Shown here one piece after another: positions 1 through 64,000 of a stretch of 64,000 bases of DNA (its first letter is position 1; each line of letters opens with the position of its first letter). The notes under the pieces are model-generated. The model had not been told where the DNA came from. It saw only the letters and a program-made list of their open reading frames with translations, and did not search any database. A program made the translations under genes and the position numbers. This DNA comes from Clavelina lepadiformis (Eukaryota; Chordata; Ascidiacea; Aplousobranchia; Clavelinidae), in contig NC_135241.1 of the NCBI RefSeq assembly GCF_947623445.1, positions 19,718,501-19,782,500 of the forward strand. The letters run 5' to 3'.

Positions 1-3000
1 AGCGATAACTATAGTTGTAAAACCTAGAATTAAAGAACTTTTCCCAGTCTGAAATTGTAAACTGAACCGAAAAGAAAACAATCTTACAAAGAGAGGGTCT
101 ACTGCAGAAGTGCGCAACCAAATGACTTCACAATTTGAGTAGCTGGGGTCTAGTAAACAAAGGCATCCTGTGGTTGTGCACTTCTGCATTAGACTCCCAA
201 AAGGGATGGTTTTCTGCCCTCGTAATATACAAAGTGACTGTTTCATTGTGAGCGTAAGGAGATCACGAAACCCGTTGTCAAAGATAGCCAGTTAAGTTGG
301 ATTTAACAGAAAACCATGAAAATAGCTTTCAACGAATAACCTTTTCCGGTGAATAAGTCACAGCTCTTACAACATAAGTCTGGTTTTACATGGCCAGGTT
401 AGGTGGCTAGACAGGCCAACTAGGTCTACTAGCTGCAATTTGGGTGTAGTGCCGACGGTTCAGTGTTCCTCAACCGGCGTTGTCAGGTCATTTATTCAGC
501 AATATGAGGTAAAACGTCACGTGACTCAGCGTAAGTTTATCCTCAGAAACCTTGGAGGTTGGCTTTAGATTCAAGGAAAACTTGCTAACAAAAAATAAAA
601 TTTACAATAGAAACTTACAGGGAAAACAAGGCTTCTAATCGGCAAACGTTTACCGAGTCATGCGACATTTTAAATGGCAGGAAAAATATGGCTGCCGGAA
701 CAAACTGGGCATATTGACACCAGTGTCGTGCTAAAGTTGTTCCGCGCAGAGACGGAGACATTGCATGACTCAGCGTAAGTTTTCGGCTCAAAAATTTGAA
801 ATTGCTGAAGGGTTCAATAAAAACTTACAAAGTTACAAACTTAACTTACAAATTTGCAGGAAAAGCAAAATTTTGATAAGAAAACTTATGCTGACTGATG
901 CAGCATTTTACGTAAAACGCCCATAAGCCGGAGCGAATTCGACAGTCGAAACAAATTTTGCTTATACTATTTTATTCCTCAGTTATAAAGCCTATGCCGT
1001 AACAAAAAAACTTTCAATACATCGTTTTTGAATCCCGACGACGTGGCAGATTGGCCCGTACAAATCAATAATGTTGATGGGTCTGAAGTTAAACGTCAAT
1101 GTCGTATCCTGGGTTTCGATTATGACACTACAAAACAATCCTTTTGATGTAGTGTAAATCGTCCCTGTTTAACCATATAGGCTTTATAGTGGCATGATAA
1201 TAAAAATTGAATGTGTTAAAAAAATGTTTAAGGCACAGTGGAACGGCTTCCTTATATGTAAAATAAAACAGAGAGTAGGAAAATATTCTGACAATTTTTT
1301 TATGGCTGGCTTCACCGAAAAAATGTCTTTCGTTTGATGCTATTTTTCACAGTTTCTTGTTAACCTAACGTAAATATTATCACATAGTAACCCTAAAGCT
1401 AACCTAAATCTACCTTCTAATCTAGCTCTAAATTCATTAAAGCCTTAAATAGCTAAAATCAACTGTTTGCATAACGATTTTGCTAGCTGCACCACCCATC
1501 TTTAACAACGGCCGGGCTGCGTTATCGGCGTGCCATCGACATGTTGATGGTGATCCACCTTTTGGATACCCTGGAGTATGCATAGCAGAATTGTTGGCTG
1601 TTATGGTGTTAACATATGAGTTATAGAGTAGGTTATTTTGTAAAATTAAGCTACGAAATGCTGACGACTCTAAAGTCAAAACTAGAATAACTATCTCATA
1701 ACGGCAGTGTTACGGTCTGACACTAAAGTGCCATGTATAGTTGGAATAACTTTATTAGGCGTATTCTTATCTGTTAGACGTAGTCTTAGGCCTGAAGGCA
1801 TTTGCCAATTCCAACTGAAATCATTGACCGAAAATTTGCTATGTCAGACGAGGCTGCTCAAATTGTTGTGATATAGTTGAAAACTGACAAGTCAGGTTTC
1901 CCTTGCAAATGAAAAGGGAATTTTTGCAACTCGCTAACTGCTTTGATTTAGGTTAAATAGCATATTGTTTTTAAGTAGTTGTAATGTGACGGTAATAAAG
2001 TCTTCTCGGAATGGTAATACAGTGTAAGAGTACTGCATATCCGTGAAGCCCTATATAGGTTTCGTAATATAGCAGTGTTATTAAAGAAAAAGAACCGAAC
2101 CTTTGTAACAGTACTTGTCATAATCATGAACCGTGTTAATCTTTATTATTTATTAACGAAAATCCAATATTGTAGATATTGTATTACTTCTACTGTACAT
2201 AATGGAAGAGAGACTTCCTACTTCCACAAACTGAAAGAAATCGCTAACTTGCCTTTTGTATGGCTTGCTTTGGACGAATGCTTGAGTAATGAAAATAATC
2301 ACGAGAAGTTTTTCAATCATGCTTCATTACATAAATAATTCCCGTTACAGAAAAACAGTTCATTTCAGAGAAACACTAGATATAAATAAACACAGTAATC
2401 GCAGGTATTTTACAATCACAATATTCCTATGCTAAAGGTAATCATGACCTGCTACTAAGCACCTACCTATGCAAACGTATTTCATCCAAAACGCGTTAGC
2501 TAGCCTACCACTACTATCATACCTAATTCAAACCTTAGTCATTAGCATGTTGTTTTAAGATTGTGACGTCATAATCTCCACGATCTTCGTCAAAAAAGAA
2601 GCCAAATTTGCGGTGAATTTTTGGCAATAACTGCTTAACCACAACATTTTAGTAGAAAGCCCTTCTCTCTTGTTCTACATTATACTGAATGACAACTACT
2701 CTTTAATTTGAGGACAACTATTTCTTGGACTTGCCCCTCACTTTAAAGTTTTTCACTATTGACGTTTTTATTACGTATGGTGGAAATTCGAAAGAAAGAC
2801 TTTTTCTGAGTTCCCGAGCATCACAATGACAACACTATTAGTCTATTGATATCAGTCTTTGCGTTTACCGACCTAACCTCAACGTATTTAATTTACTTTA
2901 TGACAAAGTAATCCTTTCGCCAATAATAACTTGATTGATGATGTATCAAAGCAACTTATCTCATCTGTAGCAAATGTCAATATTATCTTTGCTGAACAGT

Positions 3001-4931
3001 GGATTGATGTATGAAATTAATAAAAAATGGCCTTGTGCTTATGTGAGTATGTGACCCAGCAGGCACACTTTTGTAATTCGAGTCGTTTACGGTCTTATGA
3101 TTTGGCAATTGTTTTTGTTCCAAGCTGTAATATTATAGTTTATATTACACGAAAATCGTGTTCGTACATTACGCAAGGTGCCAAAACCTATGTCCTGTCC
3201 AAAAATATCCATCCACCCAATAGAGACCATTGTTTTTTTGACGCAAGAAGGAAATATAATCTATAGAAGTTATTCTCCGTTCGCTTGGAGTATATTAGGT
3301 GCGACAAATTTTGGCTAAGTACAACCTCGGGTCTTTCGAACTGGTGCGTTGTTTTATAGTGACATGAACCATGACATGTTGTTATTGTGGTTAATCTGAA
3401 CTTTTTCTCCGAATGTCGTTTACGTTTCCATTGAATCATTGACTTGATCTGGAAAATTTCAACAGTAAATGAAAATACGCTTGGCTCGGTATCCAGCAAC
3501 ATTTTGCAGACGCCACTGATCGTATGGAGTAGCAGTTATGGTGATGTCAGTTCGCGCAGAGTAGCGAAAGTAATCCTGTTCACGCCAGGAAAAAGGTGTG
3601 GCGCCTTTATTTTTGCTCCAATTGATGCGAACGCTCCTTATCATTGTTGTCTACGGCTCTACACAAACGTAAAAGTGTGTTTAACACCTTTCTGCGTATC
3701 ACGTTTTCATTGTTGGTTACATCGCACATTTCTGGACTAACAATGCGATCTCTTTTAGTAAATGGCTTCACCGTGACATCAAGCGAACAACTGTTAGTTA
3801 AAACGAGGTGGGTGTAGAGTTATATTTGATCTGCTGTAAACTCTTGGCAGTGTTTTTTTCCGTGGCAGTATAGAGCCGACCAAGATGATAAATTTTTTAA
3901 AGTAAACGAAGGCGGGAAAAGCTGAATTGGGGTGGACAACTAACCTTGGCTTGTAGTCCTATACTCAGAAGACTCAGATTACCCACAGTGATGTTCCGAG
4001 GTTTAAGCATCAGGTAGCGCAAGCACGTAAAAAATGCCGTATAACCTACGCGAAACACTTTTGTTTTTAACTCAATTAACTTTGCAGGTTAATTTCTACG
4101 TAACAACTTGATTCAATTTACTTGAATTAATTGTAATTTTACTGTGTATGATTTTATACAATAATTTCCGATAATAAATCTGGATAAGGTTGTAACCAGT
4201 TACTGTATACTGTACTAAAATACTAATTTTTGTTGTTTTGGTTAGAATACGGCGAGTGTGTAGTAACGTAAGATTAAACCAAAGGTTTTCATATGTTCGG
4301 GATGGCCTTTTTAGTTGACTTGAAAAATATTAAGTGAGCAATTCCGTGTATACCTAGGCCTACTTTCTTAAAAAGCTTGTTAACACATGTAATTAACATT
4401 TTGTTTGTGCAGATTACATTGATAGGTATCTCTCTCTGTCATAAGCTATATGGACTTGTTTGCAATAGCTAATGTTGTGTAAGTGTATAAGTAAGGTATA
4501 TCGTTGAAGAAAATATGAATCATTATTTGTGTATATAATGTAAATACAGTATGTATCATGCGTGTTGTGTGAAAATAACTGGTCGATGAAATCAGTTCTT
4601 TCTACACTTGCTTCTGCTATAATTTTCCACACCACGACATCCGCTGTCCCGCGCAGTACTCATGAAGTTGACATGTTATTCTCACTGCGGCAGTTTTTTC
4701 ACTTTCCTCCAAACCATGTTGTTGATTATGGTGCTTATTAGTGATAACAAGCAAATGTGTCACACATATACGGTAGCTCATCCAATGAAAGTTGCCAAAT
4801 AAAAAAGAAATAACCGGAACAATATAACAACAACAACATCAACAAAAACGATATAAACAATGTCAAGACGAATATTTTAGGGCGTTGCACAGACTCTGCT
4901 CTCACTCATTGTCTAGCCATGTTTGCTGACA
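1..4931. other. Intergenic, no gene recognised
   Basis: AT-rich sequence with only short, shadow-like open frames. An 87-codon plus-strand frame near 2075-2338 has no recognisable motif. The only internal structure I can point to is a loosely repeated segment around 520-650 and 765-880. Both copies begin with TGACTCAGCGTAAGT and continue into similar AACTTAC-rich sequence. Confidence 0.5.
521..880. repeat. Two-copy direct repeat, about 244 bp period
   Basis: The string TGACTCAGCGTAAGT occurs at about 522 and again at 766. Both copies are followed by related A-rich sequence with several AACTTAC words. TGACTCAGC also fits the AP-1/Maf/antioxidant-response core, so the pair could be regulatory, but no adjacent promoter is identified. 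Confidence 0.4.
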
Positions 4932-5488
4932 TTAATGGTTTTGCGCTTCTTTTGCCGCTTCATTTATGGTCGCCATGCACTAAATCAAATATATAGAATA
5001 AGAATTTCGTTAGAAAACCTCAATTTTTTTAACTGAAATGAGCAATATGTGACATACCCAAGCTAAAACTGATGCAATCGCACTGCTCACTGCGTGTGCT
5101 CTGGCCATATCAATATGGTTCAATAGTTCGGATGCGTCCTGTGCGGATTGGGAAGAGATTTCTTGTGCTTTTCGGTTCATCATTCGATTCAGTATGGATT
5201 TTTCTCCATAGCAAGCAAGCTGTCGTTTAACAAAATTCCAGTCCTGCATTGGGATATTAATGAAAAGGGAAAACGTTATTTATACAATTTACCGAGGACA
5301 CATGTCCCATGGTCATGTAATGAACGTTGCATCCACGTTTGCCCGTACCTTGGCCGTTTCTTTGTTTTCACCCAACAAAATTAATGTTGCGAACAAGATT
5401 TCTTTTACTGCCTGCGGTGGAGCTGCAAGAGATTTTAATTCGATAAAGTCACCTTTGCCTAATGTAGAAGTCGCTTTTTGCATATTTG
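4932..5488 (-). CDS. Partial gene: second copy of the dynein-stalk-like tail module
   Basis: Three exons can be phased on the minus strand: 5349-5488, 5058-5243 and a terminal exon 4932-4979 ending in TAA. The splice sites are canonical (GTACGG and GTATGT donors, CAG and TAG acceptors). The product includes ELKSLAAPPQAVKEILFATL, then LLGENKE, then a 62-codon exon starting DWNFVKRQL and ending VLAW, then a short tail starting CMATINEAA. The 186-bp exon has exactly the length of exon 13 of the larger gene upstream (9178-9363), splits at the same Trp codon and precedes a similarly short last exon. The APPxxVxxxxxATLxLLGE pattern resembles the dynein heavy-chain stalk-base region (family knowledge). 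No upstream exons encoding a membrane span or vWA domain were found, so this is either a 3' fragment or a gene whose 5' part I failed to see. Confidence 0.55.
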
Positions 5489-7154
5489 CTGATAAAATCA
5501 CTCAATTTTGTCAGTAAGATAATCTAAGGCTTGTTGTTTTGGTTAAGCTGCAAATGTCAAAGTGAACATATATTAGCATCTTATTTTTGGTCCAAATACT
5601 TAAATATAACCTCTTTAACTTTCTTTGTTCAAATAGATTTTGCTTCAACGAACTAGTAAAGTATACGCGACGTTGTTTCCTTTGTGAAACTATTATATGT
5701 TATTTTGCATTTAACAAAGTTGTTCCGGCACTTTTTACTTTTTTTTCCTTCTACATCGTCGATAATTTCTGGATAACATGTTGTTTTTTACGTCACAAAT
5801 CTCTGCACTTATACTAAACTATGCCCTGTGTATCTTGATCTGAAATACATTGTTGAAATAACGTACGTTGGTATTTATAAGTTGCCTGTACACAGACTTA
5901 AAATGCTTTTCAAATTTCACCATCCTGATTCAAACTTAACACATTGTAACGTTTATTGAATAGGTCTTGCTAAAGCTTTTGTTGACACCTATTGGATTTC
6001 ATCATAAAAGAATAAGGTTATGGAAAAGTATAATTGAAAGGATTGGCGACCACTCCTTTCTTTAATTTGCTCTGTCATATCGGATAACGTAACTTTTTTT
6101 AAATTAAAGTTCACTGAACAAATACCGATTTCCTTTTCTGTAATGTTTTTAATAATCATGTCACTGATACAAGTTTAAACCAATTCAACAAACAACTGAT
6201 CCTGCAGGAAGCGAATCAAACAACTTTCCTTCGCCCTGGCCCAATTCAAATATTTCTTAACTTTCCGAAAGCAGGCCTACAACAGTTTTTTATAAAAATA
6301 ATAAATTATAGGGTGTCGTGTATAGCATGTAAGTAAATCGTTGTGCGTGAAGAAAATCAGGCAATACAGCTAGTCGACTCCGCTTATTATGACCACCTTG
6401 TGACCAGACCATTTTGGTCATAACATCCGAATGGTCCATTTAACCGAAACTGCTACAGTATTGTTTAACCACACCAGGATCGTTACAGTTAAGTACAAAA
6501 TAATTCATGATTTATTTCATCAACATTAAATTGAATGTCAGTAGGTAAATTGAGAATAAACGTGGCACAATTGTTTCTGTTAAGTTGCTTAATTGACACA
6601 AAAATGTATGATCACCGGAGATAGGTGAGAGCATCTCGCTGAGCTGCACGTCTACTGAGCAAGTAGGTTAACAAGGAACTGGGATAATAGTTCCGAACGA
6701 AAAATATTTCAACTGATTTAACTATAACTTCGAATAACTGTAAGTAATCTAATGCGATCGGTTCCTTCAACTTCGAGTTAACAAGCTTACGCATTATTTC
6801 ATTTCCATTAATTGTATACAATAAAATATCGTATTTTTTGTTGCCATTGCAAATAAAATGGACGTGAATGACAGATGTAATTTTGACACGGATTGGCTTG
6901 TTGCTTGTCATAGTATTTCGTCATGACGTCATTTCTTCCGAACATTTTTTGTGTTTTTTCCTGCTTCATGTTCCGCCGCCATGTACTGCTAAAGTAATCA
7001 AAAAGTTTAACCTGCGTTTTCCCGTTAATGCTTGTACAATGTACATGTCTTCTTTAGATTTTACACCCGAACACCTTCACGAAACTTTAAACATATGTGC
7101 GGATATAATATGTCAAAAACCATACCAGGTCACGGTCTAATTTATATGAGATAT
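5489..7154. other. Intergenic, solo transposon-like end
   Basis: No supported exon. At about 6364-6400 the sequence CAGCTAGTCGACTCCGCTTA resembles the left end of the pogo-like MITEs at 23.7 and 28.1 kb (CAGTAGTCGCCGCTT), but no matching right end was found. A 99-codon minus-strand frame (6612-6911) and a 90-codon plus-strand frame (6868-7140) overlap and show no domain. Confidence 0.35.
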
Positions 7155-7339
7155 CCAACTTAAGAAATCAGCGATTGAAATGCATGATGAAGCTGCTGTC
7201 ATCATATCAATATCTTTTATCAATTTCAATGCTTGTTGCGCAGATCTGGTAAAAATATGGGTTGCTTTTCGTTTTAACATCGGACTCAGGATTGCGTCAT
7301 CACCTTTCGAAATCGTTTATACTGGTGTTTTGCGGAAGA
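7155..7339 (-). pseudogene. Decayed third copy of the 186-bp dynein-stalk-like exon
   Basis: Read on the minus strand this segment gives ILSPMLKRKATHIFTRSAQQ, then ALKLIKDIDMMTAASS, ending FLSW. It aligns by eye with the open exon at 5058-5243 (ILNRMMNRKAQEISSQSAQ, ELLNHIDMARAHAVSSA, VLAW). The frame is interrupted by an in-frame TAA near the 5' side. The donor after the Trp codon reads ATATCT where the other copies read GTATGT or GTGAGT, so the splice site is lost. Length and end point match the other two copies, making a coincidence unlikely. It is best described as a pseudoexon left by tandem duplication of the tail region of the neighbouring gene. Confidence 0.5.
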
Positions 7340-8968
7340 CTAATCCGATTTTGAACGTGTTTTAAATGGTTAATGTGAAATACAAAGGGTTAAGCTCGTT
7401 ATGCCGAAGTTGAAAGGAGCAATTAAATTATTTCGAGTTATATAAAGTTGGTAAAATTGGCGGCAGATTACCATGAAAGCGTGAGTTGAGGAAGACATAT
7501 ATATTAATAGCAATCAATTGTTGCTCGTTTTTCTTGCAGATCGTTTAAATACGAAGATGAAAATGTTTTATCAAAAGCAGTTTTACGCAATCTGAAAATC
7601 GGTATTAAGCAAATGTTTTAGCCTTTATAGGCTATGTATAGACTAATGCAAGAGAGTCCAGCCTTATTCTTATACAAGGGCCGAATACGGGTGTTATAAT
7701 TCTCGGAGGGCCAGATGCAACTTATCAGTACAGAAATAATAAATACATTTATACACGAAAAGTAGTTTATTTCAAGCTGTATTTTAATTTTAAGCAATAT
7801 AAATTACAAAATAGACTAAATTCTCGGAAACGGATAGTGGAAAAGGTATGATCTACTGTGTGGAATGTTTTTCCAAAATGGTGGTAGTGGTTATTATCCT
7901 TGCCGGCTGGACATCCCTGACCTAATGCTATTGGATATCATAAAATACTGTAGCTTGTCTAACAGCTTTTATTTCTTTTATACTTTAGATACTTTATTGT
8001 ATACATTAGACTACTCTTTTGTCTTGTGTCTTTTTACTGTTACGTGTAATACTATGACCGTTCAATTATACAGGGTCGTCACACACAAACAGGTGGGGTA
8101 TTGCAATTTGTTTCCTTTTCAATTTTTCATTTAAATTGTTTATCTGTAATTAAATTATAACACGGTAAATTTTAATTCATACAGATACAGGTGGTAGTTT
8201 ATCTGATGCTAGGGCCTACACTTATTCATTCTATTTGTGACAGAAATGTTAATAATCACTACCAAGTGATGTTCTATGAGCATCCAATCAATTATAGAAG
8301 ATACTAAGTGTTTGATGTGAAACTTATAACACAGAAAGGATATCGTTTAATGACTAATGATAAAGCACGAAAGTTGGAGGTATGGAATAAGTTTTTTTAT
8401 TAATTATTATTGACAACAAGAGTTTTTGACTAACAAGGGCACAATTAGTTTTTAAATTCTCCCAAAGAGACTCGTTCCAGCATCACACATTGACAGAGTG
8501 CTGCAGTCTTCCTGGTTGAGTACTCTGCTGTCAAAAAAACGTTTTTTATTTTTTCATGATCAATTTATTTATTTTGATGCCGACGTTTTGCTGTTCGTGA
8601 TGCGAACAACGGGTCCGTAGTAAGGGGATAGGGGTAACGTTATTGAAAACAGAAAAACGTTTAAGTAATTTGTGTTGTACTTGCAAATAACAAGAAGGAA
8701 GAACATTGGCAACGTCCAGTGGATGCATTTTGTCCATGGGAACATAAGGAGGTTTTTATTTGTTTTCCATCCTTGTCGTTTTCTAAACTTTTCAAACTTT
8801 TGTTTGCGCAAGAGTTTATTTACAACGCAGACAAATAGGTAAGTAATTAGGGCCCAGTAATTGAGAAAATGTGACACAGCAAGGTAAGAGCCAAGTGTAT
8901 AGGTTACTCTGTACTACATAATGTATGAACAATGGACATTGAAAAGTATTTGTCATCGGGTTGTTAAT
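7340..8968. other. Intergenic, nothing recognised
   Basis: No exon, RNA gene or bounded transposon was identified. Near 7650-7720 there is a short AGGGCCGAAT...GAGGGCCAGATG stretch reminiscent of the ends of hAT elements found elsewhere in the window, but no pair was seen. Confidence 0.3.
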
Positions 8969-11900
8969 TTAATCTTCCTTCCCCTGGCGATCATTCACTT
9001 CTCTTAGTATCGTCTCACACTGTATTTAGAAATATTGGCAATCGGTTAGTTTCACTTTAAATGGTTTGTTAGTACCAAACAATTATTACTAACAATTATT
9101 ACCAAGATTGTTTATTTTCCAATAAACCAAACCTGTGATACTTGATATATGATCCAATCTTTGATAGCTTGACTCACCCATGCTAAAAACACTGCAGCTG
9201 CTTTGCTTTCGATTGCTACTTCTTCATGGACGTGACCTTTGATGTAGTTGTAAGCTGTCTTCGCAGATGATTTTGTGATGTCACTCGCTTTGCAATTTAT
9301 AATTCTTCTTTTTAAAGCATCTTTGCCTAGTTTTCCAACTAGGACTTGAATGCTTTGCCATTCCTTGATATCGAAAATTGTAAAATCAGTGAAGTGTGCT
9401 TCATTTATTTTTTTTGCAACGAAGCTCTTAGGTTACGAATTATCTTACTTTTAGTTTGCTTTCATTTTCCCCCAGTAACACAAACGTTGCTGCCATGACT
9501 GCGTTAACGCCAGATGGTGGCGCTGAGTAGCTACGGATCTCAGATATCAGGGGCTGTTCTAGAGATAAAACGGTTAAACGCATTTTCTCCAATTCCTGAA
9601 GTTGTTTGATCAATTCTCTTGCATTGTAGATTTTTAAACTGAAAACCTCGTCATCTAAATCTTCCTTAAGATGTTTGCTGGTGACAGGTCCATCTATTTC
9701 AGCAAGAACTGATTCTATACGCGTTATTTCGCGTTCTGCACACGCTTCCTGTAAGGCAGTTTGTAGGCAGGCTTTCAACTTTCTACGAAAATTTGTTTTA
9801 GCTTTATCAATAATATCCAAGTCATTGCTATTCTGTTCTAGTGGAGACGGAAGTACGGCTTCGAAGGCAATGATATCTTGAAGGATGATATTTCTGGAAG
9901 AGAAACATAAAAACAATTTTTGTTGAATAGATAAGTCACAGCCTATATGACTGGAAAAGGGTGCTAAAAAGGTAAAATGCTTATGGGTACCAAAACAATT
10001 TTTTATGGTACCCATAAGCACAAACATCTCTTACTTATCGGCATCATTTTCCAAATCTTCTAACAACATAGCTCTCAGTTGATCTTTTTGTGATTCTGCT
10101 TCCGCATTTTCTAACATGGACTTTTCGATTAACGTGGCTTTCGCTCTTTGTAGAAGTGTTTGTAATTCAACGTCGTCAGGATTCCATGATAGCAGATAGT
10201 CACATGACTCAGCATATGCTAAAGCATTAACGGTTTTATTCAGGTCGTTTTCAGTTAAAGCGTTGTGGAGATCCTCCTTAATGCGTTGCAACTAAAAAAA
10301 ATTCATAATACTGAGGGTGAATTATTGTTCAAGGGTGTATATATTCAGATGGTTATGTCTTGAAACCATTATTGTGTCGCTAGATGCGTTTGCTTTTGGT
10401 TAAAATGCCTGAGGAGATATCGACATCCATGAAATAAACATAAATAAAATAATTAATAAATCCATATATAAATACGATTGCATATTTTAATTTACACGTT
10501 GTCGCATACCTCATTCGTTTTGTTTTTGCATGTAACCAGTAACGTTTTAGCTTCCAATAGTTCATTTGCTGGTATATTCAGTATTTCTGCTGCAGCAATA
10601 GCTTCATTAAGACATTTCGTGCTTTGTATGGATATTGATGAGGCAAAGTCAGCCGATACTATTGTTCGAAGTGTGTTTCTAACTTTCTCTATCTCAATCA
10701 ATGCGTCCTGAAATTGACTTATTTTACAATATAACCTTCATGCTTTACAGCTTTTTTGAACGCAAAACTTCTCAGGATATCGTTTTTCAATTCTTGTTGT
10801 AATACTACACCCAAACGACTGACGTAGTTATCAAGCTACTTTGTAAATATACTATACAAAATAACTCACTTCTTTAATTCCAATGTCCGGAGAAGAGGTC
10901 TGTTGGTTTTCAAGAATGAAAGGATAAGGTGTTATTCTGGATATTTTCATGCGAACCCAAAACAAGGTCCCTACGATTGCAGCTATAAACACCAATCCAC
11001 CGATCAATCCCCCCACGGCATCAATGTTGAAAGTTGATGTTGTTGTTGACGTAGTTTCGCTTGCTGTTGGCGTTGTAATTGCCTAGCATAAACTATTTAT
11101 ATACTCACTATGTGTAAGAATTGTGGATAATAATGAATCAGATCATTTGCATACTTTACCTTCATGTTGACATTCAAGTTAGAAGAACCGTCTGATACCA
11201 TTGACAAATAAATCGTTGTAGTTCCGGTTTTAGGTGTTTTTGAGTTATTCACACTACGCCGGGATCTTTGTGTACCGCTGGAGTTAATACTCACAGTTGC
11301 CACAAACCCCTATTTCAGAACGTTACAGCTTGTTTAGAAATTTCTAGTCTATTGTTAAGATTATAACATTAACGTTTTATTTATGAGCTCATTTACGAAA
11401 ACAAGCTAAAAAAGGAAGTGAACGGTTGATAAGGAATTCGCTGCTCATCTGCTATGTAACTCTCACAAAAACTTACTGCAACTAGTTGAACTGAGCTCAC
11501 GTGGAATGCTGCGCTTGGATTGGGTAAAGTGCCCAGAAATACTATTCCGGAACTGGTTACCGCACTAGTCACGTCAAAACTGATGGTGACAAATCCGGAA
11601 ATAGCAACTTGAATTGAACCGTAGTAGGCGTAGCCCGGTTGCACACCGACCGATACATCCGTGCTATCCTGTAAATATTATTACTTGTCTAATATGCAGT
11701 GATTAAGCATCAGCAGCTATCGAGTTAAAGTTTGCGGTAATGCCATATTTTGTAAGGTTGTATGTTGCATTTAGGTCACCACATATACTTTATTCAATAG
11801 TATTTGTCGAACCGCTTACCGGTATTGCTGCTGACACGGTGCATGCTTGCTGCAATAATGTGTTTTTCAGGTATGTTATTAAAGAACTGAAGTCAGCCAC

Positions 11901-13818
11901 GGTATAGGCATGCTGGCTATCTGGGTCGCTTGCTATTTCATTAATTTCGTTTTGATCAATACCGCTACCGATTCCAATTGCGAACACAGTGATCCCGGAC
12001 GCGTGCGCCTACAGTAATAGGAAAAATAGGTTTGAGCACACCGAACACGTCGAGCTTTTCTCGACTTGACTCCCACTTTAGGAACATTCTAAATATCGAA
12101 GAGAAATCGCGTTTGCACTAATATCAATATGTATACATATTCAAAATTACTCCAAGCTAACCCAGATTCTCGACAACAATATTTTACTTCTACAAAATAA
12201 CAATTTTCGTTATTTAAATATAAGGCCGGGAATGGTGAACTTTCTAATACCACGAAGTAGCAATAAGTAGGACAAATGCAGTTAAAAAGATATTTTATTT
12301 ATGTTGACTAGTTTTGGATAAGGATCCAATTATTCCTCTAAAAAGCTTATAGGCTAGGCCAGTTGGGTCTACTATATTTAAATTTGAGTTTTTCCGTTAA
12401 CTCTTGTGCCGTCCTTTTGACAACTTCATTGTGGGTTAATGAAGTAATAACAACTTACGTTAGCTGCTGGTGCCGTCACATCATCCCCGCTGTGACCGTC
12501 TGTTAAAACAATTAAAACCCGCGGCACCCCTTGGGACAAAGGTCGAGCTCCGTTTCTTTGGCGAAAACCGTTACTGACCACATCAGTAATTGCTAAGCCA
12601 GTTTGTGTGCCACCTGTTAGTTTTACGGCAGTAAATTTAACATTCAAATGATACCCTAAAATTATGTATTTGAAAGTTTGACTGGGTTAACATTACCGCT
12701 AGGATACAAAGCAGATGAGACAGCTGAAGTAAAGTCAGTGTTGGTCGTATGCTGGTTGAAGTAACTGACGAGGTTGACTGCACTAGAGTATACGGACATT
12801 CCTGTACGCACTTCACTTGGGTCAATGTTGAACGACGAGGCAACTTGATCGACAAAGTCCTTGGAGGTTTGAAAATTTGTACTTCCAATGCTTCCTGAAC
12901 CGTCAATGCAGAACCACAAGTCTGTTTCTTGATTTGTGCAGTCTATAAAAATTCGCAAACAGAATCTCAAGCCACTTATTTAAAAAATATATTATTTGTT
13001 CATATGCTTCCGCTGGTAAATTGATATTTTTCGTATTTTCAGTTACCGTAGTCTTTATGCTTACTGTTAGCGGCTTCAAAAGCTGCCACTTGTGCTGTAA
13101 AAGTGCTGATAGAACCACCTGCATTGTAATTAGCGACCCACCAGGTAGCTTGGTCGCTAACGCTTCCTGGCACTGCTGAGGAAAGTAGAAGTTCCATATA
13201 CAGGCGTGCTGCCACAGCCGCGTGTAAAGGTATTCTGTGATAGAGTATATAGCGGGCAGCGATAGTGAAACCGTGTGGCTTTTATACTCACGCTGCTATG
13301 AAAGATATTTTTCTACGCTCAAATCTTGTGATGCTTACGTTTAGGAAATCTAACTTTATGGCAACTCACGTGAAATTGTAATTGTTGAAGTCAATCAAAT
13401 CCGGTCCGAAGTTAAAGCCAATAGCGTTAATTACATCAGAAAGCTGAAATTGCGCGCTTGTCTCCTGGAACCGGGTTTCGATTGCGCTAGATATCTGAGC
13501 GGAAAATGTGAAGTGCTATGTTGTTGCTTCTATAACTCAAATAGTTATAAACAATACACAACAGAAGTATGCAGTATAGCCAATATGGCTACTGTTGTAA
13601 ATGTTTATTAATCATCACCATACCTGCCATATTCCCCGCGCTGCTTCTTTTGATGTAAAGTTGGTTCCGAAGTTGGATTCGACGTATGCTATTCGTTTCA
13701 TGAGTCCGAAATCAGAAGAAAAGACGCCCAAATTTTCCAATTTCTGAATACAAGCAGAGACAACATCTTCCCCGTTAGATCCGGACACAAGAGTGAGGTC
13801 CACGGCTCTTGTGCTTAC
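8969..13818 (-). CDS. Receptor-like protein: lysozyme-like, vWA, one TM span, dynein-stalk-like cytoplasmic tail (5' end incomplete)
   Basis: Fourteen exons phase without a break: 13624-13818, 13370-13494, 13065-13234, 12697-12942, 12459-12655, 11820-12008, 11477-11668, 11160-11309, 10870-11082, 10510-10707, 10035-10291, 9449-9893, 9178-9363, 8969-9019 (about 937 residues). Residues 1-163 contain RIAYVESNFGTNF, GIWQ and WWVANYNAGG, resembling lysozyme/transglycosylase-fold proteins, with the Glu of YVES as candidate catalytic acid (inference). Residues 164-374 are a vWA domain with MIDAS DGSGS, GGTQTG and LTDG. Residues 375-508 are beta-rich and carry RSRRSV, a possible furin-type site. A membrane span follows at about 510-531 (AVGGLIGGLVFIAAIVGTLF). 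The cytoplasmic part is helical, with repeats such as LNEAIAAAEIL. Near residues 828-921, EIRSYSAPPSGVNAVMAATF, VLLGENE and AAAVFLAW match the dynein heavy-chain stalk base. No AAA ATPase is present, so it is not a motor. The signal-peptide exon was not found upstream of 13.82 kb. The last exon ends in TAA. The extracellular part may bind or cleave a glycan ligand, with the tail tethered to cytoskeleton; this is speculation. Confidence 0.72.
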
Positions 13819-16409
13819 CTGACTGCTATAGTAGACGCAAAATACATAAGGAAACGATTTTTAAAACGCAGGTTGCAAAGAAAACGTGATATTTCATCGG
13901 CGGCCTAATGTTAAGCTGTGCATTTAACAGTGTTGCCATTTCACAGACTGTTACAGAAAAGATGCTTCACTTAACCTCGTATAATCGTAAATTCTCCAGC
14001 ACCAATATGGCGAAAACTGAAATCGTACGTTAATTTGTATTTCATGTTAAAACTAAATTCGGCGGTTCTCAGCGCAATTAACACTCTTGCATGATTAAGG
14101 CAAATTTTTGTTCGAGATTGGAGTTTCCTTAAAGAATCCCATGATTATTAAGTGTAAGCATCTTTTTACAGAAATATTTTTTCTGTCAAACTTCATCTTT
14201 AAACCAACCTTTGTAAAATTAGTCTGCCTCTCACATTAGTGTAGTACAGTACAATCAATATGGAGCAAAAAGGAAATATTTTCATACTTATCAGAAGTAT
14301 TTTATATCAAAGTTATAAGGTAATTTAGTTCTATCACAAATTCCAACTTCAGTCTATCCCTTGTTTTAACAGTTGTAAACTGCTATTTTGGGGTCGAAAT
14401 TGAATTAAACCAAACTAACCTTTGTTTTCTTGCCTTTAATGGAAATGTATAAACCTGAAAAAGCTTTGCATTGTAGTCACTTGACACAATTTTTGAAATC
14501 GAATTCATTGTGTGCTGATATGCGAGCTATCTGCTTTAACTTCATTGTTGAAAAACATACTGTACATGACGCAGTAACTCAAAACTGAGTAAAAATAGTG
14601 GTGTTTATATAAATTACGTGCTTATTGGCACCGTCAGTGGCGGTGTTAAACGCTGCTCCTATACAAATGTCATCAGAATTTGTGGACAGGAGAAACTTCT
14701 TCGAGACTTCAGAGATCCCTCGCGAATAAACAGAAATCGTTTATATTTTTTCCATTGTGTGAAGCTCAGAGTTGACCTGTGACGAAAGGTGGTTTTAGGT
14801 ATGCTGTTGTTTTGTAGTGTTTGTAAATTCAAGCTTTCGTGTTATAAATACAACTTTCGCATGATTTAGTATATAAACTGCTTAACAAAGGATGGTAAGA
14901 CGTGTATTGCGTATTATACTGAAAACTGTTAGACTGTTATCAGTTCCCACGGTTGGTAAAAGTGAATTCAGAATTGCTATAGTAACAATTCTGTTTGTTG
15001 TTGTAATACAGATTAGTCGCTAAGCTTCATTGTTGGAAAACATTTATGACGCAGTAACTGGAAACTGAGTAAAAACAGTGGATATATCAATTTCTTGCAC
15101 CGGTGACGTTGGAGGCGGCGCTCAGAGTTATAAGTCTTTTCGGGTTCGGACTAAAGTTTGAAAAAAAATTATGTACTTATACACAAACATACACAGCTAC
15201 GACAGCTATGCATCGTAATTTCACTTTCTTTACACGAATGTGCATGCGCGCAGAGTGCTAAAAAGCTCACTCAGAGCGGACCGCGCAACTTAGAAATGAT
15301 GACAGTTCACATTGGCATCAAAAGATGACTTTGATTCATTCAGTAAAATTAACTTTCGGGCCTAATTCGGGTTTCAAACAAATTATCGGGTTTGGGCTAA
15401 CAATATAAAGCTGGTTTACAACTCTGGCGGCGCTAACAATACCGGCTGAGACGTCTCAGCCTTCTCAAGCCGCATTTTTGTGAACTGTGTGTTCATATAA
15501 AGACAGCAGAGTACTATAGACTTTTTACAAAGATGCGTTTTTGTTTGTTTTTACAGTAGTTTTAGTCCATTTGAATCCCTCACATAAAATTTGTTGCGCA
15601 TAACGTTGCTAACGTCTGCTATCATTACAGATGTGTTGGTATATGACGTCCGCATAGCTGTAAATTTTCAGCAATATTCCCGGTAGCGCATAAGCGCCAA
15701 TAAATTGTTGTCGATGTATTGGTTTTGCCGTTGATTGCGTGATACATGATAAATCATTATAAGACATAATGCACACACGATTACTAGAACGTTGCTTTGC
15801 AGAAGTCAAACGTCTGCTTGTACGAACATGATAGATCATTGCTTAATAGGAGTATAGAGTCACAAAAATACAGATTCAGTTGTCAAGTACCGCACAAAAT
15901 ATAGATATGTTGTAGAGAAGACAACATATTACAATTACATGAAATTACTAAGAGACATAACGTACTTTATGAGCAAATTATAAAACTTTTTGATTACTTG
16001 AAAGATAAATTCATCAAAAACAGTAGTTTAAAGCTTACTATAGACTATTCCGTCTGGCTATAAAGTAGGCCGATTTAGTATTTTTGAACTGAAAAGTATT
16101 GCCAACCATAAAACTAACTAAAGAGTTAATTGTAGCGATATCGCATATATATCGAACATTTAGTCGCCCAGACTAACTTCATCAAAGGAATAAGATCAAC
16201 AAAATAAAAAAGTTGGATAAAGGCCATCAATTATTGGAATGAAATAAGACCAGAACCGTATATACGAGTAGTTAAGCATGGTAAAGATTCGAAAACTTAT
16301 TACGTTCATGGAATGGAATTAACCCGACCATTTTGAGCTTAGTCCGGTGACGACATTCTTTTGCTTCTGCAATAAAATCGCGTCCCTAAACATTTGTGAT
16401 GTGAACAAC
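13819..16409. other. Intergenic, includes a dispersed direct repeat
   Basis: The 5' exon(s) of the vWA gene should lie here but I could not identify a signal peptide with a compatible donor. A repeated segment is present around 14540-14655 and 15025-15120. No other gene is supported. Confidence 0.4.
14540..15120. repeat. Two copies of a roughly 110-bp repeat, about 485 bp apart
   Basis: Both copies read TTCATTGTTG, then AAAACAT, then GACGCAGTAACT, AAACTGAGTAAAAA and AGTGG, and end with a GGCACCGTCAGTGGCGG-like or GCACCGGTGACGTTGGAGGC-like stretch. The copies differ by small indels. No coding capacity is seen. Confidence 0.45.
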
Positions 16410-19400
16410 TTATTCAGTTTTCTTTGCTAATGCCTTGTTAACACGTTTTTCGTAGAGAATTTGAAACAGATCAGCTGGAATCATCCTCGTTATCCAACCC
16501 TAAAAACATGTTCCATTATAACAATTTGGACAAAGGATAAAAAGGGGTAAAATATATCCTAACGTTGCCGTCTGTTGCCATGCATCAAACGCCTCCAATA
16601 TGGCGCAATACTTAGTTGTAAACGTTGTCTTCATACCTCTTTATAAAATCACTGTTTTTTGTAGTACAATGCATTACATTCTTGACTGGCATAGGCTATA
16701 GGTGAAAGTTTTTGACAGTACGGTATTCGATATTGCTGTTACTTCAAGTATTATAAAAATTCCTCAGCTCTTACAAACTAGTGTGTAAAACTTCTATGTA
16801 AAATTTTATAAACCATTGAACTTTGAAATAACATTTGGAATATCACTGTACATTTTTTTCGTTGTTTGATCGTCCTGCTCTACCTTTAGTATAGGATTAG
16901 CATGCCTAAGTGTAAATTGCCTCTTGCCTGAATTGCATGAGGGATATAGCCATGAGCCCATCTCGTCTTGTCAACTGTAGCAAGCCACGACTTGATGAAT
17001 GCTTCGGTTGAAACATATTCTTTGTGACGTGGAAGAAATTTTGTCAAGTTACTTCGAATCATCGATGGCATGCAACTCTGGAATAAATAGAGGGACACTT
17101 TTTACGCAGAAATTAATTTTTCCCGAGATGACCTACAGTGAGTAGAGCATCTGTCTTCTGTGCGAAAGTCTCGAGTTCGATTCTCGGGCCAGGTCATACC
17201 AAAGACTTTAAGAAGGATATTCTCAGCGTTAAGCAGTCAGAAGATGGTGTGAAGAGAACGCAACGCCATAAGTTGATACCTGCCCCCTACAGCGGCATTC
17301 ATTGCGCATGCGGCTGCGAAGCCAAAAGGCTAAAAAACGGAGATTGGCACCGCCCCCTCCCCATTGGGTACGCCACTGGCTTGGACATCAGAACCTGATT
17401 TATTACCCGCACAATCAATTTTGCCATCTCTATATCAAGTCTAAATCACTTACATTTGAGTCAACAGAGTCATCGTTTATAATTATACCAGCATTCCGAA
17501 TCGCCAGAGGCTACGCTATAACAAGCTAAAGTGATCTTAAATAAATAGATATTGTATATAATTTTGCCAGAAATGATAAAAAATAGCGTATATAGTAAAT
17601 GAACTGACTAAGGCTATGTTAACAAGGTGTAAAAATTATGCCAACAATCGAATAATACTGTAGTATGTGTACTGCAGTCATGTCCATTGCTACAAGTTAA
17701 CTTTCATTTCCCAATGTTGCACAACTTACTCCAGAAAGTAACGTTACCCGATTTCAGGTAACTTTCGTAAGTTACCTATACGTAATGTCGTGTAAATGTA
17801 GCTTGTTGTCTCGATCACGCTTCAAGCACACAATTGAACGTCTGCGGTTTTGTAGGAGAAAATATTGACCTTTGCCGCTCAACGCTCAGCATTTCGATCA
17901 TCACGTAGGGGAAACCAGTGTAATTTGGACCCCTTAAGCAAAATCTTTGATAATAACGAAAGTCCTTGGTCGATTTCTTCCAAACTTCACTTGTTTATTC
18001 ACATACATGAAAGGTACAACATAACGAAGTATCGGGCTTAAATAATTTAAACTACCAAATTAAATTTTTTCATGCTAAGGGTCCAATTTACACAACTGTT
18101 GTGTAAAATGGACCCCTTCCATTTTTGAACAAAACATACAACTTAATATTCAATTTTATTCGGATAGCACCTAACTTCACTGTATAAGTTTCTAATTCAA
18201 TGACACTGCTGGTAAATAGTCAATTTTAATTTTTTCAAATGAGGGGTCCAATTTACACAATGTGTGATTGTGCTATCTGGAACCATCGATAACTCACAAA
18301 AATAGAACAACCCATGCAAAAACAGAAACACACATTTACGAACAGTTGTCGCAGTAATAATACTTGGAATCACTAATATCAGCACATTCTTCATGGGCCC
18401 ATTTCTTGCAGTTTTTGCATTGAATCCAGTCTTCATCTGCAGAATCTCCACACACCAGGCAGATGGAAATCTGTTTGTTCTCTGTTTTCCTTCCTCTCTT
18501 CTGTTTCGTTTTTTGTGCACCGCCTCTTTTTGTCACATCACTGTCTCTTTTATTCAGAGTGTTTTTATGAGGAGAACTTGTCAAAATTGTGGCGCGTGAA
18601 GATTTTCGCCGTTTAGTACCAGGATTCATAGATCGGATTCGCTTTGGTAGAGGGCTGATATCTGTGACAGTTACAACACTTTTTTTTTTCTCAGAATAAG
18701 AAATGGATGAGAGTAGGCCTACAGGGCTGGCTTGCATGTCAGAAACTAGATTGCTGGTTTCAGCTGTTTTGTTGATGCAAGCAGGAGTGGTGTTAACTGC
18801 AGTTGAGCTTGCATTTTCCACTAGAGCTGAGCTGAGCTTGTGGTGGCGATTAGATCATCTGAATTCTCAGCTGGATCGGGTTGATCTGTGACATCAGCAG
18901 CAGCAAAATCACCGTCATTAAAGACCAGCATATTAACTGGATAAATTCCGGCCTTTCGAAATCCATTCACCGCACAGCTAACATTTGCAGCTTTTCCGTA
19001 TGCAAGAACAAACAAACGACAAATTTGAAACGCAGAGACTGCTCGTCCAGGATTTGCACGCAGCCACTGCTCAATTTGTTGATAATATAATAGGTCTTCA
19101 GTGGTTTGAAAAAAGTTAAATCTAATGGCTGCATCCGATGACTGGTGTGTGGTGGTAATGAAAGCATAATAACACCACTTTTTGATGCCAACTCTAAAGC
19201 TTCGATATTGTGCGTGTGGCTTTTATGTCCATCTAAGATCAGCAGGACCCTCTCTTCTTGGCTAGGCTTTGCATGCTGGATGAAGTGTTTTATCCATTCC
19301 AAGAATATGTCATTGTTCATCCATCCCTTTTTCTGAAAAAAGGTTCAAAATTTATTACGAACTATTGAGCATAGAGAGACTAACATTTTGTAAAGCAAAG

Positions 19401-22335
19401 CCAAATTTATGCACCATACAGTGATAATAAAACCAATTTTTACGAATAACAAATTTTCAGTATGAGCATAGTTTAATTAATTTATAGCCCAATTGGTTGA
19501 AACATTTGAAAACACTAGCAAACGTAAATAGTGCAGGCTATAAAATTTGACATCTTTAGCATCCCAGTGGTAACAACCACCATTTTGACAGTCCTACATA
19601 GATTCAATGTCGGCACACATAGCATCAACATAGAAAAGATGGGTTTTGCCTGGTAGGATTGCTAGACAATTAAACATGACTCACTTGACAAGTGAACATG
19701 CTTCCTGGAGGAGCTCCATCCTTCAACTCTTCCTTCATACGCACTCGTGGAAAGATGAAGCCTGGTGGGACAAAATTTCCTGCTGCACTCATGCAGCAAA
19801 TAACCGTCACATTTTGTCCTCGCTCTTGACAAGTTATCGAGCTAACTTGATGTTTCCCCTTCTTAGCTAAAACTTTTGACAATTTCTGAACAACGTTTAT
19901 CCCAGATTCGTCCATATTATAAATTCTGGCAGCAGTTAAGTTGTTCTTTTCATAAATGTCATGAATGAGTTCAAAAAACTTAGCTATCTGTGGTTTGTTA
20001 AATCCGGATGCTCTCGCTAGTGATGTTGCCTCCGGGGATCGAAGAGATATTTCTGGATGCCTTTTCAGAAATCCTTTCACCCAATCATAGCCAGCAATTT
20101 TCTTTTCTTTGTTGAATCTAGTAAAAATGTTATTAGCTTCTGCAATTTGGAATGCAAGCTTTTTAAGGTCCATCAATGTCAAGCCATAAAACCTGGCTTC
20201 CATATCTTCAATATGCTTTGCCAATTGGTTTTCAATCTCTTCCGGGAGGTCAGTAGACCTTCCTAACATCTTGCAGCTGCCAAGAGCAATCTTGTTCTTC
20301 TTTTTCAGTCTTCTTAGAAGAGTCGTTTTGGGGACATGAAACTGTTTGGCTGCTTTTTTTATACCCATTGTGCCATCTCTTACAGCCCCTATTGCATGTC
20401 GCATCGCTTCTTCATCCCACTTTCCATACACTCCTTTGCTTTTACGCTCAGCTCTTGTGGTCATGTTTGTACTAAGTTCAAGATCAGAAGGATCACAAAA
20501 TGAAAGTTTAATATCCTAAGAAAACAGGTAATGTTATCTGCCTCCACGTGTAATTTGTAATGTGGGTCCAAATTACACGTTTTATTGGGGTCTATTTTAC
20601 ACAAACCTAAGCTGAAATTTCTTTCAGGCTCTTCACTAAAATCTCAAACTGACAGTCTAATACTGTCATGGTACAGTATCTGCGAATGTTTTAGTTGTCT
20701 CGAAACGTTTAAATTATTTTCCTACCTGCCTCTAGCCTCCGATTATATCGAAATAACGCATGAACTAAAATAAGATCAAGCACCCCTAATAGTTTACTTG
20801 CGTTTTCGTAACTAGACCACAAAAGAAACGAGACCAAACACAACTGCTGCCACGTTTTCTTGCTAACGTCTTCCATGTCGCGTGATGTTTGTGACGTCAC
20901 GTACCGCGATTAGTCTGAAATCAGCCTTGGTCCGATTTACACAGGGGTCCAATTTACACCACTTTCCCCTAATATTAGGTGAAGTTTAGCACTCGACTCA
21001 ACCCCTCATTACTGATTACATATTATTAAATTATGTTGCTTACGTATAGGTCGTTAATGCTCGTATAAAGATGATAGTGTAAATTTGTGAATCAGACTTA
21101 CATGAACTGTAATGCCTTTGCTTTCATACTCGTAGCTTAGTCCTTGAGAAAAGTAGTTAACAAATGTTTTTGTTGCGCAGTACATGATGATATGTGATAC
21201 AGGCTTGACAGCAGCCATTGACGATAAGTTTAAAATAAGTCCTCGTTTTCGTTCCACCATCCCAGGGAGCACAATTTGTGTCATCTGTTAAACAATAACT
21301 TAAAATTAACTTCTAACAGAGAAAGTTGCTCGTATGCCTCCATATACTGTAGCTATATGTAGAGCTTTTGACTTTTCGGAAATATTCTGTACCACTTTGC
21401 GATAAATGTTTATTGATAATTAGTTTTACTTACTTTTACAACCGCTACTGCATTTATCCTGATAATATTTCTTATAAACGTTGAAAGGTTTGGGATATCG
21501 AGGAATCGGTACAGTCCCTGGCCAATGCCAACGTTATTAACCAATGTCCCAATATCGAGACCTTGCAAGAAATCAGCTATTTCGTCGTATATTTCCTCGT
21601 CATCACTAAAATCTATCGTCAGACACTTGGTTTGGACGTTGTGTTTGCTCTCTGAAATTAAAATCGAGCTTTATAAGCTATCCTGGGATCGAAGTAAATA
21701 ATTTGTTCGTGCTAGTGCTTGTTTTTTGGCGGCTCAATAATTTTATTACGTTTATTCTACTCTCTGCAACAGACATCAGTAGCCCACTTACCAATTTCAT
21801 TTGCTACTTTTCTTAATTCTTCGCCCTCGTTACTCATAAGGACTATATTTTGACCACGTGAAGCAAGCTGTTTAGAAAATGAATACTTTTATATAGATAT
21901 ACAGTACATAAGGTCAAAGACATATTGTATTGAAGTAACCTACTACGATATACACAGTACGGACCGTCTGTTGTCTCTGTAAGCAAAAGGAATACCTGAA
22001 GAGCTGTGGCCTTTCCTAAGCCAGTTGAAGATCCCGTTACAACTGCAATAATTGCACAGAATATGTTATGTATATATATAACTACATTGTTATGCGAGCT
22101 TTTTTAACTTAATTGCTTGACCTTTCTTATATAAATGTGTGTCCAATTTTATTGAATTATGACAATTTTATTTTTATCTAAGCATTTACTTACCTGACCA
22201 TTTTCCATATTTACTAAAATCCGGATAAGTGGAAAAGATATACAAACGCCCACCTTCTACTAACTTAAACAGAAGTTTAATGACGAAATACAAGAAAGTT
22301 AAAATGCCTAGATATTGAAAAGCTATACTATACAT
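16410..22335 (-). CDS. HSD gene A: 17-beta-HSD12/HSDL1-like short-chain dehydrogenase
   Basis: Seven exons: 22194-22335, 21996-22042, 21792-21867, 21434-21651, 21102-21284, 16928-17077, 16410-16499 (301 residues). An N-terminal hydrophobic segment (FQYLGILTFLYFVIKLLFKL) anchors the enzyme in a membrane, presumably ER. The Rossmann cofactor motif is VVTGSSTGLG (residues about 48-57). NNVG is at about 126-129, the active-site Ser lies in ILNLSS near 182, and YCATK supplies Tyr196 and Lys200. The run MTQIVLPGMVERKRG is close to 17-beta-HSD type 12 and type 3 (family knowledge), which reduce 3-oxoacyl-CoA or steroid ketones with NADPH; the substrate here is unknown. The C-terminus ends KKTE, a KKxx ER-retrieval signal. 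Intron 5 is about 4 kb because it holds a pogo-like transposon (17908-20969) and a SINE. Intron 6 starts with GC (CAG then GCAAGAGG). The start was chosen at 22335 by alignment with the MDCS starts of the paralogues; an upstream in-frame ATG exists at 22374. Confidence 0.85.
17127..17398 (+). repeat. tRNA-derived SINE, antisense in intron 5 of gene A
   Basis: The 5' head folds loosely as a tRNA. The acceptor strands TGACCT and AGGTCA pair, an A-box-like TACAGTGAGTAGAGC lies at about 17133-17147, and a B-box GAGTTCGATTC is at 17173-17183. It is followed by a body containing GCGGCTGCGAAGCC and AACGGAGATTGGCACCGCC. From memory this body resembles a conserved core shared by some metazoan SINEs (the Nin-DC type), which I cannot verify here. 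The mismatched stems and the long non-tRNA body argue against a functional tRNA gene. Confidence 0.6.
18078..18260. repeat. Subterminal repeats of the pogo element (left side)
   Basis: AGGGTCCAATTTACAC at 18078-18093 is followed after a short loop by its near-perfect inverse GTGTAAAATGGACCCCTT (about 18101-18118), forming a hairpin. A further GGGGTCCAATTTACAC lies at about 18243. The right side has matching motifs at about 20563-20600. They repeat the terminal sequence and are candidate transposase-binding sites. Confidence 0.65.
18336..20464 (-). pseudogene. Pogo/Tigger-like transposase with C-terminal PHD finger, two frameshifts
   Basis: Exon 1 (19685-20464) encodes a psq-type helix-turn-helix (KAAKQFHVPKTTLLRRL, residues about 38-54), a CENP-B-like second DNA-binding region, and the first catalytic Asp in YNMDESG. 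A roughly 350-bp intron (donor GTGAGT, acceptor TTTCAG) joins in frame to exon 2 at 19332. Exon 2 carries the second Asp in LLILDGHKSH and the third in QPLDLTFF, 36 residues later (a DD36D spacing). After KTYY the frame is broken by an apparent 2-bp AT insertion near 19081-19092. The alternative frame resumes with family-typical sequence (AVNGFRKAGIYPVN). A second break at 18824-18838 is a run of three GAGCT units where two would keep the frame. The end of the protein is a PHD-type zinc finger (CLVCGDSADEDWIQC, then CKKWAHEEC, then YCDNC). Both lesions look like recent slippage, so the copy is probably young but inactive. Confidence 0.85.
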
Positions 22336-23681
22336 TTTCAACTGAAGGTTGAATTTGATCCTTGTGCGAAACAACGGTTATTACGTACCAATAAATATAT
22401 ACAGTGCTCCCGCGATTTGGTTACCATTACTGGTTAATCATTAAGTTTTTGTGTAACTTGTAGAAGTTAAGTTGTAGCGGCCTGGGTGGCATTTTTAATA
22501 CCATTACATCATTTCTCCGAAAAGTGTTTTCCAGTAATTGATTGAAGTTTATGAACTTGTTTTTTGATAACACTTCAACTTTCGTTTGATATTTGGAAAC
22601 TTGCTCTGAATAACTTCGTGTGAACACTCCCTTTAGTACGTTCCCAGGATGTTTCCAGCACCTGTGCCGATAAGAAATCTTCATTGCAAATGCCCGCTTC
22701 TTTAACTTTATAGTGATAATTTATCTACGTGTCAGCTTCAACTACATGTAACTTCCATTGCCAACACATTGTTTTCCTCGCTGCACATTCTGAAATGCTT
22801 CGTTTTTCTTGTCGAATATTTTCACTCCCATCACTTCACGTTTTATAAGCTCTTACTTTCACCAGCGAGCACGGAGAGACACAAAGAGAGGCAGATAGAC
22901 ATGGTGATTGCAATTCAATAGAAATCTTATAAGCAGTGGTATTACTATGTTCTTGATTATGCATAATATTGAGAAAGTGTGCAGCACCTACAATAAAAAC
23001 TTTTTCTTGTAAACTATTTCTGTTGCAATATAAAAACCTTTCGGCTGACAAGAGGTTAGAGTATTTTAACCGCACGCAATAATAGAGTCAGATAATTCAA
23101 CAGGTAAATTAAGTTAACATAAGTTAAGTTAAAACAGATAAGCTCTGCATCTGCATTAATAGTCTCTGCAATGTCGTTATAATTAAGATTAGTATTATGA
23201 AAATAAGTGATTTCACTTCAAAGGTTATTCTACTGCTGTCAAATGTATGCATAATTTCCATGCAGGACTCCACGATTATTGTGATCTCGCAAAGCCATAT
23301 AAAACGTGTAGCAGCTGGTACTGTTTCGACCGACTGCTATTTCGACCGACTGCTTGAACAGTCGATTTCAAAACTAAGATTGGTGATGGTATGTTTCACA
23401 TCGACGATACAACTTAAACGTTAGGGCACGGTACATATCTGTCTTTGCTACGACCTGGTCGTTAATCTAGTTAAAAATTAAGTTTGTCCGATTACTGGAA
23501 ATGAAGTTGTTATGACGAGAATTCTTATATCCACACAGAAACGGTCACGTCTCAGGTGTTGTGATGTTTTTTTACTGAGGTTGACTGGCTACATCACCGT
23601 GTTTTATACTGTTGTTGCTGTTGTTGAGAACTCTCTTAATTGTTTACGTGACACCACTTTTAAACCATTACACGTATTATA
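22336..23681. other. Intergenic upstream of gene A
   Basis: No exon or bounded element recognised. It is the presumed promoter side of HSD gene A. An 85-codon minus-strand frame at 22427-22684 and a 79-codon frame at 22836-23075 show no motif. Confidence 0.35.
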
Positions 23682-24211
23682 CAGTAGCCGCCGCTTATAG
23701 GATCCACGGATATTGGATCCAGCCGCGTATTGTTGGAGCAAAATCCCGTGGAACGGAATTTCTACATTCTAACATAATCCAAAAATACTTCGCTTAGGCC
23801 TTAGCGGATCCACGCCTCCAGTTCGTGGATCCAGTCCCAACGTGTGGCCTCATAGTAAAATGCTGAAATGTAGTAAAAATCCTAGTAAAATGTTTTCCTG
23901 TAGCTGTTGTAACGTCTCTTTTCACTTTGTCGGCTCTGACTATGAGCCGTTGTGATGTAATACAGACTGTAGTTTGCGTGGGTATGTTTGAAAACATGCG
24001 GAGACTATCCAGTGAGACTTTGCGGTTTTTTGGTGATTTATGTGTTTTATTTTGTGTTCTTTGAGTTATTTTAGACGTTCGTATACATTGCATGATTAAC
24101 AACCAAGCACACAGAGTTTGTTTTAGTCTTATGGAGACCTAAAGTAGACCCGCCGCTTGTAGTATCCATTTCTCCTGGAAAGGAGGTGGATCTTATAAGC
24201 GACGACTACTG
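23682..24211. mobile_element. Pogo-like MITE, about 530 bp
   Basis: The left end CAGTAGCCGCCGCTTATAGG and the right end, read inversely, CAGTAGTCGTCGCTTATAAG form imperfect terminal inverted repeats. A TA precedes the left end (23680-23681). The right flank reads AT, so the target duplication is not perfect. Several GGATCCAC/GTGGATCC words recur inside. No coding capacity. The ends match those of the larger element at 28088-32205. Confidence 0.6.
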
Positions 24212-24739
24212 ATTACTTTTTCTATGTACAGTATATGTTATATTATATAGAGCCTGCAGTTCTTACATATAAATCACAGATTATATTACATATTATATTA
24301 CATGTTTTTTTCCGCTGCTACCTATTGGGAATACTTGCTTACAATACAGTAATATCTTATGTACTGTCTTGCATACTTTCGTGATATTATTATGCTTGCC
24401 TTTTTAGTACACTAGTTTTAAAACGGGATGCAACGTATGATATTTTTTGAATGCTTAGGGGTAGTGTTGTGCATCTAGTATGTACGATTTTGTCCAGAAA
24501 GATTTTGGATTAACTGGCCATAAGCGAAAGCTGCCAAATGCAGAGATGATTATAATCATTCATAATATATTTTGATTGCAAAAGAAGATATCAATCAACA
24601 AAAAAACGGTAATTATTGAACAATAGCCGCGTAAGGCGATAATAATTTTTCTTTTAGAATACAGGATTGCTATAGCTGTAAAATTCCGCATGATAGCAAA
24701 TACAACGGCAAACATGTCGGATTTTATGAGTGGTCATAG
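24212..24739. other. Intergenic between MITE and gene B
   Basis: AT-rich; no gene or repeat recognised. Confidence 0.3.
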
Positions 24740-27364
24740 TCATTCAGTCTTCTTTGTCGGTGCTGCCAGCATGACCTTCTTAACTCTCGCCATGGATATC
24801 GCGTTGTATAAATCGGTTGAAATCAACCTAGTCAGATAACCCTGTAAATAGAATCCTAAATATTGAGAGGACTTGAGCTAACAACAAAGAGAATAGTTTT
24901 ACAGAATACGATACTAAACGTGTCGTACATATCGTGATGATAAAAACAACAAAGACGAAAATTGATTTCAATTCTGTTATGTTACATATACAGTAGCATG
25001 CAGCAAAGCATTGCTCGTAGCAATCTTGAAATTCATTGGGCAACGCTCATGACATCGCTACATATTAATTCATTTAATAATTGTTAATATGCTCGTTATA
25101 ACAAACCTTATAGTGAATGCAGTTTTTTTACGATTATAGCCTACTTCTCTCAAAGATAGCAATACGTTAAAATTCCGATGAAAACAATTTTTATAGAAAT
25201 AGACATGCATAGTAATTTTCAAATTAATATACCGTAGCATAACGTTTTTAATGTCTCGTCCCCAATTTTATTTTGGTTACACAAGTGTAAGTAGATTCTT
25301 GCCTGAAATGCGTGAGTCAAATAACCATGAGTCCATCTCGTCTTGTCAACGGTCGCCAACCACGACTTGCAGTAGTCTTCCGCTGAAATCATTTTTTTAT
25401 AACGCGGGAGATATTCCGTCAAGTTACTTTGCACCAACGAAGGCATACAACTCTGGATTAAACATAGTGAAATGCATGCATATTACAAGCTTTTATTTTA
25501 TCAGATATATTGGTTTAGCACAATTAAAATATAAAATTTACCTGAATTGTAATGCCTTTGCTTTCGTACTCGTAGCTTAACCCTTGAGAAAAGAAGTTGA
25601 GGAACGTTTTTGTTGCGCTGTACATTAAGAGGTATGATGTTGGTTTTACAGCTGAGATGGAAGACACGTTTAATATGAGTCCTCGTTTTCGTTCGACCAT
25701 CCCCGGAAGGACAATCTGTGTCATCTGCAAAAATATTACTTAAAATTAGGGAATGAAATTAGTACGTTTTTGGTATAACTCGTCATTTACACCCAGGGTA
25801 CTATTACTTTCTTAAATTGCGAAGCAAAAGTGAGTTTGTCGTTTATCACCACAACGATTTTCGCTGAATGGCCGGTAAATGAAACGGACATGTTTAAAAT
25901 ATTTTCTTCGTCAACTGTGGAAGTGTATGCTATTTGCCAAACATGTGAACTGCATATGCTCTTGTTTAAGACAAACTTAATTCATCGTTGGGTTTGTATC
26001 CTTACAATATATATCGGTAAAACAGTTTCTACTTACCTTTACAGCTGATATTACGTTCACCCGGATTATGTTTCTTATTAGCGTTGAAAGATTTGGGATA
26101 TCGAGAAATTTACCCAACTTATGGCCGATACCAACATTATTAACTAATGTCCCTATGTCAAGCCCTTGCAAGAAATCGGTTATTTGGTCGTAAATTTCTT
26201 CATCGAGGCTGAAATCTATCGCCAGCCACTTTGTTTGCACATTGTATTTTCTCTCTGCAATTTAGATTGACTTTGTAGGTGCTCTCTATAGTACGGATAA
26301 AATAATTTGATGAATTAATTTGTCATTTCACATTGCATCGCTATTATTTACCTATTTCACTTGCCACTGTTTTCAGTTTTTCTTGGTTCCGGCTTATTAA
26401 GACAATGTTTTGACCACGTGAAGCAAGCTATTGTAAATATCGTTTTGGTTAAGTGCTTATAACATAGGAAAATTCAGCAAAGTTTAGCTATCAGATCAAC
26501 CAGACTTATGTTGTTTAAGAAATATATATTTCGCCCTACAACATCTTCAGTTTCTATAAAAGGCAAGCAGTAAAGTACAATATAACGTAAACGATTTAAA
26601 CCATAATAGTTTCTAGTAATGTAAAAATTGTGCTTAGCCAAATAGTGTTAGGAAATAATTAAAAGAAAGTAAAGTATCTGCAATCAAAGAGAAAGTTTAA
26701 CGTTTTGCAGTTAATAAAATTATTGCTTATAATGTATAATGATAAGCACAAAACATTACAATATAGTGAAAAATAGCTACTGTACTTGTGAACTTTATCA
26801 ACACAACGAATACCTGAAACGCAGTCGCTTTTCCAATTCCACTTGTTGGTCCAGTTACAACTATAAAAGCACACATATACGCTGTAGTGAATAGAACTAA
26901 CTATACAAGACTTAACTACCATCTCATTGTATTCATTTCATATTTGAAAACAACGTTTTTTTACCACTTTTTACTATACTGACAAAGAGTACGCTACACG
27001 GCAGGGACCTCGTTTCAGGAGGGGACCTGTACCCCAAACTTTTTAACAACTATCATAGTTTATCACAAGTGAAACTGTATTCTGAGACTGCCAATGCGTA
27101 TCACACCAAGTTTGTCCGCTTCGAAGTTTTCTAGCAAACTCGGTCTCTGCTATACTGTATTTAACCTTTTGGACATCTTTTCGTCCAGTTGTTGTACCAA
27201 AACTGGTTTAGTTTAAACTTACCTGACCATTTGCCATATTGACTGAAATCCGGATATGTGGAGAAGAAATACAAACGAAATCCTTCTCTTAACTTTAGCA
27301 CAAGCTTCACAATAAAATATGAAAAAGTTAAGATGCCAATATACTGAAAAATTGAGCAATCCAT
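24740..27364 (-). CDS. HSD gene B: 17-beta-HSD12/HSDL1-like short-chain dehydrogenase
   Basis: Exons: 27223-27364, 26814-26860, 26352-26427, 26037-26254, 25542-25724, 25303-25452, 24740-24841 (305 residues, open throughout). The start MDCSIFQYIG at 27364 is shared with the C, D and F paralogues. Visible features are an N-terminal hydrophobic anchor, the cofactor motif VVTGPTSGIG, the NNVG motif, the strand leading to the active Ser (LILNVSS), the catalytic YSATK, and a C-terminal KKTE. Exon lengths 1-6 (142, 47, 76, 218, 183, 150 bp) equal those of gene A exactly, showing tandem duplication. Intron 6 has a GC donor (CAG then GCAAGAAT). It is probably an ER-membrane NADPH-dependent ketoreductase; whether it acts on steroids or fatty acyl-CoA cannot be told from the sequence. 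Confidence 0.85.
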
Positions 27365-28087
27365 TTCGAGTATGAGACGTGTCTTAACAAAATACGTATA
27401 ACACCGGTTTCCGATTAAACGAATGCTGATGCTTATAAGTTATCAGAAAAATGCGTCACCCATACCGATTAATAATTAATAGAATGTTAGTATTACCGGT
27501 TAATAACCGCGTTAATAGTTAATCAAACTATTTTTCCCGTACGAGCTTAATCCAAACGTGGAATGTTAGCTGCTTGCTACAAAAGGAAATTAAGGCATCT
27601 TTTATAAAAACTTGTGTTGTTTATTTTTTGTTTTTCTATTGGCCAACTTTGTTCTTTACTTCGATGGCGATCGAAGTAAAAAACTTCTCAGCTAGGTAAA
27701 ATAACGTGTTTTTTACATAACACTTTCACTCCTTTTCATATGTGAATGCGTGTATTCCTTTTAGTATAGCATATGTGCTAAAAGTTAAACTAGTTTCTTT
27801 GGTACAGGTGCCATATAACTTTCACATTTTCATATATGCATGCACACGTATGTTAGACAAATCGTCGTTAAATCTTTTTGTCTAAAGCCAAGGAAGTATT
27901 ATTTTTGCCGACAAAAAATGCTTATCAGAGGTTACATTGATTTGTATAGTCAACTAAGTAAGTAAGTTGTTTTCACATTCCTCCCTTACAAACCCAAACA
28001 CTGTCAATTCCTCCCCAACAAAAATCATCAATCAACAATCAGTCCATATTAGCCAAATAATTGTTGTTTTTCATGTGAAAGGTATTA
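27365..28087. other. Intergenic upstream of gene B
   Basis: AT-rich, no gene. Motifs such as ATTCCTCCCTTACAAAC near 27980 resemble sequence near 32280-32330, on the other side of the transposon stack. This may hint at an older repeat around it. Confidence 0.3.
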
Positions 28088-28373
28088 CAGTAGTCGCCGC
28101 TTTATAAGCCCACTTCTGGACCGGACCATTTTGGGCTTATTAAGCGGAATAAGTGTTTTCGTCAATCTAGAGCGACGGTACACAGTACACACTACACAAT
28201 ACCCACACACCACAAGCAAGTTTACTGTCGCATGCAATAACTTTATTAACAATTTTACGTTTAACTGCACACTTCGCTAAGTTTTTAGCTTACTGCAGTT
28301 CTTCAAATTCTAAACCTACTGTACCACACACCGCAACAGTTACCATACATCACATTACCATTATTATATACTA

Positions 28374-29292
28374 CAGTGAGACCTCGTTAATCCGGACCAC
28401 TTCGTTTCGTCAAAAAATGTCGGTTTAGCGGGGTATCCGGATTATCGGAAAGTAAAAAATCAATCAATCTTGCAAATGCAGCACCGTGTTCAAAACGAAG
28501 TATGCACCTTACTCCAATTCTAAGTACCGACTTTCTGGCTGGACAGCAACTAAAATAAAATTATATTTTTTGTATGATCCGACCCAGTGTCGAACCCCAG
28601 AACCACCGTATTAAAGACGAATGCTCTCCAAGTGACGAACATTCGGCGGCAAATCGGTTTGACAACCGCTCTTGCATGGCGAAGCATTCCGGCGGGACAA
28701 GCAGTCTGAACTTTCTTTGACCTGTTTCCAATCTTTGCGCAATGCGATATCTAAAGCTGATAGCACGATTGAGTTGCAGTAGTATGTCTTCAATAGATTG
28801 CCGCACTCAACCGATGTAATGTACGTATTTTTTTGCGACCGCGGAAGCGTTGTTTGTTACTGTTGATGAACAATTTATTTTTTCGTTTCTAAAATACTGT
28901 ACAGTATTTCATAGTATGACTAAAAAGCTGTGCGGCTAAAATTTTTTACAAAGCGCAATGCTGTACAGTACTGTACTTTTGAATCAATAAAGACCGCAAC
29001 GTTATTATGCGTAGATAATAATCGGCTATTGTTTCGTCAACTAACTACCCAGTGTACATAGTGTATTAGGACAATCGTGAATCATTTTCGCTTAATTGTT
29101 AATAATCCGGTTTATCGGATTTTATTGCTATTGATTTAGCACATTTGTTCCAAAACTTTTGTGTCGGAGTCGGACAGCGGGGTTTCCGGATTAAAGGGGT
29201 AAAATGCATAGGAAGAAATCCGTTCCCGGCAGTTTTGTGTCGGATAGCGGGGATTCCGGTTGTTCGGGGTCCGGATTAACGAGGTCCCACTG
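28374..29292. mobile_element. Tigger/pogo-type element, internally deleted, nested
   Basis: The terminal inverted repeats are CAGTGAGACCTCGTTAATCC on the left and CAGTGGGACCTCGTTAATCC read from the right, with TA target duplications (28372-28373 and 29293-29294). The ends have the form typical of Tigger elements (CAGTnnnACCTCG.TTAATCCGG). A minus-strand frame at 28611-28793 (IVLSALDIALRKDWKQV) weakly recalls the C-terminal part of a Tigger transposase. That assignment is low confidence. Confidence 0.75.
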
Positions 29293-29299
29293 TATATAG

Positions 29300-31896
29300 C
29301 AGGGGTGGCCAAACTGCGGCTCTTGAACCGCATGCGGCTCTTTGAGCCTTTGATTGCGGCTCTTTAATGAATTACACTGTGCTGCGTTTGAAAATTTTTT
29401 TTCAAAGGTCAAAGATGTTTTAACTGTTTCTGAATCGATTTTTTGCGCTGAACTCAAAAATGCAACCAGTTTTTTTCAAATAGGTCAAGTTTTTTTTCTA
29501 TCGCATATTTAATTATGCTAGCTTTGGTCATTATTGTGCACAAAGAAACTAATTTCTGGGGTAGCTTAATTGGTCATGCATGTTGTCAATTTTCGCAAGA
29601 TGGTATTTTTATTTGAATGTAAGGTTTTTGCAATGACAGCCATTTTAAATACTAAAAAAATATAATGACACAGTTGAAATAAAGGCACTTACAACTAACC
29701 AAGAAAGCTTCCTAACACATAATTTTGTTCAACGGCGCTCAACCTAAAAGTAGAAGTTAATATGTTACACTATAGACACGTAAACACTTAACATCACAAA
29801 TGTGTTTAAATGTGAAATACTTGCCAACATCAATGTGTGAAATAAAAACGAAGTGTTCAAAATAGCTTAACACAGAAAGCGTTGTGCGGCACATGATGAT
29901 ATTACGACGTTAAATGCAATAACAATATAAATACAAATGATTTATGCTGACAAAAAGTGTCGCTTCAAAGATTTTCTTCTATGTGTGGTATTGGGAAGAT
30001 CTCTTTTTAAGCACCAACAGTAATCTGCAAGCATGTTTACGTCCCAGTATCCTTGGTACCTTTCTTCCATATGGCGAAGGTCTTGGTGGAATCTCTCTCC
30101 CTGTTCTTCGCTGTAGTCACCACAGTTGTCAGGAAAGTAATCTAAATGCGAACTCAGAAAGTGCATTTTCACAGACATCCGGGCTCCAAGGGATTGAAAG
30201 CTTCCAAGCAGCTCTTTAACCTGTGCTTCATAATCAGGGCTTCTATGCTTTCCAAGGAAGTTTGAAATTACTACTCGAAATCCTGTCCATGCTCTTTTTT
30301 CTACTGCACTCATGTGTGCAGTAAAACCTTCGTCTTTCATCAGCTCACGGATCTGTGGCCCATCAAAGACTCCTGCTCGTAGCTTCGCTTCAGAGATACG
30401 GGGAAATTTCATTTGTAAGAACTTGAAGGTTGGGCCATCTTTATCAAGTGCTTTGGTATAGTTTTTCATGAGACCAAGTTTAATGTGGAGAGGTGGCAAA
30501 AGAATATTTTGTGGATCAACTAAGTAAGCAAATTTGACATTTTTAAAATGTAAAAAATGTACTTTGGTCTGCATCCCATGTGTCTTGTTCACTTGCTTTG
30601 CTCTCTGCAGATGAAGAACACTCCATTTCACTTATTTCTCCAGGTGGTTCTGTAACAGGAATACCAGGGCCATGTGGTACTGGTTTCATGGCTGAAGGAA
30701 CATCAGGGTACTTCACATGTTGTTTGTTCTTCCGGTTTATTCCTAAAATGAAAAAGAACACTGTTACTCTTAAATCAAGCAATTAATGAAAATGCCTCCA
30801 TACAGTGCAAGTATCAGCATACCTTGTAAGTTGGTCATGCAAAAATAACAATCAGTGACATGGTCTTTTCCTTCTCTCCATACCATAGGAATACCAAAAG
30901 GAAGGCTCTTTATTTTCTTTAGGCTCCATAATCTCAAGTTTTCAACGCATGCTCTACAACATATATGCGGAGCAAATGCCTTGTCCTGATCGCCTAGTTT
31001 TACTCCAAAATACGCATAATATGCTTTCTTAACAAACTGCGTAATTTTTGCTTGGCGACTGCGCAGGGTGACCTTGCCACATATGTAACAGAACCTGTCT
31101 GGATCATTTTTGCACTTTCTCATTGTACTGTAAAAACAAATCATCTAAACTGCACACTAAACTAGCCTGTAAAAACAAGTTCAGATGTTTAACTTTTCAA
31201 GCACCAGGTGCATTCGTTATGTTCTTCTCATTGTGATGTCACTGAAGTTTCATCAAAACTTAATTCAAAAGCTAAATCATTTTTATGACATCACAAATCT
31301 CAATCGCAAACGCTGAAGTTGTCAAAAATTTCAAATGCAATTTGCCAAAAAACTAGACCTGATTGAAGAAAACGGATAACAGTTTTGGATTCAGCATCAA
31401 AAAGTACAATAAGAACCGTCAATACTTTAGTAACCTAAAAATTAACGCAGCACAGTGTTATCATTGTTGAATTAGACATGCATTTTCCCGGTCTAGACGA
31501 GTTGTTTGATCAAATTATGAAACAATACGTTCTGTCACAGGTAGTAACAATTGAATCATTGTTAGTAATAATCAAATTACACACCAAAAAGTACATTATT
31601 GTACAAAAGTGTGCTAACTTGTACACTGTAGTTAAGTAAACTGTCAGATTGAATCTGTACGTCAGGGCTGACCTAGTTTTAAATCTTGGTTCCGGTTATA
31701 CTAATAATTGCAAAAAGAGTTGGTGAAGCCAAGGTGGAGACTCATAGTATCACCACACAGCAATAATGTTTATCAATAGCTACACATCGATGTGAGTGAA
31801 TAAATTCGTGTTTTTTATTGTGTTTGTATTGTGGCTCTTTTAAAACTGGAATTTGTTATGTGCGGCTCGACAATGAAGCAGGTTTGGCCACCCCTG
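29300..31896. mobile_element. hAT-ended element carrying a two-exon gene, nested
   Basis: The ends CAGGGGTGGCCAAACTGCGG and, inversely, CAGGGGTGGCCAAACCTGC have the classic hAT form. The 8-bp flanks GTATATAG (29292-29299) and CTATATAG (31897-31904) match at 7 of 8 positions. Insertion occurred exactly at the right edge of the Tigger-type element. GCGGCTCTT words recur just inside the left end and GCGGCTC/GTGGCTCTT inside the right. The gene inside, on the minus strand, is described separately. Confidence 0.8.
29942..31123 (-). pseudogene. Element-borne protein of unknown function with CxxC motifs, middle deleted
   Basis: Exon 1 (30823-31123) begins MRKCKNDPDRFCYICGKV and contains the cysteine pairs CYIC, CCRAC and CYFC, suggesting a zinc-binding domain. 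A short intron (donor GTATGC, acceptor TTTTAG) leads to exon 2 at 30742, which runs through an acidic/proline-rich linker. At about 30545 the frame shifts and the remaining 200 codons (to 29942) are conserved-looking. They include VDPQNILLPPLHIKLGLMKN, FHQDLRHMEERYQGYW and LADYCWCLKRD. I recognise these blocks from abundant uncharacterised proteins in cnidarian and arthropod genomes, in which a longer central domain lies between the two parts. The copy therefore seems to have lost its middle. It could be the element's own transposase or a captured gene; the sequence alone does not decide. Confidence 0.6.
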
Positions 31897-32207
31897 CTAT
31901 ATAGAATAGAGTCTAGAGTAGACGAATGACCACCAACGATCAAGTTTGTGACGTAACACTTGCAATTGCATTTAATGTGTAGCCTACCGTAATACACTAC
32001 TGTACTGCCAAACCATCATCACCCATGTACTCAAGGTCAAATTATGGAAAATCTCTCCGAAAATGGGCTTATTAAACGGAGTTTTAGGCTTACAAAGCGG
32101 AGCATTTTACTACAGGAACAAATGGATTAAACCGGGACCGTGCTGAATTGGGCTTAATAGGCGGCTGGGTTTACCAACCGCGGGCTTATAAAGTTGCGAC
32201 TCATGTA

Positions 32208-35200
32208 TAAATAAAAGTAAGCTTATAATGTGTATAAATAAATTTCAATAAATTTTTGAAAGACTTTCCATTCAAAATTTCTCCCTTAACCATTTTTCCT
32301 TCCTTAACATAACGAATTCCTCCTTAGGGAGTCAAGTGGCTCACTTTGAGAAACACTGGTCTAGAGTCTAAAGTTTAGATTCTAAACTCTAGAGCGGTGT
32401 TTTTTGGGAACATCTGGTCCGTTTATTGTAAGTTAATAATATTTTTGGCTAGTTTCCTTTTTTGTCTTTGTTTTTGTCACGTTAATGTATTGTTTACTAT
32501 AGCAACTGTATAGTTATCCATAAGCGTTTCTGGGAAACGGTAACATTAGTGACAACGTACTGACGATACAGTACAGTATATCGAAATGAGGTTGCAAAAT
32601 GAAATATAAGCTTTAACACGTTAGTATCAACCATATGCCAGGAAAACTATGGTCTCCACCTCACAGTAGTGCGCAGGAAAAAACATTGCTTTGCGAAAAA
32701 GACGAAAGCGTCAGACAAAATAAAACACAAGCTTAATCCCATAAAAAGGTTGTTAGGCTTTCAAATAACGAAAAGCATTTTTTCTTTCGTCACCTCATGC
32801 GATTTAGTGATAGTATATATAAACTGTCACTGTTTCACTGAAAGATCGTACGTTCGAAGCTATTTTTCACTGTTTCTTTTTAACCTAGCTTGAATGTTAT
32901 AATTTATAACGTATTGACTTAAACAAAGCCTATAATAAATCTTCGCCGCCATACAAGTCTTCGAGAGCCGCATGTTTGACTCCCAAGAACTAATGCAGAG
33001 GTCACCTAACTACGGCCTCACTCTGCCACAAATGACCTTATTATATTGCAGCCTATTCAACAAGGTATTCATCCGGCCCGCGAGCGTCAGTTCTCATGCT
33101 TATCTGACCCTTTGTGAAAAAAGTTTGGTGATGCCTGTGTCACGGGATTATTTTTATGCACCTGTTTTGTTGACACCACATTATACAGCGTCTTTTCTTT
33201 GCATTGTGTTGTTTTTATGCATGTTCACGGTCTGCCGTATTTTCCTTGTTTATGTTCTTTTACTTGTTCTTGTTCACCTGTTTTTTTCCAAATTTCTTGT
33301 GACGTCTCACGTAGTTACCCCAAAGGCCTAATTAGTATCGTGTTTTACGTTCCACGTTGATTCCTTCATCGCGTGGAATTTGTTTGGTGTAGTACTGTGC
33401 TCGGCTGGGCGACGGTTGTCGGTAGTTATGTTTTGGTTTTAGAGTAAGATGGATGTTTTTATGAAAGAAAATACCATTACAAGTTAACAAGGCAAAACCG
33501 GCCAAGTGACTAGCCGTTAAGGCGGGAAGATTCCTGGCTAAGGAAAATCTTTGTTACACCTGAACTAATGGGTCTTTAACCAAACAATACTAGAAAAGCC
33601 CCGATCGATCTGCAGTCATGAGGTTTTTATTTTGACGCCAAAATAAATGCCTTGTTTTGACTTTTCGAAATCTGGTCAGGGCGCAAATACAAAGAAGGTT
33701 GACACGAAGCACTTGAAAATACTTTTGTAGGCTACAACTACAAACGTTATGCAAGATATAAATAAGGTTACCGTTTGCCTTGCTTATAATGGGTGTAGTT
33801 ATGCTGCTGGTAAGCGGCTTATTTCAATTCCATACAACTACAAGCAAGGGTGCAGTTTTGCCAGAGCGCCGCTCCGACATCTTTGCGAGCTTTGGCAGCC
33901 CAGCACCGTTAATAACGTCTTAAGTTGAAGAAATATATGTCTTTTCTTTTTGAAATTCACAGTTATTTTGTGATGATAAGTTATTAGTGAATGCAAGCAC
34001 AAAATGTGACAAATATAGAAACAGCATAAAAATGTCAGGCTTTATCAGGTCCTATGTTGAGCTTAGGCATCTATTATATTGTTGGCACTACACCCCTGAC
34101 TATACAATTGTGGTGTTTTGGGCCTTGAAGTTATTCTTGTCTTCGGAATTGTGGAAACGTCGTCCGAGCGTGATGAATTGTCAAGAGCAAGCCATACATA
34201 CGGCAACCTGGTGCTGGTTTCAAAATATTTTTATCAAAATTTATGTTTTCAATAAAGTCACTGAGATAATAATGTAATAGCCTAAACTTTACCAAAATCC
34301 CTGTATTTTTGAAAATACCTGTGGCGTACAGTAATTTGTTCTGCGCTTGATAGCAATACGTTACTTGTGAAACATTTTTTTTAACGAAAATCAAAAGGAA
34401 AACAGAAATCAAAATAACCATTAAAACCAAGACAAAAATAGAAAAGAAAAATTAAAAAAACACTAAAATAAAAGTAAAAATGGAAATCAAAATAAAAACA
34501 GAAATTAAGTTAAAAAAGGAAGAATAAAAACCAAATTGAAAATAAAATCGGAAATCAAAAATACGTTGCAAATAATAAAGTGATAACTATTGGCTTTCAT
34601 ACTACACCACCGTTATGCACTTCGAAACTACTGTAAAACCTTCTAAATGATTGCATTACATTTTCTAGTATAACTGATCAGTAACCACTTAGGGCGGTTA
34701 GTCGTGTGTTGTGACACGTAGCCTATTTCCTTTAAGTCGAAAATTTGCGGTGCACCAAATTAAAGTCAATGATATTCTGTACAATTATAACTATTATTGG
34801 TGATTGTTTGATATTGAATTTTGCTATATAGTACTGATGGATTGAAATACCATGATCTTATGAAAATATAATCAACTACAAGCCCAAGTGCCCATGAATT
34901 ATTTTCAATATACCATCTTTTTTGCTTTATTTATCGCCGCTTCTCATATTTATAAAAATCATTGTTATAGTTGAAAAATATTACAAGTGTTTATTTTAGT
35001 GACTTGAACTAAGTTTTAATTGAAAAATGTTGAAACGCAAACTTCACAGAATTTCTCAATGACAAGCAATTTCAACCGTGAATGCAACTTCACCTACATT
35101 CAAAATACTGTAATAGTGTACGTGAACAGCTATTCCATTTTACATAGCAATTAATATTTTCGTGGTAAAATAGCTCACACTATAACGGAATACGAAATGA

Positions 35201-35371
35201 ACTTAACCATTTATAACATAATTTGTATGTTTCCTGACCACAAAGAACCTGAATTCAAATATGCGATTTTAAATATGGGCTATACATACTATCACATGTT
35301 TTGTTGTTATAGTTATGTTGATTCACGACTTTGGTGCTAAACTTCTAGTCATATTTCAAAACACATTCCAT
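32208..35371. other. Intergenic, no gene recognised
   Basis: Contains a short hairpin at about 32359-32394 (TCTAGAGTCTAAA paired with TTCTAAACTCTAGA) just after a hAT-like end (TTTGAGAAACACTGG). A 119-codon plus-strand frame at 32972-33331 and a 96-codon frame at 33987-34277 show no family features. An A-rich tract is listed separately. Confidence 0.35.
34400..34570. repeat. A-rich low-complexity tract
   Basis: About 170 bp built of irregular units like AAATCAAAATAAAAACAGA. It is a degenerate simple repeat without coding potential. Confidence 0.7.
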
Positions 35372-37327
35372 TCATTTATTCTTCTTTTCATTGGCCGCTT
35401 TTAATGCACTCTTCAAGCTAGACCCAACCATTTTATGGAATAAATTGCTTGGAAGTTGTCGCATTATAAATGCCTGCAAATAATGGTTGAAATAACAATA
35501 ACAAACTGAGTAACGTATTTAGATGACGCCACTACGCAGTAGGTGCTTGAAAAGTGCCCTGATATTCACAATCTGGGTGGCTGAACAATATCTGGCTCGC
35601 ATGATGAAGACATACGACAAACGAATTGAAGAGCATTATGTTTTGTGCACGTTATGGGTTAAAATAGAGCAGAATCAATATGGTAAAACTTGCCTCAATT
35701 GCGTGTTTCCAATATCCATGAGTCCATCTTGCTTTACCCACTGTTGCCAACCACGACTTACAGTATTGTTCTGCTGTGGGCATTTTTTGGACTTCACTAA
35801 ATTTTTCTGTCATGTTAGACCGCACTGTCCCTGGCATGCAGCTCTATGTAATAAAATTGTTTCCATATTTAATATCTCATCAGCGTTTAGCCAAATAACG
35901 CAGTGATTGGCGTACACTTTGAACTAATATTGCTCACATGCAGGCTGTTTGCTGTGATTAAACAATATAATTTGTCTTAAAAATACAATACTGTATTAGA
36001 ACTGAAATGCTTGCCTGTATGGTAATGCCTTTACTTTCATATTCATAACTTAGTCCTTGAGAAAAGAAGTTGATAAATGTTTTTGTTGCCGAGTACATGG
36101 TCATTATTTGTATTGGTCTAACAGCTGCCATTGAAGCAACGTTTAAAATAAGTCCTCGTTTTCGTCGAACCATGCCAGGGAGCACAACTTGTGTCATCTG
36201 TTGAGCATAAATAGTTTGTTGTAAATGCAGTACCTTTTGATCTGTCAGTAGCAACGTGATAATCAAAACTCGATTGTTTTTACACTGATAACTTCTCGAC
36301 ATTGTAACTTGAAGTCGAAACCAGCAACTGCCTAGAAAACAGCAACTGCCTAACTAGAAATTAAGAAGAGTATCATATACTAGGCCTATATTGTCATTTG
36401 TTAACAGATAAACGGAAAAATGACGATTTTTACATTTTCATTATTTCTTTAGTTTTGAAAATGATGAAGTACTTCCAGACATTGACATAGTGTACGACTG
36501 AGGGACATAGACACAATGCGCAATGACGTATGACGTATACACATCCTCTTTACTTACCTTTACGACTGACATTATGTTAATTCGAATTATGTGTCTTATT
36601 AAATTTGTAAGATTTGGGTGTTCATGGAAGCAAGAAATTTCCTGAGCAATTCCAACATTATTAACCAGTGTTCCAATATCGAGACCTTGCAAAAAATCGG
36701 CTATTTTGTCGTATATTTCCTCGTCATCACTAAAATCTATCGTCAGACACTTGGTTTGGACGTTGTGTTTGCTCTCTGCAAATACACATGTTTAACACCA
36801 TTAAACTTTGTTAAGAGTTGAGTTTTTATTTAATGTCACTTCACTCTTTTCAAGTTTCATATTCAAACTACTAGCGTAGCTTATACACTCACCGATTTCA
36901 TTTGCCACATTTCTCAGCTTTTCTTCATTTCGGCTTATTAAGACTATGTTTTGACCATATGAAGCCAACTATGCATTTAAAATTGAATACGTCATTAAGG
37001 GTAATAACTGGTTTCACTTTGTTCATTTTAAGCAAACCCATTACCTGAAAAGCAGTTGCCTTTCCGATACCATCCGTAGATCCGGTTACAACTGAAAAGC
37101 ACCGATCAGATGTTATGCAAGTTACTGTATGCTTGCTTGTTGTTTTAGTTTTTAATCTTCATACGAGCCTACGTATTTTGCTTACCTGACCACTTGCCGA
37201 ATTTGCTGAAATCCGGATAAGTCGAGAAGATATACAAGCGACTGCCTTCTATTATCTTCAGTACAATCTTGACGATGAAATACAGAGAAGTAAAAATGCC
37301 AATATACTGAAAAACTGAACAATCCAT
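35372..37327 (-). CDS. HSD gene C: 17-beta-HSD12/HSDL1-like short-chain dehydrogenase
   Basis: Exons: 37186-37327, 37045-37091, 36893-36968, 36558-36775, 36015-36197, 35694-35843, 35372-35473 (305 residues). It starts MDCSVFQYIG; the N-terminal segment is hydrophobic. Motifs: VVTGSTDGIG, LVNNVGI, the active-site strand GLILNVASM (Ala replaces the first Ser of the NLSS or NVSS found in A and B, the second Ser remains), YSATK, and C-terminal KKNK. It is unusual in having two GC-AG introns: intron 5 (CAG then GCAAGC) and intron 6 (GAG then GCAAGT). Introns are short (roughly 85 to 540 bp), the most compact copy in the array. Function is inferred as an ER-bound reductase from family membership only. 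Confidence 0.84.
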
Positions 37328-39500
37328 TTCGAAGAAGCTTTAAGTTTTAACAGATGCGCAAAACCAATTACTACTGGCAGTGAAATGTACACATTAGTGT
37401 TATGCTACATGGTCCAGCGATGTTGGTAATCGTTAACTTATATTGTTAACCGCTATAACCGAATGGATTGGGGAGGTCTTATCCAAACATGTAGCGTCTA
37501 GTTTTAGCTTGAGCCGACTGAATGATCCCAAGTCGATTATTATATTGCTGAACTGTGCTTCACCTAGCAACCTGTATTAATCGGTTTCTCTGAACGACTT
37601 CAATAAGCTTTCACAGCATTAAAAACTATTGCTTTAGCGAGTTCTTGATATATGAAAGTTTTATTACATTATTTTATCTGATATCGGCCGCTGGTACCAG
37701 CTCACAGAAAAAGTAATGAAGCGTACAAAAATGTTTACACAAACGTGATACGCTTGGCTGACTCAATGACTGTATTGCCGAAATCGACTCTAGTCTCGTT
37801 CATGTCAAGAAGCGTTGCGTTGTATCTGGAATATCCATGTAGCTTAATCTTGGTAGGCGCCTAACACAAGACGTCACATTTGGTTGTTGGTTTTAACAAA
37901 ATTAAACCCTACTTGACGACGGTAGCTTACACACAACTTCGAAGAGGAAGAAAAAAATAAAATCAATACTTTAAAGTATCAACTTTACTGTAATAACATT
38001 ATCAAAAATAAGCTGCATCAAAAACGCTACTATAGGCCTACTCTGTAGCTAACTTACAGTTATTATACTAATTATCTTGTGCATACATTGTGTATAAACT
38101 TTAAGCAGCAACACGTTAAAACGATAGTGATGCTACTGAAAACACTTAAACATTGCAACAGAAAATCGTACTTCTTATCCAAAGGTCAAAGCGGAAGGAA
38201 TTGCTCACACCATGAAAAATCCTGCGGAAGGGCACGACAACAATGCAGCATGAGGTCCGTCATCCGGCAGCAACATGTATATGGTCGCGGGCATAAATTA
38301 AAATCAGGTTATGGTTACAGAAAAAGAAGTGGCACTTCCAACAAACAACGACCAAAATATTATATAGTTATTGAATAAAAGTGCACGAAATTAAGCTTAG
38401 AATTGAATAGATAACTGTCAATGGGATCAACAGACAAACACACCAATAATAACACAGCCAAACGAAAAAAAATTTTCTCGTACCGGAAATGTTTTAATGT
38501 TTTTAAAGTGTTTTTTGGCACTGAATCCGAAAATGGCTATGGTTTTACGGAATTGGCTCTACTTTTTAAAGTATTGATATTTTAATATTTTTATTTAATA
38601 CGTGTTAACCGCATAAATTGGCATCTTAAAGAGCTTAAGAAATCCACAATATTGCGAGAGAGTTGGCATAAAACTATTCCAGGAACAGTATAAACCTCCT
38701 TTTATAAGAAAACTGTACACCTTATCACATTTTGTCACCTAGAGTCTTAGAAGAAGTTATTATAACAATAACAGACACTTTCCAGACGGATTAATCTTTT
38801 ACAGCATATTCCAAAGAAAGGTTGATAAAATCTCCATTCCAAAGTCTTATCTTGCGTATCGTACAGTTCTCAGAGGCAGAAATATTGTAGGTGAAGTGCT
38901 TGACAAAGATTTCATAACTTGTGTTTAGCCAAGTCAGTAAATAATTTCTCATCTACTATACAGCTATAGTATAGTATCAGCAAGAATCCTGACCCATTTT
39001 GTTACATCTGTGGTTGACATACAACACAAAAGCAAAGAGAAAACATCACGAAATTTGTCAAGCAAGTGTTCTTTCATACTGCAAGATTAAACTTTGATGA
39101 CCATGGCTTTGCATACATTGGGCTCCCCCCAAAGTAATCGGAAAAAAACAAACGTTTTTCGAATTCAGCTCCCCAAAATCGATGAAACATCTCCGACACA
39201 AAAAAATTGTGTTGACCAGTGTAATGAATAAGACACACTTATAATAGGCTATAGCTCTGATTTTGATTAGAAATCGGCTGTTGAACCATGCTCGCGTGCA
39301 CATGCGCAGAGTTGATAACGCGATCAATACGTCACGACCGTTGAAGAGTAAACGGGTATTATAACAATATTGGCTCGGAATCTATTATATGTGATTACGG
39401 TGATGAATTTTTAGCGTCTGATTAAAAAAACTAACGGTAGAGTTTGCTGCAGATAAGTATTTATAAACTTTTGATATCGACTTTGTGTGACGGGTATTCT
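37328..39500. other. Intergenic between gene C and piggyBac
   Basis: No gene recognised. A 99-codon plus-strand frame at 38079-38378 is rich in Cys, His, Arg and Lys but shows no known motif and has no splice or promoter context. Confidence 0.35.
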
Positions 39501-39516
39501 TTAACCCTTTGCGGTC

Positions 39517-39630
39517 CACCTACATCCCTGGGATGATAAACAAAATTATGTAATGCTGTCCACCTACATCCCTAGGATGACTTTTGTGTACAGCGGTTTT
39601 TACGGGTCTACCTACATTCTAAGAATGTTA
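39517..39630 (+). repeat. Triple palindromic subterminal repeat of the piggyBac element
   Basis: Three units of the form TCCACCTA followed by a 13-bp near-palindrome lie at 39523-39535 (CATCCCTGGGATG), 39567-39579 (CATCCCTAGGATG) and 39615-39627 (CATTCTAAGAATG). They are spaced 44 and 48 bp apart. The third has compensating changes that keep the palindrome. Confidence 0.7.
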
Positions 39631-39856
39631 CAACATTTATTATCGATTTTGGAACACAGTAGATGGTATTTATTAGGGTTTTACCCTGACTTTTGTTAAG
39701 TTGAAGTGAATTTGGAACTGGAAACCAGTTAGTAAAACTGGGCTAGGCAAGGGCATTTCTTGCACTCAGCTATAATGAATTTTGCTTGTTATTGTATTTT
39801 ATTACTACCTTACAGACGAGAGTTGTAGTAAATAGTATTGGATTGTTTATAGTAAA

Positions 39857-41163
39857 ATGGCTGCTAGAAGGTTTAGTGCTAATGATGTACTTGAAATGCT
39901 TGATTCTGAAGATGAAAATAATTCAGACATGGAGGTTGATGAAGAGAGTGATTTTTCTGATTCAGATATGGAAATGAGTTATGATGGGAGCTCTGATCCT
40001 GATGAGCACTCAGACAGTGATGGATCTACCTCTAATGATGTTGTAGACTCTAATGGATGGAGAGTATGGCATGATAATGACAGTGATTTTCCTCATCACC
40101 CATTTACAGCTACTGATGTGGGACCAAACTTGGAAAAGATCCCAGAAACAGAATTGGAATATTTTCAAAATTTTATGTCGAATGAAATATTTATGGAAAT
40201 TTTGGTGGCAACAAATGCATATGCAACAATACGACTACAGAAAAAAAGATTTGTAAAGACTTCTGTATGGTATGGTTGGCAAGATTTAACTTTGCCTGAA
40301 TTAAAGAAAATTTGTCGCGTCAAGATCTGCCGTTTACATCGAGGATCGTGATGCATTTAGTTGGCAAGCTGCTGTCAAAAGTCAGAGCAAGTGGTTATCA
40401 TATATATACAGACCGGTTTTATACAAGCTACACTCTAGCAAAAGAACTGCTTCAGAATAAAATCCACCTTACTGGAACTATCCAGAAGAATAGGGTTGGA
40501 CTACCCACTGAAGTAAAGCGTTTGCGATTGAAAAATTTACAGTTGAAAGCATACCGTCATCCAGAAAATATTCTAACACTTGGATGGCAAGATAGACGCT
40601 TGATACTGATGCTCAGCACCTGGCACAATGTGGACACTGCACCCCACAGTCGTTGGCGAAATGGGAGGCAGGAAGATGTAGAGAAACCTGATGTAATCCG
40701 TGATTACACAGCTAACATGGGCGCAGTTGATCGTTCTGATCATTACTGCGCATCATACTCCTTCACACGAAAAACGCTGCGGTGGTGGAGAAAGCTATTT
40801 TTCTGGTTGGTTGAAGTATGCATGGTTAACTCATTCTTGGTTTACAAGGAGATGCAACACCTTAGAGATTCAAGACAACTACAATATAGAAACAAGGTGA
40901 TTGTGCAACTAATAGGAGACGTCCGCAACAGGAAACCGAAACGAGGAAGGCCAAGTGAAAGCGATTCTGCTGAGCGCCTCAACAAATCACCACATTTCAT
41001 CAAAAAAGGAGCAAGAGGTCACACAAAGAATTGCATGGTTTGCAACACCAAAGAACAAAGGAAAACCACCTTATTCTTTTGTGAAACATGCCAAAGAAAA
41101 CCTGGTCTTCATCCAGGAGAATGCTTCAAAAAATATCACACCCAAGTCACCTACAAAGACTGA
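39857..41163 (+). pseudogene. piggyBac (PGBD4-like) transposase, central deletion
   Basis: The first frame (39857-40351) carries the acidic N-terminus typical of the family (LEMLDSEDENNSDMEVDEE) and the start of the catalytic domain (LTLPELKK). At about 40312 the sequence jumps, in another frame, to the region around the second catalytic Asp (YHIYTDRFYTSYTLAKELL). It continues through the third Asp (NMGAVDRSD) to the C-terminal cysteine-rich domain (CMVCNTKEQ, then FFCETC, then GECFKKYH). The segment that should hold the first catalytic Asp is missing, so the protein cannot be active. The element may still be mobilised by an intact relative because both ends are perfect. Confidence 0.85.
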
Positions 41164-41518
41164 CCAAAGTCCAGGCGTCATACAGGAGTTCACCAGAAAA
41201 TTTCAACAGTGTGATAAGAGTGTGTTAATTTTACTTGTAAACAAACTGCATTTGTGTTTCAATAAACGTCAGTACTGTTTGAAATATGTGATACCTTTTG
41301 TCTAGAAAATACATGATGCAAAAAATTGAAAAAAATGCAAAAAACTGCGAAAAATAGCACTTTTAAAAACGCTAAAAAAAAAAAAACTAAAAAAAATTTC
41401 GCCAAAAAAATTTCACATCCGTACTCTACACATGAAAAACTACCCAAAAATGCAATAAAAAAAAATTGGACCTAGACTGACCGAAACGGTAAAAATAAAT
41501 TGGACCGCAAAGGGTTAA

Positions 41519-42826
41519 TATGGCGAACGACACCCACATGTTTTTGTGGTGCGTAGCAGTGTAATGTTTCCATGCGCGAACTCAAGTTCATTTTCTTTTG
41601 CACTGAAACGGACGAGCTGGTAAACAATTCTAAAAGGCGACAAGGTAAGTTATTCACCAAGTTCGCTTGTACTTATAAGGTAGATCTACGCAATTGGCCC
41701 CAGCCTATGTAGAGACCATTCTCGGTCAGTTTAATGGCGAATTACATTTCAAGAAATTAGCATTTATTATTTGCTTTCTTTGTCTATTGCTCTATCTATA
41801 CTATAGAGTAGACTCTAGTGTAGTCTATAGTATACAGCAATAGATAGTAGAGGTAATAGATAATAAAAGTTAAAGTTTTTTGGTTTAACTTACTAGTTTA
41901 GTCTACAGCAGTGTTTTTCAACATTTTTAACATTCAACATTCTGCACATCAGCATCGATCGCCATTAATTGCGGGTTAAAAGTAAGCTGATACATTAGGC
42001 TTCATCGTGCTAATAGCCTAGCTATTTTATAAAGTTTCTGAAAAATCTTTTGCCCAAAGAGCAAAAGAGCAAGTTACCGACAGCTTGTAAACTTACTGTA
42101 CAATTTTTTGCCCTATAGCTGTTATAGGTTAAACCAATTTAGACTTGACGTTAGCGTGTTACTGTTATTGTATACTGGATTAGCTTAAAATGACGGGCAA
42201 GTCCTAAAACAAGTTGGCCTTAAATCAGAGAATAGTTGCCAGTAATTATACCATAGAAAAGAGTTTTAATAATATATAATGGTTAAAACAGTTATAGCCA
42301 AAATTTCATTTCAAATTTGACCTCTTGTATGACGGAGATTATGACGTTACAATGTAAAAATAATATGCTTGATGACTGGGGTTTGAATTAGATACAGTTT
42401 GGACGGAATACGTCTCCATGGACAATATATATAGGTAAGAGATTAGTAGCAGGTAATGCTCATTTTCAGCATAGTAATGTCACAGATAGCTGTACAAACT
42501 GGTAAAGCATTCTTGTTTTTACGGCACTTACCGGTAACGGATTAGGCTACCGCCAACAACCAAAACTGAGCTGTAGCTTAGCTACATCCATCACTACAGG
42601 CACACCAACGGTGAGCGAGCTTGGGCTTATTTAATGCAAAAACTCATGTTATACTCTTAAGTACGCTTTGATTATACCAAGGGCGTAACAAGATACCCAT
42701 TGACCCTTAAGTATTTTTTATGGTGGGTCGCTGTAAAAAAAACATTTTCTTTCCTTTCATCGTTCCCAAAACGAACAAAAACTGAATAAGGAAATTTGTT
42801 TCCTGATCCTACTACATACCTTACAA
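41519..42826. other. Intergenic, no gene recognised
   Basis: A small inverted repeat lies at about 41795-41850 (ACTATAGAGTAGACTCTA against TAGTCTATAGT). Nothing else is identified. Confidence 0.35.
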
Positions 42827-44580
42827 CAGTGGTTCCCAACCTTTTTTAGTCACGGACCCCTTTCAAAAAATTATCAAGCTTACGGACCCATAAATTTTTG
42901 AGACTGACTCTAACTAACCAATAATTTTGCAAAATTACGATTACTATTAAAAGTAATATTATCTGCGAATTATATTAAAAGATTGCTCAAACACAAAATG
43001 TAACATTCATGAACCATCAGAAAAAGAACTTCAAACGAATACAGTTATATTTTATAAAATGAAAATGATACAAGGTGCGTCATAAGTCTGGAAGCGAAGT
43101 TAATCTATATTCTAATTTTATTGATAAAATACCATTTTATCTCAAATTTGGCCAATTTATTGCTTAAATTGTACTGTAATATTTAACAATTGTTCTCTTT
43201 GTAAAAACCACTCATCCCCCAGCTAAGCGATAGAAATTCCATAAAATTTGCAACATGTTCTTGTTACATAATAATAAATAATTGGTAACCAAACTTATGA
43301 CGCACCCCGTACAAACTTAAAACACGTTTAAAGAGAAGCCTGTTGTTGTCTTGCACCAAAACACAGAACTGTCGTCGGTTTTTTGATAAAGCTGCATGCA
43401 TATCATGTTGAACATCCAAACGGTTTCGGTGTTTGGTTTTTATGGTAACAAGAGCCGAAAATGCAGCCTTGCAGAGGTAAGTAGTGACAAATGGAATCAC
43501 AGAGCTAAATGCTTGTTTTGCCAAAGATCGGTAGGATTGTTGCTGAGAGCACCAACATTTTAGCGTTAAATTCTATGCGTAAAAGTTCGCTTGCTCTCAA
43601 ATCAATAAGGTCAGGTCTTAGTTGGAATCTTCGTCATCAATACTTTTCAAGTCAATGAGAAAAGGATTTCGAATCCATGCTTCACCTTTCAAGTTACCAA
43701 AATTAAAATAGCCTTCAAAGGAGGTCTGTAGAGTATCCAAGTGTGAACAAGATTACTTTCTCATAGAGATAACAATGTCACAGTCTTTTTAAGTTTCATC
43801 CTTCAAATTAAGATCTTCTCACAAGGGAAAGTTAGCATCATTACCTACTTCCAATCTACTTTTCCAAAAGGACAACTTGAGCATGAAAGCGTTCATTTTA
43901 TCAGTTGCATCCATTATTGTCACACCTGGTCCCTGAATGGCACGGTTAATATTGTTGATATGACCAAAAACATCGGCCAAGAAGGATAGGCCATACAAAA
44001 ATGATTTCGACTCAAATTTTTCAGAAAGGGACTTCTTTTGTCTTTCAGAAATAATGACACTTCTTGTTTGAGCTCCTGTAATCTTTTCAAAACTACGCCT
44101 CTGTCAGTCAAAATTTAGCTTGATGAAAATTTTGTTTACCATTCTAAATACATCACTAGCCTTTGCCGTTTCCAAAAGAGGTCCATAAAACAAAAATTCT
44201 TCTTTAATTTTATCGCCATTAACATAACGCACATATATAACTTAAGAGCTGACTGGAATAAGAAACATCAGTGCTTTCTATAAGCTGCAAGCTAAATGGG
44301 AAAGGAGATGATGCGAATTCTTCCATCACTTGTTTGAAAACATTTTCTGAAATATCATCTATTCTTGATTTAACAATGTTATTTGACATTGGTATGCTTT
44401 CAAGTTTTACTGCGTTTCGGTAAATTGGTCCCGTATGCTTATTAGAGTTTGGATCAACAGCCAGCAATTACATTTTCACGCGTTCTTATTTTCGGTGGTT
44501 CAATGGAATGGTTCTTAATAGACTATAAAACTCTTCCCTCTTTTCTTAGCTGTTCCCTTTTTGTTGTATTTTGCCATAAC
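42827..44580 (-). pseudogene. hAT transposon remnant (ZBED5/FAM200-like transposase)
   Basis: One end is the typical hAT terminus CAGTGGTTCCCAACCTTTTT at 42827. Reading the minus strand, pieces of a transposase appear in order: SIPMSNNIVKSRIDDISENV, then LQLIESTDVSYSSQLL (44219-44467), then GVVLKRLQELKQEVSLFLKD (43920-44111). The hAT C-terminal dimerisation region follows (FVTTYLCKAAFSALVTIKTK and RNRLDVQHDMHAAL, 43264-43524). The frame is broken by many stops and shifts, and the N-terminal BED finger is absent. The opposite terminal repeat was not found, so the right boundary is uncertain. Confidence 0.72.
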
Positions 44581-45512
44581 AAAGAGACCATGATAATTTA
44601 CGTTCCCCACAATTATCGGCGAAAATAAACGATACAATTTTTCAGTTATGTAATTTAAGTTATGAAATTTTATAAAGCTAGAACGTGCTTATTCGATTTA
44701 CGCAGGTAAAAAAATCCTAAGCGGGATTTTACAAATTACTGTTTTTAGTAATTTTACTCTATAATGACATAAACAAAGAAATTGGCGGCATTTATATATG
44801 TTTGCTTTTTCCGGTTTTTTACCGGTGGTTAATATTAGTTTGTTGCTTCATCACAGATATAGTGTTATTCTATACGCAGCAGACTTTAACGGGTAGTACG
44901 TTTAATTAGCCTATCTTAAAGTGCCATAGCCAAAATACTTTTTTAATTTGAAATAGTTGTTTTCGGAAATTAGGGTAATTGTGATAACTTTAACCCTTTT
45001 AGAAATGAAAAGATGAATTTATTTGTGACAGAGTTTTTAGCGTAAGCAGCTATAACTTTTTTATAGCCTTGTTTGGGTAAGCATAAGAAATGATGGTAAT
45101 AAAGTCTGTTAGGTATGTATATCTAAATCTCTAAATTTGCTAAATTAAGTTTTCTAAAATGTTAAAGGCTTAAACAATTGAGGATATGTTCTGGATGCAT
45201 ATAGTAGGCCTAATTCTTTTTAAGTCGCAAAAGGAGAGTTTGTATTTATGAAAACATTGTCTTCAACGTTTTCAACATTAACATTAAGAACATTTTCTAA
45301 TAAATGTCATTTTCAAGCATTGTTTATGGCTATGCAGTTCTATACACTAGATAATATTAATAAAACTGAAAATAGTATACTGTGAATGAAGTCAGGAACC
45401 TATACCCTATCAAACTATAATATATGGCTTGAATATATTGAATAATTATGGAGTTTGGGTCATTTCAAAATAAGCGCGCTCAGTAAGCTGCAGGTACCAC
45501 ATATATATACGA
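44581..45512. other. Intergenic; right part belongs to the D/F segmental duplication
   Basis: From about 44940 onward the sequence is paralogous to 56330 onward. Both read AAATAGTTGTTTTCGGAAAT, then TTAGGGTAAT. No gene is seen. Confidence 0.5.
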
Positions 45513-48080
45513 TCAATTAAGCTTTTTCTTCTCAAGTTCCATGATACGATCCATGCGACCTTCACCTATTGTTTGAGTTAGATCAGTTGGAATCTGACTG
45601 AATATCCAGCCCTATACATGCAATGGATTCTGTTAGATTAACATTCTCAAAGAAACCTTAACGCTTTCAGTAAACTTCACTAAAAGTCAACAAATAAAAC
45701 AAAACTTGCTTCAATTGCGTGTTTCCAGTATCCATGAGTCCATCTTGCTTTGCCTATTGTTGCCAACCACGACTTGCAGTATGTTTCAGGTGAGGGCATT
45801 TTTTGCAATTCCTCATAATTTTTTGTTATGTTAGTCAGAACTGTTCCTGGCATGCAGCTCTGCAGAAATACAGTTTCAATTTTCAATCCGTACGTTGCAT
45901 CAGTTTTTCTTTCAACAGTGTTTTGGTAAAAAAAAGTGCTAAAACTCAATTAAAAGTAATCTCAGGAGTGATGAAATGCTTTGACTGTTTTACAAAGTAA
46001 ACACTTTGTTCTGGTAATATTTACCTGAATTCTAGGTAATAATAAGGTAATATATACTCTTAGGAGTGATAAAATGTTTTGACCGTTTGACAAAGTATTC
46101 ACTTCGCTCCGGTAATATTTACCTGGATAGTAATTCCTTTGCTTTCATATTCGTAACTCAGTGCTTGGGCAAAGTAGTCAACAAATTTTTTCGTTGCCGA
46201 GTACATGGCGTATTTTTTTACTGGTTTAACAGCCATAAGTGAAGACAGGTTTAAAACGAGTCCACGTTTTCGTTTAACCATTCCAGGAAGCACAACTTGC
46301 GTCATCTATGAAATAATTAGGAGTGACAGAAAGTGTTAAGCGTTCTCAAAAATTTATTCCAAATATCAGCTGCTGTTATGTGGACATTCTTCATTACAAT
46401 CATGATTGAAGAAAAAAATCTTTGAAAATATGGAATTGATGATATATAGGTTAGCGCACATAGTCCACGTATGTCACATAGCGCACGTTGTGCAAATAAT
46501 TCACGTAGAGCACGTAATCCATGGCCAAAATTTAGACGAACACGCCCAAATCCGTAAAATTTGAACGCGCATCATCAAAGCTGTCAAACCTATAGCGCAT
46601 AGGAAGTGGCGGTCAATGCTAAAGCGGTTTTCTAAGGCGCTCATATGATGCTGAGCCAACTGGTTCTGAATCGGTGGGTCACAATCTCCTACAGCGTCTT
46701 ATGCACACAAATTGAGCCACTTATGCGATTGTTGATAAGTAGCTTCAGTTGCATTTAATTTTCTCATAATTCACATAATTTTCTCATTGTAATGAGCAAC
46801 TGAGTTCGGGCATCCTACTTGTACAATCTGTGCTAATACTTCCGAAACCGAAGAGCACTATTGTTCAATTAAAAGGCCGAAGATTACCGATTATTGCTAT
46901 TGCGGAATAAGTACAATCGTGTACTTCGGCTGGGAAAATTTGGCCGATTAATAGCTGCTAGCGGCTAAGAGCTTTTAGCAACTAAGGATTTTGTTAGCCA
47001 TGAGCCGCAAACGTACATGTAGAAGAAGATATGGAGCCAAATATTCGGTAATCCATTTACTAATGAAAGTTTGCTGCTTTGTTAATTAATTCAATGCTTC
47101 ATTGCTACGTCTTCCTGATAAACTTTGTGGGCTAGCTTGGCAGAAATTGCTTATACAACATTTTCCATAGCGTTCCTAAAAAATAAATAGAAGTATTGCC
47201 TGCAATTAACAAAGTAAATTGACGATTAGCGGCTATATGGCAGCTATGTCCTCACCTTTATTACCGATATTACGTTGAGGCGTATTATATCTCCAAGGAA
47301 CTTTGAAAGATTTGGGTATTCATGAAAGCAAGCAATTTCCTGAGAAATTCCAACATTATTAACAAGTGTTCCAACATCGAGACCTTGCAAGAAATTAGCT
47401 ATTTTGTCGTATATTTCCTCATCATCACTAAAATCTATCGTCAGACACTTGGTTTGGACGTTGTGTTTGCTCTCTGCAAATACATTTGTGTCAGTTCAAA
47501 AACCATCAAAGCTTTGTCAAGAGAAAAGTATTTAAGTGCAAGTAGCATAACCTGTTCTCACCGATTTCTATTGCCACATTTCTTAATTTTTCTTCATTTC
47601 GGCTTATTAAGACTATGTTTTGACCACGTGAAGCCAGCTGTAGTAGTACATATTACAGTTTACATGGCTAACATAAACTGCTATCGTTTATCCTGTTTCT
47701 TACAAAACAGTTCCTACCTGAATGGCAGTTTCTTTTCCTATGCCATCGGTCGACCCGGTAACAACTGGAAAATAGAAATTAGAAATACTATTTGGGTTAT
47801 TGCGCTTTTAGTCTTATGGTCACATAAACCAGATATTTTTTATACCTGACCACTTGCCATATTTGCTGAAATTCGGATAAGTCGAGAAGATATACAAACG
47901 ACTGCCTTCTATTATTTTCAGTACAATCTTGACGATGAAATACAGGGAAGTAAAAATGCCAATACACTGAAAAACTGAACAATCCATTTCGAAGATGCTT
48001 TTAAATTTTGCAAAATGCGCAATACGATTTATAAAGCAATAGCCACCTAGATGTATCTTGCTCCTGGGACGTATGGTTCA
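44940..48080. repeat. Segmental duplication, copy 1 (contains HSD gene D)
   Basis: Coding exons, most introns and flanks of gene D match gene F and its flanks at about 56330-61625 with high visual identity. The match includes the 3' flank (AATATATGGCTTGAATATAT) and sequence upstream of exon 1 (ACGTATCTTGCTCCTGG or TGTATCTTGCTCCTGG). The F copy is longer because of later insertions. Confidence 0.75.
45513..47987 (-). CDS. HSD gene D: 17-beta-HSD12/HSDL1-like short-chain dehydrogenase
   Basis: Exons: 47846-47987, 47718-47764, 47562-47637, 47256-47473, 46123-46305, 45710-45859, 45513-45611 (304 residues). It starts MDCSVFQCIG and shows the same hydrophobic anchor as its paralogues. Motifs: VVTGSTDGIG, LVNNVGI, the active Ser in VLNLSS, YSATK, and C-terminal KKLN. 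All exon lengths 1-6 equal those of genes A-C. Intron 6 starts GC (GAA then GCAAGT), with a weaker exon end than in the others. The last exon (GWIFSQIPTDL onward) is nearly the same as in gene F, of which D is a close duplicate. Confidence 0.85.
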
Positions 48081-49454
48081 TTAGCACTCGTAAATCATTA
48101 AGCTTCCATATTTTTATCACTAAACAAATGGATCAAGCTACAGGGGAGCCTTGTACAAAGAAGTTAAGTGTTAGGCCTACATCACCTGAACCGAAAAGTC
48201 TTTACAGTTTGTGTTCAAAGTACAATGAACGAAAATTCGTACACGCGTTCGTTTACTTTCGTCGCTGACTACATGGGGCAGAAAGGGTGCAAAGGTAATC
48301 AATAAACGAGCACGCGCCGAAAACAATTTCTAAAGCTTGGTACGAACGTCTCAAAGTTTAAGTGCTCTCACAAACCCCCGATTTCATGCCAATTTATGTT
48401 CCTGGTGTTGGTTTAAGATCTACAGCCTTTGCGCGAATATGATGGTATTCCAATTTATGTTCCTGAAAGATGAATCACATGATTTGTGTCCGTCAGGTGG
48501 CTTCTTTTAATACTTTCATTGTAAAAACACAAAGAACATATAAACTGGATTCAACCTGGTATAATCTATTTCTACGCGACCATATACCGTAAACGCGTAC
48601 TCTACAAAGAAATAGAAAAACCCGCTTGGAGTAGGCCTGCATTAACTTTTTCCATAAATTGTTCATTGCTTGTTAATATGATATCATTTTTTACTCATTT
48701 TAAGCAGTTCATAAATAAATTAACTTCCGAAAATAAAAAATTTAGTTAAGCTAAAAAGTCAAAACTTAATGAAAAAATAAAATCAACGAAATTTTTATAA
48801 ATGAAAAATAGCCTTAAAAGTCATACTTAACGATGAAGAAAAGAAACCCGGCTGGAATCTCTCTTAATAATTACGTTATAATGTGTAGCAGCTCACGTCT
48901 GCATCTTTCTATGGCTGTTGAACTATTATATCGCTACTTCTCACACACACCACTAATCTTCGCTTTGCCTACTTACTTACGTACTTATCTTTTTACATTT
49001 ATAAATTTGCTTTAAGCCTACTTGACATAACAAAATTCAAAATTTGTTAGTTCCAAACATCAGCTGAATTTACTTATAATACAGCTATTACACTGAGTCA
49101 GCTTTTATGCTATAGGCCTACACCCAGCTAGCCTTGTTCCTACTTGAGATCTGTTCCACCTACTTTTCCGCGAGCAAACAAAACGGCTTTAGATTAGAAC
49201 AGCATGTATTCTCAACTTATTGGTCAGAGAAGATCGCGAATCAGATGTGGGACAAATAAAGATTAAGCGACCCAGTTTATTTTGATTATTTACCAAGTTT
49301 TGACTACTTGGTACATGGTTGTAACTGCAAATAAACCTTTGTTAGTTATCAAGATTAAAGAAACCAGGAAATCAATAACGATTAATTATTAAACAGTGTG
49401 TTAACCTTTTTAATAGGAATTTGTTTTGACATAATATTCGTTTATATGTTAAAA
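47988..49454. other. Intergenic upstream of gene D
   Basis: No gene or bounded element recognised beyond the duplication edge near 48080. Confidence 0.3.
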
Positions 49455-49937
49455 CAGCGTGGTCCAACTGCAGGCCCGCGGGCCAAAGTTGGCCCGCGAG
49501 CACCGATTTTTTGGCCCGCGAACTGATAGTCAGCTTTGATAGTCGCTATTGTCGAGGAAGAACCTCGACTGCAGATGTCACATTGATCAGTATTTAATAG
49601 CTAAATTTTGAACTATTCTAATTCCAGTTTTAATAAAAAAAAGAGAACTTTTTTCAGTTCTAATTTCAGTTGTAATATCAATGTCACATTGTTCTTCAGC
49701 TCTAATTTCACATTTCTTCAGTTCTAATTTCAGTTCTAATATCAATGTCACATGCATTGTTTTTCAGCTCCAATTTCACATTTCTTCAGTTCTAATTTCA
49801 GTTCTAATATCAATGTCACATGCATTGTTTTTCAGCTCTAATTTCACATTTCTTCAGTTCTAATTTAAAAACATTGGCCCGCAAGATAAAAACTTTTCTG
49901 ATTTTGGCCCGCGATGAAAAGAAGTTGGACCACGCTG
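49455..49937. mobile_element. hAT-type MITE with internal minisatellite
   Basis: Terminal inverted repeats CAGCGTGGTCCAAC/GTTGGACCACGCTG are flanked by a perfect 8-bp target duplication TGTTAAAA (49447-49454 and 49938-49945). GGCCCGCG words recur near both ends. The interior contains about three tandem units of roughly 70 bp. No coding capacity. Confidence 0.88.
49656..49866 (+). repeat. Minisatellite inside the hAT MITE, units of about 70 bp
   Basis: Tandem units contain TTCAGTTCTAATTTCAGTTC, then TAATATCAATGTCACATGC, then TTTTTCAGCTCTAATTTCAC. The first unit is shorter. The array accounts for almost half of the element. Confidence 0.75.
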
Positions 49938-49945
49938 TGTTAAAA

Positions 49946-51184
49946 CAACAAAAACGACGCTCCTTTTATGAAAATTGGTGCAATCAAATAGACCAAATGT
50001 GTCCTGTCACCCCACGTCATGTGGCACGGCAAATTACATGTTATTGTCCGATATTTTATTTGCAACACATTATGGCCTTATTTGTTAAACCTTCGCGAGT
50101 TTTAGTGCTGCAGAGGTAAATTTTCTTTAATGTTTACGAAATCACGATTCTTACAGTTTAATGATTGCAAAAGGTTAGATCGCGAGCATCCAACACGTAA
50201 AAGATTGGTTCGCATTAATATAAAACTTGCAAATCTCTGCCTTGGAGCTTAATGTGCGCAAAACGGGAAATGCGCAGTAAGTGGCTGAGAACCATGTCAT
50301 AGATCTAAGACCTTGGCACTACGTGTTGGGCTTCAAGAAAGAGCTGGTTTTTTTAAAGCGTTTAATATTTGTTTTTGCACAATATTTATTCCTAGATTTT
50401 ATAATAACTTTTATTTACCCGAGGTAAACATCACAAAGCGCGTACTATTTCACTTAACCGATAACAGTTTAATTAAAAATAGAACTTATAATGATACTAC
50501 AGTAAATAAACATTTGTATAGACGGTATTTTATTGCGCTTTCCATTGATAAATTAAGTCAACTTGCTCAAAAACTTATCTATCAAACATTTTCTTTAGTC
50601 TTTTTCACTCTGTCTCTACGAGCTGCAGGGTTTGAAAATACACTAAGACAGACCTATAAAACCAACTTATTCTCATACACTCGAAAGCGACTGGCAATTA
50701 TATAAACACCAAAAGTAATACGTTGATTTTATGTCAATCCTAGAATATAATTGCACTTCACCGTAAACAGAGTAATATATTAATCTAGAGATTTCTAAAA
50801 AAAAAGTCAGAGTTTTCTGAAATAATTATTTGCGTTAAAATATAAGCGGTTGTCCAAGAAATGACAAAACACAAGAAATTCCTATTAATAAAAGTATTCC
50901 GACTCTTCGGCTAATAAAACTTTACGTTTTTAGCTTTATACGTTTATGTTTAAACACACAAGAGAAATCAGACACGTCTTATTAAGCATCACTAACATAG
51001 TTTAAAATGCATAAACAAATATAACACATAAATCCAATTAAATACCTCATCATTTCTGTCTAACTATTTTATTAGCCTTATAGCAGTAATTTGACGGCGA
51101 TACAGGTTACAACGCTATATGTACTGTACATTGAACAAATGTTTCAATTTTAACTGGTTGCTTGCGTCCAGAAACGCATTCGCT
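49946..51184. other. Intergenic, no gene recognised
   Basis: A 130-codon plus-strand frame (50313-50705) has no recognisable domain and sits in AT-rich DNA. I do not call it a gene. Confidence 0.35.
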
Positions 51185-53010
51185 TCATTTCTTTTTCTCC
51201 AATTCTTTCATTATTTTCGCTCCAGGTTCCATATAAAAATAGTCTGACAGTTTTTGTACTAAAGCAGTTGGAATTTTCTCCCACACCCAGGCCTGTAAAA
51301 ATAGTTGACACAAGAATCACAAACTGAACTATATCACATTTTTAGTGTGTTGATAGATAAAGATATATAATTTAGAGGAAATGTCAGACGTTTTACCTCA
51401 ACTTCGTGTTGCCAGTGACCATGAGTCCATCTTGCCTTGTCTACTGTTGCCAACCATGACGCACAGTAGTCTTTAGGGCTGGTCATTTTTTCTAAATCGC
51501 CAAATTGTTGTGACAGTTTAGTCCCAACTGCACCAGGTCTGCAACTCTGTGAGAAATGACATCGATTTTAGTTCCAAACTATTCTCATCGGACTATAAAG
51601 CACTAGGATTGATATTTCTCTGGTAACACCCGCTGATATAACTGACAAAACCTCCACGAGTATGTATCTGATAAATGTATCAAACTTGACAATACCATAT
51701 CGTTTTACGAAAATCTACTCACAATATTGCAATTATGTACACGTAACACAAGAATTCAATCGCACACAGCAAAAATTAAAACTACGACGCTTACGAAACA
51801 CACATGTGTTGTGTCAGGCAACCCAAAACATCCCTTAATTAAAGTGATGCAAACAATAAGCAGACACTTCTGCCACCTGTTGACCAAGATTTTGCTGAAT
51901 AATATGTATAGGCTACTTGTCTTGGTTAACATTATAAAAAAAAATACTTTGATAAATGATTACAGTAGGACTTTCATATCGGCTTCAGCTTTCATCTTTA
52001 CTAAATCCCGCGAACGGCATTCAGAGAAAATGTATAGTACGCCTATGGCAAACGTTTTCAATATTTGGCCGACACCTGTCTGTATCATAAGCAAAACTAA
52101 CACCTTAACAAAGAAACAATTATTCTATTTACTCTAGGCTAAGAATTGTGAAGAAATAAGATATACTTGAATGGTAATGCCTTCGCTTTCATATTCATAA
52201 CTTAGTGCTCGAGAAAATAAGTCGACAAATGATTTTGTTGCATTCGTTATTGCAAATTTTCCGATTGGTTGAAGAATTGTAAATGCAGACAAATTCAAAA
52301 TAAGTCCTCGTTTTCGTTCCACCATTCCAGGGAGCACAATTTGTGTCATCTGTGAAAACATTTTTAACATACAATTACTTTCTCTAAATATCTTATATTG
52401 TTCATAACTGTATATAGTCCAAACTTCCTAACGCCTTCTTTAACGAAACCGTTTTGGATTTTTCTTTTTTATGCACAATATATCAATTCCCAAGGTAACC
52501 TAAAGTTTCTAAATTGCATTCAAATTTTATGTTAATTTAATTAAACTAAAAAAAAACGGGAATTATAGATGAAAAGTAATTTTTGCATTGCTACCTCCAA
52601 TTTAAAAAAGGATTATTACTGTATACATTACGGCAAAAGCACTACTGACGATCCCTACTACAAAACTACACACTACGCAATCTATAAATTTTGGAAACTT
52701 TCATTCCCGACAACGACTTTCACATTATTTGACTTTCCATGTCCAGGATGAATAGGGTACAGTTTCCAAACACAATCTTACACGATGCGTGATTTTCACG
52801 CGGCAGCACATTTGCAAAGAGTTTTGTGACTTGAACAATGCATTGTGTATATCTTGTTATGTTCACAAACATATATCTGCTGTACCCACCTTCAGAGTTG
52901 GCATTATGTTCACTCGAACCAGATTTCTAATAATCAGTGAAAGATTGGACTGTTCAAGAAAGCGAACAAGCTCTTGGTCCGTTCCAACATTATTGGAACA
53001 GTTTAACATC
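51185..53010 (-). pseudogene. HSD gene E: 5'-truncated, catalytically degenerate paralogue
   Basis: Exons 5-7 are intact and open: 52167-52349, 51397-51546, 51185-51292, with canonical GT-AG junctions. The 3' part of exon 4 (52890 to about 53010) survives (LSLIIRNLVRVNIMP). Its 5' half and exons 1-3 are absent and replaced by repeat DNA, so the cofactor-binding half of the fold is missing. The surviving half also lost key residues. The YSATK of the paralogues reads TNATK, replacing the catalytic Tyr, and NLSS reads NLSA. The C-terminus is EKKK rather than KKxx. Intron 6 begins GT here, unlike the GC in all five paralogues. It is most simply a pseudogene, but the preserved frame in three exons leaves room for a transcript with a new 5' exon. 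Confidence 0.75.
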
Positions 53011-53044
53011 ATCTTGATTTGAGGAGTTCTTTTTACCTCATCAC

Positions 53045-53150
53045 TGTTGGATTTTTGCAGAATTGCACAGAAGTACACACAATTTGGCTTTGCTGATGAA
53101 GTGGTTATAGTTCGAGCGCTGGGCTGAAAAATGTACAAACCATGTCCGAT
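53045..53150. repeat. Repeat that replaces the 5' half of exon 4 of gene E
   Basis: About 85 bp (GAAGTACACACAA, then GATGAAGTGGTTATAGTTCG, then GCGCTGGGCTGAAAAATGTA) is shared with the core of the MITE at 55654-55770. GATGAAGTGGTTA looks like the A-box/D-arm of a tRNA, so this may be a tRNA-derived SINE fragment. That reading is weak. Confidence 0.45.
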
Positions 53151-53577
53151 ACACCCAGCAACGCTACCGTTGTAATGCCCTTGAGCAACGAATTAACGAT
53201 GCATGCTCTTGTTCAGTGGTACAAATGAACAATTCCAAGTTCGGACAATACAATATAAAAAAATGCTTCAGGGTGTCACCGTTTACCCAAAACCTGTCAA
53301 TATAAGCTTGAGTTATAAAAATGTAGAACACCGATGTTTAATGGCTCCGAGATACACCAATTTATATTAATTACAAAATTGCAAAGATTATAAACTTAAC
53401 ATTTAAAAGTATGTTCTAATGTCGTTTTTAACGATGAAAGAAATTCCTTGCCGAAATAAAGTCTTTGTACATAGTTACAGCTTAAATTTCAGACGTCTGC
53501 ATCTGTTTATGACAGCTGAAATACTTTAACGTTATACGTCATTCACGCAATATTAACCTTGCGTATCTACTTATATC

Positions 53578-54127
53578 CATAGGTTGGCTGTACCGCAATA
53601 CTATAATACCGAATTACTGTACCACAATACTATAGTAACGAATTACTGTACCGCGGTACTTTTTCAGTACTGATACCGGTACCGATGGTACTTTTGAAAA
53701 AATGTACCGAATCTCTGTATTAAATTACTTCTTTCAAGAAATTTAGTTCGGTCCCGGTACTCGGTACTTTTCACGTGATAATTTTAAAATTTTAACAAGT
53801 CAGTTTTCAAATATACATGTTAATTAATCCTTTATACTAATTTTAGCATCTGTTGATATTTTTAAATCGAGAACTGTCAAGAAAAATTGCAAACGATTAA
53901 CGTCATATATGTTTTGACCTGGAGTAATCTTTTCCGGGGGTATAATTGCAGCAAACATTGCATTTGCAGTAGCATCTTTTATTCAAAAAGTACCGGTACA
54001 GAGTACTGACGAAGTACCGAACTATCTTTTAAAAGTAGTACCGAATACTGGAACCGTCGGTACATTTTTTGCCAAGTACCTGTACCGTTATCGACGGTAT
54101 TTTCAAAGTACCGACTGCCCACCTCTG
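53578..54127. mobile_element. hAT-type MITE rich in GTACC motifs
   Basis: A perfect 8-bp target duplication CTTATATC flanks the element (53570-53577 and 54128-54135). The ends CATAGGTTGGCTG and, inversely, CAGAGGTGGGCAG are imperfect inverted repeats. The words GTACCG, GGTACT and CGGTAC recur about twenty times in both halves, making it long-range self-complementary. No open frame of note. Confidence 0.78.
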
Positions 54128-54139
54128 CTTATATCTATC

Positions 54140-54310
54140 ACCCACAGCTGACTTTATATACTTTTTAACGGCGGGGTCTAGAAACGACAAATTTTCATAG
54201 AAGGTGCGACTCATTACTGGAAAGATTATAATGTCCTTTGATTTTGGTTTAGCCCACCGGAGACCGCGCCAGGTCCAAACAACCTGCCCCAGGACCTTTC
54301 TCTCCGGCCG
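54140..54310. repeat. Dispersed repeat, copy 1 (partner at about 55320-55490)
   Basis: Shared words include CCTTTGATTTT, then CCCCAGGACC, then CTTCTCTCC or CTTTCTCTCC, in the same order in both copies. Function and class are unknown. Confidence 0.4.
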
Positions 54311-55319
54311 CTATCAAGAGAAAACAAGGGAAAAACGTACGCGTACGGTTGCGGATCCAGCACGAAAACCGGCATGAAATTTGTTGAACTTTTCACTATT
54401 ACTCGATGTATGTAGGGTCGATTTCGACAATTAAAACACTTCTTCTAACACGGAGAGACATTCCTCTTTCCAATCGTAAATCCACATTCTGTTTCACTGC
54501 GGCAACAAGCGAGGAAATTGGACAAATTGGAGCCTTACTTCAGCCGGCAAAGCAAAATCAGCAGGCAAGCACTGTTGAGACATTGCAAAATTTGAAACTT
54601 CACGCTCTTGTGACGTCACCATTTCGAATCTGACTTCAAATGAGATGTATAGGCTAGAATATAGCCATTAGAACTAGATTGTTGTGATTATGCAACGTGT
54701 ACGCGAATTTGCGTATGTACAGTTACATAATGTCGCCTGTTATTACAGATTAACGGCTTAGTAGGGAGAATTGACAACGTACCAACGATATTACTTTAAT
54801 CAGCAGGAAGTGACAAAGACGCTTTGGAACACAGCGGATGAACGGAAGTATGTATGTTACACATTTGTACACGTTTAGTCTTTAAATAAAGGTGGAGAGT
54901 CCACCCTATGTGTGAATTCAAATGTAACAAAATGTTTAAGATGTAACAAAAGCTTTGTTTGACTTGAATGGTGGTTGGTGTAATAACTCCTGGCATCTAG
55001 TTTTGATGGCAGGACCTAGGCTTGTAAACGTTCAATTTATTTGCTTAGTAAATGTGTATGTATGTAGTTAAAAGAAAAGCCATTACAAGGTTCGAAAGAG
55101 GAATGTCCTGAGTAGCCTATATGTCCGTATCAGAAATGTTTTAGTTGTCAAAATTGACCCATCGTACGTCGAGTAATTGTAAAAATTTCAGGCTAATTTC
55201 AGTGTTGGTTTTGCTAGCGTGTAGGCCTATGTGCTTTTTTCCTCGCTTCTCAAATGAATAGTAAATTGGTTGTTACTTTTTTGTTGAATGGTCGTTTGAT
55301 AGCTAGTCAGTAAGTTGTC

Positions 55320-55490
55320 TAGGGGTACACTATCGGAAAAAAGTTTGGGAAACACTGGCCTAAACGTTCACTCAAGATGCAAATCATAACCGGAAACATT
55401 ATAACGCCCTTTGATTTTTGATTGACATTCCGGGTGCCGCTCCGGGGCGAACAATCGGCCCCAGGACCCCTTCTCTCCAGTATGAAGTGG
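55320..55490. repeat. Dispersed repeat, copy 2, preceded by a hAT-like end
   Basis: Matches 54140-54310. The preceding AAGTTTGGGAAACACTGG (about 55341-55358) has the form of a hAT terminus, but its partner end was not found. Confidence 0.4.
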
Positions 55491-55653
55491 TAACAATGTC
55501 CAGCAGTGTTTCGGTAGCCAGTAATTCACAGTGCATACAATTACGTGTATGCAACGCGGGAAACGTATTGCCGTTCGTACTTTAACTAATGGGACGTGTT
55601 ATATATTATTATTGTTTCGTGTCTGATTTCTGTGGAGATTCATGGGTCTTATC

Positions 55654-55770
55654 CATAGATATCCTATACTGAAGTACACACAAGTCAGTTTTGCTGGTGA
55701 AGTGGTTATAGTTCGTGCGCTGGGCTGAAAAATGTACAAGCCGTGTCCATTGTTTTATAGGATATCTATG
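55654..55770. mobile_element. 117-bp MITE with 8-bp target duplication
   Basis: Ends CATAGATATCCTATA and TATAGGATATCTATG are perfect 15-bp inverted repeats. The flanks GTCTTATC (55646-55653 and 55771-55778) are a perfect 8-bp duplication, as in hAT elements. The core matches the repeat at 53045-53150. Confidence 0.85.
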
Positions 55771-57477
55771 GTCTTATCACGCCTTCCAATTTATATCGTT
55801 CCGGTGGTACGTCAGCCTATCAAGCGCAGCAGCCAACACAATTAAACCACAGGTGACAAAAAAACTTTTTGGTTAACCAAATAACGAAACTTCATTTCTG
55901 TTTTATGAGAATTAGGCTCTGAAGCACGAATATGGCGAAAACACCAAGACTAAAAGTAAATAACACAGAATCTCAGAAAAATGGTCATTCACAAACAGTA
56001 ATAAGAATCAGAAGTAGACTTAACAGCAGATTTCGGAAAAGGTTTAACAAATTATTTAATAGTGCACTTAGAAATAAGGTACCTGCAGCAAGTATAAAGT
56101 CCGGAAAGTAATAAAGCAAATCTCTTATACAATTCATTCAAAGCAGGGTAAATTTTTACTGTATTTTATGTTGGAAAGCGAAGTAAAATTACACTTATTC
56201 ATGCTCTTTCGGCTGTTTTAATCAAGTAGTTTTGGAGAGAGATGACAATGAAGCTTCACTGGAGGTGACTGGCACTTTTTATCAAACGTTGCATTGTCTG
56301 TGTTTCAATTTGCAATAGCTTAATTTGACATAGTTATTTTCGGAAATTAGGGTAATTTGTGAGAAATTTAACCCTTCTAGAATTGAAAACATGAAATTAT
56401 TTGTGACAGAGTTTTTAGTGTAGGCTATAACTTTTTTATAGCCTTTGGGTAAGCATAACAAATGATGGTAATAAGGTCTGTTAGGTATGTATATCTAAAT
56501 CTCTAAAGCTGCTAAATTAAGTTTTATAAGATGTTAAATGCTCAAAAAATTGAGAATATATTCTGGTTGCATGGAGTAGGCCAATTTCTTTGTGAGTTGC
56601 AAAACAGAAGTTTGATTAATAAAAACATTGTCTCCCACGTTATGAACATTCTGACAAGTCTAACACAAAACTAAGCCAATTTTCAAGCATTGTTTAGGGC
56701 TATGCAGTTGTATACACTTGTAATGAAATGGTGATGTATGTAACGTTGAACTTGACAGGTTGACCCACTTCACTACAATGTTTGCTAGTTGAAATTGTTT
56801 ATTGCGGGTGATGGTATATGAGTCTCATAAGGTCGTTGTTTTCTTTTCTCAACCTTGGACTTAATTGTTCACCTTAACCAATTATTGTCTTATTAGGATG
56901 ACATCAAAGTTGTCTAACTTGACACTGAACTTCTTCAAATAGAATTCAACTGTAGTTTTCACAAGAATGACAACTGTATATACTGATTATATTGAAGCTT
57001 CTTTGAACGATTGCATTTAGACAGAATATTGACACATCAACAGCATAAAGAGGTTCATTTTACAGCATTGATCTAAGTAGACTTTTTGCTTATTGACAAC
57101 TGCATAATATTACTGATACTGTTAATAATAAACGCTATCGAAAACTTATACTGCAAACTAAACGCATGCAAACAAGGCAAGAACGAAATTTTATAGCACA
57201 AGTTATAACGGTAATCAGGAAGTTATCATGAAGCAGTGTTACGCTTGGGTAAGCTGATGTTTGAGGACGAAAATTTTATTTGTATATTACTTTAATTATG
57301 ATATATCATCACACACTAACTAATATTAATAAATCTCAAAATAGTATACTGTGAATGAAATCAAGAACCTATACCCTATCAAACTATAATATATGGCTTG
57401 AATATATTGAATAGTTATGGAGTTGGAGTCATTTCAAAATAAGCGCGCTCAGTAAGCTGCAGGTACCACATATACAA

Positions 57478-60400
57478 TCAATTAAGCTTTTTCTTCTCAA
57501 GTTCCATGATACGATCCAAGCGAGCTTCAGCTATTGTTTGAATTAGATCAGTTGGAATCTGGCTGAATATCCAGCCCTAAACATCCAATGGATTCTGTTA
57601 ATTAGATTAACATCCTGAAAGAAACCTTAACGCGTTCAGTAAACTTCACTAAAAGTTAACAGATAAAACAAAACTTGCTTCAATTGCATGTTTCCAGTAT
57701 CCATGAGTCCATCTTGCTTTGCCTATTGTTGCCAACCACGACTTGCAGTATGTTTCAGGTGAGGGCATTTTTTGCAATTCCTCATAATTTTTTGTTATGT
57801 TAGTCAGAACTGTTCCTGGCATGCAGCTCTGCAGAAATAAAGTTTCAATTCTCAATCGGTTGCAACAGTTTTGCTTTCAACAGTCTTTTGGTAAAATAAA
57901 GTACTAAAACGCAAGTAAAAGTAATCTCAGGAGTGATGACATGTTTTGACCGTTTTACAAAGTATTTACTTCGCTCCTGTAATATTTACCTGAATTGTAA
58001 TTCCTTTGCTTTCATATTCGTAACTCAGTGCTTGGGCAAAGTAGTCAACAAATGTTTTCGTTGCCGAGTACATGGCGTATTTTTTTACTGGTTTAACAGC
58101 CATAACTGAAGACAGGTTTAAAACGAGTCCACGTTTTCGTTTAACCATTCCAGGAAGCACAACTTGCGTCATCTGTATAATAATTAGAAATGACAGAAAG
58201 CGTTAGGCGTTCTCAAAAATTTATTCCAAATGTCGGTTACTGTTATGTGGACATTCTTGATTACAATCATGATCGAAGACAAAACGATGTTTGAAAATAT
58301 AAAAGTGATGACGTTTTTCGTGTATTTTGAGTTAGTATGTCACTGCACATATTTTCATTTGTTATTGATGATTGAGAACAACATATAGTGTATTGATTTC
58401 TGCTTGAAAGACAAATCATAGTTTGAATTGTATGAACTTATTTTGGAGATTTATAAACAGCGTGTTTGATTTTTGTCCAACAGAACCAAGACAAACATTT
58501 ATTACCTACAGTACAATTTACATAAAGTTCGTATGACGCACACAGTCCACGAAGCGCTCATAGTCTAGATGTGGGGTGTCCAACCTTTTTGGCCAAAGGA
58601 CCACATGCGATTTACGAATGATTGTGCGGGCCATTTGAGTGTTTACTGCTAATTTGTAATTAAAACCGTCACAGCAAAATTCTTAGAAATATCTTAGAAA
58701 AAAAATCTTAGAAATACTTATTATCTTCTTTTACAATTATAAGAACAATAAACATATCAAGATATAGTAAATTCAACAAAGTTTTTACTAAACGTCGACA
58801 TTTCAATGTGAAGTTTGGCACTGTTTTTCTCTAACAAGTTTGGCAATATTCGGTGAGATGGACAATGTAACAATGCGAAGCGAGTTTACCATATGGCTGT
58901 CAGAAATTAGTAAACAAACAATAAATGTTAATTCTGGGAATTTAAGTTCGTCATAAATTACTTAGGCGATTCCGTTGATAATTTAATATAAGTCTTTTCG
59001 ACAAATATCGCGCGGGCCACTCAGTACCTTCCCGCGGGCCAAATTAGGCTTGCACGTGGCGCACATAATTCACGTAAACCACGTAGTTCATGGGCATATT
59101 TTAGAAGTACACGCCCAAGTCAAAGACGCCAAATTATTAAGCTAAACGCAGAATGTCCGCTAGGATAACTTCATTGAAACAATAAAAAACTGAGACATCA
59201 AAAGCTCTGTTTTTGTAAGATCAGCTAAGGACCCAATTTATTGTAAGCTATAAGTTACAATTTCTTTTTTGGAATCTGTTCCCAAGTCTGTTAAACTACG
59301 CCAGAATTCCTTCATGTTACGTCATTAAACATGTGTATGACGAGCATTTTTCAAACGTAATCAGAAACTTGTGATGTTGGTCTTGTTGCTTTTCTGCGGC
59401 TGAAATTTGAAACAAACCACGGCGAAAGCCTTAAAGACGATATGCCATGATATGGCATCATGTTGTAGTAAAAGAAAAGTGGCAAAAATAACAGATGTAT
59501 CTGATTAAAAATTATTTTTACAGGGATTTTCCTGTTTTTGTACGAAAATTTAAAAAATCAGCTCTGTTAATTGAAAGATTACAGTAGTGCCGCAAAAACG
59601 TTCGATCCCATGAGTAGCTATCGTCGCATACCAGCAACGTGTATGGGATAAAACGCTTCTGCAATGCGTATTGATTCTTTTGGCGGGTTTAAACGTTTAA
59701 TAATTAAAATTTCTTCTTGATATTTTGCGACTAGAGCGCCTCCAACGCTTCAAGTTTAAAACACAACGTAACTTTGTTATGTGTTCAAACCATAGATTAA
59801 CAATCGTGTTTTATAGGATATCTATGGTTCAAACCTTTTTGGAGACTGGTATGGAAAATGTCATGTTTGGATGCTTTTCCTTTAAGGTTGGGGTTAACTG
59901 CTGAATTTGAAGTATGTCTGGTATTTAGGCGAATTTTCTGCAATTTCACACGGTCACACGAATTGTATGAAATTCTTTCGGAGATTTATAAACAGAGTGT
60001 TTGATTTTTGTACAGCAGAACGGAGGCAAACATTTATTGCCTACAATACAGTTCACATAAAGTTCAATTGACGCACACAGTCCACGAAGCGTACATAGTC
60101 TAGACCAGGGATGTCCAACCTTTTATTATAGTGGGCCGCATTGTCACTTGAAATAATTCAATGGGCCGCAGAACCTATTAAATTTCAAGAAAAATGGGTG
60201 CATAAAGTACATACTTCTGGAGTGAAAATGACTAGTGGGCCGCAAAAAATCTCAGGCGGGTCGCACTGTGGCCCGCGGGCCGCAGGTTGGACATCCCTGG
60301 TCTAGAATCTAGTTACTGCATTTAGGCTACATATAGATTAGCGCACGTAAGGCACCTGGCGCACATAATTCACGGAGAGCACGTAATCCATGGGCATATT

Positions 60401-61520
60401 TTAGAAGTACAAGCCCATATCCATAACATTTGAACGCGCAGCATCAAAGCTGTGAAACCTATAGCGCATAGGAAGTGTCGGCCAATGCCAAAGCGGTTTT
60501 CTAAGGCGATCATATGATGCTGAGCCAACTGGTTCTGAATCGGTGGGTCATAATCTCCTACAGCGCCTTATTCACACAAATTGAGCCACTTATGCGACTG
60601 CCAATAATGAGAAACTGAGCTTTAGGCATCCTGATTGTACAATCTGTGCTAATACTTCCAAAACCGAAGTGCACTATTGTTCAATTTAAGGACCGTAGAT
60701 TGCCGACTATTGTTATTGCGGAATACGTGTAATCGTACTTATACTCACCTTTATAACTGATATTACGTTGAGGCGTATTATATCTCTAAGGAACTTTGAA
60801 AGATTTGGATGTTTATGGAAGCAAGAAATTTCCTGAGCAATTCCAACATTATTAACCAGTGTTCCAACATCAAGACCTTGCAAAAAATAATCTATTTTTT
60901 CGTATATTTCTTCGTCATCACTAAAATCTATCGCCAGACACTTGGTTTGGACGTCGTGTTTGCTCTCTGCAAATACATATGTATCAGTTCAAAAACATCA
61001 AGGCTTTATCAAGAGTAGAGTATTTAAGTGTTAGTGTACTATTTTGTATTTCTAAAAAACATTATTTGTGTAACTTACACTGTACTATACTCACCGATTT
61101 CATTCGCCACATTTTTTAGTTTTTCTTCATTTCGGCTTATTAAGACTATGTTTTGACCACGTGAAGCTAGCTGCAGTAGTACATATTACAATTTACATGG
61201 CTAACATAAACTGCTGTCGTTTATCCTGTTTCTTACAAAACAGTTCCTACCTGAATGGCAGTTTCTTTTCCTATGCCATCGGTCGACCCTGTTACAACTG
61301 GAAAATAAAAATTAGAAATACTATTTGTGTTATTGCGCTTTTAGTCTTATGGTCACATAAACCAGATATTTTTTATACCTGACCACTTGCCATATTTGCT
61401 GAAATCTGGATAAGTCGAGAAGATATACAAACGACTGCCTTCTATTATCTTCAGTACAATCTTGAGGATGAAATACAAAGAAGTAAAAATGCCAATATAC
61501 TGAAAAACTGAACAATCCAT
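57478..61520 (-). CDS. HSD gene F: 17-beta-HSD12/HSDL1-like short-chain dehydrogenase
   Basis: Exons: 61379-61520, 61251-61297, 61095-61170, 60749-60966, 57990-58172, 57679-57828, 57478-57576 (304 residues). It starts MDCSVFQYIG with a hydrophobic anchor. Motifs: VVTGSTDGIG, LVNNVGI, VLNLSS, YSATK, KKLN at the C-terminus. Exon lengths match gene D exactly and differences are few, so this is the younger duplicate pair. Intron 6 has a GC donor (GAA then GCAAGT). Intron 4 is about 2.6 kb against 0.95 kb in gene D because of transposon insertions. The reading frame is fully open, so the gene is probably functional. Confidence 0.85.
58570..59058. mobile_element. hAT-like non-autonomous element in intron 4 of gene F
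   Basis: The left end GTGGGGTGTCCAACCTTTTT followed by GGCC, and the right end, inversely, CACGTGCAAGCCTAATTTGG, are degenerate inverted repeats with CGCGGGCCA words inside. It directly follows the host sequence CATAGTCTAGA. No clean target duplication was found, so the boundaries are approximate. Confidence 0.5.
59791..59826. mobile_element. 36-bp relic or minimal MITE
   Basis: Reads CATAGATTAAC at the left and TATAGGATATCTATG at the right, flanked by a perfect 8-bp duplication GTTCAAAC (59783-59790 and 59827-59834). The right end is identical to that of the 117-bp MITE at 55654-55770. Almost the whole core is gone. Confidence 0.7.
60106..60299. mobile_element. 194-bp hAT-type MITE in intron 4 of gene F
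   Basis: Inverted ends CAGGGATGTCCAACCT/AGGTTGGACATCCCTG are flanked by GTCTAGAC (60098-60105) and GTCTAGAA (60300-60307), a 7-of-8 target duplication. GGGCCGCA words recur inside. Confidence 0.85.
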
Positions 61521-61625
61521 TTCGAAGAAGCTTTTATATTTTGAAAAATGCGCAACACCATTTATAAGATAGCAACCTAGACGTATCTTGCTCCTGGTAC
61601 ATCTGGCTATCTGCGACATATGGTT

Positions 61626-62085
61626 CTCAACTTGTCGAACTTTGATTCAAAGAGTATAGCACATCCTTCAGCTTCCTAATTTTAGACACGACAAGGCCTG
61701 CCTTAATAAAGCAGCAAATCGTGCACCATGCTGTATGCGATTGTTCCATCAACCGCGTCTCCCACGGATTACACGTTGTCCGCAAGTTTTTTTTGACAGT
61801 CCGACTCTCTGGATGCTCTACACATGGCCCGAAATCTAGTTGGGGTGGTTGAATAACATCTGGCTCACATGAAGGAAAAATAACGCGACGTTCAACTCGA
61901 TACGTGAACAGTTTTATTGCGTTTTGGTAAATTGGTCGCGTATGTTTATTAGAGTTTAGATCAAGGGTCGGCAATTACGTTTTCACGCGTTCTTGTTTTC
62001 TTTTTGCTATGTAGGAAGGAATGGTTCTGAATGGAAAATAGAATTACTTTCCTCTTTTTAGCTATCGTACTGTCATACCTATATC
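61626..62085 (-). repeat. Repeat fragment related to the hAT remnant at 44.4 kb
   Basis: The minus-strand words AACTCTAATAA, AACGCGTGAAAA and AGAACCATTCC occur in the same order at 44410-44560. The adjoining frame (61627-61974) has no recognised domain. It is likely a fragment of the same or a related transposon. Confidence 0.45.
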
Positions 62086-62716
62086 GTGATTCAATTGGCA
62101 GTCAGATTGGTAACTAACTGATAAAAAACTAAAACTGGTAAAAACAGTAAAAAAGGAAATAATAAGACTATGATTAAAGTTTGCGATGCAGCGAAGGTTT
62201 ATGCTACTTGCGTAAGCATCGAAGACAGATAGAACAACTATCATACAATGATATCAGATTGAAACAATTGTAATGTAATCAAACTGTATAGCATATAAGT
62301 TGGAAAAGTTTCTCCTGATGCAAAGTACAGTTGAAGGATTCGCAGTCTAGTATTTATCAACCCCTGCTATAAAATATAGATTGATGATTAGACGTTTAAC
62401 ATTGTTACGATGCTTGTGATTGCGATTTTCTTGTAGCGTAATACGTGATAGACTTTATAGAATGATTTTGGTAAACCTATATACGTCCTTGAAGGAAAAC
62501 AACGCTTTCATCGGTTTTGGCATGTGGATGACAGGCCTACTCACTTGACGATTTTTTCAGATTGGATACTGAAATCGTTATGCATAAGTAGGCGATACAC
62601 CTGAACAATTCATTGCCAGTTATACACTGATGTGCATGTCACAACAACATGTTCAATATGGTAATTATACCATCTACTTAATAACCAATAAAGGAAACAA
62701 TAATCTTCCTTTAGCG
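62086..62716. other. Intergenic, nothing recognised
   Basis: No gene, RNA or bounded repeat identified. Confidence 0.3.
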
Positions 62717-63939
62717 CAAGGGTCCCAAACACGCGGCCCGCGTACTGGATTTTCAAGTATTTGACAATTCAGATTTAAAAAGTTAAAATTCACTCTAAAA
62801 TTGCTCCAAAAATTTGAAACTACTCATTAAACTTTTCTATCACATCACTTTCAAACTTTACCATTTATGCGGTGAAAGATCTGGTATTACGTCACCTTGC
62901 ATATTCACTTTTGTACAGTTGTCACAATAACGTTAGAAATTGCGCCAATCAGGTGTTAGTGGAATTGGTCATAATGTTCAAATTGGTTGTCGAGGTGTAG
63001 GCTAGCCTAGTATTGAATAAATTGCTATAGTTTAAAAAGCTAAATTACACATGTCTTCTGCTTCGAAAAAAAGAAAAATCACAGACGAAAGGAGAGTTTT
63101 TCAAGATAAGTGGTAGGAGTTATATTTTATCACCGCGGTCAGAGATACTAGTTATTGCCTTATTTTCCAGCAAAAGATAGCTGTTATGAAGGAGTATAAC
63201 ATGCGTCGGCACTTCGAAACAATGCACCGCGATAAATATGATGCTTACCAGGGCAAAGTAAGAGAAGAAAAAGTTAAACAACTGAAATCAGCATTTTGCA
63301 AACAAAGAAGTTTCTTTGCCAATATTAATCAGTCCAACGAAGATTCTGCAAAAACGAGTTTTGTTATCAGTGAAAAGATAGCAAAGTCATCACGGCCTTT
63401 TACCTAGGGTTTGTTCATAAAAGAATGCCTTGTAAAAGCAAGTGACATTTTATGTCCAGGTAAAAAAACTGTTTGAAGGCATAAGCTTATCCCCAAATAC
63501 AGTTGCAAGTAGGGTCACAGATTTAGCTGCAAATGTGGAGAAACAATTAGTTGCAACGGTAAAAGACTTCGAAGCATTTTTGATTGCCCTTGATGAGAGC
63601 ACAGATGTGTCCGACACCGCACAATGTGCTGTGTTTGTCAGGGGTGTAGCCTGCATTCTAAATCTGACGGAAAGTCACGTATCATTGATGAACATCTGCA
63701 AAAAACTCTGAGATTGGTTTCTGCTGACAAGTTGAAGCCCAATATCGATGTCCTTGTCCATGAAAAACGCTGCCAGTTAAGTAGCCAGAACAAAAAATAA
63801 CTAGTTTAAATCATCAGCCCATTTGCTTTATCTTTTTTTGTGTTCTTGTTGGTTGACATTTCATTGTGAATTGCGGCCCTTGGGCATTATACACGTCCTC
63901 ATTTGGCCCCCAGAGCAATTTGAGTTTGAGACCCTTGCA
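62717..63939 (+). mobile_element. hAT transposon, internally deleted
   Basis: Ends CAAGGGTCCCAAAC and, inversely, TGCAAGGGTCTCAAAC, with flanks CTTTAGCG (62709-62716) and GTTTAGCG (63940-63947) matching at 7 of 8 positions. GCGGCCCG at the left and GCGGCCC near the right recur inside the ends. It carries a decayed transposase gene on the plus strand. Confidence 0.8.
63051..63800 (+). pseudogene. hAT transposase remnant (ZBED5/GTF2IRD2-like)
   Basis: It begins at 63051 with MSSASKKRKITDERRVFQDK, the typical start of these transposases, then a stop. The BED finger is largely missing. The frame resumes at 63186 with EYNMRRHFETMHRDKYDAYQ and runs to an in-frame stop at about 63405. The catalytic-domain start follows in another frame (LSPNTVASRVTDLAANVEKQ, then FLIALDESTDVSDTAQ, 63442-63711). 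The very C-terminus (EKRCQLSSQNK, about 63760-63797) follows soon after. Most of the catalytic and dimerisation domains are deleted. Confidence 0.78.
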
Positions 63940-64000
63940 GTTTAGCGTATTGCACTTTGCAGATCTAAATGATCAGCAGTCCATCAACATTTTGGTGCTA

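Follow-up and report, generated by a model that had tools for sequence, protein, structure and literature searches.

Structure of the gene and its product

The window, a 64,000-nucleotide stretch of the Clavelina lepadiformis genome, carries a gene of 15 exons on its minus strand at 14285-8969 (window coordinates throughout), which we rebuilt from the sequence. All 14 introns are GT-AG, measure 77-450 bp and have consistent phases, and the exons join into one uninterrupted reading frame of 951 aa. A motif AATAAA is found at 8820-8815, ~150 bp past the stop codon. The first-pass annotation had described 14 canonically spliced exons in one frame: The splice sites, phases and frame stand, but the exon at 14285-14209 was missed, and what had been taken for the first exon is the second, preceded in phase by a signal-peptide-like exon. 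In a home-made exon-chain search, with a coding model trained without this gene and a splice model trained on its own introns, a stricter setting connected the signal exon to the tail through a chain of 16 exons, in which exon 5 is divided and exon 14 ends further downstream. A looser setting gave 21 exons: small ones were added, exons 5, 8 and 10 were each divided, exon 9 was shortened, and exon 1 was still linked to exon 15 in a single chain. Neither Rfam nor tRNA scans of the whole window gave a match.

From outside to inside, the product carries SLT and vWA domains, a region bearing RSRR, a stem rich in Ser/Thr, a single membrane span and, beyond it, helical segments and a dynein-like tail. 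Exon 1 (14285-14209), assigned from sequence, splice phase and the exon-chain search, supplies the start codon and a signal-peptide-like stretch (aa 1-26; MKIFPFCSILIVLYYTNVRG, judged by eye). Exons 2-4 (13825-13624, 13494-13370, 13234-13065) encode the SLT/lysozyme-like domain, exons 5-7 (12942-12697, 12613-12459, 12008-11820) the vWA domain (aa 199-368, by PF00092), and exons 8-9 (11668-11477, 11309-11160) a probably beta-rich region. Exon 10 (11082-10870), interpreted from hydropathy and sequence, holds the Ser/Thr-rich stem, the transmembrane helix near aa 525-545 (about 11016-10954), where hydropathy over 19 residues peaks at 2.3, and the basic start of the cytoplasmic part. Helical segments, read from the sequence, occupy exons 11-12 (10707-10510, 10291-10035) and most of exon 13 (9893-9449, through 9569); this part (9569..10707) matches no Pfam family above cut-off, and an AlphaFold model of exon 13 alone is helical at low confidence (mean pLDDT 48.9). 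The end of exon 13, from 9568, and exon 14 (9363-9178) together form the module resembling the dynein microtubule-binding domain (MTBD; aa about 834-935), and exon 15 (9019-8969) adds the last 16 aa and the stop. The signal-peptide-like start and the single membrane-spanning helix agree with a type I protein, in line with the division into outer and inner parts proposed at first pass.

The ectodomain

The putative lysozyme-fold region of the first-pass annotation is recovered as an SLT domain (PF01464) that exceeds the Pfam cut-off of 21.3 modestly with the full-length protein (22.4 bits, E 1e-4) and with the N-terminal 191 aa alone (25.4 bits, E 1.1e-5). SLT lytic transglycosylases constitute GH23 together with goose-type lysozymes. 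The region contains AYVES-NFG, ARGIWQIS and ANYNAGG, which we take to be the SLT motifs, the Glu of YVESNFG being the presumed catalytic residue. PHROG 2013, a 'lytic tail protein', also matches this region (E 1.2e-4), and there is no lysozyme among its PDB sequence matches. The window gene shares with the SLT lytic transglycosylases the Glu, G-I-W-Q-I and YNAG-like motifs, but differs from them in its modest score, in the fusion to a vWA domain on a membrane protein, and in the erosion of the motifs in its paralogs.

The vWA domain (PF00092; 157.7 bits, E 4.3e-46, cut-off 23.8) retains, by eye, the MIDAS residues DGSGS, GGTQT and TDGHSGDD, as annotated earlier, and its PDB matches are collagen VI, PTM1 and integrin alpha I domains. 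The strong match and intact MIDAS are features in common with the vWA proteins of collagen VI, integrin alpha I and mussel thread matrix type; in contrast to the collagen VI and integrin proteins, the Pfam scan reports no other integrin or collagen domain. Exons 8-9 (11160..11668) have no Pfam match and include a furin-like RSRR at aa 467-470 (about 11267-11256).

The tail is related to the tip of the dynein stalk

Searches with the last 139 aa recovered the Pfam dynein stalk family MT (PF12777) with 29.1 bits (E 6.6e-7, gathering cut-off 24) over profile positions 100-208 of 344. The absence of such a profile match had been named beforehand as a possible refutation of the dynein reading, and is hence excluded. 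The family was also reported for 226 aa (27.6 bits), 117 aa (28.8 bits) and 129 aa of the tail; it went unreported for exon 13 alone, for exons 14-15 alone, and at E<=1 with the 951 aa or the 378-aa tail as query, in the last two cases perhaps because of HMMER's pre-filter. Six of eight tails from the genome match PF12777 at E<=10 (best 7e-7). A PDB search with a profile of the eight tails gave a best E of 4.5e-9, with dynein heavy chains in the best 60 of 80 matches; five of these 60 bear another or generic label at dynein length, 4151-4625 aa (8glv_Fm, 8glv_Cn, 8glv_JG, 8glv_Kg, 9fqr_Hl). Dynein heavy chains are likewise the best PDB matches of the window tail by itself, and hhalign of the eight tails against six dynein MTBDs returned 98.6% (E 1.3e-15 for that single comparison). 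Chance similarity of helical sequences as the source of the resemblance is rejected by these PDB matches and the hhalign result.

Ten alignment positions conserved in six or more of the eight tails carry an identical residue in five or more of the six dyneins (E, P, P, V, V, L, W, I, S, W); none of the ten is missing from the window gene. Its likeness to H1-H6 of the stalk tip extends over about 105 residues, including the Pro-Pro on the H1 side and, among conserved residues, E, W, I, S and a further W; a globular MTBD of H1-H6 with the conserved H1-side proline is recognizable by sequence. Sequence comparison shows homology between the tail and the dynein MTBD. The first-pass annotation had correctly sensed stalk homology, which PF12777 and the PDB matches bear out, but had placed it at the base of the stalk, an identity we reject as the match falls on the tip. 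In a tree of 14 tails and dyneins, too small to yield more, the six dyneins group together (support 0.83) with the second copy in the window (below) adjoining them (0.90).

Compared with dynein, the CC2 return coil and the second conserved proline are absent, the protein ending 16 aa after the Trp of H6; as had been annotated, no AAA domain appears in a Pfam scan of the 951 aa, and helical segments join the tail to the membrane span. Its intron positions also differ from those of three dynein genes read in the same genome. By our own mapping onto mouse dynein-1, two tubulin contacts are changed (K3299 to Gln, R3382 to Ile), R3306 and E3378 are retained and R3342 lies near a Lys. The net charge of the window MTBD with its end is +1; that of the mouse stretch is +3. 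The dynein stalk literature (PMC5549309, PMC6264045, PMC6629372) provides K3299 as a tubulin-contact position, and both coils are present in the binding constructs of PMC6629372.

Further copies in the window and the genome

Further copies of the MTBD exons lie on the minus strand of the window. The tandem copy 2 (5483-5349, 5243-5058, 4979-4932; boundaries by eye) is open and has the same intron positions; over 4932..5483 it matches PF12777 just under the cut-off of 24 (23.4 bits, E 3.6e-5). Copy 3 is a fragment (7155..7304) comprising an exon-14-like part only, which shares 42% of 50 aa with copy 2. Across the genome, dynein-like tails occur at seven loci behind different front ends, the other tails being 28-42% identical to that of the window. 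The exon with the second half of the MTBD has the same start, end and phase 0 in the seven loci and copy 2 (boundaries by eye). Relatives outside this genome were sought in PDB, Pfam and PHROGs. Searches meant to place the animal, for COX1 and for Glyco_hydro_6, had no match, which for the latter does not demonstrate absence.

On contig C8, tandem genes repeat the order of ectodomain, vWA, membrane span, helical repeats and MTBD. Two C8 tails show a dN/dS of 0.33 over 107 codons and are under purifying selection; their last MTBD Trp is replaced by Phe. The link of their N-terminal domains to that of the window gene is weak in places (tblastn E 0.06 for gene A, 0.005 for gene B and 4e-6 for gene C, the last not read to its end), and the C8 protein scanned has no SLT match. 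In contrast to vWA proteins with an intact MIDAS, the C8 genes have a degenerate one (DNSAP). At C5:2.25 Mb, a mucin-like gene with a membrane span (by eye) bears the same tail. Contig C2 encodes several tandem paralogs of the ectodomain: a membrane span is present in two of those examined, and the tail was not found in any of the neighboring paralogs examined, so the ectodomain can do without it. RKKR occurs at a place like that of RSRR in two of the three C2 paralogs modeled, the third lacking it. The third SLT motif is lost in two neighbors read (TNYTTSS, QYYTSNG), and among three paralogs scanned SLT was below cut-off in one (13.3 bits) and unreported in two.

A proposed motor-less tether and its alternatives

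Taken together, these features lead us to propose, at about even probability, that the product is a motor-less tether between membrane and microtubules. It would be a type I membrane protein exposing SLT/lysozyme-like and metal-dependent vWA domains, whose probable ligand is a glycan, peptidoglycan or a matrix component, and a furin-like cut may process this ectodomain; we would provisionally label it a receptor. Inside the cell, the helical segments would serve as a spacer ending in the dynein-type MTBD. Lacking the AAA ring and CC2, the protein would have neither a motor nor the sliding of coils by which dynein switches its grip; hence, the tail would act as a passive foot, tying the membrane, or a clustered receptor, to cytoplasmic or ciliary microtubules, the microtubule binding and the cell type being what we infer here. 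Speaking against the tether are the missing CC2 with its proline, the two changed contacts, the lower net charge, the Phe of the C8 tails, the tail-less C2 paralogs and the partly weak N-terminal link to the C8 genes. More tentatively, and somewhat short of even probability, we suggest that animals have reused the dynein foot without its motor as the cytoplasmic end of receptor-like proteins, which would form a family whose ectodomains (SLT-vWA, mucin-like) are interchangeable.

The same tail could instead be an MTBD fold turned into a protein-protein docking module for signaling, trafficking or another cytoskeletal partner, with microtubule binding lost. We regard this as a real possibility falling short of probable: the missing CC2, the loss of two of the checked contact residues, the net charge of +1 and the modest identity of the other tails behind their different front ends would all agree with it. 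Against it count the dynein-conserved columns that the tails conserve as well and the purifying selection on the C8 tails, though both also fit a fold retained without microtubule binding. A different emphasis would see in the protein chiefly an antibacterial enzyme of the cell surface, or a receptor for pattern recognition, whose SLT domain cuts or binds peptidoglycan and whose tail does no more than position it, e.g. on cilia or phagocytic membranes. The above-cut-off SLT match with its Glu in the presumed catalytic motif and its YNAG-like motif points that way, as do the tandem C2 ectodomains, which recall fast-evolving recognition families; the decay of the third motif in two neighbors and the poor SLT results of the three paralogs scanned count against it. 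We consider it rather unlikely. As it concerns the ligand, it does not exclude a tether and would be compatible with it.

Finally, two genes might have been wrongly joined, perhaps members of an operon or close neighbors: one would encode a membrane protein that stops after exon 10, the other a separate cytoplasmic helical/MTBD protein. The tail-less C2 paralogs, two of them with a membrane span, would accord with this, as would the stop met within a few residues on reading through the exon-10 donor. Yet exons 10 and 11 are only 162 bp apart and in phase. Both exons 11 and 12 are open in that frame, although an in-frame ATG is absent from exon 11 and first occurs well inside exon 12. Moreover, a membrane span is followed by the tail in the C8 genes and likewise in the gene at C5:2.25 Mb. 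We accordingly reject this reading as very improbable. That the fusion is genuine, as first annotated, is upheld by the C8 paralogs: An artefact is unlikely because these tandem genes repeat the order and their tails are under constraint.

Comparison with known systems

With the MTBD as a membrane-protein tail at seven loci, on proteins of more than a single type, it becomes testable whether it can work as a free-standing foot and whether receptors are plugged into microtubules. Dynein-foot tails on cell-surface proteins suggest, short of proof, that some receptors plug in directly; if true, ligands outside the cell would be in direct mechanical connection with microtubules or with the axoneme of cilia. 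Natural MTBD relatives without CC2 are also informative about the extent to which binding depends on the stalk coil. By title and abstract opening, the matches listed for open-licence PubMed Central include no membrane protein with a dynein MTBD.

Known membrane proteins that reach microtubules include CLIMP-63 and, through EB1, STIM1. We know of no membrane protein of this kind that uses a dynein MTBD, which to our knowledge has been met at the end of a motor. The window protein is proposed here to resemble CLIMP-63 and the STIM1-EB1 pair in providing a cytoplasmic link from a membrane protein to microtubules, whereas those systems use unrelated binding regions for the purpose.

Gene structure and ectodomain

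The gene under study in the window (C2:19,718,501-19,782,500 of the 209-Mb genome) is assembled from known domains, in an architecture for which we found no published description in the open-licence PubMed Central literature. Its 15 exons (minus strand, 14285-8969) yield a single open frame of 951 aa, with GT-AG borders at all 14 introns (77-450 bp) and consistent phases. The 14 exons of the first-pass annotation stand, but that model was incomplete, as it had overlooked an exon at 14285-14209 (minus strand), which holds the start codon together with a signal-peptide-like stretch; it is spliced in phase to the next exon. An exon-chain search, with its coding model trained on other genes and its splice model on the window gene itself, regained the chain from the signal exon to the tail. 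It split exon 5 and lengthened exon 14, and at a looser setting it added and split more exons, including the membrane-span exon 10.

The lysozyme-fold region proposed earlier is supported by an SLT match (PF01464; Pfam E 1e-4 over the full length, 1e-5 when only the N-terminal part is scanned) and by a match to a lytic tail protein family in PHROGs (E 1.2e-4). A PDB sequence search returned no lysozyme for this region (3 matches, E 0.37 and above), so that the assignment rests on these two profile libraries and on motifs. The vWA domain was likewise rightly recognized (Pfam E 4e-46), its MIDAS being complete by eye. The region behind it matches no family in a Pfam scan. Since it contains RSRR, with RKKR at the corresponding place in two of three modelled C2 paralogues (the third lacks it), furin processing of the window protein would be plausible.

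The dynein-like tail

A PDB search with the tail as a single sequence yielded nothing but dynein, in nine matches (E<=10; best 0.015). A profile of the two in-window copies reached E 9.4e-9, and dynein heavy chains fill the top 55 places among the best 60 of its 111 matches, where the first non-dynein protein lies at E 0.35; for a profile of eight tails (best E 4.5e-9) the best 60 of 80 matches are all dynein heavy chains. In each profile list five entries with other or generic labels were counted as dynein heavy chains by their length (>4100 aa). The last 139 aa of the protein also pass the Pfam MT model (PF12777) with 29.1 bits, a match unreported when the protein was given as 378 aa, as 951 aa or as either exon half alone. 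It spans profile positions 100-208 of 344, i.e. the stalk tip with helices H1-H6 of the microtubule-binding domain (MTBD), and at most a stub of the coiled coil CC1 is present, while CC2 is absent. Thus, the dynein homology of the tail noted at first pass is upheld, but its placement at the stalk base is not.

Downstream of the gene, tandem copies of the MTBD exons occur on the minus strand at 4932-5483, open over three exons, and at 7155-7304, a fragment; they may represent an alternative 3' end or be what is left of a second gene.

Mechanistic interpretation

In dynein, according to one published study, the relative sliding of the two coils CC1 and CC2, together with movement of H1, sets the grip, and the MTBD is described there as permanently primed (PMC6629372). 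Because CC2 is absent, dynein-style switching of grip would be impossible for the tail; a permanently primed MTBD would still allow it to act as a passive foot on microtubules. The missing coil speaks against such a foot too, as do changes in two contact residues, and the tail may instead be a docking module built on the same fold. We give microtubule tethering about even odds against docking.

Paralogues on C2 and C8

An ectodomain query of the genome gave 92 matches, many to vWA only; those to the SLT region led to seven further paralogues near the window on C2 and to another on C1. Three modelled C2 copies, named by kb position (19717k, 19872k and 19883k), retain the SLT-like region, the vWA and the region following it. 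The membrane span is clear in 19717k, the 3' end of which is uncertain, as with a longer stretch the exon-chain script continued into Ig-domain exons. A fourth, 19706k, read in part, ends by eye in a membrane span and a short tail. None of these four copies, as read, showed an MTBD.

Two tandem genes on C8 show, in order, a signal-peptide-like start, an SLT-like region, vWA, a membrane span, helical repeats and the MTBD. In their N-terminal regions the two are only weakly similar to the window gene, with tblastn E values of 0.06 and 0.005; a third copy, read over this region only, reaches 4e-6. In gene B of the tandem the vWA is recovered (PF00092, E 6.8e-31; one exon placed by eye) and Pfam SLT is unreported. 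For the MTBD of the C8 pair, dN is 0.128 and dS 0.388 over 107 codons, a ratio of 0.33 that compares these two genes only. As the full design, from ectodomain to MTBD, is common to the divergent C2 and C8 branches, we infer that it was probably already present in their common ancestor and that some copies lost the tail later.

A four-exon helical cassette is present three times within gene B (C8:19081050-19084800), apparently through recent amplification of the cytoplasmic spacer inside the gene. The vWA of the C8 genes (C8:19087256-19087438) has probably lost metal-dependent binding, given its degenerate MIDAS (DNSAP).

Other features of the window

Several copies of short-chain dehydrogenase exons lie on the minus strand at 35961-36791 (Pfam, two pieces at 36 kb, one below cut-off), with similar exons, recognized by eye, at 25980-26261, 52137-52427 and 60716-60988; they are probably a tandem family. 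Reading frames at 18339-20515 (minus) resemble Psq/Tc5-type transposases and include a PHD-finger piece, and a transposase at 39836-41160 (plus) matches DDE_Tnp_1_7, a piggyBac-type family, at 40300-41160.

Tail loci across the genome

The window tail gave 16 tblastn matches in its own genome, counts of this kind being lower bounds. Five fall on exons of the window gene and one on the tandem copy at 5.4 kb; the other ten are spread over six loci elsewhere (C3:8.51 Mb, C5:0.30 Mb, C5:2.25 Mb, C7:9.34 Mb and C8 near 19.07 and 19.08 Mb). All 13 matches of a second tail query lie in these loci or the window gene. The order at C5:2.25 Mb is a Thr-rich mucin-like ectodomain, a membrane span, the helical repeats and then the MTBD. 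A candidate span is present at C5:0.30 Mb, and none was noticed by eye at the C7 and C3 loci. The gene models are rough, with one stop at a modelled junction each in C8 gene A, the C5:2.25 Mb gene and 19883k, two in C3, and part of the MTBD read in the wrong frame in C7.

The exon that encodes the latter half of the MTBD has the same start, the same end and phase 0 at all seven loci and in the tandem copy at 5483-4932 (boundaries by eye), and the last exon after it is confirmed in the window gene, this copy and C8 only. In the three dynein genes of the same genome that were read, by contrast, the introns lie at other positions than in the tail genes.
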